This document shows, piece by piece, positions 1 through 64,000 of a DNA stretch of 64,000 nucleotides. The stretch is from Flavivirga sp. 57AJ16 (GTDB lineage Bacteria > Bacteroidota > Bacteroidia > Flavobacteriales > Flavobacteriaceae), in NCBI RefSeq assembly GCF_028736925.1, contig NZ_JAQZAT010000008.1, forward strand, positions 168,000-231,999. The letters are read 5' to 3'. The notes under the pieces were generated by a model. It was not told where the DNA came from. It searched no databases and worked only from the letters and a program-made list of their open reading frames with translations. The number at the start of each line of letters is the position of its first letter. Position 1 is the first letter of the stretch. A program made the position numbers and the translations under genes.

Positions 1-88
1 AGGCAGCTCAATATATTTTGTATTCTTTTTAAAGATAGCATATTACAAAAATAAACATTTATACCCATTTGAATATAAAGTGTTGTAT

Positions 89-2437
89 TTAAAAGTGTAT
101 TCTTAAACTTACATTAGGAGTGATACCCAGAGATTCGTTTTCAACAGTGTTAACCTCATTATTGTCATCTAAAGTATAATATGTATTTATAATATTTTTT
201 TTATTTAAAACATTCCAAACCGATGCGCCAAGAGTTGCCCGTGCAGTATCAGAAATATTAAAAGCATAAGTAGCGGAACAATCTGTACGTAAATAATCCT
301 CTAAATTAGAGCTATTAGGAGTAGTGTAAGTGATAACCCGATCATTCGAATTATCATTTGCGTCTGGAAGGGTGGTTGGCTTTCCAGAATGCCAATGGAG
401 CCCTAATGCTAATTTAATAGCCTTTTGCGTATAGGTTCCGGCAAAAGAAAAGGTATGCCTTATATCTGCATTATTGGGGAATTTTTTACCACCGTTTAAG
501 GATGGAAATATATAATTGTTATTGCTATAGGAATAAGAAACCCAACTGCTTATAATGTTTCCAAATTGTTTGTTTAATAAGAAATCCAAGCCCTGGATTT
601 CATAACTGCCCATACTATTAATAAATTGATATTGGTTTTGAAAACCTTGACTTCTTGTGGTAATACCATCTACTTTTTTTATGTAACCTTCGGCACTAAT
701 TAACAATTTGTTTTTGTTATAATGAATACCGACCGATAGTTGTTTGCTTTTCACTACCGGAACTGGGTAGATCGTTTTATCGTTAATAAAGATGTTATCC
801 CTATTATTGTTGGATAGTACCCATCGACGGTTTTCAATGCCCAAAAAATCATTTTGCAAATCGATAATCTGAGATGTTGTTTGATGTTTAAACTCACCTA
901 ATACTTCAAATTTGAAGTTGTTTAAAAAGCGCTGACTAAACCTTAGCCTGGGCTCCGCCAAAAATAATTTAAACTTGTTTATATAATTAAAACGCCCTCC
1001 TATTTTTAAATTGGTTTTGGCATTATTCGATAAAAGTGATGTTTCTGCATAAATAGCATGACTTCTAATAACATTTTTAATATAACTTCTAAAATCAGGG
1101 TTATTGACATCCTCTAAATTACTAATGCCAACTTCAGAGAATTGGTAGCCGCCATTTATTTTCAGCAGACGATTGTGCTTGTAATTAATGTCAAACTTTG
1201 AAGAACCATCATATACTTCGTTTTCTTGAATAAGTCGTTGGTCGTTAAAAACATCAAAATTTGTAGCATCCAAATCATAATTAGAAACATAGACTTGGTA
1301 TGTTGTTGAAAGCCTATGGGTCCAATCTCTTGTATATGTTAGTCCAATGGCCGAGTTTCGTTGCGATAGTTCACTATTCAAGGCCTCGTTTCTTTCATTA
1401 TTGCTTAATAGTTCTTCGTAATTTAATTTGTTGTTCACATTTAAAAAATGAAATCTGATTTTGTCCTTTTTAGAAATGTCATATAAGAACTTGGCGGTTA
1501 TGTCATAAAAATAAAACGTCTCATTTTGGGAGATGGTATTGTTGCTGGAATTACTAAAATCTGAATCTTCAAAAACACGTTTAAGATATTGATCGTATGT
1601 AGGCGTCACAATGAGGTCGGTCACAGAACGGCGTGTTGATAACTGTAATTCTGTTTTTTTTGATAATGGAATTTTAGCGTAGGCATCGGCATTTATCAAA
1701 TTAAAACCGATCCCTGCTTTAAACTCGTTATCAATATCATCTGGTAACTGTATGTCTATAATACTGGAAATACCATCACCGTATTTAGCACTGGTACCAT
1801 TTTTATATACATTAATACGTTTTGTTGTATGTGGGTTAAAAGCAGAAATGAGTCCGAAAAAATGTCCCGATTGATACATTTTTATACCGTCCCATAATAA
1901 TAAGTTCTGGTCGTGCGTACCACCTCTAACATTTATATTGGATACTGTTTCGTCTGCACTTAAAACGCCAGGAAGTGCTTGAATGGTTTGTAAAACATCA
2001 GGTTCTATTAAACCAGGAAGGATTCCAAAAGTTTCAGGTTTTATAGTAATGGAACCATCATTTAATTTTGTGATACCATTAGTAAGGTAATTAGTAACAA
2101 CAACTTCTTTGAGTTTTTGTACGCTATGGCTGTTTTTTTCTTTTTCTAAAAGTTTAATGGCCACAAAGCGGCTATCCAATAGCTCGAAGTCCAGCTCGGT
2201 TTTATTTTTAAGCAGCTCTAAAATAGTTTCTAAAGTAAAATCTTGATCGGGTAAGATGATTTCTTTATCCTTAATTGTTTCATCTGCATAAGAAAAGCTA
2301 ATGTTGTAACGCTCTTCAAGGATATTTAGAATAGACAAAAGGGGCTGCTTTTCTTTTTGAACGGTTTGGGCTTTAAGGTAAGCTACATTCAAAAAAAACA
2401 TTGAGCAAAAAAGAGAAAGAATGCCTTTTCTACTCAC
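89..2437 (-). CDS. TonB-dependent outer-membrane receptor, STN (signal-transducer) type
   Basis: The 782-residue protein has an N-terminal signal peptide ending near LKAQ (residue 24), an STN/secretin-like domain at about residues 30-95, a TonB plug at about 120-235 containing NINVRGG and LLLWDGI, and a long beta-barrel ending in the aromatic SLRIHF. It should import a TonB-energised ligand across the outer membrane. The STN domain is the part of FecA-type receptors that signals to a FecR anti-sigma factor, which fits the adjacent fecR and sigma genes on the same strand. The start is GTG, and it overlaps the end of fecR by 8 nt (GTGAGTAG), which implies translational coupling. No carboxypeptidase-like or SusD partner is seen, so the substrate cannot be named. 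Confidence 0.9.
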   Translation of the reverse strand: MSRKGILSLFCSMFFLNVAYLKAQTVQKEKQPLLSILNILEERYNISFSYADETIKDKEIILPDQDFTLETILELLKNKTELDFELLDSRFVAIKLLEKEKNSHSVQKLKEVVVTNYLTNGITKLNDGSITIKPETFGILPGLIEPDVLQTIQALPGVLSADETVSNINVRGGTHDQNLLLWDGIKMYQSGHFFGLISAFNPHTTKRINVYKNGTSAKYGDGISSIIDIQLPDDIDNEFKAGIGFNLINADAYAKIPLSKKTELQLSTRRSVTDLIVTPTYDQYLKRVFEDSDFSNSSNNTISQNETFYFYDITAKFLYDISKKDKIRFHFLNVNNKLNYEELLSNNERNEALNSELSQRNSAIGLTYTRDWTHRLSTTYQVYVSNYDLDATNFDVFNDQRLIQENEVYDGSSKFDINYKHNRLLKINGGYQFSEVGISNLEDVNNPDFRSYIKNVIRSHAIYAETSLLSNNAKTNLKIGGRFNYINKFKLFLAEPRLRFSQRFLNNFKFEVLGEFKHQTTSQIIDLQNDFLGIENRRWVLSNNNRDNIFINDKTIYPVPVVKSKQLSVGIHYNKNKLLISAEGYIKKVDGITTRSQGFQNQYQFINSMGSYEIQGLDFLLNKQFGNIISSWVSYSYSNNNYIFPSLNGGKKFPNNADIRHTFSFAGTYTQKAIKLALGLHWHSGKPTTLPDANDNSNDRVITYTTPNSSNLEDYLRTDCSATYAFNISDTARATLGASVWNVLNKKNIINTYYTLDDNNEVNTVENESLGITPNVSLRIHF

Positions 2438-3326
2438 GTTTTAATATTATAGTATGATTTGTTTTGCTATAAGTGACGCGTAAGGGTAAGGTAATTGCTT
2501 TTATGGCCACGTCTATATTGTCGTGAGCAAAGCTACCCGTAAACAGCTGTTCTGAATCAATATTTATTAAAGTAATATCAACGCCATACTGTCTTTCGAA
2601 TTCGGCAATAACTGTTTTATAAGGTAAACTTTTAAAAGTACTCTCGTTATTCAACCACGAAGGTTTCGAGCGGTTTTCTTTTTCTTTAGCAATTATTTTC
2701 CCATCGATTATTAAAAAACTGTCACCAGGATTTAACTTTGTTTCTTGAGAATTGTAAGTAACGCCAACTAAACCTTCGTAGCAAATAACCTCAAAATAAT
2801 GGTCCCATTGTTTTACATTAAATTGAGTTCCGTAAACAGTAACAATTCCTGTTTTTGTTTTTACTTTAAAAGAGGATCCTTTAGCAACTTTAAAAAAGGC
2901 CTCGCCATTAAGTTCTACTTCTCTATGATGTTTCCAATCTTTTTTATTGAATATTAATAATGACTTTGCATTTAATGAGACACTAGAAGCATCTGGTAAT
3001 TCTATGGTCGTTTTTTCAGCAAACTCAGTAGTTATGGTGGTATCTAAAGTAGTTGTATAATAATATAGGCTAAAACAAACAGCAAGTATGGCCGCAATAC
3101 GCATAAATGGTTTAAACCAATGTTTTGATTGCTTTTTACTGCTTTTAATAGTGTTTAAAACAGTATCTAGTTCTTTAGAAGTGTCGTAATCATCTGTCTT
3201 AAAAGCCTGTAAGCCTTCATTTAACTTTACTAAATCATCATAGTCTTCAAGCATTTTAAACGCTTCAAGTTCTTGATCATTTAGATCGTTATTCAACCAT
3301 TTCGATATTAAGATTTCTCTGTTCAT
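2430..3326 (-). CDS. FecR family anti-sigma factor
   Basis: The 298-residue protein has a cytoplasmic N-terminal region, one membrane helix at about residues 73-92, a periplasmic FecR domain at about 98-205 and a C-terminal DUF4974-type domain at about 225-295. This is the standard Bacteroidota FecR layout. It should hold the ECF sigma factor at 3595-4110 inactive until the downstream TonB receptor engages its ligand. It overlaps the receptor gene by 8 nt. A 268-bp gap filled with heptamer repeats separates it from the sigma gene, so the two may not be tightly co-transcribed. Confidence 0.9.
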   Translation of the reverse strand: MNREILISKWLNNDLNDQELEAFKMLEDYDDLVKLNEGLQAFKTDDYDTSKELDTVLNTIKSSKKQSKHWFKPFMRIAAILAVCFSLYYYTTTLDTTITTEFAEKTTIELPDASSVSLNAKSLLIFNKKDWKHHREVELNGEAFFKVAKGSSFKVKTKTGIVTVYGTQFNVKQWDHYFEVICYEGLVGVTYNSQETKLNPGDSFLIIDGKIIAKEKENRSKPSWLNNESTFKSLPYKTVIAEFERQYGVDITLINIDSEQLFTGSFAHDNIDVAIKAITLPLRVTYSKTNHTIILKRE

Positions 3327-3406
3327 GATTCCTTATTCAATTATATAACAGTTTACTTTTATTTTTTCCTACCCTGTGATTTAATTTTTTTCAAAAAACT
3401 AAATTT

Positions 3407-3504
3407 CAGTGTTCAGTGTTCAGTGTTCGGTATTCAGTATTCAGTGTTCGGTATTTAGTATTCAGTGTTCAGTATTTAGTGTTCAGTGTTCGGTGTTCGG
3501 TGTT
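3407..3504. repeat. Heptanucleotide tandem array, 14 units (consensus YRGTRTT)
   Basis: Fourteen consecutive 7-bp units read CAGTGTT, CGGTATT, CAGTATT, TAGTATT and close variants with no spacing changes. The array lies between fecR and the sigma gene. The same unit family recurs at 18371-18440 and, degenerately, at about 7692-7725. There is no spacer structure, so this is not a CRISPR array. Confidence 0.92.
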
Positions 3505-3558
3505 CATTCTTTATGGGAAAAAAAATACAGAAAACTAAAAATCCAAATTCAAAAAGTA

Positions 3559-3593
3559 TAACTCCTAACTCCTAACTCCTAACTCCTAACTCC
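3559..3593. repeat. Heptanucleotide tandem array, 5 x TAACTCC
   Basis: Five perfect 7-bp copies end one base before the stop codon of the sigma factor gene. Read in the sense of that gene the unit is GGAGTTA, equivalent to TTAGGAG, which places TAG in all three frames across three units. Confidence 0.93.
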
Positions 3594-3594
3594 T

Positions 3595-4110
3595 TCACAA
3601 CTCCTTAATATCCTTCCGTAATTTCTCTAAAGCGCCATAAATACGTTTTTCAACTGCTTTGGTAGAAATGTCTAAAAGGGCGGCAATTTCCTTAAAACGT
3701 TTTCCTTCAACCCGATTCATCATAAAGGCAACCCGTTGCGCTTCGGTTAAATTTGCTAATGCTTTTTGCAACTTATCGTTATACTCGCTTTCCTGCATTA
3801 TAAATTCAGGAGTCTCATTGGTATACATTTTAGGTTTGATTTGCCGATGTTTTAAAACAACCTTTTGGTGTGCCGTTTCATTAAGCATTAAATTATTGGC
3901 CGTAGTAAACACAAAACTTTTTGCCTTCTCTGGAGAAATCTTAGCACAGTTTTCCCAAAGTTTAACAAAAGCTTCCTGTACTTTATCTTTAGGGCTTAGT
4001 AGTTCGCCAAACTTATAGTATAGAAAATTGTGTAAATCTTTAGAATGTTTATTGAATATAGAGGAAAACATACGCTCTTCGCAAATGTTTTCATGTAGTT
4101 GTTTCGCCAT
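3595..4110 (-). CDS. RNA polymerase ECF sigma-70 factor
   Basis: The 171-residue protein has sigma region 2 at about residues 17-85 (HNFLYYKFG, DKVQEAFVKLWEN) and region 4 at about 110-165 (LTEAQRVAFMMNRVEG followed by a helix-turn-helix, FKEIAALLDISTKAVEKRI). This is the FecI-like Bacteroidota sigma type. It is expected to be controlled by the FecR protein encoded downstream and to drive the receptor genes, and possibly the divergent lipoprotein gene at 4226. The stop codon abuts a TAACTCC heptamer array. Confidence 0.92.
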   Translation of the reverse strand: MAKQLHENICEERMFSSIFNKHSKDLHNFLYYKFGELLSPKDKVQEAFVKLWENCAKISPEKAKSFVFTTANNLMLNETAHQKVVLKHRQIKPKMYTNETPEFIMQESEYNDKLQKALANLTEAQRVAFMMNRVEGKRFKEIAALLDISTKAVEKRIYGALEKLRKDIKEL

Positions 4111-4225
4111 GTATTATTGGTGGTTGTTCATGCTAAATTAAAAAAAAAGGAAACACGGGGTAGGAATTTTTAAAGTTATCCTGTTTTATATTCAAAAAGC
4201 TATGTTTAACCCAAAATCAAACATC

Positions 4226-5980
4226 ATGAAATCTAAAATGAGAACATTATTATTAATACCTTTTTTTGCTCTTTTATTATTCACTTCATGCCAGGACGAA
4301 GTCATAGAGGTTACTCCGCCTGCTGAAAGTGAAGCGCTTGTTGCTAATTCCATGCTAACAAGTTTTATTAGCTCCACATCTGCCAAGGACGGATCTGCAG
4401 ATAACATTATTGATAAAGCAAGTTGTCTGTCTGTTGAATTACCAGTAACGGTTGTTGTTAATGGTCTTGAAATTATTATTGATTCTACTGAAGACTACAA
4501 AGTTATCGAGGCCATCTTTAATGAGTTTGAAGATGACGATGATAGGTTGGACATTGTTTTTCCTATAACTATTATTTTATCAGATCATAGCGAAGTTGTT
4601 CTTAACAATCGTAACGATTTAGAAAATTTAATCGAAGAATGTAAAGGTGAAAATGAAGCGGACGATGATATTGAATGTATCGATTTTCAATATCCATTAT
4701 CTTTTTCGGTCTATGATACATCATTTCAAGTTATAGATGTTATCACCGTTGAAAATGATAGGGAACTGTACCGTTTCATCAAGCGTGTAAAAGAAGGCGA
4801 TGTTTTTGCAAGTCTTAATTTCCCCGTGACTATGATTTATGCAGATGGTTCTACCACTGTTGTAAACAATAATGAAGCACTGGAAAGCACAATTAATGAT
4901 GCAAAAGATGCTTGTGATGAAGATGATGATAATGATTATGGTGATGACGATTTTACTAAAGAACGTTTAGATAATTTATTAAAAACATGTCCTTGGGTTG
5001 TTTACGAATTCCAAAGAAATGAAGCTAATTTAAATGATCAATACCGTGAGTATGTTATTGTATTTAAAGAAGATGGTGTTGCTAAAGTACATGCCAGAGG
5101 AGGTGATACACTAACAGGGACTTGGAGTACACGTGTAACGCCTAATGGCGCTTTAATAAAACTTGAGTTTGATACGTTGGTAGACTTCACATTAGAATGG
5201 TTTGTGTACGATTTAGAACCAGGTAGAATAAAGTTATACCAGGCAGGAGGTAATAAAATTATCTTAAAGAAAAATTGTGATATAGTAGTTGATATTACTA
5301 AAGAAAGAGTTGAAAACTATTTACAAGAATGTTTATGGAGAGTAGCACGATTAAGTGTAGATGGTTCAGATAATGAAAAAGATTATATAGGTACACCATT
5401 AAAGTTTTTACCAGAAAATGTTGTTAAAATTAGGGTAAAAGGTGAGTTGGTTGAAGGAACTTATGAAGTATTAGTGAGAAATGCTGGAATAGGTTTAAGT
5501 ATTACCCTTGAAGGAAGACCAGACCTGAAATTAGAATGGTTAATTACTTTCCTGGAACCAGGTTTAATTAAACTTGAAAATGAGAACAACAAAATGGTAT
5601 TGAAAAGGCATTGTCCTGATGGTGATGAAGATATAAACTATATAGGTGATGTTGTTGTCACTGGTCTATGGGAAGTTGCTTCATACACTGATGAAGATGT
5701 AAATAAAACTGAAGAGTTCTTTGGATATTCAATAGATTTCTTAGAAAGTGGTTATATAAAAGTAACAGATCCTAATGAGGGTATTATAGATGGTTCCTGG
5801 TTGGCTTACAGAAATGAAGGTTTATTCCTTGGTCTGCATTTTGGGATGGAAGCACCGTTTGGTGATCTTAACCACAGATGGAAAATAAAAGAAGTTTCAC
5901 CAAATAGAATTGAATTAAAAGATTACAATGCTAATGGTGGTATAGAAAGAATACTGGTTCTTGAACAAGCAGAGTGGTAG
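4226..5980 (+). CDS. Lipoprotein with two sets of internal repeats, function unknown
   Basis: I chose the ATG at 4226 because it starts a clean lipoprotein signal (MKSKMRTLLL...) with lipobox LFTSC; an in-frame ATG at 4202 would add 8 residues. The N-terminal half contains about four repeats of roughly 55-60 residues marked by LPVTVVVNG, FPITIILSD, YPLSFSVYD and FPVTMIYAD, separated by acidic runs. The C-terminal half contains three repeats of about 105 residues, two starting TKERL or TKERV and each containing LEW and PG(L/R)IKL. No family is recognised. The gene is divergent from the ECF sigma gene 115 bp away, so it may be a surface lipoprotein in the same regulon. A strong terminator follows. 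Confidence 0.8.
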   Translation: MKSKMRTLLLIPFFALLLFTSCQDEVIEVTPPAESEALVANSMLTSFISSTSAKDGSADNIIDKASCLSVELPVTVVVNGLEIIIDSTEDYKVIEAIFNEFEDDDDRLDIVFPITIILSDHSEVVLNNRNDLENLIEECKGENEADDDIECIDFQYPLSFSVYDTSFQVIDVITVENDRELYRFIKRVKEGDVFASLNFPVTMIYADGSTTVVNNNEALESTINDAKDACDEDDDNDYGDDDFTKERLDNLLKTCPWVVYEFQRNEANLNDQYREYVIVFKEDGVAKVHARGGDTLTGTWSTRVTPNGALIKLEFDTLVDFTLEWFVYDLEPGRIKLYQAGGNKIILKKNCDIVVDITKERVENYLQECLWRVARLSVDGSDNEKDYIGTPLKFLPENVVKIRVKGELVEGTYEVLVRNAGIGLSITLEGRPDLKLEWLITFLEPGLIKLENENNKMVLKRHCPDGDEDINYIGDVVVTGLWEVASYTDEDVNKTEEFFGYSIDFLESGYIKVTDPNEGIIDGSWLAYRNEGLFLGLHFGMEAPFGDLNHRWKIKEVSPNRIELKDYNANGGIERILVLEQAEW

Positions 5981-6058
5981 TCTAACTGTTTTTGATTGAA
6001 AAAAGGAAAAACTTATCTTTCCGGTTAGTAGTAGGTTAATTAGCTGGATTTCCTTTAT

Positions 6059-6095
6059 AAGACTGTCAAATGATATCATTTGACAGTCTTTTTTT
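6059..6095 (+). terminator. Rho-independent terminator after the repeat lipoprotein gene
   Basis: A perfect 32-bp palindrome at 6059-6090 (arm AAGACTGTCAAATGAT) is followed by a T run. It could also act on the opposite strand. Confidence 0.85.
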
Positions 6096-6143
6096 ATTAG
6101 TCCACGCATATTGCGTGGCAGGAAAACTCTGTTTTGAAAAGTT

Positions 6144-6290
6144 GCGAAGCAATGCATTCAAAACGGATAGTTAAACCGGCTGGTCGGCCAGGCAGGCTAA
6201 TCCCGCTTTTTCAGAGGGATCTCAAGTTTAATACCTCCGACCCTTGGGTCTATTTTCAGCGTCCAAGGCTTGCCCTAGGGCATAATATTT
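6144..6290. repeat. Dispersed intergenic repeat, about 145 bp (copy 1)
   Basis: The segment beginning GCGAAGCAATGCATTCAAAA is a diverged relative of 34222-34357 and of the shorter 42004-42043. Shared blocks include CAGGYTAATYCC and the following T-rich stretch. It fills most of the 380-bp gap before ffh. A short inverted repeat, CCACGCA..TGCGTGG, lies just upstream at 6102-6118. Confidence 0.65.
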
Positions 6291-6327
6291 TTATATTAAG
6301 CCCCTTTATTAATACGCTTCAAATCAT

Positions 6328-6335
6328 TAACTTTG
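6328..6335 (+). promoter_or_regulatory. Bacteroidota -7 element (TAACTTTG) for ffh
   Basis: TAACTTTG matches the TAnnTTTG consensus and lies 25 bp before the ffh ATG. No TTG is seen at the ideal -33 position. Confidence 0.55.
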
Positions 6336-6360
6336 CCATTCTTAAAATTAAAAGTAAATT

Positions 6361-7689
6361 ATGTTTAATAATTTAAGCGATAAATTAGATAAAGCCTTAC
6401 ACGTTTTAAAAGGGCACGGAAGTATCACGGAAGTTAATGTAGCTGAAACTTTAAAGGAAGTTCGCCGTGCATTGCTAGATGCCGATGTTAATTTTAAAAT
6501 AGCCAAAGAATTTACCGGAAGAGTTAAAGAAAAAGCACTTGGTCAGAATGTTTTAACAACACTACAGCCAGGTCAGTTAATGGTTAAAATCGTAAAAGAT
6601 GAGTTGACCGAGCTTATGGGAGGTGATGCAGAAGGTATTAATCTTTCTGGTACGCCAAGCGTTATTTTAATGTCCGGTTTGCAAGGTTCTGGTAAGACTA
6701 CTTTTTCTGGGAAACTCGCCAATTATCTTAAAAATAAGAAAACTAAAAAACCATTGTTGGTGGCCTGTGATGTGTATCGTCCTGCTGCGATCGACCAGTT
6801 ACATGTTGTTGGAGATCAAATAGGCGTTGCCGTTTTTAGTGATAGAGGAAACAATGATCCCGTTGCAATTTCTAAGGCAGGTATAGCTCATGCAAAAGCT
6901 AATGGATATAACGTCGTTATTATTGATACCGCAGGTCGTTTGGCTGTTGATGATGTTATGATGACCGAAATATCGAACATTCATAAGGCCATTCAACCAC
7001 AAGAAACGTTGTTTGTTGTAGATTCTATGACAGGTCAAGATGCGGTCAATACTGCAAAAGCCTTTAATGATGTACTGAATTTTGATGGTGTTATACTCAC
7101 CAAATTAGATGGGGATACTCGCGGTGGTGCAGCTATCACTATAAAATCGGTCGTAAACAAGCCTATCAAGTTTATTGGTACAGGTGAAAAAATGGAAGCC
7201 ATTGATGTATTCTATCCATCACGTATGGCAGATCGTATTCTTGGAATGGGTGATGTTGTTTCTTTAGTTGAAAGAGCCCAAGAACAGTTTGATGAAGAAG
7301 AAGCACGTAAACTACAAAAGAAAATAGCTAAAAACCAATTTGGCTTTGATGATTTCTTAAAGCAAATTCAGCAGATTAAGAAAATGGGGAACATGAAAGA
7401 CCTTATGGGTATGATTCCCGGTGCTGGAAAAATGATGAAAGATATTGATATTGATGATGATGCCTTTAAAGGTATTGAAGCTATTATTCATTCTATGACA
7501 CCTAAAGAAAGAAGCCATCCATCTATTATAAATTCAAGTAGAAAAATACGTATAGGAAAGGGATCGGGAACTTCTGTTCAAGAGGTCAATCAGTTGTTAA
7601 AGCAATTTAACCAAATGAGCAAGATGATGAAGATGATGCAAGGAGGCGGCGGTAAAAAAATGATGCAGATGATGAAGGGGATGCGTTAG
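6361..7689 (+). CDS. ffh: Signal recognition particle protein Ffh
   Basis: The 442-residue protein has the N domain at about residues 1-90, the SRP GTPase domain with P-loop GLQGSGKTTFSGKLA near 105, DTAGR near 190 and TKLDGDTRGGAA near 247, and a methionine-rich M domain from about 300 ending MMKMMQGGGGKKMMQMMKG. Length and order are standard. It binds SRP RNA and signal sequences of nascent membrane proteins and docks with FtsY. The gene stands alone; a degenerate CAGTATT-type repeat begins 2 bp after the stop. Confidence 0.97.
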   Translation: MFNNLSDKLDKALHVLKGHGSITEVNVAETLKEVRRALLDADVNFKIAKEFTGRVKEKALGQNVLTTLQPGQLMVKIVKDELTELMGGDAEGINLSGTPSVILMSGLQGSGKTTFSGKLANYLKNKKTKKPLLVACDVYRPAAIDQLHVVGDQIGVAVFSDRGNNDPVAISKAGIAHAKANGYNVVIIDTAGRLAVDDVMMTEISNIHKAIQPQETLFVVDSMTGQDAVNTAKAFNDVLNFDGVILTKLDGDTRGGAAITIKSVVNKPIKFIGTGEKMEAIDVFYPSRMADRILGMGDVVSLVERAQEQFDEEEARKLQKKIAKNQFGFDDFLKQIQQIKKMGNMKDLMGMIPGAGKMMKDIDIDDDAFKGIEAIIHSMTPKERSHPSIINSSRKIRIGKGSGTSVQEVNQLLKQFNQMSKMMKMMQGGGGKKMMQMMKGMR

Positions 7690-7741
7690 GCCAGTATTCA
7701 GTCTCAGTTTTCAGTAATCAGTATTAAAAAGTAGAAATTTC

Positions 7742-8113
7742 ATGGATTTCAAAAAACTATTAGTCTATCAAAAATCATTTGAGTTGGCTATGTTTATTTT
7801 TGAAATTTCTAAATCGTTTCCCAAAGAAGAAACCTATTCATTGACAGATCAAATAAGAAGAAGTTCACGTTCCGTATGTGCTAATATAGCAGAAGCTTAT
7901 AGGAAACGGAGATATCCTAAACACTTTGTAAGTAAACTTACTGATGCTGATGGAGAAAACTCTGAAACAAATACTTGGCTAGATTTTGCATTAGCCTGCG
8001 AATATATTTCTTCTGAAGATTATTCAAAATATTCAGAACAAGGAAAAGGAATAGGTAAGCTAATAAATTATATGATTAATAACCCAGAGAAATTTGGGGT
8101 TAAGCTTGAATAG
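7742..8113 (+). CDS. Four-helix-bundle protein (23S rRNA intervening-sequence protein family)
   Basis: The 123-residue protein contains the family signatures LVYQKSFELAM near the N-terminus and LTDQIRRSSRSVCANIAEAY at about residues 37-56, the usual hallmarks of the S23/TIGR02436 four-helix-bundle family. Some members are encoded inside 23S rRNA genes, but this one lies between ffh and folD with no rRNA nearby. The molecular function of the family is not established. The flanks contain CAGTATT-like and CTGAGACTGCGAC-type repeats, which suggests a mobile or recently acquired gene. Confidence 0.88.
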   Translation: MDFKKLLVYQKSFELAMFIFEISKSFPKEETYSLTDQIRRSSRSVCANIAEAYRKRRYPKHFVSKLTDADGENSETNTWLDFALACEYISSEDYSKYSEQGKGIGKLINYMINNPEKFGVKLE

Positions 8114-8215
8114 AGTGAGTACAACAACTTAAATTTAAAACTAAATAAAAACGGAGATTTAGTTCGGCAGAGTAAAAAAACTGCGACTGAGACTGCGACA
8201 GAAAACTTTATAACA

Positions 8216-9094
8216 ATGACAATTTTAGACGGGAAAAAAGTTAGCAATGATATTAAAAATGAAATTGCAGCAGAAGTTCAGAAAATAAAAGACAAAGGTG
8301 AGAAAGTGCCACATTTAGCTGCGATCATCGTCGGTAATGATGGGGCAAGTTTAACCTATGTTGGTAGTAAAGTGAAAGCTTGCGAGCGGGTTGGTTTTGA
8401 GTCTACTTTGGTACAAATGTCCAATACAACGAGTGAAATTGAGTTATTGGAAAAAATAAAAGAACTTAATGAAGACCCTGAGATCGATGGTTTCATCGTT
8501 CAGTTGCCATTACCTTCACAAATTAATGAGCAAAAAGTGTTATTGGCTGTTAACCCAGATAAAGATGTAGATGGTTTCCATCCTACAAATTTTGGTAAAA
8601 TGGCTTTAGACATGTCTACTTTTATTCCAGCGACACCATTTGGTATTTTAGAACTGTTAGACCGTTATGGGGTAGAAACTAAAGGAAAGCACACCGTTGT
8701 TATTGGTCGTTCTCATATTGTAGGTAGGCCTATGAGTATTTTAATGGGTCGGAAAGGGTTTCCGGGAAACTCTACAGTCACCTTAACACATAGTCATACC
8801 AAAAACATCACTCAAATTACATCGCAAGCAGATATTATTATTTCTGCATTAGGAGTTCCTAATTTCTTAAAAGCGGAAATGGTGAAAGATGGTGCCGTTA
8901 TTGTGGATGTTGGGATTACAAGAGTTGCAGATGAAACCAGGCCAAGAGGATATAGAATAGTAGGCGATGTCGATTTTGCTAACGTTAGTGAAAAAGCAAG
9001 TTACATTACGCCCGTTCCAGGAGGTGTAGGCCCCATGACAATTGCTATGTTGCTTAAAAATACATTGCTTGCTCGGGAAAGGCACAATCAATAA
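8216..9094 (+). CDS. folD: Bifunctional methylenetetrahydrofolate dehydrogenase / cyclohydrolase FolD
   Basis: The 292-residue protein has the typical FolD features: YVGSKVKACERVGF (catalytic YxxxK), VQLPLPSQIN, PDKDVDGFHP, the NADP-binding GRSHIVGRPM segment, and PVPGGVGPMTIAMLL near the C-terminus. It interconverts methylene-, methenyl- and formyl-tetrahydrofolate for purine, formyl-methionine and thymidylate metabolism. The start is the ATG that gives MTILDGKKVS. It is monocistronic, with repeats on both sides. Confidence 0.97.
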   Translation: MTILDGKKVSNDIKNEIAAEVQKIKDKGEKVPHLAAIIVGNDGASLTYVGSKVKACERVGFESTLVQMSNTTSEIELLEKIKELNEDPEIDGFIVQLPLPSQINEQKVLLAVNPDKDVDGFHPTNFGKMALDMSTFIPATPFGILELLDRYGVETKGKHTVVIGRSHIVGRPMSILMGRKGFPGNSTVTLTHSHTKNITQITSQADIIISALGVPNFLKAEMVKDGAVIVDVGITRVADETRPRGYRIVGDVDFANVSEKASYITPVPGGVGPMTIAMLLKNTLLARERHNQ

Positions 9095-9159
9095 AAAAAC
9101 AGTATCGTTAACTTATAAAAACGAGGGTTAAAAAGTAAGTTCGATGTGCCATATTGAAA

Positions 9160-9259
9160 TTAGATCCAAAGAATATCAAGCAGCGGAAATGACGTCATGA
9201 TCTATAGTCAAACAATAACGACTAAGTGTCATTTAGAAGGAGGCACGACTGAAGAATCT
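9160..9259 (+). repeat. 100-bp direct repeat, copy 1
   Basis: This segment matches 9426-9525 at an exact offset of 266 bp with only a handful of substitutions and no gaps seen. It contains AAATGACGTCATGATC and ends at GAAGAATCT. The pair fills most of the 429-bp gap between folD and the VOC gene. No coding potential was seen. Confidence 0.9.
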
Positions 9260-9425
9260 TTTGAAGTTAATTAGATGCTTCGCTGTGCTCTGACAATAAC
9301 AGTAAATTTAATAGTTATTAAAGCACGTCAATGGAAGAAATCAGTATCCAGTGTTCGGTCTCAGTTGGCTTTGCTCGAGATGGTAGTTCACGATTTCTTT
9401 TTTGCGTCTTCGCGTCTTTGCGAGC

Positions 9426-9525
9426 TTAGATCCAAAGAATGTCAAGCAGCAGAAATGACGTCATGATCTATAGTCAAACAATAACAACTAAGTGCCATTC
9501 AGAAAGAGGCACGACTGAAGAATCT
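9426..9525 (+). repeat. 100-bp direct repeat, copy 2
   Basis: This is the partner of 9160-9259. Its end overlaps the stop codon (9524-9526) of the minus-strand VOC gene, so an insertion or duplication boundary coincides with the gene end. Between the copies lie TGCTTCGCTGTGCTCTGAC-type and TTGCGTCTTCGCGTC-type sequences that look like other intergenic repeats. Confidence 0.88.
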
Positions 9526-9960
9526 AACTTGCTGAAAACAACTGTTCCATATTCTTAAAAGATTTAAACTCCAAAGCATTTCCTGAAGGATCTTTAAAAA
9601 ACATGGTGGCTTGCTCTCCAATTAAACCTTCAAAACGAATATAAGGGGCGATAATAAAATCAATGTTTTTACTTTTTAAATGTTCCGAAAAAACATGAAA
9701 AGTATCCCATGGTAAAACAATTCCAAAGTGTGGTACGGAGACGTCCTTTCCATCTACCAAATTGGTATGCGTACTATCTTTTTCTTTTGGGTTGTGATGA
9801 ATAACTAATTGATGACCGAAAAAGTTAAAGTCTATCCAACAATCACTACTTCTGCCTTCCTTACAGCCTAAAATATCTCTATAAAAATCTCTGCATTCCG
9901 AGAGGTTATGACCAGATGTGGCTAAATGAAAAGAAGGTATTAAGGTTTGTTATTAATCAT
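9524..9960 (-). pseudogene. VOC (glyoxalase) family protein with an early frameshift
   Basis: The continuous reading frame encodes a full VOC-fold protein ([73 protein letters not shown]). That frame has no ATG, GTG or TTG before the conserved N-terminus; a TAA sits just upstream. An ATG at 9960, directly after the rluF stop (TAAATG), opens in another frame and reaches a stop after six codons. Adding one T at CCTTAAT would join them as MINNKPLIPSFHL. The gene therefore carries a single-base deletion or a sequencing error at codon 7. If the frame is intact in reality, it is a metal-dependent dioxygenase or glyoxalase-like enzyme of unknown substrate. Confidence 0.75.
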
Positions 9961-10719
9961 TTATTTTTTTATCCTTCTTGGAGATTTCCTATATTCCTTG
10001 GTAGAATTACTAATCAAGTTATTTAACTCATTAAATTCTTCTTTTGTCAATTCTCTATACTCACCAACGGGCATGTCCATTTTAATATTCATGATCCTCA
10101 CACGTTTAAGTGTTTCTACTTCATAGGTTAAATATTCGCACATACGACGAATTTGCCTATTTAAACCTTGTGTTAAGATAATTTTGAATTGGTAGGTGCT
10201 TAGTTTTTCGACTTTACATTGTTTAGTGACTCTGTTTAATTCTGCTAACGGAATACCACCGGACATACGCTCTATAAATGTTTGCGATATAGGCTTGTCT
10301 ACTTTTACGATATATTCTTTCTCATGATTATTACTAGCACGCAAAATTTTATTTACAATGTCCCCATCATCGGTTAAAAGAATTAGGCCTTCACTAGGTT
10401 TATCTAATCTCCCAATGGGAAAAATGCGTTTTGGGTAGTTTATAAAATCAATAATATTATCTTTTTCAACAGAAGTATCCGTTGTACAAACAATCCCAAC
10501 GGGTTTGTTAAAAGCCAAGTAGACAAAACTTTCTTTGTTATTTTTTATTTCTTCACCATCAACATGAACAACATCTTCCGGGGCAATTTTTGTGCCCATT
10601 TCTGGAATAACACCGTTTATGGTAACCCGCCCTGCTTCAATAAGTTTATCTGCTTCACGACGTGAGCAATACCCCACTTCGCTTAAAAATTTGTTAATTC
10701 TTTTTAACTGTACTTCCAT
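9961..10719 (-). CDS. rluF: 23S rRNA pseudouridine synthase, RluF/RsuA family
   Basis: The 252-residue protein has an N-terminal S4 RNA-binding domain (residues about 5-60, RINKFLSEVGYCSRREADKL) and a catalytic domain with FPIGRLDKPSEGLILLT containing the catalytic Asp, then GLNRQIRRMCEYL near residue 195. These are hallmarks of the RsuA/RluB/E/F group, and the KxxGIVCTTD and QIRRM features favour RluF, which modifies 23S rRNA near position 2604. The basic C-terminal tail is typical. The stop is followed at once by the ATG of the broken VOC gene. Confidence 0.88.
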   Translation of the reverse strand: MEVQLKRINKFLSEVGYCSRREADKLIEAGRVTINGVIPEMGTKIAPEDVVHVDGEEIKNNKESFVYLAFNKPVGIVCTTDTSVEKDNIIDFINYPKRIFPIGRLDKPSEGLILLTDDGDIVNKILRASNNHEKEYIVKVDKPISQTFIERMSGGIPLAELNRVTKQCKVEKLSTYQFKIILTQGLNRQIRRMCEYLTYEVETLKRVRIMNIKMDMPVGEYRELTKEEFNELNNLISNSTKEYRKSPRRIKK

Positions 10720-10738
10720 GCTTCAAAAGTACAACATT

Positions 10739-11566
10739 TTATGCGTTTAAGAAGTCAATAACGTAACTGTGAACAGCTTCGTTTTTTAGACCATGCCCAA
10801 AGCCTTTCGTACCAATAAATTCTACTTTTTTGTGATTTTTTTTGAATTTTAACCCATCAGAGTAAGGTATGATTCTATCTTTCTTATCATGGACAACCAA
10901 TATTTTTGCTTCGATATCTTTTGCGAAATCAGGGGCAGAATAGTATTCTGGTAAATGATTAAATTCTCTTAATACATACTGAGCCATAGCAAGGGAAACC
11001 TTTTTGTTGTAACCCATCATGGTTTCGTATCGTTTAAAGACCCCAACAAAATCTGCAGGAGCACCCAATAAGATTATTTTTTCAATAGATGCCAACTGTT
11101 TTTTGTATTGAGAAAAGATACTTGCGGTGCCACCAACCGAATGACCTACTATAGTATTTATCTCAAATTTTTTAGCAACAGCATGTATGCATTCTGAATA
11201 GAGGAGTGCATTAAATAATTTTCCACTAGAATGCCCATGCCCTGGAGCATCAAGAGCAATAACAGTATAGTTTAAAGACTTTAAGATTTCGATTAAACTT
11301 TTCCATCTATAGGCATTGCTTTCCCAACCGTGAGCCAATAAAACGGGTTCTTTTTCACCTTTCCAACAATACGTTTTTATTGAAATATTTTCATGCATGA
11401 TCTCTTCTTGGACCGCAGTGTTGAGGTATTGTTTTTCTTTTTCATTGAGTCTCCCTTTTTGAGGGGTTGAAAATAACTTAATAGCCAGTTTTGCGGCATA
11501 TTTTGGCGAAAAATAACTTATTAGGTTTATATAAGATCCAATAATTTTTATAAAGTAAGCATTCAT
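10739..11566 (-). CDS. Alpha/beta hydrolase
   Basis: The 275-residue protein shows an alpha/beta-hydrolase fold with oxyanion motif LLAHGWESNAYRW at about 74, nucleophile elbow VGHSVGGT at about 140, acid region VVHDKKDRIIP and the catalytic His in GFGHGLKN near the C-terminus. An N-terminal hydrophobic stretch (residues 7-20) may be membrane associated. It overlaps the upstream cupin gene by 4 nt (ATGA), so the two are translated together. The substrate cannot be inferred. Confidence 0.88.
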   Translation of the reverse strand: MNAYFIKIIGSYINLISYFSPKYAAKLAIKLFSTPQKGRLNEKEKQYLNTAVQEEIMHENISIKTYCWKGEKEPVLLAHGWESNAYRWKSLIEILKSLNYTVIALDAPGHGHSSGKLFNALLYSECIHAVAKKFEINTIVGHSVGGTASIFSQYKKQLASIEKIILLGAPADFVGVFKRYETMMGYNKKVSLAMAQYVLREFNHLPEYYSAPDFAKDIEAKILVVHDKKDRIIPYSDGLKFKKNHKKVEFIGTKGFGHGLKNEAVHSYVIDFLNA

Positions 11567-11952
11567 TTAGTTTCTCTATTTACTAAGTCTATAGAAAATG
11601 CGGGTATGCAAATAGCTATATATTCACATGTTTCAGCGAAAGGATTAGAATATTGAACTCTAGTGTTCTTCTCAATTTTAATAGATTGGCCTGCTTCTAA
11701 AACAATGGTTTCACCTTCAATAATGAATTGCTTTTTACCTTTTATTATAAAGGTGAATTCATCAAACCTCGGTGTTTGAAAAGGTTCACTCCACCCAGAA
11801 GGCGCCTTCATATGGGCTATGCTAATTTGTGAATTGCCATTGGAAGCCATTCCAAAATGTTCCTTTATGATTTTTCCGTCTGTAGTTGGTACGACAAACG
11901 GATTGTTTTGTATTGTATATTTTTTTTCTTCCACGTAAAGTTTATTTTTCAA
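11563..11952 (-). CDS. Small cupin-domain protein
   Basis: The 129-residue protein has a single cupin barrel, with PRFDEFTFIIKGKKQFIIEG as the first motif region and YSNPFAETCEYIAICIPAF as the end. The only start in frame near the expected N-terminus is TTG at 11952, because an in-frame TAG from the repeat array lies immediately upstream; a GTG six codons later is the alternative. The start codon lies inside the last unit of a 17-copy TTAGTTG array. The gene is coupled to the hydrolase by an ATGA overlap. The ligand is unknown. Confidence 0.8.
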   Translation of the reverse strand: MKNKLYVEEKKYTIQNNPFVVPTTDGKIIKEHFGMASNGNSQISIAHMKAPSGWSEPFQTPRFDEFTFIIKGKKQFIIEGETIVLEAGQSIKIEKNTRVQYSNPFAETCEYIAICIPAFSIDLVNRETK

Positions 11953-12068
11953 CTAACAACTAACAACTAACAACTAACAACTAACAACTAACAACTAACA
12001 ACTAACAACTAACAACTAACAACTAACAACTAACAACTAACAACTAACAACTAACAACTAACAACTAA
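11950..12068. repeat. Heptanucleotide tandem array, 17 perfect copies of CAACTAA
   Basis: Seventeen uninterrupted 7-bp units (119 bp) exactly fill the space between the yitT stop codon (12069-12071) and the TTG start of the cupin gene. In the sense of these genes the unit is TTAGTTG, so a TAG occurs in every frame. Perfect identity implies recent expansion and probable length variation between isolates. Confidence 0.97.
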
Positions 12069-13040
12069 CTATTTCATGGGCTTCTTCTTGATCATGCCAC
12101 CTTTTAAATCTTTAACAACGCCCATGATAATAAACGCCTTTCTGTCTATTTTGTCAATTTCCGTTTGAAGTTTGGTAAGTTCCAGACGTGTTACAACAGT
12201 GTAAATAATATCTTTATCATAGCTAGAGCCTTGTTTACCATAGCCTCCTTTACCGGCATATATAGTGCAAGCACGTCTTAGTTTTTCAGTAAGCATGATC
12301 CTTAGTTCTTCATGGTGGTTTGAGATGATTGTGACCCCTACATATTCCTCTACGCCATCTACCACGAAATCTACTGTCTTTGCCGCAGCCAAATAAGTAA
12401 GCATAGCATAAAGAGCTGTTTCAATAGATAGTATGTATGCACCTACGGCAAATATTATAACGTTGATTAGCAGCAAAACATCACCAATAGTTAATGATAA
12501 TTTTCTGCCTAAAAATATGGCTAAAACCTCAGTGCCATCAATAACGCTACCTCCACGTATCGACATGCCAATTCCCAAGCCTAAAAAGAAACCACCAAAA
12601 ACAGCGATTAATAACTTGTCTTCAGTAACGATAGGGTAGTTTACAAAGTGTACAACGGTTGCTAAAAGAGTTATGGCAGCAATACTTTTTATGGCGAATT
12701 TATTGCCAATGGTTCTGTAGGCAAGAATTAAAAAAGGCAGGTTAACTAACACTAGTAATAAGCCTAAATTCAATGATGTTACATTTTCTAATAATAAAGA
12801 AATCCCTGTAGCGCCACCATCAATAAATTTGTTTGGCAATAAAAAACCCTTTAACCCAAATCCAGCAGAAAAAACCCCAATTATAATAAAAAAATATTCT
12901 TTGACTGCATGCGATAATTCAACTTGAAACCGTCTTACCAGAGGGACTATTTGTTTTTTGCTCACAGGCTTGTTGACTTGTTTTTTTTCAAGTCTTTTAC
13001 GCGCCAGATCTACTAATAATTTTGATAAGAAAGGGTTCAT
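12069..13040 (-). CDS. YitT family membrane protein (DUF2179)
   Basis: The 323-residue protein has a 45-residue basic N-terminal tail, about five or six membrane helices between residues 45 and 215 with signatures GFGLKGFLLPNKFIDGGATG and GGSVIDGTEVLAI, and a soluble C-terminal DUF2179 domain (GVTIISNHHEELRIML, YTVVTRLELTKL). The family is widespread and its substrate is not established. The gene lies upstream of the cupin and hydrolase genes, separated only by the heptamer array. Confidence 0.92.
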   Translation of the reverse strand: MNPFLSKLLVDLARKRLEKKQVNKPVSKKQIVPLVRRFQVELSHAVKEYFFIIIGVFSAGFGLKGFLLPNKFIDGGATGISLLLENVTSLNLGLLLVLVNLPFLILAYRTIGNKFAIKSIAAITLLATVVHFVNYPIVTEDKLLIAVFGGFFLGLGIGMSIRGGSVIDGTEVLAIFLGRKLSLTIGDVLLLINVIIFAVGAYILSIETALYAMLTYLAAAKTVDFVVDGVEEYVGVTIISNHHEELRIMLTEKLRRACTIYAGKGGYGKQGSSYDKDIIYTVVTRLELTKLQTEIDKIDRKAFIIMGVVKDLKGGMIKKKPMK

Positions 13041-13051
13041 TTATTTAGTTG

Positions 13052-13612
13052 TTAATGCATGGTCCAGTTTAAGAAAAAGTATTTTATTTTAGCATTATCG
13101 GGAATATGCATAGCTTCTATTTTTACATCCATATTAAACCTAAGATTGGCAGGGAGTTCTTTTTTATCTATAACAAAACTTGCGTTTAATTCGTTTACAA
13201 TAATATGAACCGAGTTTATTAGACTATTTATTTTTGAAATTTTATAAGCACTCGAAATATCCTTAAAGGTACTTAGGGTAGATATGTTCTTATTTGTTTT
13301 ATATCTAGGATCTATAATTTGAATACTTTCAATAACCGACGTAGAGTCTAAAGCTTGTTTCGGGGTGAGAACCAAAAGTTTTGCACCACCTTTTTCAAAT
13401 AGCTCTATATTGTTTTTGCTGCCAGCAAATTCATCACCACTGGTAAATGTTACTAAAGAATCTTTAGCAAAGATGCTTTTAAGGTCTTTAACTTGTGTGG
13501 AATCTGTTAATAATCCAATATGTTGTTTTCCAATTTCAAAAGGGTTTTGCTCTTTTTCACAACTAGAAAACAAGAGGATAAGAATAATAAGACTTAAAAA
13601 TGATCTGTACAT
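13052..13612 (-). CDS. Conserved lipoprotein, unknown function
   Basis: The 186-residue protein starts with a lipoprotein signal (FLSLIILILLFSSC, Cys at residue 18) and has no recognised domain. Segments such as IGLLTDSTQVKDLKSIFAKD look like a periplasmic alpha-beta domain. It lies 11 bp upstream of the yitT gene on the same strand, so they are probably one transcript. Confidence 0.75.
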   Translation of the reverse strand: MYRSFLSLIILILLFSSCEKEQNPFEIGKQHIGLLTDSTQVKDLKSIFAKDSLVTFTSGDEFAGSKNNIELFEKGGAKLLVLTPKQALDSTSVIESIQIIDPRYKTNKNISTLSTFKDISSAYKISKINSLINSVHIIVNELNASFVIDKKELPANLRFNMDVKIEAMHIPDNAKIKYFFLNWTMH

Positions 13613-13651
13613 TATTTAAAAATGATTTAGGTATTGGTTAATATTAATTAT

Positions 13652-13812
13652 TGAACTCATTTAAACTTTTAAAATTGGCTGAAGAATTATCCTTTAGCAC
13701 CCATTTTTCACTTTTTTTTATTCCGTAGCGGTGCTATACAACTCTAAAAAGCCATCAACTGGATACAAAATGACTAATTTTCGCTTCAATCCAAAAAGTT
13801 TAAATGAGTTCA
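13652..13812. mobile_element. MITE-like element with 19-bp terminal inverted repeats
   Basis: TGAACTCATTTAAACTTTT at 13652-13670 is the exact reverse complement of 13794-13812. The inverted similarity continues inward imperfectly (TTGGCTGAAG against TTGGATTGAAG). The 161-bp unit has no coding capacity and ends 5 bp from the stop of the HerA-like gene. No clear target duplication was found. Confidence 0.6.
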
Positions 13813-13817
13813 TTGAT

Positions 13818-15356
13818 TTATTTTTTTAGTACTTTGGTTAAAATACCAAAAACACTTCTTATAAAGGTAGCACTTGTGAGTACTTTAACAATAGGATTTA
13901 TTCTAGTACTTCTTCTGGAACTAGTAGTACGTTTTCTGGACTCGGCTTTTTTAAGAGCTTCCCTTTCTTGTCTTGCTTTTTCTTTTGCTTCCTCGGCTTC
14001 AGCACGTTCTATTTTTTCATTAAGCATTTCGTAAGCACTTTCTCTATCAATATTTTTATTGTATTTTTTTACCAATTTCGATTTTGAAAGTAAGGTGCTT
14101 AATTCTATATCGGTTAACACGTCCATTCTACTCATTGGTGCTCGCATCATGGTAGCAGCTAAAGGGGTCGGTCTTCCCTTTTCATCTAAAGCAGATACCA
14201 GAGCTTCGCCAATACCTAAGGATGTTAATACTTCGGTGGTGTCGTAGTACTTGGAATCCGGATAGTTTTGTGCCGTAAGCTTTATGGCTTTTCTGTCTTT
14301 AGCCGTAAAAGCCCTAAGGGCATGTTGTATTTTTAAACCAAGCTGTCCTAAGACGGCTTCTGGGACATCCGTTGGGTTTTGAGTTACAAAATAGATGCCT
14401 ACCCCTTTACTTCGTATTAATTTTACAATGCTTTCAATTTGGTTTAATAACGCTTTTGATGCTTCATTAAAGATTAAATGAGCTTCGTCAATAAAGAGAA
14501 TTAGTTCGGGTCTGTCGCTATCACCTTGCTCAGGGAATGTTGAGTAAATTTCTGCTAATAAGCTCAGCATGAATGTTGAGAATAGTTTGGGTTTGTCTTG
14601 GATATCTGTTAATCTGATAATATTAATATAGCCACGTCCGTTCTCATCAATCCTTAGTAAATCCTGGGTATCAAAAGAGGTTTCTCCAAAAAACAAATCG
14701 GCACCTTGCTGTTCTAGCGCAACGATTTTACGTAAAATGGCACCTGTTGATGCCGTCGAAATTCTACCATAAGCTTCAGTAAATTCTGCTTTTCCTTCTT
14801 GAGTGGCGTACTGGAGTATTTTTTTGAAATCTTTTATATCCAGAATAGGCAGCTTATTGTCATCACAATATTGAAATATGACGGCCACAACTCCAGATTG
14901 TGTTTCAGATAAATCTAAAATTCTCGAGAGCAATACCGGTCCAAATTCGGTAATGGTTGCTCTTAAGCGAACCCCATCTTGTTCAGAAAGGGTTAATATT
15001 TCAACAGGAAAAGGCTTCGCTTCAAATGGGAGCCCTATTTTTTCGTGGCGCTCATCAATTTTTGGATGCCCAGGACTCGGTTGTGCTAATCCACTTAAAT
15101 CCCCTTTAATATCCATAAGCAATACAGGAATGCCTTTGTCGCTTAAATTTTCGGCCAGTACTTGTAAAGATTTTGTTTTTCCCGTACCAGTGGCGCCAGC
15201 GATTAAACCATGACGATTCATGGTCTTTAAAGGTATTTTTACATGAGCCCCCGTAACAGTTTCGCCATCTAACATGGCAGCACCTATCGGGATAAAATCA
15301 CCTTTAGTTGTATTGCCCTCAGTGATATGTTTGAAAAAAGTTTCCTTGGTACCCAT
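13818..15356 (-). CDS. HerA/DUF853-type P-loop ATPase (YjgR-like)
   Basis: The 512-residue protein has Walker A GATGTGKTKSLQVLAENL at about residues 53-70, Walker B ELILFIDEAH at about 287, a sensor-like segment GVGIYFVTQNPTDVP and a charged coiled-coil C-terminal tail rich in RAEAEEAKEKAR. This matches the DUF853/helicase-HerA-like family (E. coli YjgR). HerA proteins are hexameric DNA translocases; YjgR itself has no firmly established role. The hydrophobic C-terminus after residue 490 may bind membrane or a partner. Confidence 0.88.
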   Translation of the reverse strand: MGTKETFFKHITEGNTTKGDFIPIGAAMLDGETVTGAHVKIPLKTMNRHGLIAGATGTGKTKSLQVLAENLSDKGIPVLLMDIKGDLSGLAQPSPGHPKIDERHEKIGLPFEAKPFPVEILTLSEQDGVRLRATITEFGPVLLSRILDLSETQSGVVAVIFQYCDDNKLPILDIKDFKKILQYATQEGKAEFTEAYGRISTASTGAILRKIVALEQQGADLFFGETSFDTQDLLRIDENGRGYINIIRLTDIQDKPKLFSTFMLSLLAEIYSTFPEQGDSDRPELILFIDEAHLIFNEASKALLNQIESIVKLIRSKGVGIYFVTQNPTDVPEAVLGQLGLKIQHALRAFTAKDRKAIKLTAQNYPDSKYYDTTEVLTSLGIGEALVSALDEKGRPTPLAATMMRAPMSRMDVLTDIELSTLLSKSKLVKKYNKNIDRESAYEMLNEKIERAEAEEAKEKARQEREALKKAESRKRTTSSRRSTRINPIVKVLTSATFIRSVFGILTKVLKK

Positions 15357-15430
15357 ATGCTATAATTTTGCATAAAAATACAGGAAAAAAGAAGAAGAAA
15401 AAAATAAGATTATAAGCGATAAAACCTAAT

Positions 15431-16033
15431 CTATTCACGCCATTTAACCCAAACAACTATTGCTGGATTTGCTACACTTGACCCTGAACTAGAAGAACTT
15501 AATGATATATAATCGTTTATGTTAAAATCTAGATTTAATGTTGAATTATTAAATTCATAATTTGACAAATTAAAATTATATGAAATAGTGGTATTGGTTC
15601 CAAATCCAGTCCAATCAAAGACTCTTAATTCAAAACCTTTATTGCTATTACCTCCACTACAATTACCAGTAATTCCAACGATCGTTCCATTAAATGGCAT
15701 TAAAGGACCACTACCTGAATTTCTCATAGTACCTCCATAAGAAAGATTTTGACCATCTGAGTTACCATTAGTTCCAAATTGAATCGCGACTGCTCCAGTG
15801 CTCAACCACTTTGCTCTTGTAGCATCGTACATAAATAGTTGGTCTCCAATAACGGCTAATTGCCCGGTCATGGAACCAGTTGGTGCAGATTGCGGGTTTA
15901 ATCGTAAGGCGGGAATTCCAGTGTTAGTGGTTTCAATTTCTAGTTCAGAAGATGGCGTAGTAGTACCAATTCCAACTTGCGAAAAACTATAATAACTGCA
16001 TAGCAGCATTATAAAAAAAACTATTTTTTTCAT
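15431..16033 (-). CDS. Secreted protein with VGIGTTTP head motif
   Basis: The 200-residue protein has a signal peptide (residues 1-18) followed at once by QVGIGTTTPSSELEIE, the short motif common at the start of Bacteroidota surface or trimeric-fibre-like proteins. The rest is rich in Gly, Ser and Asn (GNSDGQNLSYGG, SLSSSSSGSSVAN), as in beta-rich surface proteins. It is probably exported. It is paralogous in layout to the next gene at 16165. Confidence 0.72.
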   Translation of the reverse strand: MKKIVFFIMLLCSYYSFSQVGIGTTTPSSELEIETTNTGIPALRLNPQSAPTGSMTGQLAVIGDQLFMYDATRAKWLSTGAVAIQFGTNGNSDGQNLSYGGTMRNSGSGPLMPFNGTIVGITGNCSGGNSNKGFELRVFDWTGFGTNTTISYNFNLSNYEFNNSTLNLDFNINDYISLSSSSSGSSVANPAIVVWVKWRE

Positions 16034-16164
16034 TTTTGAGTAGAGGTTGAGAGCTATTTATTTAATCCAAAGGTAAAGTTAAAGTTATAAAATTATATCT
16101 AAACTAAATCTGAATTTATATAAACTCGTTAAAATTGATTTATTATTATAATTGTTATTTGTAA

Positions 16165-16860
16165 TCAGTTCATTTTAGAGATGCCAATGTTAATCATTTG
16201 CCCCTCTAAGGGTGTGCCGTTATTGTTTACGACATATCTAAATTTTACTATATCATTTGTGCTAATAGGATACATGATATTTCCACTAGTACCCCAGTAA
16301 TCGGTACTGGTTAAGGTTGCGACACCCCTATTAAGATAACCAACTAAATTACCATTTACCGTCATTGCAATGATGTATTTTACACCGCCCGAAGGCATAT
16401 TTCTTACAGACAAAGAAGCGCTAAACATATAATTTCCAGATTCTAGGATAGTTATTGTGCCATTAGAAGTAATGTTAAACACATGGGGGTTAGTAGCTAG
16501 AACATCGCTAGTACCAATTGGAAAATCATAGTATGTATTATTGCCAGTTGATATTATTGAATTTCCGGAGCTACAAAGTCGATTTATTACTAAAGTCGAG
16601 TTAGAAAGATTAGTCCAAGAGCTGCTTCTGTAAATGTAATACGAATTTTTAGTGGTATTAAATACTAAAGCACCGTCTAATGGCGTTGCAATAGACATCA
16701 TCTGCGAATTAGTCACCCTAGGAGGTACAAAAGCTCCTGTAGTGCTATCTATTTGTAAAGCAGAACCGTCATCAGGGGTAGTCGTTCCTATACCCACCTG
16801 AGTATAAGATATGTAATGCATACATAAAAATAGCACTACAAAAAGAGTCGTTTTTTTCAT
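16165..16860 (-). CDS. Secreted protein with VGIGTTTP head motif (paralogue)
   Basis: The 231-residue protein has a signal peptide ending near SYTQ and then VGIGTTTPDDGSALQID and LVFNTTKNSYYIYRSSSWTN, a pattern seen in Bacteroidota surface and phage-tail-fibre-like proteins. The C-terminal part resembles a C1q/TNF-like jelly-roll (FSASLSVRNMPSGGVKYIIA). It lies 131 bp upstream of the similar gene at 15431, which suggests local duplication and divergence. Confidence 0.72.
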   Translation of the reverse strand: MKKTTLFVVLFLCMHYISYTQVGIGTTTPDDGSALQIDSTTGAFVPPRVTNSQMMSIATPLDGALVFNTTKNSYYIYRSSSWTNLSNSTLVINRLCSSGNSIISTGNNTYYDFPIGTSDVLATNPHVFNITSNGTITILESGNYMFSASLSVRNMPSGGVKYIIAMTVNGNLVGYLNRGVATLTSTDYWGTSGNIMYPISTNDIVKFRYVVNNNGTPLEGQMINIGISKMN

Positions 16861-17713
16861 TCTTGAGAGAAAGAGATTGAAAACAAAATTATTATTTTAA
16901 TTAATCCATGGCGAATGTATAAAAATAGAATTGAAAATCAAAGTGTTAATAAGTGAACTCATATAGTATATATCTTAATAAACGATAAGCAAAAAGAGGT
17001 GTAATCGCATGTAAATAAAGGTGAAACACTATTTTTTTGAAAATATTCCTTACTATGTGAAAAGAAGTACGACAAAGTGTTTTTGGTTTTTTTTTCTTAC
17101 GCTAGATACAGTAAAAAGTGTTATAGGTGGATGTAAATAATACCATTTCTTGTTTGAAATGGCCGCAATAAAACGCCCTTTTTTACTTTCTACTTCAATA
17201 GAAAAAGAAACCGTAGCTAGGCTTGCTTTATTTTTCAATTTTGTATAAAGCAAAAAATCATCATTTTCTTTTACAGTAATTTCAAACAAGAAATGGTATA
17301 AATTTAAAAACAGTTATACTGCTGCCTACTAAATTTGTTAATTTTAATCAAAAGAGTTCCTTGAGCTTTCCAATTGACCTCTCCTTTAGAGAGGTCGGAA
17401 CCGTAAAAGAGCTCCAGGAGAGGTGAAATAAAAAGAATCCAGAAATTTTTTGTTTGAAAAGAATTTCCAGAGGCTCGCCTAGGTCTGTTTTTTGACCAGT
17501 TTGTACCACAATATGGATGAATTGTGTATGCTAGTTTTAAAGCGAACGAAGCACATAAGTTTCTATAAACAGGATATACAGACTGAAAGTCTGATTCGTG
17601 TTCATGCTAATTAAAATACACCAGAAACAAAAGAGTATTAATTCGTTATATATTTGTGTGTTACCAAACAGTATAAACTAGAATTGAAACTGAAAATATA
17701 GTAGATTAAATTA
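16861..17713. other. 853-bp intergenic region with inverted repeats, no convincing gene
   Basis: It contains a 20-bp inverted repeat (17141-17160 and 17279-17298), a small hairpin GACCTCTC-CTTTA-GAGAGGTC (17376-17396) and the queE promoter at its right end. A 78-codon minus-strand ORF at 17053-17289 starts with TTG inside one repeat arm and shows no family resemblance. I see no RNA gene. Confidence 0.5.
17141..17298. repeat. 20-bp perfect inverted repeat flanking 118 bp
   Basis: TACCATTTCTTGTTTGAAAT at 17141-17160 is the exact reverse complement of 17279-17298. The enclosed segment could be a minimal mobile element or a gene fragment. TACCATTTCT also occurs near 42050 as part of the repeats there. 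Confidence 0.7.
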
Positions 17714-17723
17714 ATGTTATATG

Positions 17724-17731
17724 TATCTTTG
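17724..17731 (+). promoter_or_regulatory. Bacteroidota -7 element (TATCTTTG) at queE
   Basis: TATCTTTG lies only 6 bp before the ATG at 17738, so the transcript would be leaderless or nearly so. Its location also argues against the in-frame upstream ATG at 17714. Confidence 0.5.
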
Positions 17732-17737
17732 CAAATT

Positions 17738-18367
17738 ATGAAAAAAGAGGTACAATTACTGGTAGATAAAGGAGACATGTTGCCTTTAATGGAAGCGTTT
17801 TATACGATACAAGGGGAAGGCTACCATAAGGGTACTGCAGCCTATTTTATTCGTATAGGTGGATGCGATGTAGGATGCCATTGGTGTGATGTTAAAGAAA
17901 GTTGGAATGCCAATTTACATCCCCCTACTGAAACTGTTAAGATTGTTGAGAATGCCAAGAAATATAGTGATACTATTGTTGTAACTGGAGGTGAACCATT
18001 GATGTGGGATATGACCATTTTAACAGACCAATTGAAAAATAAAGGGCTTCAAACGCATATAGAAACTTCTGGAGCTTATAAATTAACAGGTACTTGGGAC
18101 TGGATTTGTTTGTCTCCGAAAAAAATGAAACTGCCTACTAAAGAAGTTTATAATAAGGCAGATGAGCTCAAGGTCATTGTTTACAATAAAGATGATTTTC
18201 GCTTTGCAGAAGAACAAGCTGCTAAGGTTAATAAAGATTGTATTTTGTATTTGCAGCCAGAATGGAGTAAGCGTGATAAAGTTGTGCCGGAAATTGTAGA
18301 TTATGTAATGGCCAATCCTAAATGGAAAGTGTCACTCCAAACGCATAAATATTTGAATATACCTTAA
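17738..18367 (+). CDS. queE: 7-carboxy-7-deazaguanine synthase QueE
   Basis: From the ATG at 17738 the protein is 209 residues. It shows MEAFYTIQGEGYHKGTAAYF, the radical-SAM cluster CDVGCHWCD (CX3CX2C, residues about 43-50), the glycine-rich VVTGGEPLMW and HIETSG. QueE rearranges carboxytetrahydropterin to CDG in the queuosine/preQ0 pathway. I prefer this start to the ATG at 17714 because the QueE N-terminus aligns here and a -7 promoter element overlaps the longer version. No other que genes are adjacent. A heptamer array begins 3 bp after the stop. Confidence 0.93.
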   Translation: MKKEVQLLVDKGDMLPLMEAFYTIQGEGYHKGTAAYFIRIGGCDVGCHWCDVKESWNANLHPPTETVKIVENAKKYSDTIVVTGGEPLMWDMTILTDQLKNKGLQTHIETSGAYKLTGTWDWICLSPKKMKLPTKEVYNKADELKVIVYNKDDFRFAEEQAAKVNKDCILYLQPEWSKRDKVVPEIVDYVMANPKWKVSLQTHKYLNIP

Positions 18368-18370
18368 ATT

Positions 18371-18440
18371 CAGTATTCAGTATTCAGTATTCAGTATTCA
18401 GTATTCAGTGTTCAGTGTTCAGTGTTCAGTGTTCAGTGTT
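18371..18440. repeat. Heptanucleotide tandem array, 5 x CAGTATT then 5 x CAGTGTT
   Basis: Ten consecutive 7-bp units begin 3 bp after the queE stop. The unit switch at the midpoint shows separate expansion of two variants. It is the same unit family as 3407-3504. Confidence 0.95.
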
Positions 18441-18509
18441 TGGTTCCTGTTTCAACTTCAATTTCGATTTCAGTGTTCAGTATGCAGTGTGTTCAGTACT
18501 CGTTAATTT

Positions 18510-18562
18510 ACAAAATAAAAATGTTCCAATGGTTTTATATTATTGGAACATTTTTATTTTGT
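18510..18562. terminator. Bidirectional terminator between queE and the DUF2911 gene
   Basis: The 21-bp arm ACAAAATAAAAATGTTCCAA(T) at 18510-18530 is perfectly complementary to 18542-18562, with an 11-nt loop. T-rich and A-rich outer arms suit termination for the two convergent genes. Confidence 0.8.
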
Positions 18563-18648
18563 CTAACCGTCTAACCGTCTAACCGTCTAACCGTCTAACC
18601 GTCTAACCGTCTAACCGTCTAACCGTCTAACCGTCTAACCGTTTAACG
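18561..18648. repeat. Octanucleotide tandem array, 10 x GTCTAACC plus a variant
   Basis: Ten perfect 8-bp copies are followed by GTTTAACG and end 3 bp before the stop codon of the DUF2911 gene. In the sense of that gene the unit is GGTTAGAC, again containing TTAG. Confidence 0.95.
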
Positions 18649-18651
18649 ATC

Positions 18652-19197
18652 TTATTTAGTAAAAGGCACTGCAACTCTAGTAGTTCCCCATCCTAAATGC
18701 ATATGAGCGCCTCCGTTGGCTTCTTCGAAAGCTATAGAGAATGCTTCTAACGATTCTTCTTCAGATGTTACTGGTACAGATAAACGAGCAACATCATTTG
18801 CTTCATTATAGGAATAAGAACCCCAAGCGTTTATGTCTTTACTTATAATAACTGTCCACTCTTTATCTCCAGGTATGGCATAAAAGGTATACGTTCCAGC
18901 CTTTACGGGCTTGTTTCCTAACTTCATATCTGTATAAAGTGTTAATTCTGCCGCTTCATTAGCTCCAAGTCTCCAAACTTTTCCGTTAGGTGCTAATTTA
19001 CTAAGTGCTCTTCCCTTAAGTTGCGGCCTACTGTAAACAATTTTAATAAGTTTATTGGCGTCTCTATAGCTAGTAGGAAATGCCGCTGCATCCATCGGAC
19101 TTTTATCCAGACCAGAGAATTTTTGAGCATCTACATTTGTAGATAGCAGCATAATAAAGGTAAAAGCAATAACTGTAAAAAATGTTGATTTCTTCAT
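18652..19197 (-). CDS. DUF2911 domain secreted protein
   Basis: The 181-residue protein has a signal peptide (residues 1-24, ending VDAQ) and a DUF2911 domain with YSRPQLKGR, GKVWRLGANEAAELTLYTDM and AGTYTFYAIPGDKEWTVII. The family is common in Bacteroidota and its function is unknown. It is probably periplasmic or outer-surface. The gene is alone, with a terminator for the preceding aspS operon upstream and an octamer array downstream. Confidence 0.88.
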   Translation of the reverse strand: MKKSTFFTVIAFTFIMLLSTNVDAQKFSGLDKSPMDAAAFPTSYRDANKLIKIVYSRPQLKGRALSKLAPNGKVWRLGANEAAELTLYTDMKLGNKPVKAGTYTFYAIPGDKEWTVIISKDINAWGSYSYNEANDVARLSVPVTSEEESLEAFSIAFEEANGGAHMHLGWGTTRVAVPFTK

Positions 19198-19297
19198 AAT
19201 GGTTTTTTTAGATTAGATAAGGTTTAAAGATAAATGTAAATTGTGTTAAGGTTCTTATAAAAGTCGTAGGCAGATGTTAAAGTTTACATTTTAAAGC

Positions 19298-19331
19298 AAA
19301 AAAAAACTACTCATAATGAATAGCTTTTTTT
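19298..19331 (-). terminator. Terminator of the gatC-gatA-gatB/aspS operon
   Basis: On the minus strand the stem CTATTCA-TTA-TGAGTAG (one G-T pair) is followed by a run of nine T. It lies about 50 bp after the aspS stop. Confidence 0.72.
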
Positions 19332-19380
19332 AGGAAATAGAAAAAGTCAAGATGAGTCCAATGAATTCAGGGTATAAAAG

Positions 19381-22300
19381 TTATTTTTTCATCACCTTTA
19401 CATTCATTTCCTCAACTTTTTTATCTGATAAAACAGAAGGCGCACCAAATAATAGATCTTCACTGGTTCCCGTTTTTGGAAACGCCATGACTTCACGAAT
19501 AGATGTTTTTTTCTCTAATATCATCATCAATCTATCAACTCCCCAAGCAATACCGCCGTGTGGGGGTGCACCATAATGGAAAGATTTATACATCGTACCA
19601 ACGCTTTTAAGCATGTCTTCTTTGTTGTAGCCCATATTTTTATAGGTAGCTTCTAAAATTTCAGGCTTATGGGCACGAACAGAACCACCTCCAATTTCAT
19701 AACCGTTTAAGATAAGGTCGTATTGTTGTGCAATAATACTTCCTATTTCCTCTTCTTTGCCGTCCATATGCTTGTCGATATGATGAATGGCAGGCATTGA
19801 AAATGGATTATGGGTAAACGTCCAACGACCTTCATCTGTTTTTTCAAACATGGGGAAGTCTATTACCCAAGCAGGTCTTAGTTCCTTTGGGTTTATTAGG
19901 CGTAACATGCTGCCTAATTCTTGGCGAACAGCATCCAATGCTTTATTGGCCGTTGCATAGTCTGCGGCAGAGAAAAATACAATATCACCAGCCTGAGCGT
20001 TGGTTGTTTTAATGATGCCAGCAGCAATGTCTTCACCTAAAAACTTAATAATTGGTGACTGCAGATCATTTTCATTAACAATAATATATGCCAAACCACC
20101 TAAACCGTGCTGTTGCGCAATAGCTGTTAATTTTTCTATTTGCCCTTTTGATAAACGCTTCTTTCCTTGTTCTTTGGCAGAGATCTTAATACATTTTACG
20201 ATACCTCCTTCTTCAATAGGTTTACTAAATACTTGGAAGGTCGTGTCTTTTACAATATCTGTAATATCCTGTAGTTGTAATCCAAAACGCAAATCGGGTC
20301 TATCGCAGCCATATTTATCCATGGCCTCTTTATAGGTAATAACTTCAAACGGATGTAAAATCCATTTTTTACCATAAATTTTCTTAACAATGTCATTGAA
20401 CATGTTCGTGTTCAAATCTATAATTTGCTGCATGCTGGCATATGCCATTTCTATATCCAGCTGCGTAAATTCTGGTTGGCGATCACCACGAGAATCTTCA
20501 TCCCTAAAACAACGTGCAATTTGGAAGTATTTTTCGTAACCGCTTACCATCAACATTTGTTTAAATTGTTGAGGGGCTTGTGGCAAGGTATAAAAAGCCC
20601 CGGCTTGTTTGCGGGTTGGCACTATAAATTCCCTTGCTCCTTCGTCTGTTCCTGCACTTAAAATAGGTGTTTCAATTTCCAGGAAATTTTGTTCATCTAA
20701 AATATCCCGCATTAACTTAATCACTTTATGACGGTTAATAATAACCCTGCGAACATTGTCATTTCTGTGATCTAGGTATTTATACCGAAAACGTGTGGTC
20801 TCGTTTGTTTTGGTTGCTCTCTTTATTTCGAAGGGGAGTGTTCTGGAGAGATTTAAAATCTCTAAAGAAGCTGTTTCCATTTCTATTTTCCCTGTTCGTA
20901 AAGCGGGGTTGTAATCGTCTTCTTTACGTTGGACAAGCGTTCCGGTAACAGTTATAACCGATTCTGGCTTTAATTTTACCAACTCATCTAAATTAGGGAA
21001 TGACTCTCTACTTAAACGTACTTGAAAAACTTCGTTGCTGGAATCTCGCAAATCAATAAAAATAAGCTCGCCATGATCACGAACACTTGATACCCATCCA
21101 GAAAAAGTAACATCTTCAGAAATATTTTCTTCAGAAACATCAGAAATTAAATGTGTCCTGTACTCGTCTTTTATAACAATAGGAATTTTAGGTAATATTT
21201 CTTCCTGTGCTTTGGTTGTTGGTTGTTGGTTTTTGGTTGTTGGTTGCTTAGCTGTTTGAGAGGCCCCCTGAACTTTAAACTCAGAACCTTGCAACTGATT
21301 AAGAATGCCTTCCCGAATTACTTTTCCAGAGGCACCTTTTCCAATAATGGCGATAACCTTACCAACTAGAATGCCCGCCTTGCCTTGGTTTCCAGCTTTT
21401 ATGTCATTTGCAACCGCTTCGTTTTTAGAAATTACAGTTGAAATAGCCTCCTGAATTTGAGATTCTGAGATGGTATTATTTTCAAAATACTTATTGTAAT
21501 CGAAATCCCTGTCTTTTAGATACGATGTAATGGCATTCTGGACCAAGACAGACGTTATTTTTTCATCTTTAAATAGTTGAAAGATCTCAACAAGGTGTTC
21601 AACACGGTGTATATTGGCGTATTCATCAGCAGCAATATTATTAACCAATGTCTTCGCAACGAAAGAAGGGTCTTTAAGTTCATTATTTATAGCTATAAAT
21701 GTTTTAGAACGTAACGAATCTGCTGTAAAAAACTTGGCATCTTGGGGTAATACCCCACCTTTAATCAAAATGGACTCCACGGCGTAGGGAAGTGTGCTGG
21801 TATCCACTTTAATGGTACTTACAACTTCTTTAATAGAAACAAAAGGTAAGTCTGGCTCTGAAATAAACCGATAATCGGCCTCAAACTCTTTTTTACGCAT
21901 TGTTTTGGTTTGCTTTAGTTCAGCATCCCATAAAACGGTGGTCTGTTCTGGTCGAAACTCTTTGTGTTCTATATAATAGTTGAATTGTTTTTCAACCTCT
22001 TCCTTTAAAGCCTCTACCATAAACTTAAACGAGTTTAAGTTTTTAATTTCGGTACGTGGGTTTAAATTGTAACTGTGTTTTTTACGAAGCGATACAGATA
22101 CATCCGATTTAAACTCGCCCTTTTCAAGATTAGCTTCAGATATCTTTAGGTTTTGAACAATACGTTGAATGTATTGTGCATAGGTTGACGCGTCTTCAAT
22201 ATGACGAATGCAAGGCTCGGTCACAATTTCAATAAGTGGTACCCCTGCCTTATTAAAATCGACTAAGGATACTTTTTTTTCATGCACCAATTTGGCTGCG

Positions 22301-22719
22301 TCTTCCTCAATATGCACTTGCGTTAAATTAACGGTAAATTGAGAGCCATCATTTCTAAAACAAGAAACTTGTCCGTCTGGTATAATGGGGTTATGAAACT
22401 GCGTAATCTGAATGTTCTTCGGGTTATCCGGGTATTCATAATGTTTCCTGTCCCAGGAAATGACGTCGTTTTCAAAGGATGATTTTACTGCTTTTCCAAA
22501 ATAAATAGCTTTGTTGATCGCTTCTTTATTAATGGCAGGTAAAACGCCCATTTGTCCTGTGCAAACAGAACAGATATTCTCGTTTGGTGTTTCTATTTCT
22601 TGGTTTGGACAAGAACAAAACAACTTGGTCTTCGTATTTAACCGTACATGTGTTTCCAGTCCGATTACCAATTCTAACTCGTGGGCTTTTAATGCGGTGT
22701 CTAATTGTTCCAAATCCAT
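19381..22719 (-). CDS. gatB/aspS: Fused GatB amidotransferase subunit and aspartyl-tRNA synthetase
   Basis: One 1112-codon frame encodes two enzymes. Residues 1 to about 478 are GatB (ELVIGLETHVRLNTKTKLFC, GVPLIEIVTEPCI, and the tail LVGKVIAIIGKGASGKVI). Residues about 510-1112 are a complete bacterial AspRS (anticodon-binding GWVSSVRDHGELIFIDLRD, class II motifs FRDEDSRGDRQPEFTQLD and GVDRLMMILE, and a GAD insertion). The linker at about 480-508 contains QPTTKNQQPTTK and is encoded partly by a heptamer repeat. AspRS charges tRNA with Asp, and GatCAB then amidates Asp-tRNA(Asn) or Glu-tRNA(Gln). GatB starts with TAATG overlapping the gatA stop. I believe such fusions are annotated in related flavobacteria. 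Confidence 0.95.
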   Translation of the reverse strand: MDLEQLDTALKAHELELVIGLETHVRLNTKTKLFCSCPNQEIETPNENICSVCTGQMGVLPAINKEAINKAIYFGKAVKSSFENDVISWDRKHYEYPDNPKNIQITQFHNPIIPDGQVSCFRNDGSQFTVNLTQVHIEEDAAKLVHEKKVSLVDFNKAGVPLIEIVTEPCIRHIEDASTYAQYIQRIVQNLKISEANLEKGEFKSDVSVSLRKKHSYNLNPRTEIKNLNSFKFMVEALKEEVEKQFNYYIEHKEFRPEQTTVLWDAELKQTKTMRKKEFEADYRFISEPDLPFVSIKEVVSTIKVDTSTLPYAVESILIKGGVLPQDAKFFTADSLRSKTFIAINNELKDPSFVAKTLVNNIAADEYANIHRVEHLVEIFQLFKDEKITSVLVQNAITSYLKDRDFDYNKYFENNTISESQIQEAISTVISKNEAVANDIKAGNQGKAGILVGKVIAIIGKGASGKVIREGILNQLQGSEFKVQGASQTAKQPTTKNQQPTTKAQEEILPKIPIVIKDEYRTHLISDVSEENISEDVTFSGWVSSVRDHGELIFIDLRDSSNEVFQVRLSRESFPNLDELVKLKPESVITVTGTLVQRKEDDYNPALRTGKIEMETASLEILNLSRTLPFEIKRATKTNETTRFRYKYLDHRNDNVRRVIINRHKVIKLMRDILDEQNFLEIETPILSAGTDEGAREFIVPTRKQAGAFYTLPQAPQQFKQMLMVSGYEKYFQIARCFRDEDSRGDRQPEFTQLDIEMAYASMQQIIDLNTNMFNDIVKKIYGKKWILHPFEVITYKEAMDKYGCDRPDLRFGLQLQDITDIVKDTTFQVFSKPIEEGGIVKCIKISAKEQGKKRLSKGQIEKLTAIAQQHGLGGLAYIIVNENDLQSPIIKFLGEDIAAGIIKTTNAQAGDIVFFSAADYATANKALDAVRQELGSMLRLINPKELRPAWVIDFPMFEKTDEGRWTFTHNPFSMPAIHHIDKHMDGKEEEIGSIIAQQYDLILNGYEIGGGSVRAHKPEILEATYKNMGYNKEDMLKSVGTMYKSFHYGAPPHGGIAWGVDRLMMILEKKTSIREVMAFPKTGTSEDLLFGAPSVLSDKKVEEMNVKVMKK
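21212..21246. repeat. Heptanucleotide repeat inside the GatB-AspS linker (5 x TTGGTTG)
   Basis: Five 7-bp units (one reads TTGGTTT) encode residues about 492-503 of the fusion protein. The unit differs by one base from TTAGTTG, the intergenic array unit at 11950-12068. In coding sense it is CAACCAA, which has no stop codon in any frame. Confidence 0.9.
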
Positions 22720-24119
22720 TATATCGTGTCTTTTAAGAAGTTAGCAAACTTCAAAACGAGTTCGTCATTATTTTTTGCTGCTGTAACCTGTAAGCCTGTT
22801 TTTGTACCTTGAGGAATGGTCAAGGTTGGTAATTGTCCTAGACTAAAACCGACCGTATAAGCATCAGATAAATACATAGCTAAAGGATCTTTTAAACTAG
22901 CTCCAATTTTAGGTGGTGTACTAGGTGTAACAGGGGATAAGATAATATCCACTTGCTCAAAATCTTTTTCAAAGTTTTCAGAGATTGAATCCCTTAAAGC
23001 AAGACTTTTTAAATAGATTTCATCAGAAAACCCTTGAGATAATACTTGGTTTCCACCAACAATTCTGCGTTTGGTTTCTTCCGAAAATTTCTCAGACCGT
23101 GTTATGGCGTAAGATTCCTTTAGGTCTTTATTGTCGATGCGGTCACCATAATTGGTGCCATCTAAACGTGATAGGTTAGAAGCTGTTTCTGCCATAGCCA
23201 AAGTATAGTAAGTAGAAACCAAAATATCAGATTTAAAGAAATCCAGTTCTTTAACTTCAATGCCTTTTGCTTTTATTTTTTCTATGGATGCTAAAAAATC
23301 ATCTTTAATTTGAGCATCAATCGCTTCGCTTTCAATAAAGTTTTTAAAATAACCAACCGTTTTAATGTCGGCGGCATTTAAAATACTTTTTTCTTCAATA
23401 GTTTTAGACGTGTATGTTGTTTGGTCTTTTGTATCCTTACCGCTCATCGTATTTAAAACAATACGAATATCTTCTACAGATTTAGCTAAAGGGCCGACAC
23501 AATCTGTTGATGATGCGTAGGCCATTAAACCATAACGTGAAATACGTCCGTAAGTTGGTTTTAAGCCATATATGTTATTATAACCAGCTGGTTGACGAAC
23601 AGAGCCTCCTGTATCGCCCCCTATAGAAAAAACAGTATAATCTTTAGCGACATTTACGGCAGAACCTCCACTAGAGCCGCCACCAACTAATTCTGGGTTT
23701 ATAGCATTTTTAACGGCTCCAAAAATAGTGTTTTCACTAGAGGACCCATGACCAAAGCTATCACAGTTTTCTTTTACAATTGGGATAGCACCTGCATCCA
23801 ATAGTTTTTGAATGGCCGTAGCGGTATATGCCGATTTATAATTTTTCAACAAGTCTGAACTTGCTGTTGTATAAGTGCCCTGAAGCATGTAAACATCTTT
23901 AATGCCAAACGGGATGCCTTCAAGCAAACCAATAGTTTCACCATTTGCAATTTTGGTATCTACCTTGGCTGCCCGTTCTAAAGCTAATTCGGTTAATAAA
24001 GAGTTTACGGTGTTGTTAGTGTTCTCTTTAAGCAGGTTTAATTTTTCCTGAACCAAGCCGGTACAAGATATTTTCCTGTCCATCAATTGCCGATGGAGGT
24101 GTTGTATCTGAGATTCCAT
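22719..24119 (-). CDS. gatA: Asp-tRNA(Asn)/Glu-tRNA(Gln) amidotransferase subunit A
   Basis: The 466-residue protein is an amidase-signature enzyme with the catalytic Lys in PFGIKDVYM (about residue 74), the Gly/Ser-rich segment GGGSSGGSAVN with cis-Ser, and the nucleophile Ser in GGDTGGSVRQPAG. It releases ammonia from Gln for transfer by GatB. The start codon follows the gatC-like gene by 3 nt, and the stop overlaps the GatB start (TAATG), giving tight coupling. Confidence 0.97.
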   Translation of the reverse strand: MESQIQHLHRQLMDRKISCTGLVQEKLNLLKENTNNTVNSLLTELALERAAKVDTKIANGETIGLLEGIPFGIKDVYMLQGTYTTASSDLLKNYKSAYTATAIQKLLDAGAIPIVKENCDSFGHGSSSENTIFGAVKNAINPELVGGGSSGGSAVNVAKDYTVFSIGGDTGGSVRQPAGYNNIYGLKPTYGRISRYGLMAYASSTDCVGPLAKSVEDIRIVLNTMSGKDTKDQTTYTSKTIEEKSILNAADIKTVGYFKNFIESEAIDAQIKDDFLASIEKIKAKGIEVKELDFFKSDILVSTYYTLAMAETASNLSRLDGTNYGDRIDNKDLKESYAITRSEKFSEETKRRIVGGNQVLSQGFSDEIYLKSLALRDSISENFEKDFEQVDIILSPVTPSTPPKIGASLKDPLAMYLSDAYTVGFSLGQLPTLTIPQGTKTGLQVTAAKNNDELVLKFANFLKDTI

Positions 24120-24122
24120 AAT

Positions 24123-24395
24123 CTATGCATCTATAACTTTAGAAACTACTAAATAGCCATCTTTCTCTTTTGGGAAATTGTCTTTAATGATTTGTTTTTC
24201 CAAAGCAGAACTTTCAATTACTACATCATCTCTCAAATTATTTAAAGACACGCCATTATTATGATTGTTATTAAAGGAGGAGGTATTATTTGTTGCCTGT
24301 GCATTTTTAATCACGTCAAATAATTTGCTCACTGCCTCAGAAGGTTGGGCTCCTTTAATGCTCGACAATACGTCGACTGTCATAATTTTACTCAT
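24123..24395 (-). CDS. gatC: Divergent GatC-like subunit with Asn-rich segment
   Basis: The 90-residue protein ends NNLRDDVVIE...FPKEKDGYLVVSKVIDA, which matches the C-terminal part of GatC (LRxDxV...EDGYFxVPKVI). The usual N-terminal helices are not recognisable; instead residues about 32-53 are Asn-rich (NNTSSFNNNHNNGVSLNN). Position directly before gatA supports a GatC role in stabilising GatAB. The start is the ATG at 24395; an ATG four codons later is possible. An attenuator-like leader precedes it. The GatC name is an inference from the C-terminus and context. Confidence 0.72.
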   Translation of the reverse strand: MSKIMTVDVLSSIKGAQPSEAVSKLFDVIKNAQATNNTSSFNNNHNNGVSLNNLRDDVVIESSALEKQIIKDNFPKEKDGYLVVSKVIDA

Positions 24396-24417
24396 GGTTT
24401 CGTTTAATTAGATTAAC

Positions 24418-24447
24418 AAAAAAAGCCTTCCGAATTCGGAAGGCTTT
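24418..24447 (-). terminator. Leader terminator (attenuator) upstream of gatC
   Basis: On the minus strand the perfect palindrome AAAGCCTTCCGAATTC... (24447-24422) is followed by seven T residues, and ends 23 bp before the gatC ATG. It therefore sits in the 5' leader rather than at the end of a gene. Its 5' arm (AGCCTTCC, 24445-24438) can alternatively pair with GGAAGGTT at 24472-24465. Confidence 0.88.
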
Positions 24448-24477
24448 ATATATTTTTAGACAATAACCTTCCCGATC

Positions 24478-24525
24478 CTAAAAATTAGGATTATTGAAAT
24501 TATTATTGTTATTGTTTTTTGTCAT
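24478..24525 (-). CDS. Asn-rich leader peptide of the gatC operon
   Basis: A 15-codon frame, too short for ordinary gene finding, encodes MTKNNNNNNFNNPNF and stops with TAG at 24480-24478. Nine of 15 codons are Asn (AAC or AAT), six in succession. It begins 18 bp after a -7 promoter element and is followed 5 nt after the stop by GGAAGG, which can pair with the terminator arm. A ribosome ending at the TAG would cover that segment and favour termination; one stalled at Asn codons would leave it free. This is the classical layout of a leader peptide controlling an amino-acid-charging operon. Translation is inferred. Confidence 0.8.
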   Translation of the reverse strand: MTKNNNNNNFNNPNF

Positions 24526-24542
24526 AAAACTTTATCTGTCGT

Positions 24543-24550
24543 CAAATATA
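24543..24550 (-). promoter_or_regulatory. Bacteroidota -7 element (TATATTTG) for the gat operon
   Basis: TATATTTG on the minus strand ends 17 bp before the leader ATG, so the transcript would start about 10-15 nt before it and include the leader and terminator. No TTG is seen at the ideal -33 distance. Confidence 0.6.
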
Positions 24551-25318
24551 TATAGAATAAATGTACTAAACATCATTTTTCCCCATCTAATATTTTTATT
24601 GTCAAATTAATAAAAAACTTGAAATTAATTTATGAGTTCTATAATAATTATGCGTTTGGGGTTAATTCTTGACAGTATGGAATGATTTTTTTACTTGTTA
24701 AACTCATCTTTCGATTTTCGATGATTTTTAGTTTGTGTACGCTTTTTTGTGTAAGATTTTCAGGTTAAGCGAGTAGAAGCAATTACTACAGTATTTTTGT
24801 CGCGCCCAGTTATTTTAATCGATAAATCGTTCTGCTCTTTTTGGGTTTACTACTCCAATTTTTCAGAAATGGAAGCTGTTAACTTTAAAATCGTTGGAGT
24901 TATTTCGTATGGAGGGTTCATATATGATACTATCATTTATACGGAATCTTAAATGTATATGGAATTTTTTAATTGGCATTGTTATCTTTATTAAGATAAA
25001 GGTGAGTATCATAAATAAGTTTCGCTTTTTTGACCATATATAACCGTTCCTAAGAAAATAGATTACGAAGCAGCTTTCTTTTTTATTAAAAAAGACACTA
25101 CTTTTTTATTTTCTTACTAAAAAATGCAATCATGCCAATTCAAAATATCGCTTCTGCGATGTTTTGAGTTTTTATTAGCGGTTATACGATAAAAAAATAG
25201 GCTAAAATCCATTTTAAGATGGTTTTTAGGCGATTTAAGACACTTTTGAATAATTAACAATTGTTGATAATTATTGTATAAAGTCTCTAAAATGCTTTTT
25301 AAAGGTAGGTTGATTTCG
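24551..25318. other. Gene-free region between divergent gat and gyrB operons
   Basis: About 770 bp without a convincing gene. It has short A/T-rich inverted segments (for example CTTTCTTTTTTATTAAAAAAGAC near 25074) and tiny ORFs under 30 codons. It presumably contains both upstream promoter regions. I recognise no RNA family. Confidence 0.5.
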
Positions 25319-25326
25319 TATATTTG
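25319..25326 (+). promoter_or_regulatory. Bacteroidota -7 element (TATATTTG) upstream of gyrB
   Basis: TATATTTG matches the consensus and lies 79 bp before the gyrB ATG. Confidence 0.5.
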
Positions 25327-25393
25327 TTAGTGTCCGAAGAATGATGCCTTAGCGTCATTTTTTTATGGGATAAAATCAAGTTTTAACTTATAG

Positions 25394-27355
<1,962 letters not shown>

Positions 27356-27379
27356 ATAGTTAAAAAATAGTTGTTTAAT

Positions 27380-27413
27380 AAGCCTTGGTATTGTTAATGC
27401 CAAGGCTTTTTTT
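27380..27413 (+). terminator. Rho-independent terminator after gyrB
   Basis: The stem AGCCTTGGTATT / AATGCCAAGGCT (one G-T pair) is followed by seven T residues. Confidence 0.88.
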
Positions 27414-27456
27414 GAATTACAAATATCGATGAAATGCATTTTTTTACGATAAAAAG

Positions 27457-27486
27457 TTGTTTTGTGTAGTTTTTTTTATATTTTTG
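27457..27486 (+). promoter_or_regulatory. Promoter TTG-N19-TATTTTTG for the DUF6588 gene
   Basis: TTG at 27457-27459 and TATTTTTG at 27479-27486 are 19 bp apart, matching the Bacteroidota vegetative promoter. The ATG at 27508 follows by 21 bp, which argues against the upstream in-frame start at 27457. Confidence 0.65.
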
Positions 27487-27507
27487 TCTCAACTCAATAT
27501 AAAAAAG

Positions 27508-28524
27508 ATGAAAAGAATAACCCTATTCGCGTCGCTTATTTTAACGACAACGATGTTAGAAGCACAAAACGACATTGATGCATTACTTGCTGCCGGTGTA
27601 GAAGATGCAGAACGTTTTGCACAGGATTATCTGGCACCTGGTACTAATGGATTAATGTATAGCATGAATGCCAACTGGTTTAATTCGGCTGCAGCGAAGC
27701 CCTTAGGTGGTTTTGAGATTTCGGTTATTGTCAATGCAGCAACCGTAAAAGGAGAAAACAAAACATTTAACTTGAACACAGACGATTATAACAATGTTAG
27801 CTTTGTTCAAGGACCAAATTCTCAAATGGTATCTTCTGTGCTGGGGGAAAACGATCCTCCAATTTTTATCGAAATAGAATACGACGATCCTATTTTTGGA
27901 AGCCAAACAGAACAAATAGAATTGCCGGACGGTATTGGTTCTGGAAGTGCCAACTTATTGCCAACAGCTTTTATTCAAGGGGCAGTAGGACTTAGTAAAG
28001 GTATAGAGGTAAAAGCACGTTTTGTTCCTGAAATTGATACAGATGATGTGTCTTTAAGTATGTATGGAGCTGGCTTGCAATTAGAATTTACCAAGTGGCT
28101 ACCAGCAGATAAGTTGTTGCCGGTTGCCATATCCGGTTTAGTGGCTTATACACATTTAGGAGCTTCTTACGACTTAACGGATTCGTCTGGAGTTCAAGGT
28201 GAAAATCAACGTCTTGAAAATGATACCAATACCTGGTTGTTTCAGTTAATGACATCAACTAAACTACCGGTTTTTAATTTCTATGGCGGTATAGGATATG
28301 TGAAAGGAAAATCTGAATCAGATTTATTAGGTACGTATAGAGTTACAAGTGGTGCATTGACATCTGAACCTATTGTGGATCCATTTTCAATTTCTAGTGA
28401 GGCGTCCTCTGTAAGAGGAACTATTGGAGCAAAATTAAAATTAAGTTTCTTCAGACTTAATGCAGAATATCATTTATCTAAATTTAACGCCTTTTCATTG
28501 GGGCTTAATTTTGGCTTTAGATAG
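27508..28524 (+). CDS. Outer-membrane beta-barrel protein, DUF6588-like
   Basis: The 338-residue protein starts with a signal peptide (MKRITLFASLILTTTMLEAQ) and continues NDIDALLAAGVEDAERFAQDYLAPG, the characteristic beginning of the DUF6588 family. Alternating beta strands (GIEVKARFVPEI, YGAGLQLEFTKWLP) and a C-terminus ending SLGLNFGFR are typical of outer-membrane barrels. No substrate can be inferred. The longer frame from 27457 is rejected because the promoter lies inside it. Confidence 0.82.
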   Translation: MKRITLFASLILTTTMLEAQNDIDALLAAGVEDAERFAQDYLAPGTNGLMYSMNANWFNSAAAKPLGGFEISVIVNAATVKGENKTFNLNTDDYNNVSFVQGPNSQMVSSVLGENDPPIFIEIEYDDPIFGSQTEQIELPDGIGSGSANLLPTAFIQGAVGLSKGIEVKARFVPEIDTDDVSLSMYGAGLQLEFTKWLPADKLLPVAISGLVAYTHLGASYDLTDSSGVQGENQRLENDTNTWLFQLMTSTKLPVFNFYGGIGYVKGKSESDLLGTYRVTSGALTSEPIVDPFSISSEASSVRGTIGAKLKLSFFRLNAEYHLSKFNAFSLGLNFGFR

Positions 28525-28586
28525 TCCTATCAAGAAACAGAAAATTGTTTAATTTTAATTAGTTTATATTTTTGTTATAGTTTAAA

Positions 28587-28621
28587 AAGTACAGGATTTA
28601 ATCTTGTACTTTTTTTTTTAT
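28587..28621 (+). terminator. Rho-independent terminator after the DUF6588 gene
   Basis: AAGTACA-GATTTAATC-TGTACTT type stem followed by nine or more T residues. Confidence 0.82.
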
Positions 28622-28863
28622 TTAGAGCATGAAGTAATAGTAATAAAAAGACAAAAAAAGGATGAAAAGAAGCATTCCTGCCTGCCGGCGAGGCAGGTTG
28701 CAATCAATTGAAAAAAGTTTAAATCACTTCAATATTAATTTGTAGTTTTGTATGACCAAAATCATATAACTTAGGCTTTTATATTGCGAGATTTGTGTCA
28801 ATAAAATGTCATTAAAAAGGAAATAATCAAAAGTTATCAATAACAATCAAAATTTATAAATAC
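28622..28863. other. Intergenic region with CCTGCCTGCCGG repeat before mdh
   Basis: It holds the GC-rich palindromic motif CCTGCCTGCCGGCGAGGCAG near 28679, a type found scattered in flavobacterial intergenic DNA (compare GCCTGCCTGCACAGG near 57015). TAGTTTTG at 28743-28750 may be a -7 element for mdh, but is 113 bp from the ATG. Confidence 0.45.
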
Positions 28864-29790
28864 ATGAAAGTAACAGTTGTAGGAGCAGGGGCAGTAGGTG
28901 CAAGTTGTGCAGAGTATATTGCCATTAAAAATTTTGCTTCAGAAGTCGTTTTATTAGACATCAAGGAAGGGTATGCAGAAGGAAAGGCAATGGATTTAAT
29001 GCAGTGTGCATCATTAAATGGTTTTGATACCAAAATAACTGGTATTACAAACGATTATAGTAAAACTGCAAATAGTGATATTTGTGTCATTACTTCTGGA
29101 ATTCCTCGTAAACCGGGAATGACACGTGAAGAATTGATAGGGATTAATGCTGGTATTGTAAAAGCAGTATCATCCAGTTTAATAGCCCACTCTCCAAATA
29201 CTATTCTTATAGTGGTTAGTAACCCCATGGACACCATGACCTATCTGGCACATAAATCGACCAACTTACCTAAAAATAGAATTATTGGTATGGGGGGGGC
29301 TTTAGATTCTGCTCGGTTTAAATATAGATTAGCTGAAGCTTTAGGGGCTCCTATTAGTGATGTTGACGGTATGGTAATAGGTGGACATAGTGATACTGGG
29401 ATGGTACCATTAACGAGTCAGGCAACTAGAAATAGTATTAAAGTATCTGAATTTTTAAGTGAAGACAGATTAAATCAGGTAAAAGAAGATACTAAAGTAG
29501 GTGGTGCTACACTTACTAAATTATTGGGTACTTCTGCCTGGTATGCACCAGGAGCAGCAGTTAGTGGTTTGGTACAGGCCATTGCTTGCGACCAAAAGAA
29601 AATGTTCCCTTGCTCTACGCTTTTAGAAGGAGAATATGGTCTAAATGATATCTGTATTGGTGTACCGGTTATTTTAGGTAGAAACGGTATTGAAAACATT
29701 GTCGATATAGAACTTAGTGATGCTGAAAAAGCACATATGCAAGCTAGTGCAGAAGGTGTTAGAAAGACAAATGGCTTATTAGAATTTTAG
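28864..29790 (+). CDS. mdh: Malate dehydrogenase
   Basis: The 308-residue protein is an LDH/MDH-family NAD enzyme: GAGAVGASCAEYIA (Rossmann loop), SGIPRKPGMTREELIGINA (substrate loop with Arg residues), VSNPMDTMTYL, GMGGALDSARFKYRLAE and the catalytic His in IGGHSDTGMVPL. The MTREEL loop indicates malate rather than lactate. It interconverts malate and oxaloacetate in the TCA cycle. It is single, with a terminator 30 bp downstream. Confidence 0.96.
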   Translation: MKVTVVGAGAVGASCAEYIAIKNFASEVVLLDIKEGYAEGKAMDLMQCASLNGFDTKITGITNDYSKTANSDICVITSGIPRKPGMTREELIGINAGIVKAVSSSLIAHSPNTILIVVSNPMDTMTYLAHKSTNLPKNRIIGMGGALDSARFKYRLAEALGAPISDVDGMVIGGHSDTGMVPLTSQATRNSIKVSEFLSEDRLNQVKEDTKVGGATLTKLLGTSAWYAPGAAVSGLVQAIACDQKKMFPCSTLLEGEYGLNDICIGVPVILGRNGIENIVDIELSDAEKAHMQASAEGVRKTNGLLEF

Positions 29791-29819
29791 TATTCAATAC
29801 TTTAAAATAGAATTTATAC

Positions 29820-29850
29820 AAAGACTGTAGAAATACAGTCTTTATTTTTT
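29820..29850 (+). terminator. Rho-independent terminator after mdh
   Basis: Perfect stem AAAGACTGTA-GAAA-TACAGTCTTT followed by A and a T run. Confidence 0.85.
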
Positions 29851-29946
29851 TATATTTGGAGCTTGAAGCATCCGCAACAAAATATTTATAGTAGAAATGA
29901 TCACGGGATGCTACATGCAACAATTCAAAACAATAGATAAACGCGC

Positions 29947-30558
29947 ATGAAAGCGAAATGGTACTTTAGTACTTTAGTTATTGCCCTCACTTTACTGAGT
30001 GTTTGCCAGAAGCAAATTTCTGTACCCAATCAGGAAATTGTCATGGAGTTTATCTATGACGAGGTTACGTTAGATGAGGTTCAAAATGCCATTGCAGTTG
30101 TAAAGAAACAATTGCAAACTCTAGGAATAGATAATATACAAGTCGGGAAGAAAGAAGACGGACGGCTAAAAATCACATATTATAGCGATGTTAATGTCAC
30201 CAGTATAAAAAAAATACTTTCCGAAGAAAAAAAATTAGAACTTGATTACGCTTCACATAGTAAAGATAAAGAACGCTCCAGACTTCCTTCCAATGAGAAC
30301 AAAAGTGGTTATAGTTTAGATGTATATGAAATCCAAAATGGCACAGATGCTGGATCTGACCTAAATGGCACTTATGTTGCAGAATTAAAACACAAATCTG
30401 ACCGATTTTCCAATCCTAATTTATTTATAGGTAAACTGAATACCGGTGCGGAAGATAGCGTTGTTAAAACGGCCTATAAAGTAAGTAGACATATTGCCAT
30501 TGCTATAGATAATATGTCTCACCATGTTCCTGATGTTAGAGCAGGGCCGTCTTGTTAA
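29947..30558 (+). CDS. Small lipoprotein upstream of secDF, unknown function
   Basis: The 203-residue protein has a hydrophobic N-terminus with a lipobox-like LSVC (Cys at about 20). Residues about 30-105 (VTLDEVQNAIAVVKKQLQTL, KEDGRLKITYYSDVN) suggest a beta-alpha-beta unit that vaguely resembles the periplasmic P1 fold of SecD. The C-terminal part is rich in His and Asp (RHIAIAIDNMSHHVPDVRAG). I recognise no family. It is 251 bp upstream of secDF in the same direction, but secDF has its own promoter element. Confidence 0.65.
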   Translation: MKAKWYFSTLVIALTLLSVCQKQISVPNQEIVMEFIYDEVTLDEVQNAIAVVKKQLQTLGIDNIQVGKKEDGRLKITYYSDVNVTSIKKILSEEKKLELDYASHSKDKERSRLPSNENKSGYSLDVYEIQNGTDAGSDLNGTYVAELKHKSDRFSNPNLFIGKLNTGAEDSVVKTAYKVSRHIAIAIDNMSHHVPDVRAGPSC

Positions 30559-30764
30559 CAAAAATTCTTAACCTTAAATAATGCTTTTTTGCTATTTCAA
30601 ATAGAGGTATGTATAAATACCTTCGGAAAAGAAATACGGAATTTTAAAAAGCATTTTCCAAAAATCAAAACATGCGATAAGACTGGCTTTCACCATATAT
30701 TCAAAAAGCTAAAAAACATCTTATTCGTATCATAAAAATAATTATCAAATCATAGAGCAAATCA

Positions 30765-30772
30765 TATATTTG
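30765..30772 (+). promoter_or_regulatory. Bacteroidota -7 element (TATATTTG) for secDF
   Basis: TATATTTG lies 37 bp upstream of the secDF ATG and separates it transcriptionally from the lipoprotein gene. Confidence 0.55.
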
Positions 30773-30809
30773 CTCGTTTTAAAAAATTTGACCAAAAAAT
30801 CATAGAAGC

Positions 30810-33797
30810 ATGCAAAATAAAGGACTAGTAAAGCTGTTTGCAATTTTGTTCGGATTGGTAAGTATTTACCAATTATCGTTCACATTTAAAGCAAATCAAA
30901 TAGAAAGCGATGCGGAAGAGATCGCCATCAATAAAATTCCAGAGACGGAAGTCGATTATCGCGCTAAAAGAAGCCAGGAGGAAGTTAATTATTTAGAGTC
31001 TATTGCGACCGATACCGTTTTTAACCTTGGTATTTCTAAATTTACTTATAATGAAGTGAAGGAAAAAGCGATGCCTTTAGGCTTAGACCTTAAAGGAGGT
31101 GTTAGCGTGACGTTACAGATATCTGTAAGGGATATTTTAGAAGGGTTGGCAAACAAAAGTAAGGATCCAGCATTTAATAAAGCTTTAGATGATGCAGAAG
31201 AACTTCAAAAAGATGCTCAAGAATCCTATTTGGAATCTTTTTTCAGGGCTTTTGATGCTATTAAAGGCGATACAAAATTAGCATCACCAGATATTTTTTA
31301 CACCAAGGATTTAGATGGTGAAATTAATAGTAATATGTCTGATGATGAGGCTAAACAAGTTATAGAGAGAAAAGTGGATGAGTCTATCGTTTCTGCTTTT
31401 GAGGTATTGCGTAAGCGTATTGATGAATTTGGTGTTACACAACCTACTATTCAACGTCTCGGTAATTCAGGGCGAATTTTAGTTGAATTACCAGGGGTTA
31501 AAGATAAGGAGCGTGCTTTAAAATTATTACAGAACACGGCCCAATTAGAGTTTTGGGATGCTTATAAAGGTGAGCAATTCTTTAACTTTTTAGCGCAGGC
31601 AAACGAACTTTTAAAAGAATCTGTTAAGCCTGAGGCAACCGAAGAGGAACAAGAACCTCAAGATGAAGAAAGTGCAGAGGATGATACTATCGATGACCTA
31701 TTAGGAGATGCGACAACAGATTCTACAGCGGTTGAGACCGAAAACAATCCTATTTTTGACTTATTTAGAGGGCAAGGTTACCAGGGCGGTCCTGTTATTG
31801 GGAGATTTGAGCTTAAAGATAAGGCAACACTTCTTGATTATTTAAACAGGCCAGAAGTAAGAGAGTTATTGCCAGCAGAACAACGTTATGCTAAATTTGT
31901 TTTTGGAAAACCAGAAAAAGATAGCGAGATAGTAGATTTATATGCTCTAGTAGGGAATAGAGATAATACACCTCCATTAAGTGGTGCTGTTATTGTTGAT
32001 GCCCGCAATCAGTTTGATGCTGCGAATAGATCTGAAGTTTCTATGCAGATGAATGCAAAAGGTGCTAAGATCTGGGAAGACATGACGGGTAAGGCCTATG
32101 CTCAGCAAAGCCAAATAGCTATTGTCTTAGACGATATAGTGTATTCTGCTCCAGGTGTTACAACCGGACCTATTGCAGGAGGGAATTCTTCAATTTCTGG
32201 AAATTTTACATTAAATGAAGCGGTCGATTTAGCAAACGTACTACGTGCAGGGAAATTACCGGCATCGGCTGATATTATTCAAAGTGAAGTCGTAGGACCA
32301 TCACTTGGACAAGAAGCTATTGATAGTGGTACTATGTCGTTCTTAATAGCATTAGTGTTGGTATTGGTATGGATGGTATTTTATTATGGTAAAGCAGGTG
32401 GTTTTGCAGATGTTGCGATGTTATTGAACATTTTATTGATCTTTGGTGTTTTATCAGGATTAGGAGCCGTGTTAACATTACCGGGTATCGCAGGTATCGT
32501 ATTAACAATTGGTATGTCTGTGGATGCAAATGTACTTATCTTTGAGCGTATTCGAGAAGAATTAACTAAAGGAAAAGGACAGAAAGAAGCTATTACGGAT
32601 GGTTTTAGTAATGCCTTATCTTCTATTTTAGATGCTAATATTACTACTGGTTTAACAGCATTGATTTTATTTATATTTGGAACAGGGCCAATTAAAGGGT
32701 TTGCAACGACTTTATTAATAGGTATTGGAACCTCTTTATTTACAGCGATATTTATTACTAGATTGTTAATTGACTGGTATGTTAACAAAGGGGGTAAACT
32801 GGATTTTGCTACAGCTGTTACAAAAAAACTTTTCAGAAATATCAATATCGAGTTTTTACAAAAACGTAAAGTTGCTTATATCATTTCCGGGGCTTTTATT
32901 TTATTGAGTTTAGGGTCTTTGTTTACTAACAGTTTGGATCAAGGTGTGGATTTTGTTGGAGGTAGAACCTACCAGGTACGCTTTGCTCAAGACGTTAGTG
33001 CTTCTGAAATTACAGGCGTGTTATCAAAACCAGAGGTTTTTAATAGTGCGGATGCTAAAACTTTCGGGGCTACTAATCAGTTAAAAATTACGACGAAGTA
33101 CAAAGTAAATGAGACTGGATCCGAGGCTGACGAAGCTATTAGAAAATCATTATTTAATGCATTACAACCATATTTAGATGGCCTGTCTTATGATGATTTT
33201 ATTAGTGATGCTGATACTAAAACTGTTGGCCTAATGAAATATTATAAAGTAAGTCCAACGATTGCCGATGATATAAAACAAGCTTCATTCTGGGCGATTT
33301 TAGGATCTTTAATAGTGGTGTTCCTTTATATCTTAATCCGTTTTAAAAGATGGCAATTCTCTTTAGGGGCAGTTGCGGCTGTATTTCATGATGTGTTAAT
33401 TGTATTAGGGATATTCTCTTTAACATATAAATTTATGCCATTTAACATGGAAATAGACCAGGCATTTATTGCTGCTATTTTAACAGTTATAGGTTACTCG
33501 TTAAATGATACCGTGGTGGTGTTTGATAGAATTCGTGAATTCTTCAATGAACATGGTAACTGGGAATTTAAGCGTGTTGTAAATGTATCGCTTAGCAGTA
33601 CATTAAGTAGAACATTAAACACGTCGCTAACTACTTTAGTGGTACTATTAGCTATCTTTATTTTTGGTGGCGATTCCATTAGAGGCTTTATGTTTGCTTT
33701 AATAGTAGGTGTTATTGTAGGAACATATTCATCATTATTTATTGCAACGCCAATAATGTATGACTCGGTTCAAAAACTAGAAGATAAGAAGAAATAA
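30810..33797 (+). CDS. secDF: Fused protein translocase subunits SecD and SecF
   Basis: The 995-residue protein contains SecD first (one N-terminal helix; GLDLKGGVSVTLQISV; P1 domain with RKRIDEFGVTQPTIQRLG; membrane domain with SVDANVLIFERIREEL near 575) and SecF second (DFVGGRTYQVRF; IGYSLNDTVVVFDRIREF near 900). Twelve membrane helices are expected. It uses proton motive force to help complete protein export through SecYEG. The fused form is common in Bacteroidota. An acidic insert at about 270-310 (EATEEEQEPQDEESAEDD) is family-variable. Confidence 0.96.
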   Translation: MQNKGLVKLFAILFGLVSIYQLSFTFKANQIESDAEEIAINKIPETEVDYRAKRSQEEVNYLESIATDTVFNLGISKFTYNEVKEKAMPLGLDLKGGVSVTLQISVRDILEGLANKSKDPAFNKALDDAEELQKDAQESYLESFFRAFDAIKGDTKLASPDIFYTKDLDGEINSNMSDDEAKQVIERKVDESIVSAFEVLRKRIDEFGVTQPTIQRLGNSGRILVELPGVKDKERALKLLQNTAQLEFWDAYKGEQFFNFLAQANELLKESVKPEATEEEQEPQDEESAEDDTIDDLLGDATTDSTAVETENNPIFDLFRGQGYQGGPVIGRFELKDKATLLDYLNRPEVRELLPAEQRYAKFVFGKPEKDSEIVDLYALVGNRDNTPPLSGAVIVDARNQFDAANRSEVSMQMNAKGAKIWEDMTGKAYAQQSQIAIVLDDIVYSAPGVTTGPIAGGNSSISGNFTLNEAVDLANVLRAGKLPASADIIQSEVVGPSLGQEAIDSGTMSFLIALVLVLVWMVFYYGKAGGFADVAMLLNILLIFGVLSGLGAVLTLPGIAGIVLTIGMSVDANVLIFERIREELTKGKGQKEAITDGFSNALSSILDANITTGLTALILFIFGTGPIKGFATTLLIGIGTSLFTAIFITRLLIDWYVNKGGKLDFATAVTKKLFRNINIEFLQKRKVAYIISGAFILLSLGSLFTNSLDQGVDFVGGRTYQVRFAQDVSASEITGVLSKPEVFNSADAKTFGATNQLKITTKYKVNETGSEADEAIRKSLFNALQPYLDGLSYDDFISDADTKTVGLMKYYKVSPTIADDIKQASFWAILGSLIVVFLYILIRFKRWQFSLGAVAAVFHDVLIVLGIFSLTYKFMPFNMEIDQAFIAAILTVIGYSLNDTVVVFDRIREFFNEHGNWEFKRVVNVSLSSTLSRTLNTSLTTLVVLLAIFIFGGDSIRGFMFALIVGVIVGTYSSLFIATPIMYDSVQKLEDKKK

Positions 33798-33840
33798 TAG
33801 CAGAAATGGTATAGTTAACTTTAACTATTTTTCTTCATTC

Positions 33841-33878
33841 AAAAAGCCCATCAATGTATTGTTGATGGGCTTTTTGTT
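33841..33878 (+). terminator. Rho-independent terminator after secDF
   Basis: 14-bp perfect stem AAAAAGCCCATCAA / TTGATGGGCTTTTT with a 7-nt loop, followed by T-rich sequence. Confidence 0.88.
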
Positions 33879-34001
33879 TTTCCATTCCTGCGACATGTGC
33901 TGAGCTTCCTGAAATGAGTTTAGAAAAGCAGCAACTCGTTTAGGAAAGTTTTATGTTTATTAGCTAGCCCATACTTATTGCATGAGAAAAGTGACGAAGC
34001 C

Positions 34002-34220
34002 CAATGTCATTAAGTTAAGGTAATTTGTTCTTTATTTGTCACAAGGAGCGCAGTCGAAGCCTCAAGAAGATTTCATCCATCATGTCGGGAGCACAGTCAA
34101 AATGCTAATAAAAACTAGAACTCCAATAGGTCTTCGACTTTAGCCTGTCTTGAGTACTTCGACTACGCTCAGTATAAACTTGGAGCCGAAAGGCTCAACA
34201 GCCTTAACTTAATAACATTG
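34002..34220. mobile_element. 219-bp MITE with 19-bp TIRs and a 9-bp target duplication
   Basis: CAATGTCATTAAGTTAAGG at 34002-34020 is the inverted copy of 34202-34220 with one mismatch. Both ends are flanked by a perfect GACGAAGCC (33993-34001 and 34221-34229). Removing the element and one duplication restores GAAAAGTGACGAAGCCATGC, which aligns with GAAAAGTTGCGAAGCAATGC in the repeat copy at 6137-6156. It has no coding capacity. Single ends of the same family occur at 42060-42078 and 63832-63850. Confidence 0.85.
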
Positions 34221-34221
34221 G

Positions 34222-34357
34222 ACGAAGCCATGCGTACAAAACAGGTCGTTGAACCATGCCTTTGTCGTGACAGGTTAATTCCACTTTTTTAACTGGACTC
34301 GGGTTGATACCACGACCTAAGAGTTAATTTTAGGCTCTAGAACGGGCTCTCGGATTT
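34222..34357. repeat. Dispersed intergenic repeat (copy 2), interrupted by the MITE
   Basis: This is the rest of the repeat seen at 6144-6290, with matching blocks such as CAGGTTAATTCCACTTTTTT and GATACCACGACC. The segment left of the MITE (33975-34001) belongs to the same copy. It fills the rest of the 586-bp gap after secDF. Confidence 0.6.
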
Positions 34358-34383
34358 ATTACTTTGGAGTAGACTGAGGTTGT

Positions 34384-34650
34384 TTACTTCCTATATAGAA
34401 AATAATTGTTCACTAAGTTTATGTACTGGCGTTTGGCCTCATCTTCACTAATATCCTTAGCTTGGAATAGTGCATTGGTTTTAAAGGCATTAATTATAGG
34501 TTTCTTGCTTTTTGGCCTGCCATAGTCATTGGTAGCTTTTTTGTAGTATGCATAAAGCTTCAAAAGGGTATCTGCAGGAAAAGGCTCGGTATAAGCATTT
34601 ACTCTGTTAACAGCATTTTGAAACTCTATATCTAAATCTTTTTTGGTCAT
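34384..34650 (-). CDS. Acyl-CoA-binding protein
   Basis: The 88-residue protein matches the ACBP four-helix family in length and motifs: FQNAVNRVNAY, PADTLLKLYAYYKKAT (acyl-CoA contact region) and DEAKRQYINLVNNYF. It probably carries long-chain acyl-CoA esters in the cytoplasm. It is the last gene of a lipid cluster and overlaps psd by one base (TAATG). The usual KAKWDAW helix is replaced by KPIINAFKTNALFQAKDISE, a recognised bacterial variation. Confidence 0.88.
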   Translation of the reverse strand: MTKKDLDIEFQNAVNRVNAYTEPFPADTLLKLYAYYKKATNDYGRPKSKKPIINAFKTNALFQAKDISEDEAKRQYINLVNNYFLYRK

Positions 34651-35300
34651 TAAACTTCAGCAATAACACTTTCTCCTCCACGAACTTTTTGGTTAAGTCG
34701 CACTTTTATATTGGTGTCTAAAGGTAAAAATAAATCGACCCTTGAGCCAAATTTAATAAAACCAGAGTCTTCACCCTGTATGGCCTTGTCATTTAATTTG
34801 GCATAGTTTACAATACGTTTTGCCAAGGCTCCTGCAATTTGCCTATATAAAACTTTGCCATAAGTTTTGTTTTCTACAACAATTGTGGTGCGTTCGTTTT
34901 CTTCGCTTGCTTTAGGGTGCCAGGCTACTAAGTATTTCCCTGGATGATATTTACTAAAAATAACATTACCACTAATTGGATAACGTGTAACATGTACATT
35001 TATTGGAGACATAAATACACTTACTTGCAGGCGTTTTTCTTTAAAATATTCCTTTTCAAATACTTCTTCTATAACAACAACCTTTCCGTCAACAGGAGAT
35101 ACTACTTGTTTGTTATTAGGTGAAATAAGCCGTTTAGGGTTTCTAAAAAACTGAAGGATAAGTATTAAAAATACTAATAGCACAATAAGAATGAGCGTTC
35201 TTAGTCCTTCAATCTCAATGAAATTGTCAACCAATAAAAAGGATGCAATAATAAATACAAAAGTTATCAGTATAATTTTATGGCCTTCTTTATGAAACAT
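34650..35300 (-). CDS. psd: Phosphatidylserine decarboxylase proenzyme (short type)
   Basis: The 216-residue protein has two N-terminal membrane helices (residues 8-50), VVSPVDGKVVVIEE, FMSPINVHVTRYPISG with the conserved His, and the self-cleavage region FIKFGSRVDLFLP, where the GS serine becomes the pyruvoyl group. It converts phosphatidylserine to phosphatidylethanolamine. It overlaps cdsA by 11 nt upstream and the ACBP gene by 1 nt downstream, so the three form one unit of phospholipid synthesis. Confidence 0.93.
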   Translation of the reverse strand: MFHKEGHKIILITFVFIIASFLLVDNFIEIEGLRTLILIVLLVFLILILQFFRNPKRLISPNNKQVVSPVDGKVVVIEEVFEKEYFKEKRLQVSVFMSPINVHVTRYPISGNVIFSKYHPGKYLVAWHPKASEENERTTIVVENKTYGKVLYRQIAGALAKRIVNYAKLNDKAIQGEDSGFIKFGSRVDLFLPLDTNIKVRLNQKVRGGESVIAEV

Positions 35301-36111
35301 ATTGTAAAATTCTTAAAAATAAATATATAAAAGGAGCTGCAAAAATAATGCTGTCCAGTCTATCTAATAACCCACCATGACCAGGCATGATTACACCACT
35401 ATCTTTAACATTGGCTTGTCTTTTAAATTTAGACTCGACTAAGTCCCCTAAAGTCCCAAATACACTAATAATAATGCTTAAAACCAGCCAACTTGTAAAC
35501 CCCAAAAGTTCTGTAAAGGTAGCAATAAAATAACTTGCTACACACGAAAAAAATAAACCACCAAGAAAACCTTCTACTGTTTTTTTAGGTGAAATCTTTT
35601 CAAAAAGCTTTTGCTTTCCAAAATTTTTACCAATTAAGTAAGCAAAAGAGTCATTCATCCAAACTAAAATAAAAGATCCCAATAGTATGTTTGGGTCATA
35701 GTTTTTATGATAATTTGCTATTAAGATTAAGAATACAAAAGCGCTCGATAAATAAAAAGTTGTAAGAACAAATCGTTTTGAAGCAAAGAGGGGGATTGTT
35801 TTTTCAGAGAATAAATCCTTTATTAAAAATAACTGAACAAAAATAGTAAGCACCATAAGTATTTGAGTGGCTTCATCTAACCCAGCATCGGTATTTAGTA
35901 CCGATTGCCAATACCCAAAAACAGCATAAAGTATAATGAATATAAGATAGGGGATATAGCTTTTAAGCTGAATGAGTTTTTTGAACTCCCCCATACAGAC
36001 CATGCCAAAAACAAAAAAAAGAGCAATTAATAGTTGTTCGTAATTCAGGCATAGAATTAATAGCAAGACATAGAGTAGCCCAGAAAGCGATCGAATAAGG
36101 GTTTCTTTCAT
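35290..36111 (-). CDS. cdsA: Phosphatidate cytidylyltransferase
   Basis: The 273-residue membrane protein has about eight helices and the C-terminal family signature SKFKRQANVKDSGVIMPGHG followed by GLLDRLDS. Also visible are NDSFAYLIGKNFGKQK and SPKKTVEGFLGG. It makes CDP-diacylglycerol, the precursor for the phosphatidylserine used by the downstream Psd. It follows the LUD-domain gene by one base and overlaps psd. Confidence 0.95.
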   Translation of the reverse strand: MKETLIRSLSGLLYVLLLILCLNYEQLLIALFFVFGMVCMGEFKKLIQLKSYIPYLIFIILYAVFGYWQSVLNTDAGLDEATQILMVLTIFVQLFLIKDLFSEKTIPLFASKRFVLTTFYLSSAFVFLILIANYHKNYDPNILLGSFILVWMNDSFAYLIGKNFGKQKLFEKISPKKTVEGFLGGLFFSCVASYFIATFTELLGFTSWLVLSIIISVFGTLGDLVESKFKRQANVKDSGVIMPGHGGLLDRLDSIIFAAPFIYLFLRILQYVS

Positions 36112-36112
36112 T

Positions 36113-36721
36113 CTATAAATCTTCTAAAAGTAGTAGGTATAGATTTTTTGCACTACTGCCATAACTTAGAAAATCTTTTTCATCACTAGATTTAAAGTGT
36201 TTTATGGTTGTTATATTAGTTGGAATTTTTTGTCTGTTTTTAGATTTTATACCACGTAAGCCTTCTCCAATATTTTCAACAATTTGACTTGTAGTTGCAA
36301 ATACAATAAAGTTTATGGGCAATTCTGGAAGTTTCTTTTCGAAAATTTGCTTTGAAGATATCAGTAATGACCCATCATTAGCAATGAGATTTTCGCAGGT
36401 TGTTAAAAAAAAAGTAGCTTCACTTATTTTATTTGTATGCTCTAAATTAGAGTTTATAAATTTATCTTTTAAGTGCTCATCAAATAGCAAGGTCTTTTTT
36501 TCTTCCCAACTGTTTTCTGTAAGAATATGTTCTAAGTTTAAAAATATTTCGTTTAAATTTTCACAATACAAAAACTTACCACCATTAGCTTTAAAGTTTA
36601 TGGTAAACCTTTCGTCTATTGGTAGTTTTATTTCTGGCATATATTTGCCTCTATCATCAGATTTTAGTTCTTCTCCTGAACGTTCGGACTTGGAACCAAA
36701 AATTTTTCTAAAAAGACTCAT
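36113..36721 (-). CDS. LUD domain protein (LutC/YkgG-like)
   Basis: The 202-residue protein ends with a LUD-type domain: FFLTTCENLIANDGSLLISS, LPINFIVFATTSQIVENIGE and SSAKNLYLLLLEDL. LUD proteins act in lactate utilisation, but this single-domain form in the ftsH-cdsA neighbourhood of flavobacteria has no established role. It probably has its own promoter (TATATTTG at 36762-36769) just beyond the ftsH terminator and leads the cdsA-psd-ACBP genes. Confidence 0.8.
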   Translation of the reverse strand: MSLFRKIFGSKSERSGEELKSDDRGKYMPEIKLPIDERFTINFKANGGKFLYCENLNEIFLNLEHILTENSWEEKKTLLFDEHLKDKFINSNLEHTNKISEATFFLTTCENLIANDGSLLISSKQIFEKKLPELPINFIVFATTSQIVENIGEGLRGIKSKNRQKIPTNITTIKHFKSSDEKDFLSYGSSAKNLYLLLLEDL

Positions 36722-36761
36722 TTAAGTGATTGCTATTAACAGAATTCTTTTTGAGGTTTAT

Positions 36762-36769
36762 CAAATATA
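36762..36769 (-). promoter_or_regulatory. Bacteroidota -7 element (TATATTTG) for the LUD-cdsA-psd unit
   Basis: Minus-strand TATATTTG lies 40 bp before the LUD gene ATG and directly after the ftsH terminator palindrome. Confidence 0.55.
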
Positions 36770-36809
36770 AAAAATCTTAAATTAACCGTACGGTTAATTT
36801 AAGATTTTT
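36770..36809. terminator. 40-bp perfect palindrome, terminator after ftsH
   Basis: Arms of 20 bp centred on CCGTACGG with A/T-rich outer ends. It lies 35 bp after the ftsH stop and separates it from the next unit. Confidence 0.82.
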
Positions 36810-36843
36810 ACTAAAAGCTTAACAAAATTATACGCTTATCGAT

Positions 36844-38787
36844 CTATTTGTCCAAGTTTTTAAGCTCTTCTTTTTCAAAAGCACGTTTTCCAAATATTTT
36901 TTCAAGATTATCTTTAAAGATGACTTCTTTTTCGAGAAGTACTTCGGCAAGATCTGTTAGCTTGTCTTTATTGTCTTCAAGTAATTTAATGGCTCGTTGA
37001 TATTGTTTTTCAATGATGTCTGAAATTTCTTTATCAATCAATTCTGCTGTTTGTTCGCTGTAAGGTTTTGTGAAACCATACTCGTTTTGTCCAGAAGAAT
37101 CGTAATAGGTTAAGTTTCCAACTTTATCACTTAACCCATATATGGTTACCATCGCTCTAGCTTGCTTGGTTACTTTTTCTAAATCACTAAGTGCTCCAGT
37201 AGATATTTTATTAAAAATCACTTTTTCAGCAGCACGACCACCAAGAGCAGCACACATTTCATCTAGCATTTGTTCTGGTCGAACAATTAAGCGCTCTTCT
37301 GGTAAATACCATGCAGCACCTAACGAACGGCCACGAGGAACAATAGTTACTTTTACCAAAGGTGCAGCATGTTCGAGCATCCAACTTACAGTGGCATGAC
37401 CAGCTTCATGATAGGCAACCGCTTTCTTCTCACTTGGTGTTATTATTTTATTTTTCTTTTCTAATCCGCCAATAATTCTATCTACAGCATCAAGAAAATC
37501 TTGTTTATCAACCGCCTTCTTACCATTTCTGGCAGCAATTAATGCAGCTTCATTACAAACATTGGCAATATCTGCTCCAGAGAATCCAGGGGTCTGTTTA
37601 GAAAGGAAATCTGTGTCTAGATCTTTGGATTTTTTTAAAGGTCTTAAGTGCACTTCAAAAATTTCTTTACGTTCACGGATATCTGGCAAATCAACAAAGA
37701 TTTGCCTATCAAAACGTCCCGCACGCATTAATGCTTTATCTAAAATATCGGCTCTATTAGTCGCGGCAATTACAATAACATTTGTATTTGTGCCAAAACC
37801 ATCCATTTCTGTCAATAGCTGATTAAGTGTATTTTCACGTTCATCATTACTTCCAGACATGGCATTTTTACCTCTTGCACGGCCAATGGCATCTATTTCA
37901 TCTATAAAAATTATAGAGGGTGATTTTTCTTTGGCTTGCTTAAACAAATCTCGTACACGGGATGCCCCAACACCAACAAACATTTCAACAAAATCTGAAC
38001 CGGATAAAGAGAAGAAAGGTACCTTAGCTTCACCGGCAACAGCTCTAGCCAATAATGTTTTTCCTGTTCCTGGAGGGCCTACAAGTAAAGCGCCTTTTGG
38101 AATTTTACCACCAAGCGTCGTATATTTTTCTGGAAATTTAAGAAAGTCGACTATTTCTTGAACTTCTTCTTTGGCTCCTTCTAAACCGGCAACATCTTTA
38201 AACGTTGTTTTAACTTCGGTGTTCTGGTCAAAAAGTTTTGCCTTAGATTTTCCGATATTAAAAATCTGTCCTCCACCAGCACCACCAGCACCACCAGACA
38301 TACGTCGCATAATAAAAATCCAGACTCCAATAAGTAAAATAAAGGGAAGTATGCCCATTAAAAGATTTCCCCAATCGTTTGTTTCGGTATCAAACGTAAC
38401 AACCGGTTTAACTGTTAGATCTTTTGTAAGGTCGTTTAAGCGATTCTCAAAATTTTGAAGATCACCAAATTCAAATTTATAGTTTGGTAATTTTGTTGCA
38501 GAAGGTATAAGCGATGTGGGCTTGGATTTTTTATGAACTTCTTTGGCTTCGGCCTCTTTGGTTAAATAAACTTTAGCGACACGTGTGTTCTTTACTATAT
38601 TTACTTTTTCAACATCACCATCTTCTAAAAACCTAAAAAAGTCTGAAGGTGTGGTCATATTACCATCTTGATAGCTTCCATTACTGAATAACTGAAAACC
38701 TAAGAAAACAGCTATTAATATACCATAAATCCAGTACGGACTAAATTTTGGTTTTTTATCTTTTGTATTTTTTTTGTTGCTTGCCAT
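36844..38787 (-). CDS. ftsH: ATP-dependent zinc metalloprotease FtsH
   Basis: The 647-residue membrane protein has an N-terminal helix (about 17-35), a periplasmic segment, a second helix (about 140-160), an AAA domain with Walker [17 protein letters not shown] and Walker [12 protein letters not shown], the SRH region with [20 protein letters not shown], and the peptidase zinc site HEAGH near residue 465. It degrades membrane and regulatory proteins. A Gly-rich linker ([12 protein letters not shown]) follows helix 2. It is 9 bp downstream of rsfS. Confidence 0.97.
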
Positions 38788-38796
38788 TTGATTTTT

Positions 38797-39168
38797 TTAG
38801 TAACTAGTTTCTATAACTGTTGTTTTTGCATCACCCCAAAGACTTTCAATATCATAATACTCTCTTATGTGTTTTTGAAACACATGTACTACAACATTTA
38901 CATAATCTATTAATACCCATTCGGCATTATCGACCCCTTCAGTATGCCACGGGTTGTCTTTAAGTTCTTTGCTTACTTTCTTTTGTATTGAATTGACTAT
39001 GGCGTTTACTTGTGTATTTGAAGTTCCTTCACAAATTATAAAGTAATCACAAACCGTATTTTCAATCTCTCTTAAATCTAGAATATTTATTTCTTTACCT
39101 TTAACATCTTCAATGCCATTTATTATTACAGATATTAGTTGGTCTGTGCTTATATTTTCTTTCGCCAT
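38797..39168 (-). CDS. rsfS: Ribosomal silencing factor RsfS
   Basis: The 123-residue protein shows the RsfS/Iojap pattern: GKEINILDLREIENTVCDYF, CEGTSNTQVNAIVNSIQ, PWHTEGVDNAEWVLIDYVNV and VHVFQKHIREYYDIESLW. It binds uL14 on the 50S subunit and blocks subunit joining under starvation. It is the first gene of the rsfS-ftsH unit, with TAACTTTG 20 bp upstream as a -7 element, divergent from birA. Confidence 0.95.
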   Translation of the reverse strand: MAKENISTDQLISVIINGIEDVKGKEINILDLREIENTVCDYFIICEGTSNTQVNAIVNSIQKKVSKELKDNPWHTEGVDNAEWVLIDYVNVVVHVFQKHIREYYDIESLWGDAKTTVIETSY

Positions 39169-39187
39169 TAATTTTCTTTAATTTGTG

Positions 39188-39195
39188 CAAAGTTA
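39188..39195 (-). promoter_or_regulatory. Bacteroidota -7 element (TAACTTTG) for rsfS-ftsH
   Basis: Minus-strand TAACTTTG lies 19 bp before the rsfS ATG. Confidence 0.55.
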
Positions 39196-39261
39196 TTATT
39201 TTTTTAGTTCTTTATACTTTAAAATAATCATAAGATTTTAGGGTGTCACAATAAATTTAAT

Positions 39262-39993
39262 ATGTTTATAGTCAAACTTAATGCCATCGACTCTACAAAT
39301 AGCTATTTAAGAAAGCTTAGTGCAGAAGAAAGAGTAGATGATTATACAACTGTTATTGCGAAAAAGCAAACAAATGGGAGGGGGCAAATGGGAACAGTTT
39401 GGAGTTCGCAATCATCTAAAAACCTAACGTTTAGCGTGTTTAAAGATGTATCTCAATTTTATTTAGAAGACCCTTTTTATATTAGTATTGTTACTTCTTT
39501 AGCTTTACTGAAGACCCTTCGGTTTTTTTCAATTTCTCGATTAAGTGTAAAATGGCCAAACGACATTTTGTCAGAAGACAAGAAGATTTGTGGTATTTTA
39601 ATAGAAAATGTCATAAAACAAAATAATATTAATGCTTCCATTATCGGCATTGGCTTAAATGTAAATCAAACTAAATTTGAGAATTTACCCAAAGCCTCTT
39701 CGCTAAAAATGATATCCGGAAAGGTTTTTGATTTGGATGAGATAGTTCATGTCATTTTAAAAAACCTAAAATATTATTTCCTGCTTCTAAAAAAGGGGCA
39801 GCATGATATTTTAAAAAAAGACTATGAAGCTTACTTATTTAGGAAAAATAAACCTTCAACATTTAAAGATGGAGAAGGTGCCGTGTTTTCTGGTTTTATA
39901 AAAGGGATTTCTAGGTCTGGAAACCTTCAAGTGTTATTAGAAGATGATATTATAGAAGAGTTCGATTTAAAAACAATTACCCTTTTGTACTAG
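39262..39993 (+). CDS. birA: Biotin-[acetyl-CoA carboxylase] ligase, class I
   Basis: The 243-residue protein has the ligase core: NAIDSTNSYLRKL, the biotinyl-AMP loop KKQTNGRGQMGTVWSSQ, LSVKWPNDILSEDKKICGIL and GIGLNVNQ. There is no N-terminal helix-turn-helix, so it is a monofunctional ligase that attaches biotin to carboxylase carrier proteins and not a repressor. It is divergent from rsfS. Confidence 0.93.
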   Translation: MFIVKLNAIDSTNSYLRKLSAEERVDDYTTVIAKKQTNGRGQMGTVWSSQSSKNLTFSVFKDVSQFYLEDPFYISIVTSLALLKTLRFFSISRLSVKWPNDILSEDKKICGILIENVIKQNNINASIIGIGLNVNQTKFENLPKASSLKMISGKVFDLDEIVHVILKNLKYYFLLLKKGQHDILKKDYEAYLFRKNKPSTFKDGEGAVFSGFIKGISRSGNLQVLLEDDIIEEFDLKTITLLY

Positions 39994-39994
39994 G

Positions 39995-40150
39995 GTCTGT
40001 TAATACTAAACGGAAATCATGGTTTTTTTGAAGATTTTTTCGGATTTCCAGACGGTTTTTGGCAAACATAGCAGGCTACGTAGGTAAAAAGCAACGACGA
40101 AATACGGAAAAAGGGCGAAAAAAACAATTTTAGGCTTCATGTTAACAGGC
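39995..40150. repeat. Possible dispersed element between birA and the SRPBCC gene
   Basis: The segment starts GGTCTGTTAATACTAAACGG and ends CATGTTAACAGGCTC, so its ends are weakly inverted (TCTGTTAA / TTAACAGGC). It contains CCAGACGGTTTTTGGCAAAC and is unlike the coding sequence on either side. No second copy is present in this window. Confidence 0.4.
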
Positions 40151-40151
40151 T

Positions 40152-40547
40152 CTATATTGCATTAGGTATACTAGTAGCAAGCGTTTCAATAAATTTGCTA
40201 ATAGGGCCTTTTATCATCATGGCCATCATTGGGTTAAAGTCTCCTGTGAATTCTAATTGTACTTCGCTAGAGGTTTCGCTAATTTCAGCAATATTTCCAA
40301 TAAGTGAAAAATCTAATTTTCCGCCAGCCGCTCCTAAAACTATTTTATTTGGAGCTATTGCTTCTTTCTTTTTAAGAATGATTTCGGGCATGCCCTTTAG
40401 AGCAAATAAAAATTTGTCATTTTCTAAAACTTCAAACTTACTAATATTTTCGGGCATTAAAGATTCAAAATTTTTAACATCGGATAAAAAATCAAATACT
40501 TCTTGTGATGATTTATTAACGCTAATTTTGGGTGATTCTAAATTCAT
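40152..40547 (-). CDS. SRPBCC-fold protein (START-like)
   Basis: The 131-residue protein begins VNKSSQEVFDFLSDVKNFESLMP, a typical SRPBCC/polyketide-cyclase entry, and ends with an amphipathic helix FIETLATSIPNA. The family binds hydrophobic ligands or modulates partners; the ligand is unknown. It lies 96 bp downstream of pyrE on the same strand. Confidence 0.85.
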   Translation of the reverse strand: MNLESPKISVNKSSQEVFDFLSDVKNFESLMPENISKFEVLENDKFLFALKGMPEIILKKKEAIAPNKIVLGAAGGKLDFSLIGNIAEISETSSEVQLEFTGDFNPMMAMMIKGPISKFIETLATSIPNAI

Positions 40548-40643
40548 TTCTTTACTGTTTTTCGTTTGTTGTAGGTTTGTTAAGTTATGTTTTTATGATT
40601 TTACCTAAATGTTCCCACAACTAAACAACATACATTTGTGATA

Positions 40644-41288
40644 TCAATTAACGTTCCATTCTGCTGGATTGTTATTCCATTCGGATAATGTTTTTAACTC
40701 TGCTTCAGAAATATATTTGGTGTCCAAAGCTTGTTCCAGTAAACTTTCATAGTTACTTAAAGTCTGAAGTTGGATATTTTCTTTTTCAAAATTTTCGGTA
40801 GCGACTTCAAATCCATAAGTGAAAATAGCAATCATGCCTTTTACATTTAGATTTGCTTTTTTTAAAGCTTTTACGGCATTTAAGCTGCTTTTTCCTGTAC
40901 TGATTAAATCTTCAACGACGACAATATTTTGCCCGCTTTCAACAAAACCTTCTATTTGATTTTTTCTACCATGTCCTTTAGCATCGGGCCTTACATAAAT
41001 AAAAGGTAGCCCTAGATAATCTGCAACCAACATACCTATACCAATAGCACCAGTAGCAACCCCAGCAATAACATCGGGTTTACCATATTGTTTTTCAATT
41101 TGCTTGCCCATAATTTCACTAATATAATTACGAATTAGCGGAAATGATAATGCAATACGGTTGTCACAATAAATGGGGGATTTCCATCCGGATGCCCAAG
41201 TAAATGGCTCTTTTGGACTAAGTTTTATAGCGTTAATTTGTAATAAAACTTCAGCGGTTTTTTTTGCGGTGTCTTTGTTAAAAATCAT
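40644..41288 (-). CDS. pyrE: Orotate phosphoribosyltransferase
   Basis: From the ATG at 41288 the protein is 214 residues: MIFNKDTAKKTAEVLLQINA, GWKSPIYCDNR, GVATGAIGIGMLVADYLGLP and the PRPP loop IVVVEDLISTGKSS. It makes orotidine monophosphate in pyrimidine synthesis. A longer frame reaching 41429 is rejected because the extra N-terminus is not PyrE-like, and a -7 element lies 5 bp upstream of this ATG. No other pyr genes are adjacent. Confidence 0.95.
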   Translation of the reverse strand: MIFNKDTAKKTAEVLLQINAIKLSPKEPFTWASGWKSPIYCDNRIALSFPLIRNYISEIMGKQIEKQYGKPDVIAGVATGAIGIGMLVADYLGLPFIYVRPDAKGHGRKNQIEGFVESGQNIVVVEDLISTGKSSLNAVKALKKANLNVKGMIAIFTYGFEVATENFEKENIQLQTLSNYESLLEQALDTKYISEAELKTLSEWNNNPAEWNVN

Positions 41289-41293
41289 GTTGG

Positions 41294-41301
41294 CAAAATT
41301 A
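41294..41301 (-). promoter_or_regulatory. Bacteroidota -7 element (TAATTTTG) at pyrE
   Basis: Minus-strand TAATTTTG ends 5 bp before the pyrE ATG, implying a leaderless or very short 5' leader. Confidence 0.5.
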
Positions 41302-41420
41302 CATATAAATTTAGTTTTATCTGATTGTTGCTTTAGGAATAAAAAATATTTTTTCAACAATGAGTAGATTATAACTAAAAATGATATTTTTACCACACTG
41401 TAAATTGTTAGTTGTAACAT

Positions 41421-42002
41421 ATGTATCAAGTTTTTGTTGGGGACAAGCCTATTATATTAACAACTAAAGTTGAAGAAGAGATCAACTTTAAAAATTATTT
41501 GCTCGATACTGTAAATATTGGGAAAGTTATAAAGGAACTCAACACCACTTCTTTAAAAGAAATCCGCCTTATTCATAAAAATGAAGATAAGCTTCTGAAA
41601 AAATTCTTAAAAAAATTACCCAATGTTATTGCTGGTGGAGGTAAAGTATATAACGAGAGCAATGATATTTTATTTATATACAGGAATGATAAATGGGACT
41701 TGCCCAAGGGTAAGGTAGAAGGTAATGAAACTATAGAAAGAACGGCGATCCGTGAAGTCTCAGAAGAAACGGGAGTTGCTGGGTTAAGAATAACAAAACC
41801 TTTAGAAACTACTTATCATATTTTTAAGCGTAATGGGCGACATAAAATAAAAATTACTTATTGGTTTGAAATGAAAACCAATTTTAATGGTAATTTGTAT
41901 GCTCAAGAAGAAGAAGGGATCACTAAAGTAGCATGGTTAAATAAAAATCAAGCTAAACAGGCTCTGGGAAACTCTTACGCAAACATTAAGTTGTTGGTTT
42001 GA
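41421..42002 (+). CDS. Nudix hydrolase
   Basis: The 193-residue protein has the Nudix box GKVEGNETIERTAIREVSEE followed by TG (about residues 96-118; glycine, REVSEE core) after the strand LFIYRNDKWDLPKG. An N-terminal domain of about 70 residues is conserved in flavobacterial homologues but has no known role. It hydrolyses a nucleoside diphosphate-linked substrate of unknown identity. It is divergent from pyrE, whose start is 133 bp away. Confidence 0.9.
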   Translation: MYQVFVGDKPIILTTKVEEEINFKNYLLDTVNIGKVIKELNTTSLKEIRLIHKNEDKLLKKFLKKLPNVIAGGGKVYNESNDILFIYRNDKWDLPKGKVEGNETIERTAIREVSEETGVAGLRITKPLETTYHIFKRNGRHKIKITYWFEMKTNFNGNLYAQEEEGITKVAWLNKNQAKQALGNSYANIKLLV

Positions 42003-42003
42003 T

Positions 42004-42078
42004 CGAAAAGCCATGCGTTCAAAATAGATCGTTGGACCATGCCAATAATACCATTTCTACCTTAACTTAATGACATTG
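42004..42078. repeat. Composite of dispersed-repeat fragment and a MITE end
   Basis: 42004-42043 matches the start of the repeat at 6144 and 34222 (AAGCCATGCGTTCAAAA, GACCATGCC). 42060-42078 is a perfect copy of the right inverted end of the MITE at 34002-34220. No left end is present nearby. Confidence 0.7.
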
Positions 42079-42163
42079 AGCCCAGATATGAATGTATTTT
42101 CTTTTAATCAGGCAGGAAAAATACTATTTTTTTGTCATAAATAAATTTAAGGTAGAACTGGTA

Positions 42164-43900
42164 TTATTTAACTCTATATACAGGATACTGCATATGGGCA
42201 TCTTCGTAATATTCACTTTGCTTGTGGATCCAATCTAATTGCTCGTACCAATTATTATGGAATGCCGTTATGTCCTTTTTGCGATGTTCAAATGCTTTTT
42301 TTAGTTTCGAACTTTTGTTTAATAATTCTAAAGCTTTGTCCTCCCATACATAAGGAGAAAAGCCTTCTTTTTGTTGTAAAACGGTGTCAAAGAAGTTCCA
42401 ATTGAAAAAAGAATCTGGTGCTTGGGGTTCTAAAGTTTCTAATAAATATCTATAAGCATCCTGATGTGTATAAATAATATAATCGCCTTTTATAAAGTTA
42501 ACTTCTTTTTGGGTTTTAGTAATCTTTGTATCATAATGTTGATAATGCCCTTCATAAGGTGTTTTTCGAGTGTCATAACTCCTAATTTTATAAGATTCTA
42601 CCATCATTATTGAATCTTTTTTTAATGGTGTCATTTCAACTTGATTCAATTTTAATAGTTCAATGACGTTATGCCAGCTTTGTGGGATGACATAGGCATT
42701 TGGTACTTTAATTTCTATACTGGGTTTAAAGTAATTTTGATAGTTTATTTTTTTTATAAAAGGTTTGTTCCTATCATATTTCAAACGTTTAGTGCCGGTT
42801 ATTTCACTAGTAATCAATGCGCCTTCAAAACCTTTAAAATTTAAAGTTGTGGTTTTTGTGGTATCGATTTCCCAGTTAAGGGCATAATTTCTTACGTGCT
42901 TAAGGCTTTCTTTTGAATGCATTCGTTTTTGTTGTATGGTAACATGGTCTTCTTCTATGATTTCAACCATGCTTTTCATAAGTTCGTAAGTGCCTTCTAC
43001 ACGTTGTTTGTAAGGTTTTAGCATATGTGTTTCCACCATCATGCCAAGGGTGTTAAACAACGTTGTGTAGCCTGTTGAATATCTTGGGGAATCCATAAAT
43101 TGAGAGAATCCTTTTTCAGGAACTTCATTAAAAACATTCACGTAAGGGGTCATGTCCCAATTTTTTAAGGCCAGTTTTTTTTCTAGTTTTGGCATCATAT
43201 CATTGTGAAGGTATTTTCCCAGCTCGCCCCCCAGCTTATTGTGCTGTGTGAACAAATGAGTGAGCGTATATTGATAATCTGCCCCATTGCTTACGTGGTT
43301 ATCAATAAAAACATCCGGTTTTACCAAATGAAAAATTTGAGTAAACGTCTTTGCATTTTTAGTATCACATTTTATAAAATCACGATTTAAATCGTAGTTT
43401 CTTGCATTCCCTCTAAAACCATAGTCTTTTGGGCCATTTTGGTTCGTTCGTGTGGTAGAATTTCTATTAAGGCTACCACCAATATTATAAATGGGAATGG
43501 TCACTAATACCGTTTCTTTGGGAGTTTCGATTCTGCCTTGAACAATATCCCTAAAAAGCATCATAGTGGCATCAATACCATCACTTTCCCCTGGATGGAT
43601 ACCGTTATTTATGAGTAGAATGTTTTTTTTGTTTTCACGGACTTTCGAAAAATCAAACACTTTATGAGGGTTAAGGGTTACTATATGGAGTGGTTGCCCC
43701 GAGTCTGTTTCTCCTATAGTTTGTATAGCGATTTCTGAATAAACTTGAGCTAAATGTGTATAAAATTCAATGGTTTGTTGATACGTTGCAGTTTCTAATC
43801 CTTTCGATTTTTCAAAATGAGTTTCAAAATCATACGTTGGTTTTCTATTTGAATTGGTACAGGAAATGCAAAAAAATAGGAGGATAAGTATTAATCTCAT
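42164..43900 (-). CDS. M14-family zinc carboxypeptidase-like lipoprotein
   Basis: I start at the ATG at 43900, giving 578 residues with lipoprotein signal MRLILILLFFCISC. The M14 domain shows the zinc ligands in INNGIHPGESDGID (HxxE) and the later His in FIDNHVSNGADYQY, with RNYDLNRDFIK as the substrate-binding Arg region. It probably trims peptides in the periplasm or at the outer membrane. The C-terminal 200 residues form an additional domain I do not recognise. The frame extends 12 codons further upstream without a signal. Confidence 0.85.
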   Translation of the reverse strand: MRLILILLFFCISCTNSNRKPTYDFETHFEKSKGLETATYQQTIEFYTHLAQVYSEIAIQTIGETDSGQPLHIVTLNPHKVFDFSKVRENKKNILLINNGIHPGESDGIDATMMLFRDIVQGRIETPKETVLVTIPIYNIGGSLNRNSTTRTNQNGPKDYGFRGNARNYDLNRDFIKCDTKNAKTFTQIFHLVKPDVFIDNHVSNGADYQYTLTHLFTQHNKLGGELGKYLHNDMMPKLEKKLALKNWDMTPYVNVFNEVPEKGFSQFMDSPRYSTGYTTLFNTLGMMVETHMLKPYKQRVEGTYELMKSMVEIIEEDHVTIQQKRMHSKESLKHVRNYALNWEIDTTKTTTLNFKGFEGALITSEITGTKRLKYDRNKPFIKKINYQNYFKPSIEIKVPNAYVIPQSWHNVIELLKLNQVEMTPLKKDSIMMVESYKIRSYDTRKTPYEGHYQHYDTKITKTQKEVNFIKGDYIIYTHQDAYRYLLETLEPQAPDSFFNWNFFDTVLQQKEGFSPYVWEDKALELLNKSSKLKKAFEHRKKDITAFHNNWYEQLDWIHKQSEYYEDAHMQYPVYRVK

Positions 43901-44067
43901 GTTTAATATATCTGGAGTTATTTTGTAATGATACACTTAAAAAAAAGCTAAAATTAGAAAAAAATAACTAACTTGGCATTGTAAGTGATATCTTTCATAA
44001 TAGATAGGGGGCCGTTTTTTCGAAGTTGTTAGTAAATTTTATTAATCTCTCAAAAAAAATATTTTTT

Positions 44068-44442
44068 ATGAAAAGCTATAGACTGTCGTTTGGTACTATT
44101 ACCATAATTAATTATAAACTGGCTGAAGTGGTCGTTGATGATGGTATTGAAATGGATGAAGCTATGGTTAATCAATATCAGTTTTTTTTGCTAAATAACC
44201 TAGAGGCTCCGTTCTCATTATTAGTAAATAAAAAACATTCTTATAGCTATACTTTTCCGGCCCAAAGAAAAATTACTCATTTAGATGGAATTAAAGCTGT
44301 AGCTATTGTTATAGGGACTAGTAGCGCATTAATGTCAACAAAAGCCTTGTTGGGTGTTAATGGAAATAGTTATAAGGCGCTTAAATTGTTTCAAGATAGA
44401 GAAGAAGCCTTAACATGGTTAAATAAAGGTGTAATTGTTTGA
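44068..44442 (+). CDS. Conserved small protein, DUF7793/STAS-like
   Basis: From the ATG at 44068 the protein is 124 residues (MKSYRLSFGTITIINYKLAE). The pattern of FGTI...LAEVVVDDGIEMDEAM, APFSLLVNKKHSYSYTF, KAVAIVIGTSSALMSTK and a final LFQDREEALTWL resembles flavobacterial SpoIIAA/STAS-like domains (I believe DUF7793). Function is unknown. An in-frame ATG 14 codons upstream looks unconserved. Confidence 0.68.
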   Translation: MKSYRLSFGTITIINYKLAEVVVDDGIEMDEAMVNQYQFFLLNNLEAPFSLLVNKKHSYSYTFPAQRKITHLDGIKAVAIVIGTSSALMSTKALLGVNGNSYKALKLFQDREEALTWLNKGVIV

Positions 44443-44501
44443 TTTTTATACTATTACTCAATCGTTTTAGTGCCGTTCCCCATCAAAATAAAGATTACTT
44501 G

Positions 44502-44531
44502 TTGCTTCTCTGCATTTTAAGTGTAAATTTG
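44502..44531 (+). promoter_or_regulatory. Promoter TTG-N19-TAAATTTG for the SulP gene
   Basis: TTG at 44502-44504 and TAAATTTG at 44524-44531 match the Bacteroidota promoter with 19-bp spacing, 19 bp before the ATG. Confidence 0.65.
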
Positions 44532-44550
44532 CACCTTCAAAAAACAAACC

Positions 44551-46164
44551 ATGACCGAATTTATTAGAAAGCGTGCAGCAAACGCCAAGAATGATATTTT
44601 AAGCGGAATAACAGTAGCATTGGCTTTGGTGCCAGAAGCTGTAGCTTTTTCTTTTGTTGCTGGCGTAGATCCTTTAGTAGGGTTATATGCCGCTTTTATG
44701 ATTGGTTTGATTACGGCTATCTTTGGAGGTCGCCCAGGTATGATTAGTGGTGCAACTGGGGCTTTAGCTGTTGTCATGGTAAGTTTAGTAGCAGAAGGAA
44801 ATGCTTTTGGGGCAGAAGGAGAAAACCTTGGTCTTTATTATTTGTTTGCTACGGTTATTTTAATGGGAATTGTACAAATGCTTGCGGGGATCTTAAAATT
44901 AGGGAAATTTGTAAGGTTGATTCCGCATCCAGTTATGATGGGATTTGTAAATGGCTTAGCTATTGTGATTTTTCTAGCACAGTTAAAAATGTTTAAAGAT
45001 GTAGATGGCGATTGGTTTAGCGGCTCTCAAATGTGGACTATGTTAGGTCTTGTAGCCTTGACTATGGCCATTATGTTTGGTCTGCCTAAATTAACTAAAA
45101 AGTTACCTGAGGCTTTAATTGCTATTTTAGTGGTTTCTGCTATAGCCGTTTTTGGTGATCTGGATGTGGCGACTGTTGGTAGTTTTATTCGAGATGGCGG
45201 GGGAGAAGGCTTAAAAGGGGGGCTGCCACAATTTCAAACAGATATATTTAATAAAGTGCCATTTAATTGGCAAACGATAAGGTTTATTGGTCCTTATGCC
45301 TTAATCTTAGCAGCGATTGGTTTAATAGAATCCTTAATGACATTAAATCTTGTCGATGAACTAACAGACACTAGAGGAAATACCAATAGGGAATGTATGG
45401 CACAAGGAGGCGCCAATATTATTACTGGACTATTTGGTGGTATGGGAGGTTGTGCTATGATTGGACAATCGCTTATTAATATTAAAGGTGGTGGACGTGG
45501 TAGACTGTCCGGTATTGTGGCAGCCTTAGCCTTATTAGCTTTTATTTTATTTGCATCTGGACTTATTGAGCAAGTACCAATTTCTGCTTTAGTAGGTGTT
45601 ATGTTTATGGTGGTTATAGGTACATTTGCCTGGAGTAGTTTTAGAATTTTAAATAAAATTCCAATCACAGATGTTATTGTTTTAATAGCGGTGTCTGCAC
45701 TGACTGTTATTTTTGATCTAGCTATTGCAGTAATTGCGGGTGTTGTTATAAGTGCTTTAGTGTTTTCTTGGGAAAATGCTAAACGCATTAGGGCTAGAAA
45801 GCGCATGCGAGAAGATGGTACTAAAGTATATGAGATTTGGGGGCCTTTATTCTTCGGATCTATAGTAGCTTTTAACGAAAAATTTGATATTAAAAATGAT
45901 CCACAGCAAGTAGAGGTAGACTTTGTGGAGTCGCGAGTAAGTGATCATTCAGCCATCGAAGCTATTTTTAATTTAGTTAATAAATATGAAGCTGAAGGAA
46001 AAACAATAAAATTAAAACATTTAAGTGAAGATTGTAAAATCTTGTTATACAAATCCAGTCCAAAATTTAGGGAAGTTATTGTGGAGGCTATAGACGATCC
46101 TCGCTACCATTTGGCCGAAAACCCTGAGGCATTTACTAAAGGGCTTTCAGAGTATAAGCTGTAA
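44551..46164 (+). CDS. SulP-family inorganic anion transporter with STAS domain
   Basis: The 537-residue protein has about 12-14 membrane helices and SulP signatures: NDILSGITVALALVPEAVAF, GLYAAFMIGLITAIFGGRPG and NRECMAQGGANIITGLFGGM. A soluble STAS-like domain begins at about residue 430 (KVYEIWGPLFFGSIVAFNEK). Members move sulfate, bicarbonate or other anions; the substrate is not determined here. The STAS domain is degenerate compared with anti-sigma antagonists. It is monocistronic, with a degenerate GTTAGGT array after the stop. Confidence 0.92.
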   Translation: MTEFIRKRAANAKNDILSGITVALALVPEAVAFSFVAGVDPLVGLYAAFMIGLITAIFGGRPGMISGATGALAVVMVSLVAEGNAFGAEGENLGLYYLFATVILMGIVQMLAGILKLGKFVRLIPHPVMMGFVNGLAIVIFLAQLKMFKDVDGDWFSGSQMWTMLGLVALTMAIMFGLPKLTKKLPEALIAILVVSAIAVFGDLDVATVGSFIRDGGGEGLKGGLPQFQTDIFNKVPFNWQTIRFIGPYALILAAIGLIESLMTLNLVDELTDTRGNTNRECMAQGGANIITGLFGGMGGCAMIGQSLINIKGGGRGRLSGIVAALALLAFILFASGLIEQVPISALVGVMFMVVIGTFAWSSFRILNKIPITDVIVLIAVSALTVIFDLAIAVIAGVVISALVFSWENAKRIRARKRMREDGTKVYEIWGPLFFGSIVAFNEKFDIKNDPQQVEVDFVESRVSDHSAIEAIFNLVNKYEAEGKTIKLKHLSEDCKILLYKSSPKFREVIVEAIDDPRYHLAENPEAFTKGLSEYKL

Positions 46165-46168
46165 TTTT

Positions 46169-46203
46169 GTTAGGTGTTAGGTGTTAGGAGTAGGAAGTTG
46201 GGA
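46169..46203. repeat. Degenerate heptanucleotide array (GTTAGGT-like, about 5 units)
   Basis: Units read GTTAGGT, GTTAGGT, GTTAGGA, GTAGGAA, GTTGGGA. The array starts 5 bp after the SulP stop. The remaining 200 bp up to the PAP2 gene hold no convincing gene. Confidence 0.75.
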
Positions 46204-46406
46204 GTTCATTACCGATTTCATTAACATGGTAAAGAAATATCCAGATCTTCAGGCTGTAGCACTTTACAGGAACGGAAACTGTCCCGTGTTTCGGAAACCG
46301 ATATGTATACCATCACAAAGAATAATAAAACAACAGCAAAAAAAATAAAAACAAACTTACGCATGAGAGAAGTTTTAGGTTATATGCATTGTATAAATCA
46401 TTGTAG

Positions 46407-47135
46407 CTAAGTTAAAGGGTCTTTTCTAAACACTTCCAACAGGTTAAAAATTAAGATACAAAAAAACACCCATATTGTTCCTGCGATGAAACCGCCCACA
46501 ATATCTGAAGGGAAATGTACGCCCAAATAAATCCTACTAATCCCAATACTTAAAATAAGGATGCCAAAAAGCACAATGAGCCCCGTCTTAATGAATTTGT
46601 TTACCTTAAACTTATAAATAAGATAGATAATAAAACCGTAAAAAGCCACGGCGCTCATGGCATGCCCGCTGGGATAGCTTAGTGTTTTTACAACCACCAG
46701 GTGCTCTATATCAGGTCTGGCCCTGTCTATAAATCTTTTTAGTATCATATTGGAAACCGAAGCCAAGACTAGGACCAAAACAATCTGGCCTATATATCTC
46801 CATTGCTTAAAAACCAAAATCGTTAATATGATGCTCAGACCAAGTACAAATAGGTACCCATGTACATCTCCAACTTCTGTTACAAATTTAAAATATTGCG
46901 TAAGTGTCGGATTGCGGTATGATATGATAGATTGTGTAATGGCATGGTCGTATTTTGCCAAGGTCTCTGTTTTTAGTGTTGCCGTAAGCTCTATAAATAG
47001 GTTAATACCTACTACCACCACCACCAAAGCAATTATAACGGTAAGTATATAAGGCAGCTTATTGTGGTAAGTTTTAAAATGGGGCAAAAGGAGCGTCCTT
47101 ACTTTTTGTATAAGTCTTTTAAGAATTTCTCTCAT
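46407..47135 (-). CDS. PAP2-family phosphatase, membrane
   Basis: The 242-residue protein has about six helices and the acid-phosphatase motifs KRFIDRARP, SYPSGHAMSAVAF and SRIYLGVHFPSDIVGG, all catalytic residues included. It is likely a phosphatidylglycerophosphatase, undecaprenyl-diphosphatase or similar lipid phosphatase; the exact substrate cannot be told. It stands alone, with 255 bp of featureless DNA before it. Confidence 0.9.
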   Translation of the reverse strand: MREILKRLIQKVRTLLLPHFKTYHNKLPYILTVIIALVVVVVGINLFIELTATLKTETLAKYDHAITQSIISYRNPTLTQYFKFVTEVGDVHGYLFVLGLSIILTILVFKQWRYIGQIVLVLVLASVSNMILKRFIDRARPDIEHLVVVKTLSYPSGHAMSAVAFYGFIIYLIYKFKVNKFIKTGLIVLFGILILSIGISRIYLGVHFPSDIVGGFIAGTIWVFFCILIFNLLEVFRKDPLT

Positions 47136-47390
47136 TGCATTGTTTAACAGATATACAAAATAACACTAATTGGAATTTAGGCAAAATAATTTACTGGTAG
47201 CGTTAAGCATTATAGGATATAAGCAATAATTAACACTAAAGTATATTGAAAAAGGTATAAGTTCCAAGTACTCAACTTGACAAGTCGTTATTAAGACCTT
47301 TTAGGTAGCTTCTTAATGTAGTTAATTCCTTGAAGCATGCATTGTTAAAAGCGACTGTTTACTTATTAATAGCTGTTTTTAGCCTTGCTT

Positions 47391-47864
47391 TTAATTGAGA
47401 CTTCTTGATTGACCACTTAAGAATTTCCAACCATCTTTACGTTTAATCAATGTTCCAGATTCAATAATTTTAAACGTCACTGGGTTCTGGTCGGTGTCAA
47501 TTTGCACACATTTTACAATGCCCGAATAGTTTGCTATTTTTTTTGTTAAAGGTTGAATTTTAATGCTTTCCCAAGAAAACTCAATAAAATTAATGAATTT
47601 AGAATTCTTAATTAATATACTTTTTATGGTGTCATAATCTAAAGTTTCCTTGTAACCTGGAGGTACCCAAAAAAAATCTGAAGAAGCATCTAAATATTTA
47701 AACTCGCTTGCTAATCCATTTTTTGTAATATCCTTATGGTAATTTTCAAACATTTGTTTAATTTCAGATGTAATGATCTCTTTGTCTTTATTGTTTAAGT
47801 CCTTTTGGCCATAACTATTAAAAATGACCAAAAAAAGTAAATGAGTTATCCAAGTAAGTTTCAT
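47391..47864 (-). CDS. Secreted NTF2/SnoaL-like protein
   Basis: The 157-residue protein has a signal peptide (residues 1-19, ending NSYGQ) and an NTF2-like domain: IKQMFENYHKDITKNG, FWVPPGYKETLDYD and SGTLIKRKDGWKFLSGQ. No catalytic role can be assigned. It overlaps coaD by 4 nt (ATGA), a coupling more likely due to gene order than shared function. Confidence 0.75.
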   Translation of the reverse strand: MKLTWITHLLFLVIFNSYGQKDLNNKDKEIITSEIKQMFENYHKDITKNGLASEFKYLDASSDFFWVPPGYKETLDYDTIKSILIKNSKFINFIEFSWESIKIQPLTKKIANYSGIVKCVQIDTDQNPVTFKIIESGTLIKRKDGWKFLSGQSRSLN

Positions 47865-48316
47865 TTAATTTTTACGCTTTTAGGTACAAGTTTTGTGTAA
47901 TCTCCATGATGTCTTATAACATCTCTTACAATAGACGATGCTATGTAGGATGTGTCCGCCGATGTTAAAAGGAACACAGTTTCAATAGGTGCTAGGTCAC
48001 GGTTAGTATGAGCAATAGCTTTTTCGAATTCAAAATCTGCAGGGTTGCGAAGTCCACGTAATATAAATTCTACTCCAATTTCTTTACAAAAATCTACAGT
48101 TAATCCTTTGTAAATGACAACTTTGATTTTTGGTTCATTGGCAAAAGCTTCTTCAATAAATTGTTTACGTTCCTCTAATGAGAACATATAATTTTTATCG
48201 GCATTTACACCTATGGCCACAATCACTTCATCAAAAAGAGTAACACCACGCTTTATAATATCATAATGCCCCAATGTGATCGGATCAAAAGATCCCGGGA
48301 ATATGGCTCGTTTCAT
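47861..48316 (-). CDS. coaD: Phosphopantetheine adenylyltransferase
   Basis: The 151-residue protein has FPGSFDPITLGHYDIIKRG (the T/HxGH nucleotidyl-transfer motif), the substrate loop LRNPADFEFEKAIAHTNRDL and STDVRD-type end TSADTSYIASSIVRDVIRHH. It catalyses the penultimate step of coenzyme A synthesis. The length is standard. It lies downstream of ddl with an 85-bp gap. Confidence 0.96.
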   Translation of the reverse strand: MKRAIFPGSFDPITLGHYDIIKRGVTLFDEVIVAIGVNADKNYMFSLEERKQFIEEAFANEPKIKVVIYKGLTVDFCKEIGVEFILRGLRNPADFEFEKAIAHTNRDLAPIETVFLLTSADTSYIASSIVRDVIRHHGDYTKLVPKSVKIK

Positions 48317-48401
48317 GTTCTTAAAGTTACAAATTTTATTTTATTTGCATAATTTTTTTACTTTTTAATTAACTATTTGTAAGTATTTGGCTTAGTATTA
48401 G

Positions 48402-49388
48402 TTATGCTCGTTTTAAAGCTTCTTCAATAGCATTATCGAATAACGACGGTAATGAAATACCTTCAGTAGCGGCTTGTTGTGGTAAAATGCTTTCTTTTGT
48501 TAATCCGGGAACTGTATTCATTTCCAGTATATGTGGTTCACCATCTTTAAAAATAAATTCAGTACGAGAAAAACCTTTCATTTTTAAAAGCTCGTATACT
48601 TTTTTAGCAAGTTTATTTACTTTGTCTTCTTCTTCTTTGCTTAATCTTGCGGGCGTTATTTCTTGAGATTTTCCTAAATATTTAGCTTCGTAATCGAAAA
48701 AATCATTTTCGCTTACAATTTCAGTGATGGGCAATACTTTGGTTTTTCCTTTATAAGTAATAACTCCGACAGACACTTCGACGCCATCTAAAAACGACTC
48801 GATTATAATTTCATCATCTTCTTTAAAGCTAACGGCGATCGCATTTTGTAAATCTTCTTTTTTATACACTTTAGTAATTCCAAAACTACTTCCTGCTTTA
48901 TTGGCTTTAACAAAACAAGGCAAGCCTACTTTATCTACGATTTGATCTTCATTAATAGAATCGCCCAGATTTACATAAAAAGACGTTGCTGTTTTAATAC
49001 CATAAGATTTTAAAACACTAAGACAGTCACGTTTGTTAAACGTTAAAGCAGCTTGGTACATACCACAACTGGTATGAGGGATATTAAGCAATTCAAAATA
49101 CCCTTGCATAAAACCATCTTCACCAGGAGAACCGTGAATGGCATTGAATACACAATCGAAAGTAACAATACGATTAGCTACTTGAACGGAAAAATCATCT
49201 CTGTTAACAGGGAATTCATCATTGTCATCATTAACATATACCCATTTATCTTTAAATATATGTATGCGATACCTATTATATTTTGTAGTATCCAGCATTT
49301 CATAGACAACATTTCCGCTTTTTAAGGAGATTTCATATTCGCTTGAAAAACCTCCCATAATGATGGCAATATTTTTTTTTATAAGCAT
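48402..49388 (-). CDS. ddl: D-alanine-D-alanine ligase
   Basis: The 328-residue protein is an ATP-grasp ligase: IIMGGFSSEYEISLKSG, FNAIHGSPGEDGFMQGYFEL, CFVKANKAGSSFGITKV, EVSVGVITYKG and ILEMNTVPGLTKESILPQQA. It makes the D-Ala-D-Ala dipeptide for peptidoglycan. It is divergent from the PASTA-domain and rluD genes, a gene order I recognise as common in flavobacteria. Confidence 0.96.
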   Translation of the reverse strand: MLIKKNIAIIMGGFSSEYEISLKSGNVVYEMLDTTKYNRYRIHIFKDKWVYVNDDNDEFPVNRDDFSVQVANRIVTFDCVFNAIHGSPGEDGFMQGYFELLNIPHTSCGMYQAALTFNKRDCLSVLKSYGIKTATSFYVNLGDSINEDQIVDKVGLPCFVKANKAGSSFGITKVYKKEDLQNAIAVSFKEDDEIIIESFLDGVEVSVGVITYKGKTKVLPITEIVSENDFFDYEAKYLGKSQEITPARLSKEEEDKVNKLAKKVYELLKMKGFSRTEFIFKDGEPHILEMNTVPGLTKESILPQQAATEGISLPSLFDNAIEEALKRA

Positions 49389-49583
49389 ATTTCTTTTATT
49401 TCCGTGAAGACGGAAATATTTTTAATTTGTATCCGTCTAAAATGTACAATAAAACGTATTTATTATAAATCCATACCAAGTCTAAGCATAAAATAACATT
49501 GGTTTTAAAACAATATTTTATGTCTAAACAGATATAGGCTAAAATATCATATATATTGCAAAAGAAAAAACCGTTCTGTTTTA

Positions 49584-49591
49584 TATATTTG
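49584..49591 (+). promoter_or_regulatory. Bacteroidota -7 element (TATATTTG) for the PASTA gene
   Basis: TATATTTG lies 20 bp before the ATG at 49612; a TTG is 25 bp further upstream, slightly too far for the consensus. Confidence 0.55.
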
Positions 49592-49611
49592 CCTTATCGA
49601 AAAATTTACAG

Positions 49612-50166
49612 ATGAGCCTATTTAAATTTCTTACCAGTAAAACATTTTTAAAACAAGTTTTATTAGCACTAGCGGCTGTATTTGTGTTATGTTTTATTAT
49701 GCTTCAATGGTTGAAATCTTTAACAAATCATGGTGATTTTGAAACGGTTCCCAATTTAACTGGTAAATCCATAAATGTTGCAGATATAGAGTTAAAAGAG
49801 AATAATTTGGTGATGCAGATTCAAGATTCAGCAAATTTTAATCCAGATTATCCTAAGTTTTCAGTTATCGAACAGGAGCCTCCCGCTGGTGCAAAAGTTA
49901 AGGAGAATAGAAAAATATATTTAACACTTAATCCATCGGGGTACAGAAAAATACAAGTTCCAGACCTAAAAGAGCGTACCTTTAGACAAGCAAAGCCCAT
50001 GTTAGAAGCTTTAGGGTTTCAAGTTGGTAAAATTACTTACGAAAATAATATAGGCAAAGACCTTGTGCTAAAGATGCGTTATAGAGGGAAAGCTATTAAT
50101 AAAGGCGATATGCTGTCAAAAACTTCAAAGATAGATTTGGTTTTGGGTAATGGTAAAAGACCTTGA
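49612..50166 (+). CDS. Membrane-anchored PASTA-domain protein
   Basis: The 184-residue protein has one N-terminal membrane helix (residues about 14-34) and two PASTA repeats at about 42-108 (VPNLTGKSINVADIELKENN) and 112-180 (VPDLKERTFRQAKPMLEALG). PASTA domains bind peptidoglycan fragments or beta-lactams in kinases and penicillin-binding proteins; here there is no kinase or transpeptidase domain. Its place next to ddl suggests a cell-wall role. It is 49 bp upstream of rluD. Confidence 0.9.
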   Translation: MSLFKFLTSKTFLKQVLLALAAVFVLCFIMLQWLKSLTNHGDFETVPNLTGKSINVADIELKENNLVMQIQDSANFNPDYPKFSVIEQEPPAGAKVKENRKIYLTLNPSGYRKIQVPDLKERTFRQAKPMLEALGFQVGKITYENNIGKDLVLKMRYRGKAINKGDMLSKTSKIDLVLGNGKRP

Positions 50167-50215
50167 AGTTAGAGGTTTTTTTATTACTACATATTAATAT
50201 CTAATTTTACTGTAA

Positions 50216-51253
50216 ATGGAAGATTATACGCCGCAATTACCTGATGAGGATAGCCTTTATGAGCATTATGCTTTCACGGTTGATAAGGGACAGACTCCTT
50301 TACGTATAGATAAATATTTAATGAATTTTGTTGAGAATGCTACTAGAAACAAAATTCAAGCAGCGGCAAAAAACGGCAGTATTTTTGTTAATGACGAAGC
50401 TGTAAAATCGAGTTATAAAGTAAAGCCTTTGGATAGTATTCGTGTGTTGTTTACACACCCTCCACATGAAAATTTATTAGTAGGCGAAGCTATTCCAATT
50501 GATGTGGTCTATGAAGATGATGAACTATTAGTGGTTAATAAGCCGGCAGGTATGGTGGTGCATCCGGGGCATGGAAACTATTCGGGGACGCTTATAAATG
50601 CTTTAATCCATAGGTTTGATAATTTACCAAATAATTCCAGTGAACGTCCGGGATTGGTACACAGAATAGATAAGGATACCAGTGGACTTTTAGTGGTGGC
50701 TAAAACCGAAAAAGCCATGGCACATTTATCATTGCAATTTGCTAAAAAAACCAGTGAGCGTGAGTATATCGCTATTGTTTGGGGGCATGTAGAGGAAGAT
50801 GAAGGTACTATTGAGGGGCACATTGGTCGTCACCCAAAAAACAGATTACAAAATACGGTTTTTCTAGATGATGAAGCCGATAAAGGAAAACCTGCCATAA
50901 CTCATTACAAAGTTTTGGAACGTTTGGGATATGTTACTTTGGTGTCCTGTAAACTCGAAACAGGCCGCACGCACCAAATACGTGTGCATATGAAACATAT
51001 TGGGCACACCCTTTTTAATGATGCCCGATATGGGGGCGAAAAAATATTAAAAGGCACTACCTTTAGTAAATACAAACAGTTTGTAGATAATTGTTTTAAA
51101 GTATTGCCACGCCAAGCACTTCATGCTAAAACCTTAGGTTTTATGCACCCAAAAACAGGAGCGTTTATGCGATTTGATACGTCCATTCCAGAGGATATGC
51201 AGCAGTGCATTGAAAAATGGAGGGGCTATGCAAAGCATCAGGAATTGGAGTGA
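50216..51253 (+). CDS. rluD: 23S rRNA pseudouridine synthase RluD
   Basis: The 345-residue protein has an S4 domain at about residues 22-85 and a catalytic domain with VVNKPAGMVVHPG, LVHRIDKDTSGLLVVAKT (catalytic Asp) and LETGRTHQIRVHMKHIGHTL. This is the RluA/RluD family; RluD modifies helix 69 of 23S rRNA. The C-terminus is joined in frame, after its TGA, to a VOC-gene remnant. Confidence 0.93.
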   Translation: MEDYTPQLPDEDSLYEHYAFTVDKGQTPLRIDKYLMNFVENATRNKIQAAAKNGSIFVNDEAVKSSYKVKPLDSIRVLFTHPPHENLLVGEAIPIDVVYEDDELLVVNKPAGMVVHPGHGNYSGTLINALIHRFDNLPNNSSERPGLVHRIDKDTSGLLVVAKTEKAMAHLSLQFAKKTSEREYIAIVWGHVEEDEGTIEGHIGRHPKNRLQNTVFLDDEADKGKPAITHYKVLERLGYVTLVSCKLETGRTHQIRVHMKHIGHTLFNDARYGGEKILKGTTFSKYKQFVDNCFKVLPRQALHAKTLGFMHPKTGAFMRFDTSIPEDMQQCIEKWRGYAKHQELE

Positions 51254-51577
51254 TTTATTGCGAGGAAAAACCTGGATATTGAGAGGTGCACATACTTTTC
51301 TTCTAAAAGTATTTTGTCAATAAGTGAAATTGGTATGGTTACTACTAATATTGAAACTGTTTATAATTCAATAAATAGCATGAAAAATATCCCTTTTTTT
51401 AGCGGTGACCTTATGCGTTTTTGTGCTTTGGGAAATGAAGAGGGATTATTTATTTTAATAAATAAAATTCTAAAAAAATGGTATCCAACCCAAGAGGAAG
51501 CCTTTACTTCAAATTTTATTATTAGGGGAGATTATAACTTTAGTTTTGAAAATGGAGAAATAAAAGAATTATTGTAA
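51254..51577 (+). pseudogene. 3' remnant of a VOC-family gene
   Basis: Directly after the rluD TGA and in the same frame the sequence encodes FIARKNLD...ILSISEIGMVTTNIE, IPFFSGDLMRFCALGNEEGL and KKWYPTQEEAFTSNFII. This corresponds to the C-terminal half of a VOC/glyoxalase-like protein (the family block LEFIAR...EIGLV...FCALGDEEGL). The N-terminal half is missing. The first possible start is TTG at 51314, which would yield 87 residues lacking half the fold. It is most likely a deletion remnant. Confidence 0.65.
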
Positions 51578-51603
51578 TTTAGTTAACTAAAAAAATAGCT
51601 TTA

Positions 51604-52362
51604 ATGAAATTAGTCCTGTCACCAGCAAAATCCCTTGATTTTGAAAGTCAATTACCAACAACAATACATACCGAGGCACCGTTTTTAACGCAGTCTGAGC
51701 GCTTAAATAAATTACTAAAAAAGAAATCGGCCAAGAGTTTATCAAAACTCATGCGTATTTCAGACGCTTTAGGTCAATTAAATTATCAACGTAATCAAGA
51801 TTGGCAATTGCCTTTTACAACAGATAATGCACGCCCGGCTGTTTATGCTTTTAGTGGTGATGTGTATAGAGGGCTGGATGCTTATAATATTCCGGAAGGG
51901 AAAATACCTGTTCTACAAAAGACTGTCCGTATCATTTCTGGTTTATACGGGTTGTTAAAGCCAACGGATTTAATTCAGCCATACCGTTTAGAAATGGGAA
52001 CTAAATTTCCCGTTGGAAAAAATAAGAATCTCTATGAGTTTTGGAAAAAGCAAATTACGAAGGCCTTAAATGAGGAATTAGAAGCCGGGGAATTGTTTTT
52101 AAACCTGGCCAGTAATGAGTATTTTAAAGCTATTGATACCAAGGCATTAAAAGTGCCAGTGATCACTGCAAACTTCAAGGATTTTAAAAATGGGGAATAT
52201 AAAACTATTATGACCTTTGCTAAGTTGGCACGGGGTTATATGGCACGCTATGTTATTGATACTAATGCTAGTACTTTAGATGATATAAAAGGCTTTAATT
52301 ATGAGGGCTATAATTTTAGTGAGCCTATGTCTACAGAAACCGATTTAGTTTTTATTAGATAA
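51604..52362 (+). CDS. yaaA: Peroxide stress protein YaaA
   Basis: The 252-residue protein shows the YaaA/DUF328 pattern: LSPAKSLDFESQLP, FSGDVYRGLDAY, RIISGLYGLLKPTDLIQPYR, ASNEYFKAID and ARGYMARYVI. E. coli YaaA lowers intracellular free iron under peroxide stress. It is 2 bp upstream of the TPR gene, so the two are probably co-transcribed. Confidence 0.95.
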   Translation: MKLVLSPAKSLDFESQLPTTIHTEAPFLTQSERLNKLLKKKSAKSLSKLMRISDALGQLNYQRNQDWQLPFTTDNARPAVYAFSGDVYRGLDAYNIPEGKIPVLQKTVRIISGLYGLLKPTDLIQPYRLEMGTKFPVGKNKNLYEFWKKQITKALNEELEAGELFLNLASNEYFKAIDTKALKVPVITANFKDFKNGEYKTIMTFAKLARGYMARYVIDTNASTLDDIKGFNYEGYNFSEPMSTETDLVFIR

Positions 52363-52363
52363 T

Positions 52364-53110
52364 ATGGCGTTTTACTTAATTATTGCACTTCAGGCCTTTT
52401 GTCTATATCATCTTTATAAAAACAGAAATCCCTACTATTGGGCTTTTTTAATATTTTTTATTCCAGTTATTGGCTGTATTATTTATTTAATTACTCAGGT
52501 TTATAATAAACGGGACGCAGAAAAAATCACAACTGAAATAACGCACATTATAAACCCGACTAAAAGAGTGAGAGATCTGGAGAAACAGCTTCAATTTTCA
52601 GAATCGTATCAAAATAGAGTCAATTTAGCTGATGCTTATTTAGAGATAAAAGATTATAACCATGCCATTCCCCATTATTTGGAGGCTTTAAAAGATAGCT
52701 TGCAGAACGATTTTTATGTTGTTAAGCAATTAATAGAAGCGTATTTTAACCTTGAAGATTACGAGCATGTTATTTTATATGCAGAAAGCATAAAAGACCG
52801 TTTGGAATTTAAGAAATCGAGAGTGCAATTTTTATATGGATTGGCTTTAGCAAAAATGGGTAAGTTAGAAGCAGCCGAAGAAAGCTTAAAGCAAATAGAT
52901 ATCCGCTATTCCTTTTACGATGAGCGTTTAATATATGCAAAGTTTTTATTGAGCAATGATAAAAAAGATCACGCCAAAGCGGTGTTAGAAGATGTGTATG
53001 CGGAATCCCAGCATATGACAAAGCTTAATAAACGTATTTATAAAGCAACCATATTAGAGGTTGAAAAACTTTTAAATGATTTCATACCCCATACCACACA
53101 CAACTTTTAG
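52364..53110 (+). CDS. TPR protein with N-terminal membrane helices
   Basis: The 248-residue protein begins with two hydrophobic helices (residues 2-14 and 26-45, YWAFLIFFIPVIGCIIYLI) followed by about four TPR-like helical pairs from residue 75 (NRVNLADAYLEIKDYNHAIP, VQFLYGLALAKMGKLEAAEE). This resembles flavobacterial PLDc_N-TPR proteins of unknown role. It probably scaffolds at the inner membrane. It directly follows yaaA. Confidence 0.8.
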   Translation: MAFYLIIALQAFCLYHLYKNRNPYYWAFLIFFIPVIGCIIYLITQVYNKRDAEKITTEITHIINPTKRVRDLEKQLQFSESYQNRVNLADAYLEIKDYNHAIPHYLEALKDSLQNDFYVVKQLIEAYFNLEDYEHVILYAESIKDRLEFKKSRVQFLYGLALAKMGKLEAAEESLKQIDIRYSFYDERLIYAKFLLSNDKKDHAKAVLEDVYAESQHMTKLNKRIYKATILEVEKLLNDFIPHTTHNF

Positions 53111-53122
53111 TCTTGATCCGTT

Positions 53123-53467
53123 TTATTCATTTTCGTTCCAATGGAATTTGTGTATTATACGGTGAATAACAGGGCTTATCAATATACCAAAAGAAGCAAT
53201 AAATATCAATCCCGAGTAAAGCCCATAAATACCTGCAAAAAAATGTCCATTATGAGTACTTGGTTTCTCAAGAAGCCCTAAACCCGATAACATTATAGAT
53301 GAATGCAAGAAGGATTCGCTTAAGGTTAATCCCTCAAAGGCCATAAATCCAAAAATACCAATTAAAAGCGAAAAGATAATCAATATCAAAATACCCAAAA
53401 AGTGTTTTAACAATCTAATATAAAACTGTTTTCTTTTAATAAGTGTTTCTGTTCTTTTTTCGTACAT
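53123..53467 (-). CDS. Small two- to three-helix membrane protein, channel-like
   Basis: The 114-residue protein has helices at about 22-44 and 78-100 with a short re-entrant-looking segment between (SESFLHSSIMLSGLGLLEKP). The topology recalls the pore module of ion channels, but no TVGYG-type filter is present. Function is unknown. Confidence 0.68.
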   Translation of the reverse strand: MYEKRTETLIKRKQFYIRLLKHFLGILILIIFSLLIGIFGFMAFEGLTLSESFLHSSIMLSGLGLLEKPSTHNGHFFAGIYGLYSGLIFIASFGILISPVIHRIIHKFHWNENE

Positions 53468-53595
53468 AGCTCACATTTATTTACCGCCCAAAATAGCAAT
53501 TCCATTTTTTTGGATAATATAGCCTTTCAAAGTAATAAGTTTAAAATCTCCATGACTCCAATTACCTTTACTTGTTTTATCCATTAGGATGCTCT

Positions 53596-54066
53596 TTATC
53601 TATCACAATCTGTTTTTGTCAATGGCATCGTCGAAGAGTAAGATATTTTGTTTTTATCAACAAAAGCAGTACCGTTTTCATTTAATTCTCCATAACCTTC
53701 AATAAGTTGATTGTCTTTTATTAAAAAAGCTACTTCTCTTTTACTCTCAACACCTTCGGACATAAAGGTATATTCACCAAACAGTTTATCGCCTTCTAAT
53801 GTTCCGTTAAGTGTCCCTGAATTACTATCTTTTGCATCAAGAGCATAAGTTAGGTTTCCTTTAATTCCATTTTCCACATCGGTGATTTCTAAATTAATGG
53901 CATTGTTATCTGCATTATAAGAATAGCAGCCCGTTTTTAACAATGAAGTTGGTTTTTTATTAACTACAACTTCTTTTTCTTCTGATGTATTTTTTTCTTT
54001 TGCGGTATTGTTTTTACAGTTGGTGAAGCCTATGATTAGTAGCAATAATAAAATTAGTTTTTTCAT
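53596..54066 (-). CDS. Small lipoprotein, unknown function
   Basis: The 156-residue protein has a lipobox GFTNC (Cys at 17), a lysine/glutamate-rich linker, and a beta-rich domain (TGCYSYNADNNAINLEI, GTLEGDKLFGEYTFMSEG, EVAFLIKDNQLIEGYGE) similar in rhythm to lipocalin-like or META-type barrels. It is downstream of two META-domain lipoproteins on the same strand, and all may form one envelope-stress transcript. Confidence 0.75.
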   Translation of the reverse strand: MKKLILLLLLIIGFTNCKNNTAKEKNTSEEKEVVVNKKPTSLLKTGCYSYNADNNAINLEITDVENGIKGNLTYALDAKDSNSGTLNGTLEGDKLFGEYTFMSEGVESKREVAFLIKDNQLIEGYGELNENGTAFVDKNKISYSSTMPLTKTDCDR

Positions 54067-54085
54067 CTGAATTTAAATTTTAGAA

Positions 54086-54895
54086 TTAATCGATTTTTTT
54101 GAAAACCAATAGTTGTCCTGATGCGTTAGACAGCCACAATCTATTGTTCTCTATCTTATAGGAAGTAGTACTTTTTAAGGTCATTAAAAACTCATTTTCC
54201 AGATTATTTTGCCCGCACATCATTTTTGTAGTCGAAATATCAGTAAATCGTAAAACGCCAAATTCAAAAAATAGTTCTCCATTCATTCGGTTACATCCTG
54301 CATAGCCTGTAAATGATTTTGATGCAGCATTGATTTCCATTGAAGGCAGGTCTTTTTTGAAGCTTTCTTTAGTAATTTCATTTCCGTTCAATGTTTCTAA
54401 CACCCATAAATCATGCAAACGATAATCGATTATATATTCTCCACAGCCTTCTAATTTTGTAAACTCGGTTTCTCTGCCTTTCATATATTCTATGTCAACC
54501 GAATATGGGGAAGCCATACCAGACATCGCATTTATACATTCCAATTGATTAATTTGAATGTTCATTTTTGCCATTTCTGTATGCAATTTGTACAGTTTTA
54601 TATTGGCATCTTGTGCAAGTTCTGGCAATGTATGTGGCGTCATTATAGAATCGTCAATGGTTTTTAATTTAATCATCTTTTCAGATATGGTCAGGCTCCA
54701 GAATGGTTCTGTGCCATTGGCTTTGAAATAAACATTTGTAACGGTCTTTCTATGTGATAAAGGATTTATTTTGGCAGTTGATTCAGAAGAAATCTCTTTA
54801 GTACTTGCTTCGCTGTTTTTCTTTTCTGTCTTTTTATCCCCACAGGATGAAATTACCAAGCCAATACATAGTATTACCATTACAAACCTTTTCAT
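54086..54895 (-). CDS. META-domain lipoprotein (COG3650-like plus META)
   Basis: The 269-residue protein has lipobox VISSC, a domain at about 50-155 with ANGTEPFWSLTISEKMI (the GxEPFW motif of COG3650 proteins), and a C-terminal META/HslJ-like domain at about 160-269 (LHDLWVLETLNGNEI, FTGYAGCNRMNGELFF, TKMMCGQNNLENEF). The META family includes HslJ, linked to novobiocin and heat responses. It follows another META gene by 2 bp. Confidence 0.85.
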   Translation of the reverse strand: MKRFVMVILCIGLVISSCGDKKTEKKNSEASTKEISSESTAKINPLSHRKTVTNVYFKANGTEPFWSLTISEKMIKLKTIDDSIMTPHTLPELAQDANIKLYKLHTEMAKMNIQINQLECINAMSGMASPYSVDIEYMKGRETEFTKLEGCGEYIIDYRLHDLWVLETLNGNEITKESFKKDLPSMEINAASKSFTGYAGCNRMNGELFFEFGVLRFTDISTTKMMCGQNNLENEFLMTLKSTTSYKIENNRLWLSNASGQLLVFKKID

Positions 54896-54897
54896 TG

Positions 54898-55314
54898 CTA
54901 CTGTATTTTATGAAAACGCATCATTGGAACATTATCAATCATCAAGTTTAATTTTCCTTCGGAACCAAAACTGTATTTGTTTATTTTCCCCATCATATTT
55001 AAAAAAACTTTTTCTCCGTTTCCACAGAACATCATTGTAGTTGGCCCAGGTTCTCCAAAGGATATTGAATCTCCTTTAATAGTATAATCTGCCGAATAGC
55101 CATTACAACTATTATTTCCTTCAGCCTTTTTGGTTTCTTTATTAAAGGATATTTGTGGTTTTTTGTCAGGGTATAGTCCTTCAAATGCTATGCGTGGTCC
55201 AGATATATATTCCAATTCCCAAGTGGTATTGTATAATTTTTCGTTTTTGTTAGAAGCACAAGAAGCAAATACAAGGCTTAAGATTGTGATGAATAGAATT
55301 TGTTTTGTTTTCAT
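54898..55314 (-). CDS. META-domain lipoprotein
   Basis: The 138-residue protein has lipobox FASC (Cys at 19) and a single META domain (YNTTWELEYISGPRIAFEG, EGNNSCNGYSADY, GPTTMMFCGNGEKVFLNMM). Two paralogous META genes in tandem suggest duplication. It is 2 bp from the Pr6Pr gene upstream and 2 bp from the next META gene, so it sits inside one operon. Confidence 0.85.
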   Translation of the reverse strand: MKTKQILFITILSLVFASCASNKNEKLYNTTWELEYISGPRIAFEGLYPDKKPQISFNKETKKAEGNNSCNGYSADYTIKGDSISFGEPGPTTMMFCGNGEKVFLNMMGKINKYSFGSEGKLNLMIDNVPMMRFHKIQ

Positions 55315-55316
55315 AA

Positions 55317-55937
55317 TTATGGTCGATTTTTAGTTATTATTTTTCCAATTGATAGTAAAGTTCCCATCATAATTAAGGCTACACCAAATATAATTCCAGC
55401 ATTTATAAAAGTTTGTTGGTATCCAATATTGGTTACATTTAGAAATGGGTAAGGATAAAAGCCTGAAAAATAACCCCTTATCAATACGAAAAATAAAAAA
55501 AAGATGGGATATAATAGCCAGATTGTTAATGAGCTTATTGTTAAATCATTGTGCTTAATGTTTAAATACCAGTAGTGTAGTACAAATATTGGAATAACCG
55601 TATGCAACAATTCATCTACTATGAATTGAAGTCCTGTTGGTGTCCATATGTTTCTTAAAACCACTTGATAAACCAATCCCACAATAAAAATAAATGATGT
55701 TATGGCGGTAAGTGTACCTTTTTTTCTAAATAGGTTAAATGGAAACCTTGACACATGAAAGACTTTGGTGGTAAAATACAAACCTACAAGAATATTGGTC
55801 AGTATCGTAAAAAAGCTAAAAAAACGAATGATTGTTTCAAAAATATCGGCTTGCCTATTTAGTAATATTAGGATAAATTGAACAATGACTGCAAACCAGC
55901 TTAATGACATTCCTATTATTTCAGTTTTACGTTTCAT
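55317..55937 (-). CDS. Pr6Pr-family six-helix membrane protein
   Basis: The 206-residue protein has about six membrane helices with the family features FFTILTNILVGLYF, RNIWTPTGLQFIVDELLHTV and PIFVLHYWYLN, and ends with a NVTNIGYQQTF-type segment. Pr6Pr proteins are widespread, with no defined function. It heads the META lipoprotein operon. Confidence 0.82.
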   Translation of the reverse strand: MKRKTEIIGMSLSWFAVIVQFILILLNRQADIFETIIRFFSFFTILTNILVGLYFTTKVFHVSRFPFNLFRKKGTLTAITSFIFIVGLVYQVVLRNIWTPTGLQFIVDELLHTVIPIFVLHYWYLNIKHNDLTISSLTIWLLYPIFFLFFVLIRGYFSGFYPYPFLNVTNIGYQQTFINAGIIFGVALIMMGTLLSIGKIITKNRP

Positions 55938-55961
55938 TTTATTGTTTACAATGGTCTCGGC

Positions 55962-56082
55962 TATGAGTAGTTACGTGGGTTAGCGTTTAACTTTGCAAGT
56001 ACACACCAAACTGAAAATCCGCGAGGATTTTTAGAAGTAAGCGAGAACAAGCAATTACTTATAGCAATAATTGGGTGTAGTT
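55962..56082. repeat. Cassette-like 3' element A (shared with 61992-62115)
   Basis: It aligns through about 115 bp with 61992-62115: GTTACGTGG, GCAAGTACACACCAAA, the hairpin AAAATCCGCGAGGATTTT, AGCAATTA and GGTGTAGTTATT. It lies at the 3' end of the PIN/antitoxin pair, and TTGGGTGTAGTT at 56071 is inverted at 56828-56839 on the other side of the pair. Confidence 0.75.
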
Positions 56083-56503
56083 ATTTTCTATTCAATGATT
56101 TCAAAAATTCGTCTGCTGTCATTACGGGTAATAACGATTTTTTAAAGTCTTTTCCGTTTCTTGTTATTATAATTTCGCACTCCGATTCTGTTGCACTAAA
56201 ATATTGCAAAGCATCCTCAAAATCTTTTATTGAGGAATTCAATCCTTTTTCAATCGTTTGTTTGTCCAGAGAGCATATTTCACAGATTATCTTAAATTTC
56301 CGTAGTTTTTCCCTTGCAATTTTTCCATTCTCAAATTTTGCGAGAAAATAGTTTACTGTTGCAAATGAAATAGGCGAAACAACCATTGTCAGTTTTTCTT
56401 TTTCAGCTAACGTTGCAATTTTCGCAATTGGTTCATAAAATGGTTTACGCTCTCCTAAAAAGTCCAGCATTACATTTGTGTCTATAAAAATCCTTTTGCT
56501 CAT
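56081..56503 (-). CDS. PIN-domain toxin (VapC-like)
   Basis: The 140-residue protein begins RIFIDTNVMLDFLGERKPF and carries SIKDFEDALQYFSATESECE and IIITRNGKDFKKS, matching PIN-domain ribonucleases with acidic residues at Asp8, Glu/Asp in the middle and the final Asp of RNGKDF. It is likely a toxin that cleaves RNA. It overlaps the upstream antitoxin by 4 nt (ATGA). The pair lies inside a cassette-like unit. Confidence 0.9.
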   Translation of the reverse strand: MSKRIFIDTNVMLDFLGERKPFYEPIAKIATLAEKEKLTMVVSPISFATVNYFLAKFENGKIAREKLRKFKIICEICSLDKQTIEKGLNSSIKDFEDALQYFSATESECEIIITRNGKDFKKSLLPVMTADEFLKSLNRK

Positions 56504-56748
56504 TTATATTTCTCAATTAAATAATCAGAATATTCTTTTTTATAGTCCAAATCAGCTGGGATTTCAGTTCCTGTTGAGATGCTTTTCACGAAAGGTGAAA
56601 TCTCAAATTCAGAAATATCATTATCTGAAGTCAAGGATTGTAAATAAGCCTCTACAATTCGAGACAAGCTCATTTTTTTATTCGAAGCATACTCTTTGGC
56701 TTTTTCAATAATCCTTTGATTGAGCTTTAAAGTTAACTTTGTGTCCAT
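56500..56748 (-). CDS. Antitoxin, DUF6364-type ribbon-helix-helix-like
   Basis: The 82-residue protein begins TKLTLKLNQRIIEKAKEYAS followed by NKKMSLSRIVEAYL, a ribbon-helix-helix-like DNA-binding N-terminus, and ends with an acidic tail. Immediately followed by the PIN toxin with ATGA overlap, it is the expected antitoxin and probable autorepressor. Confidence 0.88.
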   Translation of the reverse strand: MDTKLTLKLNQRIIEKAKEYASNKKMSLSRIVEAYLQSLTSDNDISEFEISPFVKSISTGTEIPADLDYKKEYSDYLIEKYK

Positions 56749-57034
56749 AATAATTTATTTTATACGTACAAATATATAAAAACAATCCGTATAATTGAAT
56801 TTAACGATGACTTTTGCTGTGAGGTTTAATTACACCCAAACATTGAATAAACACAATATGGCGTTTGTTCCTCCAATATGCCCGGATAAGCATAATAAAT
56901 ATGTGTTTATTTATATAATATACACAAATGTACTTATATTCTTATAAAGTTAATTTGATATGATCTCAATTTTATTACTTTTAGAAAAGTATTTTAGTTG
57001 AAATTAGGCAGATGCCTGCCTGCACAGGAATATT

Positions 57035-57706
57035 ATGTTTAAACACACCCACCCATACAAACCATTTATACAAAACGATACGACCAAGCTTATAGTTGGC
57101 ACCTTGCCACCACCACGATTTACAACGGGAGCACTTTTAGAAAAGGATGTCGATTTTTGTTATGGAAGCTATTATAACTCGCTATGGCTGTTTATTGATA
57201 AAATCCACGATTTAAATTTACGTTACGATAACTCACCAAAGGCTGTTGAACAACGTAAACAGTTTTTAGTTAAAAATAAAATAGGTGTTTGCGATATTGT
57301 TGAAAGTGCCGAACGTGAAAAAATAGATGCATCCGACTTAGGCATGCAAAATATAAAACTTCGAGATGTTGTTGGCTATTTAAAGCAATACCCAACTATA
57401 GATACCTTGTTATTTACAGGCGGAAACAGTAAAAATGGTCCGGAATATTTTTTTAGAAAACATATTAGGGATTATAAAATAAAATTGGAATTGGTGAATA
57501 ATGAGATCCCCAGAATCCACCAGTTCACCATGCCTAAGGCACTTGTTCCATCGAAACGTATTATCAAAACAGTGTCTTTAACTTCAGGATCGGGTGCTGC
57601 CAATATTTCAATAAGCAGAATCCCTTTATACAAGCAATTAAAAGCGAAAAACCCTAAATTCAATACGTTTGATTTTAGGGAGATGCAGTATCGTGAGTTT
57701 TTTTGA
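57035..57706 (+). CDS. Uracil-DNA-glycosylase-superfamily protein
   Basis: The 223-residue protein has the UDG-fold entry LIVGTLPPPRFTTGALLEKD, DFCYGSYYNSLWLFIDKI, GVCDIVESAEREKIDASDLG and a C-terminal SLTSGSGAANISISRIP motif region. These fit a Mug/UDG-like branch. A role in excising damaged bases is plausible but unproven; the usual catalytic Asn of GxNP is replaced in the GTLPPPRF motif. Confidence 0.72.
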   Translation: MFKHTHPYKPFIQNDTTKLIVGTLPPPRFTTGALLEKDVDFCYGSYYNSLWLFIDKIHDLNLRYDNSPKAVEQRKQFLVKNKIGVCDIVESAEREKIDASDLGMQNIKLRDVVGYLKQYPTIDTLLFTGGNSKNGPEYFFRKHIRDYKIKLELVNNEIPRIHQFTMPKALVPSKRIIKTVSLTSGSGAANISISRIPLYKQLKAKNPKFNTFDFREMQYREFF

Positions 57707-58101
57707 AGAAATTAATTCTAACAATTATAACTTTTAACCTGAGTTTGATTATTATTTAAGTGTTTAAAACAATCACAAAATACTGTTTGCCAGATGTTTG
57801 TCATTTCGACAGAGAGAGAGGAACGAACGACGAGAAATCCCTTAAATATGAGATTCCTCCTCAAAAGCTTCGTTTTGTATCTTCAAACAAATATATTTTG
57901 TTTTCGATAGCGTTCGGAATGACAGCTTTTTCATGATATTTTATTTTAACTATCTGAAAATCAGTGTTTTTAAAATCGAACTCAGGTTTTTAGTCATGTC
58001 GAACATATGTGAGACATCACATAATTCTTATATTTTAAGAGATGGTATGAGATTTCTCGTCGCTCATTCAAATGATAAATAATTGATGGTTACATGATAA
58101 T
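57707..58101. other. 395-bp intergenic region with dispersed hairpin repeats
   Basis: It contains two oppositely oriented blocks typical of flavobacterial intergenic repeats: TCATTTCGACAGAGAGAG with GACGAGAAATCCCTT near 57800, and GAGATTTCTCGTCGCTC near 58050. GTCGAACATATGTGAGA-type sequence lies between. No gene or RNA family is recognised. Confidence 0.6.
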
Positions 58102-59955
58102 TTACTCTTGCTTATAACCCAATATACCATCCACAGTATTTGTGGTTACCGCATGGTAATTTGATCTGGCTTTGTTATAAATAGCCAGGGCAACATCTGT
58201 TTTATCATTCCTTTTAAAGGCCTTGTAAATAGTGGAAACATACCAGCGTCTGCCTACTTTAATTAAAAAATCCTCAATTTTAGCGTCAACATCATTTCCG
58301 TGATAATCATGATTAATAGCTTGCTCATACCAAACCATGGCAATATACGAATTGTTAGAGTTGGTTAAATTGAAAGCTTCATCAAACATGGCCATATGTT
58401 CCGTTTTAATATCGTTAGGGAAGTTTCGAACAAAATGTACCCATTCCTGGGTTGTCCAATCTTTAGTAAGTGTTTTATCTACTGTGTTTGTTTTAACAAA
58501 CTGCTGAATTGTTTTTTCAACCGTTTCGAATTTATCGGAAGAAATGATCGCTTGATTATCAGGAATACCCGCATTATAAATCCATTCGTTTGTATTAAAG
58601 GTTATATCATGTTTTTCTAATAGGTTTTCATTTAAAAACGCCACGAATTTTTCGGTATGGATTGTTGAGAATGCATGTTTTTGAAAATAACTTTTTAAGA
58701 AAACATCAAATTTTTCACGACCAGCTGTTTCTTCTAATGTTCTTAAAAAGAGATACCCTTTATCGTAGGCAATACTGTTCATGCCATCATCTGGGTTACG
58801 GCCTTTTAAATTTAGTTTTAGTTTGGTGTCATCGGGAGTTTCTTTAAAGCTCTCTATTTCTTCTTCTAAATCTTGCCTTCCAATGCGAGCTAGCATATTG
58901 GCTCTGTCTTTACCGTAAAGCGCTTCCATAATACGCATTTCAAAGTATACGGTAAACCCTTCGTTGAGCCAAAAATCGTCCCAGGTGGCATTGGTTACCA
59001 AATTCCCGGACCATGAGTGTGCTAATTCATGTGCAATAAGCGATGTTAAGCTTTTATCGCCTGCAATGACTGTGGGTGTCGCAAATGTTAATCGTGGGTT
59101 TTCCATGCCTCCAAAAGGGAAACTCGGGGGTAAAACAATGACATCAAATTGTTCCCAGGCATAGGTGCCATATAATGCTTCGGCAGAAGCCACCATGTTT
59201 TCCATATCCGAAAATTCATCATGTGCTTTTTCTACCATGGATTTCTCGGCATAGATCCCAGTTCGGTTGCTAATGGCTTTATATTCAATATCTCCAACGG
59301 CAAGTGCAATTAAATAAGGGGAAATAGGTTGTGCCATTTTAAAGGTGTACTGACCGTCTGGTGTTTTAGTTTTAGGATTTTCAGCACTCATCACTGCCAT
59401 TAATTGAGAGGGCACCTTTACTTTTGCGTTATAAGTAATTCTTATTTGCGGACTGTCTTGAATAGGAATCCAGGTTCGTGTTAAAATAGCTTGCCCCTGC
59501 GTGAATAAAAAAGGATGCTTTTTGTCTGTCGTTTGCTGCGGTTTTAGCCATTGCAAGGCTTCTGTTTTATGAGTGGTTTTATAAAAAACAGTGATCTGTT
59601 TCGTATCGTTATTGATATCAATTTTTAAAGGACTTCCTAATTGCTCATCAAAATCACCTAAAGAAAAGGCTGTGTCTTTACCATCTGCCTGTACCTTTTC
59701 AATGGTTAAAAATTTTGAATCCAGAATAATTTGTGATGCTTTATTGTTTTTAATTAAATAAGATGCTTTACCATGTATTATTTCATTATCAAAATCGACA
59801 TTAATATCTAAATCCAGGTGGGTAATAGCAGCTTCGTTCGGTTTAGAAAAAGAATGTGGTTCCTCAATATAGTCTGATGCGGGTGCGCTTTTTTTGTTAT
59901 AACAACCTGATAATAATATGATTAAGCATCCTGATAATAATATGATTTTTTTCAT
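58102..59955 (-). CDS. M1-family aminopeptidase, lipoprotein
   Basis: From the ATG at 59955 the protein is 617 residues with lipoprotein signal MKKIILLSGCLIILLSGC. The M1 catalytic domain shows GGMENPRLTFA (GAMEN exopeptidase motif) and HELAHSWSGN followed 18 residues later by NEGFTVYFE, giving HExxH-x18-E. The C-terminal helical domain resembles leukotriene-A4-hydrolase-type M1 proteins. It cleaves N-terminal residues from peptides in the periplasm. An upstream in-frame ATG at 60048 lacks a signal and is rejected. Confidence 0.93.
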   Translation of the reverse strand: MKKIILLSGCLIILLSGCYNKKSAPASDYIEEPHSFSKPNEAAITHLDLDINVDFDNEIIHGKASYLIKNNKASQIILDSKFLTIEKVQADGKDTAFSLGDFDEQLGSPLKIDINNDTKQITVFYKTTHKTEALQWLKPQQTTDKKHPFLFTQGQAILTRTWIPIQDSPQIRITYNAKVKVPSQLMAVMSAENPKTKTPDGQYTFKMAQPISPYLIALAVGDIEYKAISNRTGIYAEKSMVEKAHDEFSDMENMVASAEALYGTYAWEQFDVIVLPPSFPFGGMENPRLTFATPTVIAGDKSLTSLIAHELAHSWSGNLVTNATWDDFWLNEGFTVYFEMRIMEALYGKDRANMLARIGRQDLEEEIESFKETPDDTKLKLNLKGRNPDDGMNSIAYDKGYLFLRTLEETAGREKFDVFLKSYFQKHAFSTIHTEKFVAFLNENLLEKHDITFNTNEWIYNAGIPDNQAIISSDKFETVEKTIQQFVKTNTVDKTLTKDWTTQEWVHFVRNFPNDIKTEHMAMFDEAFNLTNSNNSYIAMVWYEQAINHDYHGNDVDAKIEDFLIKVGRRWYVSTIYKAFKRNDKTDVALAIYNKARSNYHAVTTNTVDGILGYKQE

Positions 59956-60043
59956 ATCAAATTTTAATATTTTAAAAAGAGGCACGAAGTTAGTCGTTTT
60001 TCTTTTAAAATCAATAATAAAAAGGACATGGCGAAAATTAGTG

Positions 60044-60051
60044 TACATTTG
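60044..60051 (+). promoter_or_regulatory. Bacteroidota -7 element (TACATTTG) for rhlE
   Basis: TACATTTG lies 82 bp before the rhlE ATG in the divergent region with the M1 gene. Confidence 0.45.
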
Positions 60052-60133
60052 CGCTTTAATTAAAGAGGGTGATTTTTAATTTATGTAGTGTCATCTCTCA
60101 TTCCCTATAAATAGGGCTAGCCAAACAATTTAT

Positions 60134-61429
60134 ATGTCGTTCAATTCATTAGGCCTATCTCAAGCCTTGCTAAAAGCGATTAGCAAAAAGGGATATACAA
60201 CACCGTCACCTATACAACAAAAAGCAATTCCACCTATTTTAGAAGGAAAAGATGTTTTGGCATCTGCTCAAACCGGTACAGGAAAAACGGCTGGTTTTAC
60301 ATTGCCACTTTTACATCTGCTTTCTGAAAATCCGAAAGAAAAATACAGGCCCATACGTGCTTTAATTTTAACACCAACAAGAGAATTGGCAGCACAGGTG
60401 TATGCCAATGTTAAAGAATACAGTGAGTTTTTAAACCTGCAAAGTGCTGTTATTTTTGGAGGTGTCAATCAAAAACCGCAAGCGGCAAGGATTCGTCAGG
60501 GCATTGATATTTTAGTAGCTACCCCAGGGCGTTTATTGGATTTAGAAAGTCAAGGTTTATTATCATTAAAAAGGATCGAAATTTTTGTTTTAGATGAAGC
60601 AGACCGTATGTTGGACATGGGCTTTTTGCGCGATATAGAACGTGTCATAAAAATGATACCAACGAGAAGGCAAAATTTGATGTTTTCGGCAACATTTTCA
60701 AAAGATATAAAGAAATTGGCACATGGTATTTTACAGCATCCGGTGCAAGTAGAAGCCACACCAGAAAACACCACTGTTGAGGCCATTAATCAGAAAATAT
60801 ATCGAGTCGCTAAAGGTTTAAAATCTGGATTGATTATTAAACTAATTTCTGAGGGCAATTGGAAACAAGTGCTTGTTTTTACGCGTACTAAACATGGGGC
60901 AAATAAGCTTTGTAAAAAGATGATAAGTTCTAATATTAGTGCGGCCGCTATACACGGGAACAAAAGTCAGGGTGCTAGAACAAAAGCATTGGCAGGTTTC
61001 AAAAATGGAAGTATTCGTGTTTTAGTTGCGACAGATATTGCTGCCAGAGGGTTGGATATTCCATTGTTACCGCATGTTATAAATTTTGAGCTACCCAATA
61101 TTTCTGAAGATTATGTGCATAGAATAGGGAGAACAGGTCGGGCAGGAGCTAAGGGAGAAGCTCTGTCTTTAGTGAGCGCCGATGAAACCACTTATTTACG
61201 GGATATTGAAAAGTTAATAGAGATGAAACTTCCTGTAGAAATTATTGAGGGTTTTGAACCTGATCCCAATGCTTCGACAGTTCCTGAAAAAAAACAACAG
61301 CGAGGTGGAGGAAACAGGCCCAAAAACCATTCTGGTTCAAGAAATTCAAAGAAAGATGGGCAAAAAAGTAATCATTCCAGACGCCCTAAAAGAAGAAATG
61401 ACAGGCGCAGTAATGATAGAAGAAATTAG
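60134..61429 (+). CDS. rhlE: DEAD-box RNA helicase, RhlE-like
   Basis: The 431-residue protein has the Q motif, Walker [37 protein letters not shown] and [11 protein letters not shown] basic, Gly/Arg/Asn/Ser-rich tail follows residue 380 ([20 protein letters not shown]), as in RhlE-type helicases involved in ribosome assembly or RNA decay. The next small gene begins 5 bp after the stop. Confidence 0.94.
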
Positions 61430-61434
61430 TCATC

Positions 61435-61644
61435 ATGAATAAAATTCTAAAAGATAAGATTATTGAGGTTTGCGATAAAAAAATAGCGCAGAAAGGCCCA
61501 AATGTGGGTTTGTCCTTTTATGCTTTTTTCGCCAATAAAAATGATAACCCGGAGCTACTTATGGAGGCTGCGACCTGGTGGATCATGGAGCATAAGCTCG
61601 ATCATTTTGAGAAAGCTGTAAAGATTAAGCGTTTGGTAGACTAA
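61435..61644 (+). CDS. Small conserved protein
   Basis: The 69-residue protein (MNKILKDKIIEVCDKKIAQK, EAATWWIMEHKLDHFEKAVK) is helical, with conserved Trp and His residues. Its position 5 bp after rhlE suggests co-transcription. I do not recognise the family. Confidence 0.68.
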   Translation: MNKILKDKIIEVCDKKIAQKGPNVGLSFYAFFANKNDNPELLMEAATWWIMEHKLDHFEKAVKIKRLVD

Positions 61645-61659
61645 TTTAAAAATATAAAT

Positions 61660-61722
61660 CTCGGCTTTAGCCTGCCTTGAGTACTCTGGCTCCGCTCGGT
61701 ACGAACTCAAGTCGAAAGGCTC
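61660..61722. repeat. Dispersed repeat (copy of 34134-34196)
   Basis: CGGCTTTAGCCTGCCTTGAG...GTCGAAAGGCTCG aligns along 63 bp with 34134-34196. Both are imperfect inverted repeats around GAGTAC..CGCTC. It supplies the apparent N-terminal extension of the next gene, which is therefore not real. Confidence 0.7.
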
Positions 61723-61736
61723 GATCTGACATAAAA

Positions 61737-61967
61737 ATGGAACAACCCAATAACCCATTACATGGTATAAAACTAGAACAGATCATTAATGATCTGGTGG
61801 CGCATTATGGCTGGGAATATATGGGTTATACTATAAAAATTAAATGTTTTACAAGTAATCCCTCGGTAAAATCGAGTTTAAAGTTTTTACGTCGAACGCC
61901 TTGGGCACGAACTAAAGTGGAAGCGATGTATTTGGAAATGCTGCGAAAGCGAAAAAGGAATAAATAA
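61737..61967 (+). CDS. VF530-type DNA-binding protein
   Basis: From the ATG at 61737 the protein is 76 residues: [40 protein letters not shown] and [18 protein letters not shown], the VF530/DUF2132 pattern of a small DNA-binding protein. The frame extends 20 codons upstream, but only through dispersed repeat sequence. Confidence 0.88.
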
Positions 61968-61976
61968 TTTTGGATG

Positions 61977-62115
61977 TTCGTTTAACGTGATTGTATAAGA
62001 TTAGTTGCGTGGTTTAAGCACCTAATTTAGCAAATACAAACCAAATAGAAAATCCGCGAGGATTTTCGTAAGTAGGCTTGCACTAGCAATTAATTTTATA
62101 CGGTGTTGTTGGTAG
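61977..62115. repeat. Cassette-like 3' element B (shared with 55962-56082)
   Basis: It shares TTGCGTGG, GCAAATACAAACCAAA, AAAATCCGCGAGGATTTT, AGCAATTA and GGTAGTTATT with element A. TTCGTTTAAC at 61977-61986 is inverted exactly at 63634-63643, beyond the two downstream genes, and GGTAGTTATT is mirrored by AATTACCTAC near 63580. Confidence 0.75.
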
Positions 62116-62880
62116 TTATTCTTCCTTTTCCGTTTTTTGTTTTGAATTGATTAACTCAATTAATTTTGTCAGAGACGATTTAACTTTGTCAGATTCACTC
62201 TTTTTAAGCATCAATTCCGCTTTCTTTTTCATTCCGCTATAATTTGCGTCAGGATAAAGTTCAATCAGTTGGGTAAAGTACTTATCTATTCCATCAGCAA
62301 GTTTAGTTTTTCCTTTTTCGGAAAACGCCTTTTCTTCGTTTATCTCATCCAAGTAGATAACATAATTGTCAATTAAAGTTCTAATGTTCGAATTAATAAC
62401 ATTCTTGACTCTTGTAGAATTTGGGTCGTCTGCGCTTTCTAATATTTCCTTATTTCCTAATTTAAAATAGTCAAGTTGCAAACTCAAACCATATTGCCAA
62501 ACAGCCAACATTTCTATATCATAAACATACATATCCTTTCGGTCAGTTGCTTGGTAGATTTGATGCATATCTTTCCAATGTTCAAAGAATTCGGTTGCAA
62601 CTGCATTCCGATGTTTTGTACCTAATTCATTGTCTTTAAGTACTATTTTGAAATTTTGTTCGTCGGTTAATTTTTCAACTATTATTCTTTGCTCTGGATT
62701 GTCAAAAGTCGGTTTTTTTTCATCGTCTTCGTAACCAAATCTTAATTCAAGAATTGCTTTGTCATAATCATTTGTATCCCAATACCTTTTATCTAAAGGG
62801 AATTCGTGTTCTTCTGTTTTACAATTGGTTAATGTTAAGCATATAATAGCTAAAAGGACGTATTTAATTTTTGTCATCAA
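62116..62880 (-). CDS. Lipoprotein of unknown function
   Basis: The 254-residue protein has lipobox LTNC (Cys at about 20) and a helical body (QIYQATDRKDMYVYDIEMLA, TRVKNVINSNIRTLIDNYVI) ending in a Lys/Glu tail. No family is recognised. It overlaps the upstream membrane-protein gene by 17 nt, so the two are a coupled pair carried within cassette-like unit B. Confidence 0.75.
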   Translation of the reverse strand: MMTKIKYVLLAIICLTLTNCKTEEHEFPLDKRYWDTNDYDKAILELRFGYEDDEKKPTFDNPEQRIIVEKLTDEQNFKIVLKDNELGTKHRNAVATEFFEHWKDMHQIYQATDRKDMYVYDIEMLAVWQYGLSLQLDYFKLGNKEILESADDPNSTRVKNVINSNIRTLIDNYVIYLDEINEEKAFSEKGKTKLADGIDKYFTQLIELYPDANYSGMKKKAELMLKKSESDKVKSSLTKLIELINSKQKTEKEE

Positions 62881-63565
62881 TTATGATTTTTGGGTTTTTG
62901 TATTGGTTTAGCGAAGTTAATAAACTATCAACTTCTTTCTCGTATCTTTTTTGTTCACTTAATACATAGCTGTGAAAAGTATTGTAATCATACTCTTTTT
63001 GAAAAGCTCTTTCTTTCGTTTTTATATCTTTTATTATTCCCTCGATTTTGTTTTTATCTATAATCTTTAAATCAGATATTTCTTGTTTTGCCTTACGAGC
63101 AAACAATTCTGTGATTTTGATGTGATATTTTTCGTGAGTTAAGAGTTCTTTACTATTCGTGTTCTTTTTATAAACGAAAGAGCGTGAAGGATAGAATAAT
63201 GATTGTATAGTTACAGAATTATCATCAATTTCACTATCTATTGATGTTACGACATAAGCAAATCGTTCATTGCCATAAAGTGACTTTTTAAAAAATTCAA
63301 GACCTCTAAAATTCTGAAATGTGATTTGGTCGTATTTGTCAAAAGTTATAGGTTTTTCGTAATTCAAAAAGTTTGTGTGGCTTAAAATTCCAAAAACGAT
63401 TGACGTAAAAATTAGAATTAAAAAACTGTATTTCGTAAATCGCAATAACCTTTTCAGCAGTTTCTTGTTTTCTTCTTTACGTTCTTTTAGTAATAAATAC
63501 AATTGATAAAATACTGGCGAAAAATAGAGCAGTACAATCAGTATAATTATTAGTTTTTCATTCAT
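62864..63565 (-). CDS. Membrane protein of unknown function
   Basis: The 233-residue protein has two N-terminal helices (residues 3-25 and 46-68) followed by an extracytoplasmic region with QITFQNFRGLEFFKKSLYGN and a coiled-coil end (KDIKTKERAFQKEYDYNTFH). No family is recognised. It is translationally coupled to the lipoprotein gene and likely works with it at the envelope. Confidence 0.75.
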   Translation of the reverse strand: MNEKLIIILIVLLYFSPVFYQLYLLLKERKEENKKLLKRLLRFTKYSFLILIFTSIVFGILSHTNFLNYEKPITFDKYDQITFQNFRGLEFFKKSLYGNERFAYVVTSIDSEIDDNSVTIQSLFYPSRSFVYKKNTNSKELLTHEKYHIKITELFARKAKQEISDLKIIDKNKIEGIIKDIKTKERAFQKEYDYNTFHSYVLSEQKRYEKEVDSLLTSLNQYKNPKIIIDDKN

Positions 63566-64000
63566 TCGTAAAGGTTGGTTTTAATTACCTACAATGCTTA
63601 GATATGGTTGCGTTTTAATGAACTATATCGGTTGTTAAACGAAGGTAGTTGAATTTTTTTACAAAGTCAAATTGAATTTTAGGGTTTGTAATGTGAAATA
63701 ATGATCGTTTTTGATCTGGTTGAATGACGTTAGAAAAGCTTATAATATAGCTAAGTTGATATAAAATGGCATAGAATATTTAGAAATAAAAAATTGAAGT
63801 TCAAGGCAAAAAGCGTAGGCATAGCCTAGTTCAATGTCATTAAGTTAAGGAAATTTGTTCTTTATTTGTCACATTGAGCGCAGTCCTTTAGATTTGTATA
63901 ATAGATTATATCTATAATGATGATGATGATTAAAGAGGGGGTGCAGGGGGAGACTCATAGCTAATAAAAATGTTAATAACTTTGAATTGATGAATAAATA
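63566..64000. other. Gene-free end of window with a MITE-family fragment
   Basis: 63566-63650 contains the right end of cassette-like unit B (AATTACCTACAA, ATATGGTTGCGTTT, GTTAAACGAA). 63832-63885 matches 34002-34055 of the MITE at 51 of 54 positions, including its left inverted end, but no right end follows. ATGATGATGATGATT at about 63917 is a short triplet run. No gene was seen. Confidence 0.6.

Follow-up and report, generated by a model that had tools for sequence, protein, structure and literature searches.

A leader upstream of the gatC-gatA-gatB/aspS operon of Flavivirga sp. 57AJ16 probably acts as a ribosome-mediated transcription attenuator that senses Asn-tRNA(Asn) and turns the operon on when this product is scarce. 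The element is conserved. Its ORF, its hairpins, their conservation and the gene content of the operon are all established at the level of sequence, and they support the attenuation interpretation that an earlier note had offered for this DNA. With distinctly less confidence, we favor a broader reading, in which a large clade of Flavobacteriaceae would have given up asparagine synthetase and would combine a covalent GatB-AspRS transamidosome with a ribosome-mediated attenuator that is the first to use Asn codons. In such a system, the product, the signal and, via the ribosome, the switch would all be charged tRNA(Asn).

We infer that the leader is translated, that ribosomes stall on it, and that transcription either terminates within it or reads through. 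When Asn-tRNA is sufficient, a ribosome would reach the UAG stop codon and cover GGAAGG in region 2 of the leader; with region 2 covered, region 3 would pair with region 4, and transcription would stop short of gatC. Under a shortage of Asn-tRNA, the ribosome would halt on the Asn codons and break the protector hairpin formed by regions 1 and 2; region 2, once freed, would pair with region 3, and RNA polymerase would read through into gatC. If there were no translation, the 1:2 and 3:4 hairpins would form together and lead to termination.

Layout and predicted folds of the leader

All of the features described here are encoded on the minus strand of the window, by which we mean the whole 64-kb stretch of DNA that was analysed. 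The earlier note had placed a -7 box, an Asn ORF, an antiterminator arm and a terminator before gatC, and this layout agrees with the minus strand base for base. The box, TATATTTG (24543..24550), is of the Bacteroidota type, which has the consensus TAnnTTTG. Seventeen nt separate it from the ATG (24525) of the leader ORF, MTKNNNNNNFNNPNF (24478..24525), the 15 codons of which, nine of them Asn, translate as M T K N N N N N N F N N P N F and are followed by TAG at 24480-24478. Five nt beyond this stop codon lies GGAAGGTT (24472-24465), which can pair with AGCCTTCC (24445-24438), a segment that also has a perfect partner in the terminator stem. The predicted intrinsic terminator (24418..24447), recognized from sequence, fold and covariation, consists of a perfect GC-rich stem, AAAGCCUUCCG/CGGAAGGCUUU, at 24447-24422 and a run of seven T at 24424-24418; the ATG of gatC (24395) is found 22 nt downstream. 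When the 250 nt before gatC were subjected to dinucleotide shuffling, an ORF (ATG, 8-30 codons) with nine Asn codons arose in 0 of 5000 shuffles, the maximum being seven, and a scan of both strands showed the leader to be the sole ATG ORF of 8-30 codons with at least seven Asn in the window.

The minimum free energy (MFE) fold of the 108-nt leader RNA (-30.9 kcal/mol, z = -6.3; equally low values in 0 of 200 shuffles) contains, together with the terminator, a long protector hairpin that was absent from the earlier note. In this fold the Asn codons contribute region 1, ACAAUAAU (24502..24509), whose partner is GUUAUUGU in region 2; UUUC pairs with GGAA, and AUCCUAA pairs with UUAGGAU across the stop codon, the latter forming an AUCCUAA-UUU-UUAGGAU hairpin (24475..24491) that is evident from both the MFE fold and the alignment. 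The protector hides the antiterminator arm in the MFE fold and, as modeled, this third hairpin between the Asn codons and that arm completes the classical 1:2 / 2:3 / 3:4 scheme. Fold and alignment together define region 2, GGAAGGUUAUUGU (24460..24472), as the 5' arm of the antiterminator, and region 3, AUAAAGCCUUCC (24438..24449), as the segment that would be used either by the antiterminator, with region 2, or by the terminator, with region 4.

With the 5' part of the leader removed, an effect expected of a ribosome sitting on the Asn codons, and the 3' arm of the terminator not yet made, GGAAGGUUAUUGU is predicted to pair with AUAAAGCCUUCC at -9.6 kcal/mol. A simple model, in which a 12-nt ribosome edge was assumed, left the antiterminator intact (-9.6 kcal/mol) when the A site was placed at the tried codons between 4 and 14; moving the A site to the stop codon left no more than -2.1 kcal/mol. 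In the full-length leader, the terminator won energetically at every ribosome edge; because it is always favored once its 3' arm is present, antitermination would depend on the order of folding during transcription. Folds of 89 single leaders gave median energies of -12.6 kcal/mol for the protector, -10.0 kcal/mol for the antiterminator and -16.3 kcal/mol for the terminator.

Occurrence and conservation of the leader

We searched for GatA in an even sample of the family, comprising 199 genomes and mostly one per genus. A close GatA (at least 76% identity) was present in 32 of them, hereafter gat+, and the rest had at best distant amidases; in addition to these 32, one genome (G124) yielded only 31 GatA residues at a contig edge. 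Two of the gat+ genomes fall outside the set of 30 loci, one of the two being cut by contig ends. The leader was found in 21 of the 32 gat+ genomes and was missing from the other 11, suggesting that leader control is dispensable. In ten of the leaderless loci, an ORF of 8-30 codons containing five Asn was absent from the 400 nt upstream of gatC, and the leader model R1 gave no match better than E 0.99; the eleventh leaderless genome (G180) had neither an Asn ORF nor a model match. Of the 11 leaderless loci (L009, L012, L015, L022-L026, L028, L030 and L209), most carry another promoter-like stretch, AACTTTCGTAATTTT, before gatC. On the GatA tree, leader presence required at least seven changes, a value as low as which was reached by 70 of 500 shuffles, and only 3 of the 27 inner branches were starred, so that gain and loss of the leader are not separable.

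A covariance model applied to 397 family genomes returned 37 strong matches (at least 88 bits), and gatC lies downstream of each, as checked for 35 of them in one set and for G051 and G134 (L005 and L021) in another. At E 0.01 at least one match was returned by 159 of the 397 genomes; the many matches of 46 bits or less were set aside as AT-rich noise, and a 54.9-bit match in G114 (L091) was dropped, being weak and having no Asn ORF. Scanning 84,980 species genomes with an exact DNA motif yielded 83 stretches. Among the 80 matches listed, gatC was the next gene in 79, at a distance of 97-268 nt downstream, and the 80th locus ends with the available sequence. The same 80 include 16 named genera (Algibacter, Polaribacter, Tamlana, Confluentibacter, Flavivirga, Seonamhaeicola, Snuella, Mariniflexile, Aestuariibaculum, Hyunsoonleella, Gaetbulibacter, Jejuia, Flaviramulus, Yeosuana, Aestuariivivens and Tenacibaculum), the others being titled by family alone or, in two cases, by Bacteroidia alone. 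Model R1, applied to 296 genomes of the order, gave three matches at E 1e-6, all within the same family. Reading of the DNA upstream of asnS in the Flavivirga genome revealed no Asn leader there.

The short Asn-rich ORF, whose conservation the earlier note had proposed to test, is kept among flavobacterial relatives: 88 distinct leaders contain a mean of 8.9 Asn codons. All 88 have an in-frame start (87 ATG and one GTG), and they comprise 15 (69 leaders), 14 (17 leaders) or 16 codons (two leaders), ending in TAG. The promoter box is likewise shared, with TAnnTTTG or TAnnCTTG occurring within 40 nt upstream of the leader start in 86 of the 87 distinct leaders for which enough upstream DNA was available, compared with 4.8% of base-shuffled controls; the distance from box to start was most often 17 nt (37 of 86 leaders).

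Codon changes were counted along a gatA tree whose 79 tips are the leaders with a usable gatA, with codons numbered relative to the TTC codon. In the four core codons, -6 to -3, there were 2 changes at the first position, 10 at the second and 41 at the third, with 10 amino-acid changes, and their variation consists mainly of swaps between AAC and AAT. Codon -7 is free to vary (8, 22 and 22 changes); it changed 41 times as a codon and 28 times as an amino acid. The invariance seen at codons -1 to +3 and at the stop codon arises in part because the 88 leaders were gathered by an exact DNA motif that covers them; these codons do vary in two matches found by the model only (CCT to TCT in L048, and AAT to AAC in L096). 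Codon -2 (6, 7 and 1 changes) is now Arg in a Polaribacter-type group, in which L105, L122, L131, L144 and other leaders carry CGT at this codon, and GGTTGTTG replaces GGTTATTG in most of them. Together, the Arg codon and GGTTGTTG constitute a lineage-specific retuning of the predicted protector hairpin.

Helix statistics were obtained from alignment A2, which has 88 distinct rows. The earlier note had staked its reading on conservation of the Asn codons and of both alternative pairings, and the pairings proved to be conserved as well, with standard pairs in 96.7% of 1056 cells for the antiterminator and in 97.3% of 968 cells for the terminator. The compensatory changes that it had proposed to look for in relatives were seen in the terminator, where both-side changes occurred at three pairs and in 37 cells, a count lowered by the misalignment of some rows at this helix (e.g., L105 and L117); the cell count and the score were reached by 0 of 500 shuffles, and the number of such pairs by 14 of 500. 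For the antiterminator, by contrast, the pairing is kept (sliding the helix by 1-3 columns leaves 38-65% paired), but covariation over the 88 rows did not go beyond that of shuffles. The 17 pairs of the protector behaved in the same way, with 98.3% of 1496 cells paired, 40-59% after sliding by 1-3 columns, and covariation not beyond shuffles over these rows. Neither helix gives a covariation signal because the columns hardly vary. Within the hairpin over the leader stop codon, the five consensus pairs of CCUAA/UUAGG are 99.8% paired and four of them are invariant; the simple model works without this hairpin. In the motif-selected leaders, the stop codon is UAG throughout and the next base is a G.

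Alternative readings and related systems

Region 1, made up of Asn codons, pairs with region 2; codons -1 to +3 are invariant at the DNA level among the motif-selected leaders, and a Phe and a Pro codon are retained. These features would suit a translation-coupled attenuator that reports general ribosome traffic (or proline, or phenylalanine) and in which the Asn codons are kept for RNA pairing. We consider such an arrangement unlikely, as the core codons -6 to -3 vary mostly by AAC/AAT swaps, with 41 changes at the third position and 12 at the first two together; in addition, codons -6 and -5 take no part in the protector pairing of the window's own fold, and the codon matches the product of the operon. 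Somewhat less probable still is a fixed partial terminator that sets basal expression, the leader ORF being either a relic or translated without regulatory effect. The terminator is indeed the most stable helix of the full fold, and the whole element is missing in some relatives, but 96.7% of antiterminator cells and 98.3% of protector cells are kept paired, and the Asn codons of the ORF are maintained over 16 named genera.

A T-box, in a study of 2012, reportedly lets the charging of tRNA(Asn) control a tRNA-dependent amidation operon in C. acetobutylicum via transcription termination, so that a T-box, or another riboswitch binding tRNA or a ligand directly, has to be weighed here too. We regard it as highly improbable. 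The conserved part of the element is a reading frame, with no aptamer-like core, and no T-box was found between 24300 and 24700 at E values up to 1, the best listed family being Phe_leader, whose 36 bits fall short of its gathering score of 55. Known RNA families in general, the T-box included, were rejected, as none reached its Rfam gathering score in the window; Phe_leader and Thr_leader remained sub-threshold.

The classical ribosome-mediated attenuators are the trp, his, phe, leu, ilv and thr leaders. The Asn-sensing attenuator that we favor resembles them in its short ORF rich in codons for the product, in its protector, antiterminator and terminator hairpins, and in a stop codon sited so that a finishing ribosome would be predicted to cover the antiterminator arm. 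It differs from them in its Asn codons, its Bacteroidota promoter and the lack of an Rfam family at gathering score, and also in its regulated genes, which yield an aminoacyl-tRNA through amidation instead of a free amino acid. With the T-box of C. acetobutylicum it shares the control logic for a tRNA-dependent amidation operon; there, however, the RNA binds tRNA directly, whereas here we propose a translating ribosome on Asn codons. If this reading is true, the set of amino acids sensed through leader-peptide attenuation would gain Asn, and such control would extend from the synthesis of free amino acids to synthesis on tRNA. Two bacterial groups would then control tRNA-dependent amidation alike through different RNA devices, and the leader would offer a testable case of tight transcription-translation coupling in Bacteroidota.

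A search of the open-licence literature found no Asn leader peptide in print. A study of 2010 is said to treat attenuation of amino-acid and aminoacyl-tRNA operons, and could include an Asn leader. In Flavobacterium psychrophilum, a member of the same family, strong clues are reported that operons for amino-acid biosynthesis are preceded by leader-peptide attenuators (PMC9723704); neither "asparagin" nor "gatC" occurs in the main text of that paper. Leader ORFs in Bacteroidota are treated in general terms in PMC7366714 and PMC4833913.

The operon and the supply of asparagine

Profile searches identified the operon genes as the earlier note had named them, namely GatC, GatA and a GatB-AspRS fusion, with the scores of GatC and GatA under the NCBIfam cut-offs. 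The gatC product (24123..24395, minus strand; 90 aa, with an Asn-rich loop) scored 21.6 bits with TIGR00135 (cut-off 47.1) and 20.4 bits with PF02686, both under cut-off. For gatA (22719..24119, minus strand; 466 aa), TIGR00132 was the best match at 434.7 bits (cut-off 481.1), and PF01425 gave 371.7 bits, over its cut-off. The gatB-aspS fusion (19381..22719, minus strand; 1112 aa) exceeded the NCBIfam cut-offs for both NF004012 (398.3 against 338) and NF001750 (713.2 against 443). It joins GatB (residues about 14-477) to a complete bacterial-type AspRS with a GAD domain (about 519-1112), and is a candidate for a natural covalent transamidosome.

The fusion is present in all 32 gat+ genomes (the G170 copy being cut at a contig end), each of which also has a second AspRS of 37-44% identity. 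It occurs, moreover, in a second family of Bacteroidia, in nine genomes at 58-68% identity (10 of 295 including the Flavivirga genome, with the two best candidates per genome scored); eight fusion loci of that family gave no leader model match and had no 8-30-codon ORF with at least five Asn in the 400 nt before gatC. NCBI already names the fusion "bifunctional amidotransferase subunit GatB/aspartate--tRNA ligase AspS", an example being that of Flavivirga spongiicola (93% over residues 200-800), and our literature search found no papers on a GatB/AspS fusion.

The fused AspRS is predicted to put Asp on tRNA(Asn), and GatCAB would amidate the resulting Asp-tRNA(Asn). We take the His of an RDHG motif to mark a non-discriminating AspRS, together with a second marker, Gly, in whose place the fused enzyme has Asp. 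RDHG is present in the fused AspRS and in 30 of 30 fusions read, as it is in the Asp/Asn enzymes of P. aeruginosa and mycobacteria (PDB), while the AspRS of E. coli and Thermus have RDLG and the other AspRS of the Flavivirga genome has RDKG. The fused AspRS is a candidate for a non-discriminating enzyme, which would place Asp onto tRNA(Asn). The genome has one tRNA(Asn), with anticodon GTT and an acceptor stem that, read by eye, is TCCTTCT/AGAAGGA followed by G73. Its first pair is U1-A72, which bacterial GatCAB needs according to PMC4206432.

The match between the proposed sensed product and the regulated enzymes, which the earlier note had argued, is supported, with one amendment: the genome has an AsnRS, so GatCAB-AspRS is not the only means of charging tRNA(Asn). 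AsnRS scored over cut-off in 197 of the 199 family genomes, this one among them, and GlnRS was found in 11 of 11 genomes tested and in the Flavivirga genome. In the latter (99.94% complete) there was no AsnA match, and the best match to the AsnB model scored 62.9 bits against a cut-off of 267.1. As no asparagine synthetase was found, the operon is better read as one for asparagine biosynthesis on tRNA. We compared 64 genomes, picked as 32 gat+ and 32 gat-. Neither AsnA nor the common two-piece AsnB was found in any of the 32 gat+ genomes, whereas 29 of the 32 gat- genomes have the two-piece AsnB and the remaining three carry AsnA; the two-piece AsnB was also found in 0 of 17 further leader-bearing genomes. 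Another AsnB-type protein scored over cut-off in 11 of the 32 gat+ genomes, the Flavivirga genome not among them, and in 7 of the 17 further ones, which limits any claim of an only route to this genome. Here, with AsnRS present and AsnA and AsnB not found, transamidation is predicted to be the only route to new asparagine: the operon would make new asparagine, and AsnRS would re-use free asparagine. If true, this points to the fused GatB-AspRS as the route to asparagine in these bacteria.

In PMC4206432, AsnRS and GatCAB are reported without asparagine synthetase in Bdellovibrio, Deinococcus and Thermus, and the same pattern of gene content in 18 genera, Bacteroidetes included. The Flavivirga genome is like the three named genera in having AsnRS, GlnRS, GatCAB and a tRNA(Asn) with U1-A72, with no AsnA or AsnB found. 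It differs from that survey in that the extra AspRS is of bacterial type and fused to GatB; among the 18 genera, a second AspRS is given for Deinococcus-Thermus only, and is of archaeal type (PMC4206432).

GatC is itself rich in Asn, so that a shortage of Asn-tRNA should also slow translation of the first gene of the operon. Its Asn-rich loop is NNTSSFNNNHNNGVSLNN in the Flavivirga genome, and all 30 GatC sequences read (L001-L030) contain 8-15 Asn (median 12), whether the leader is present or absent.
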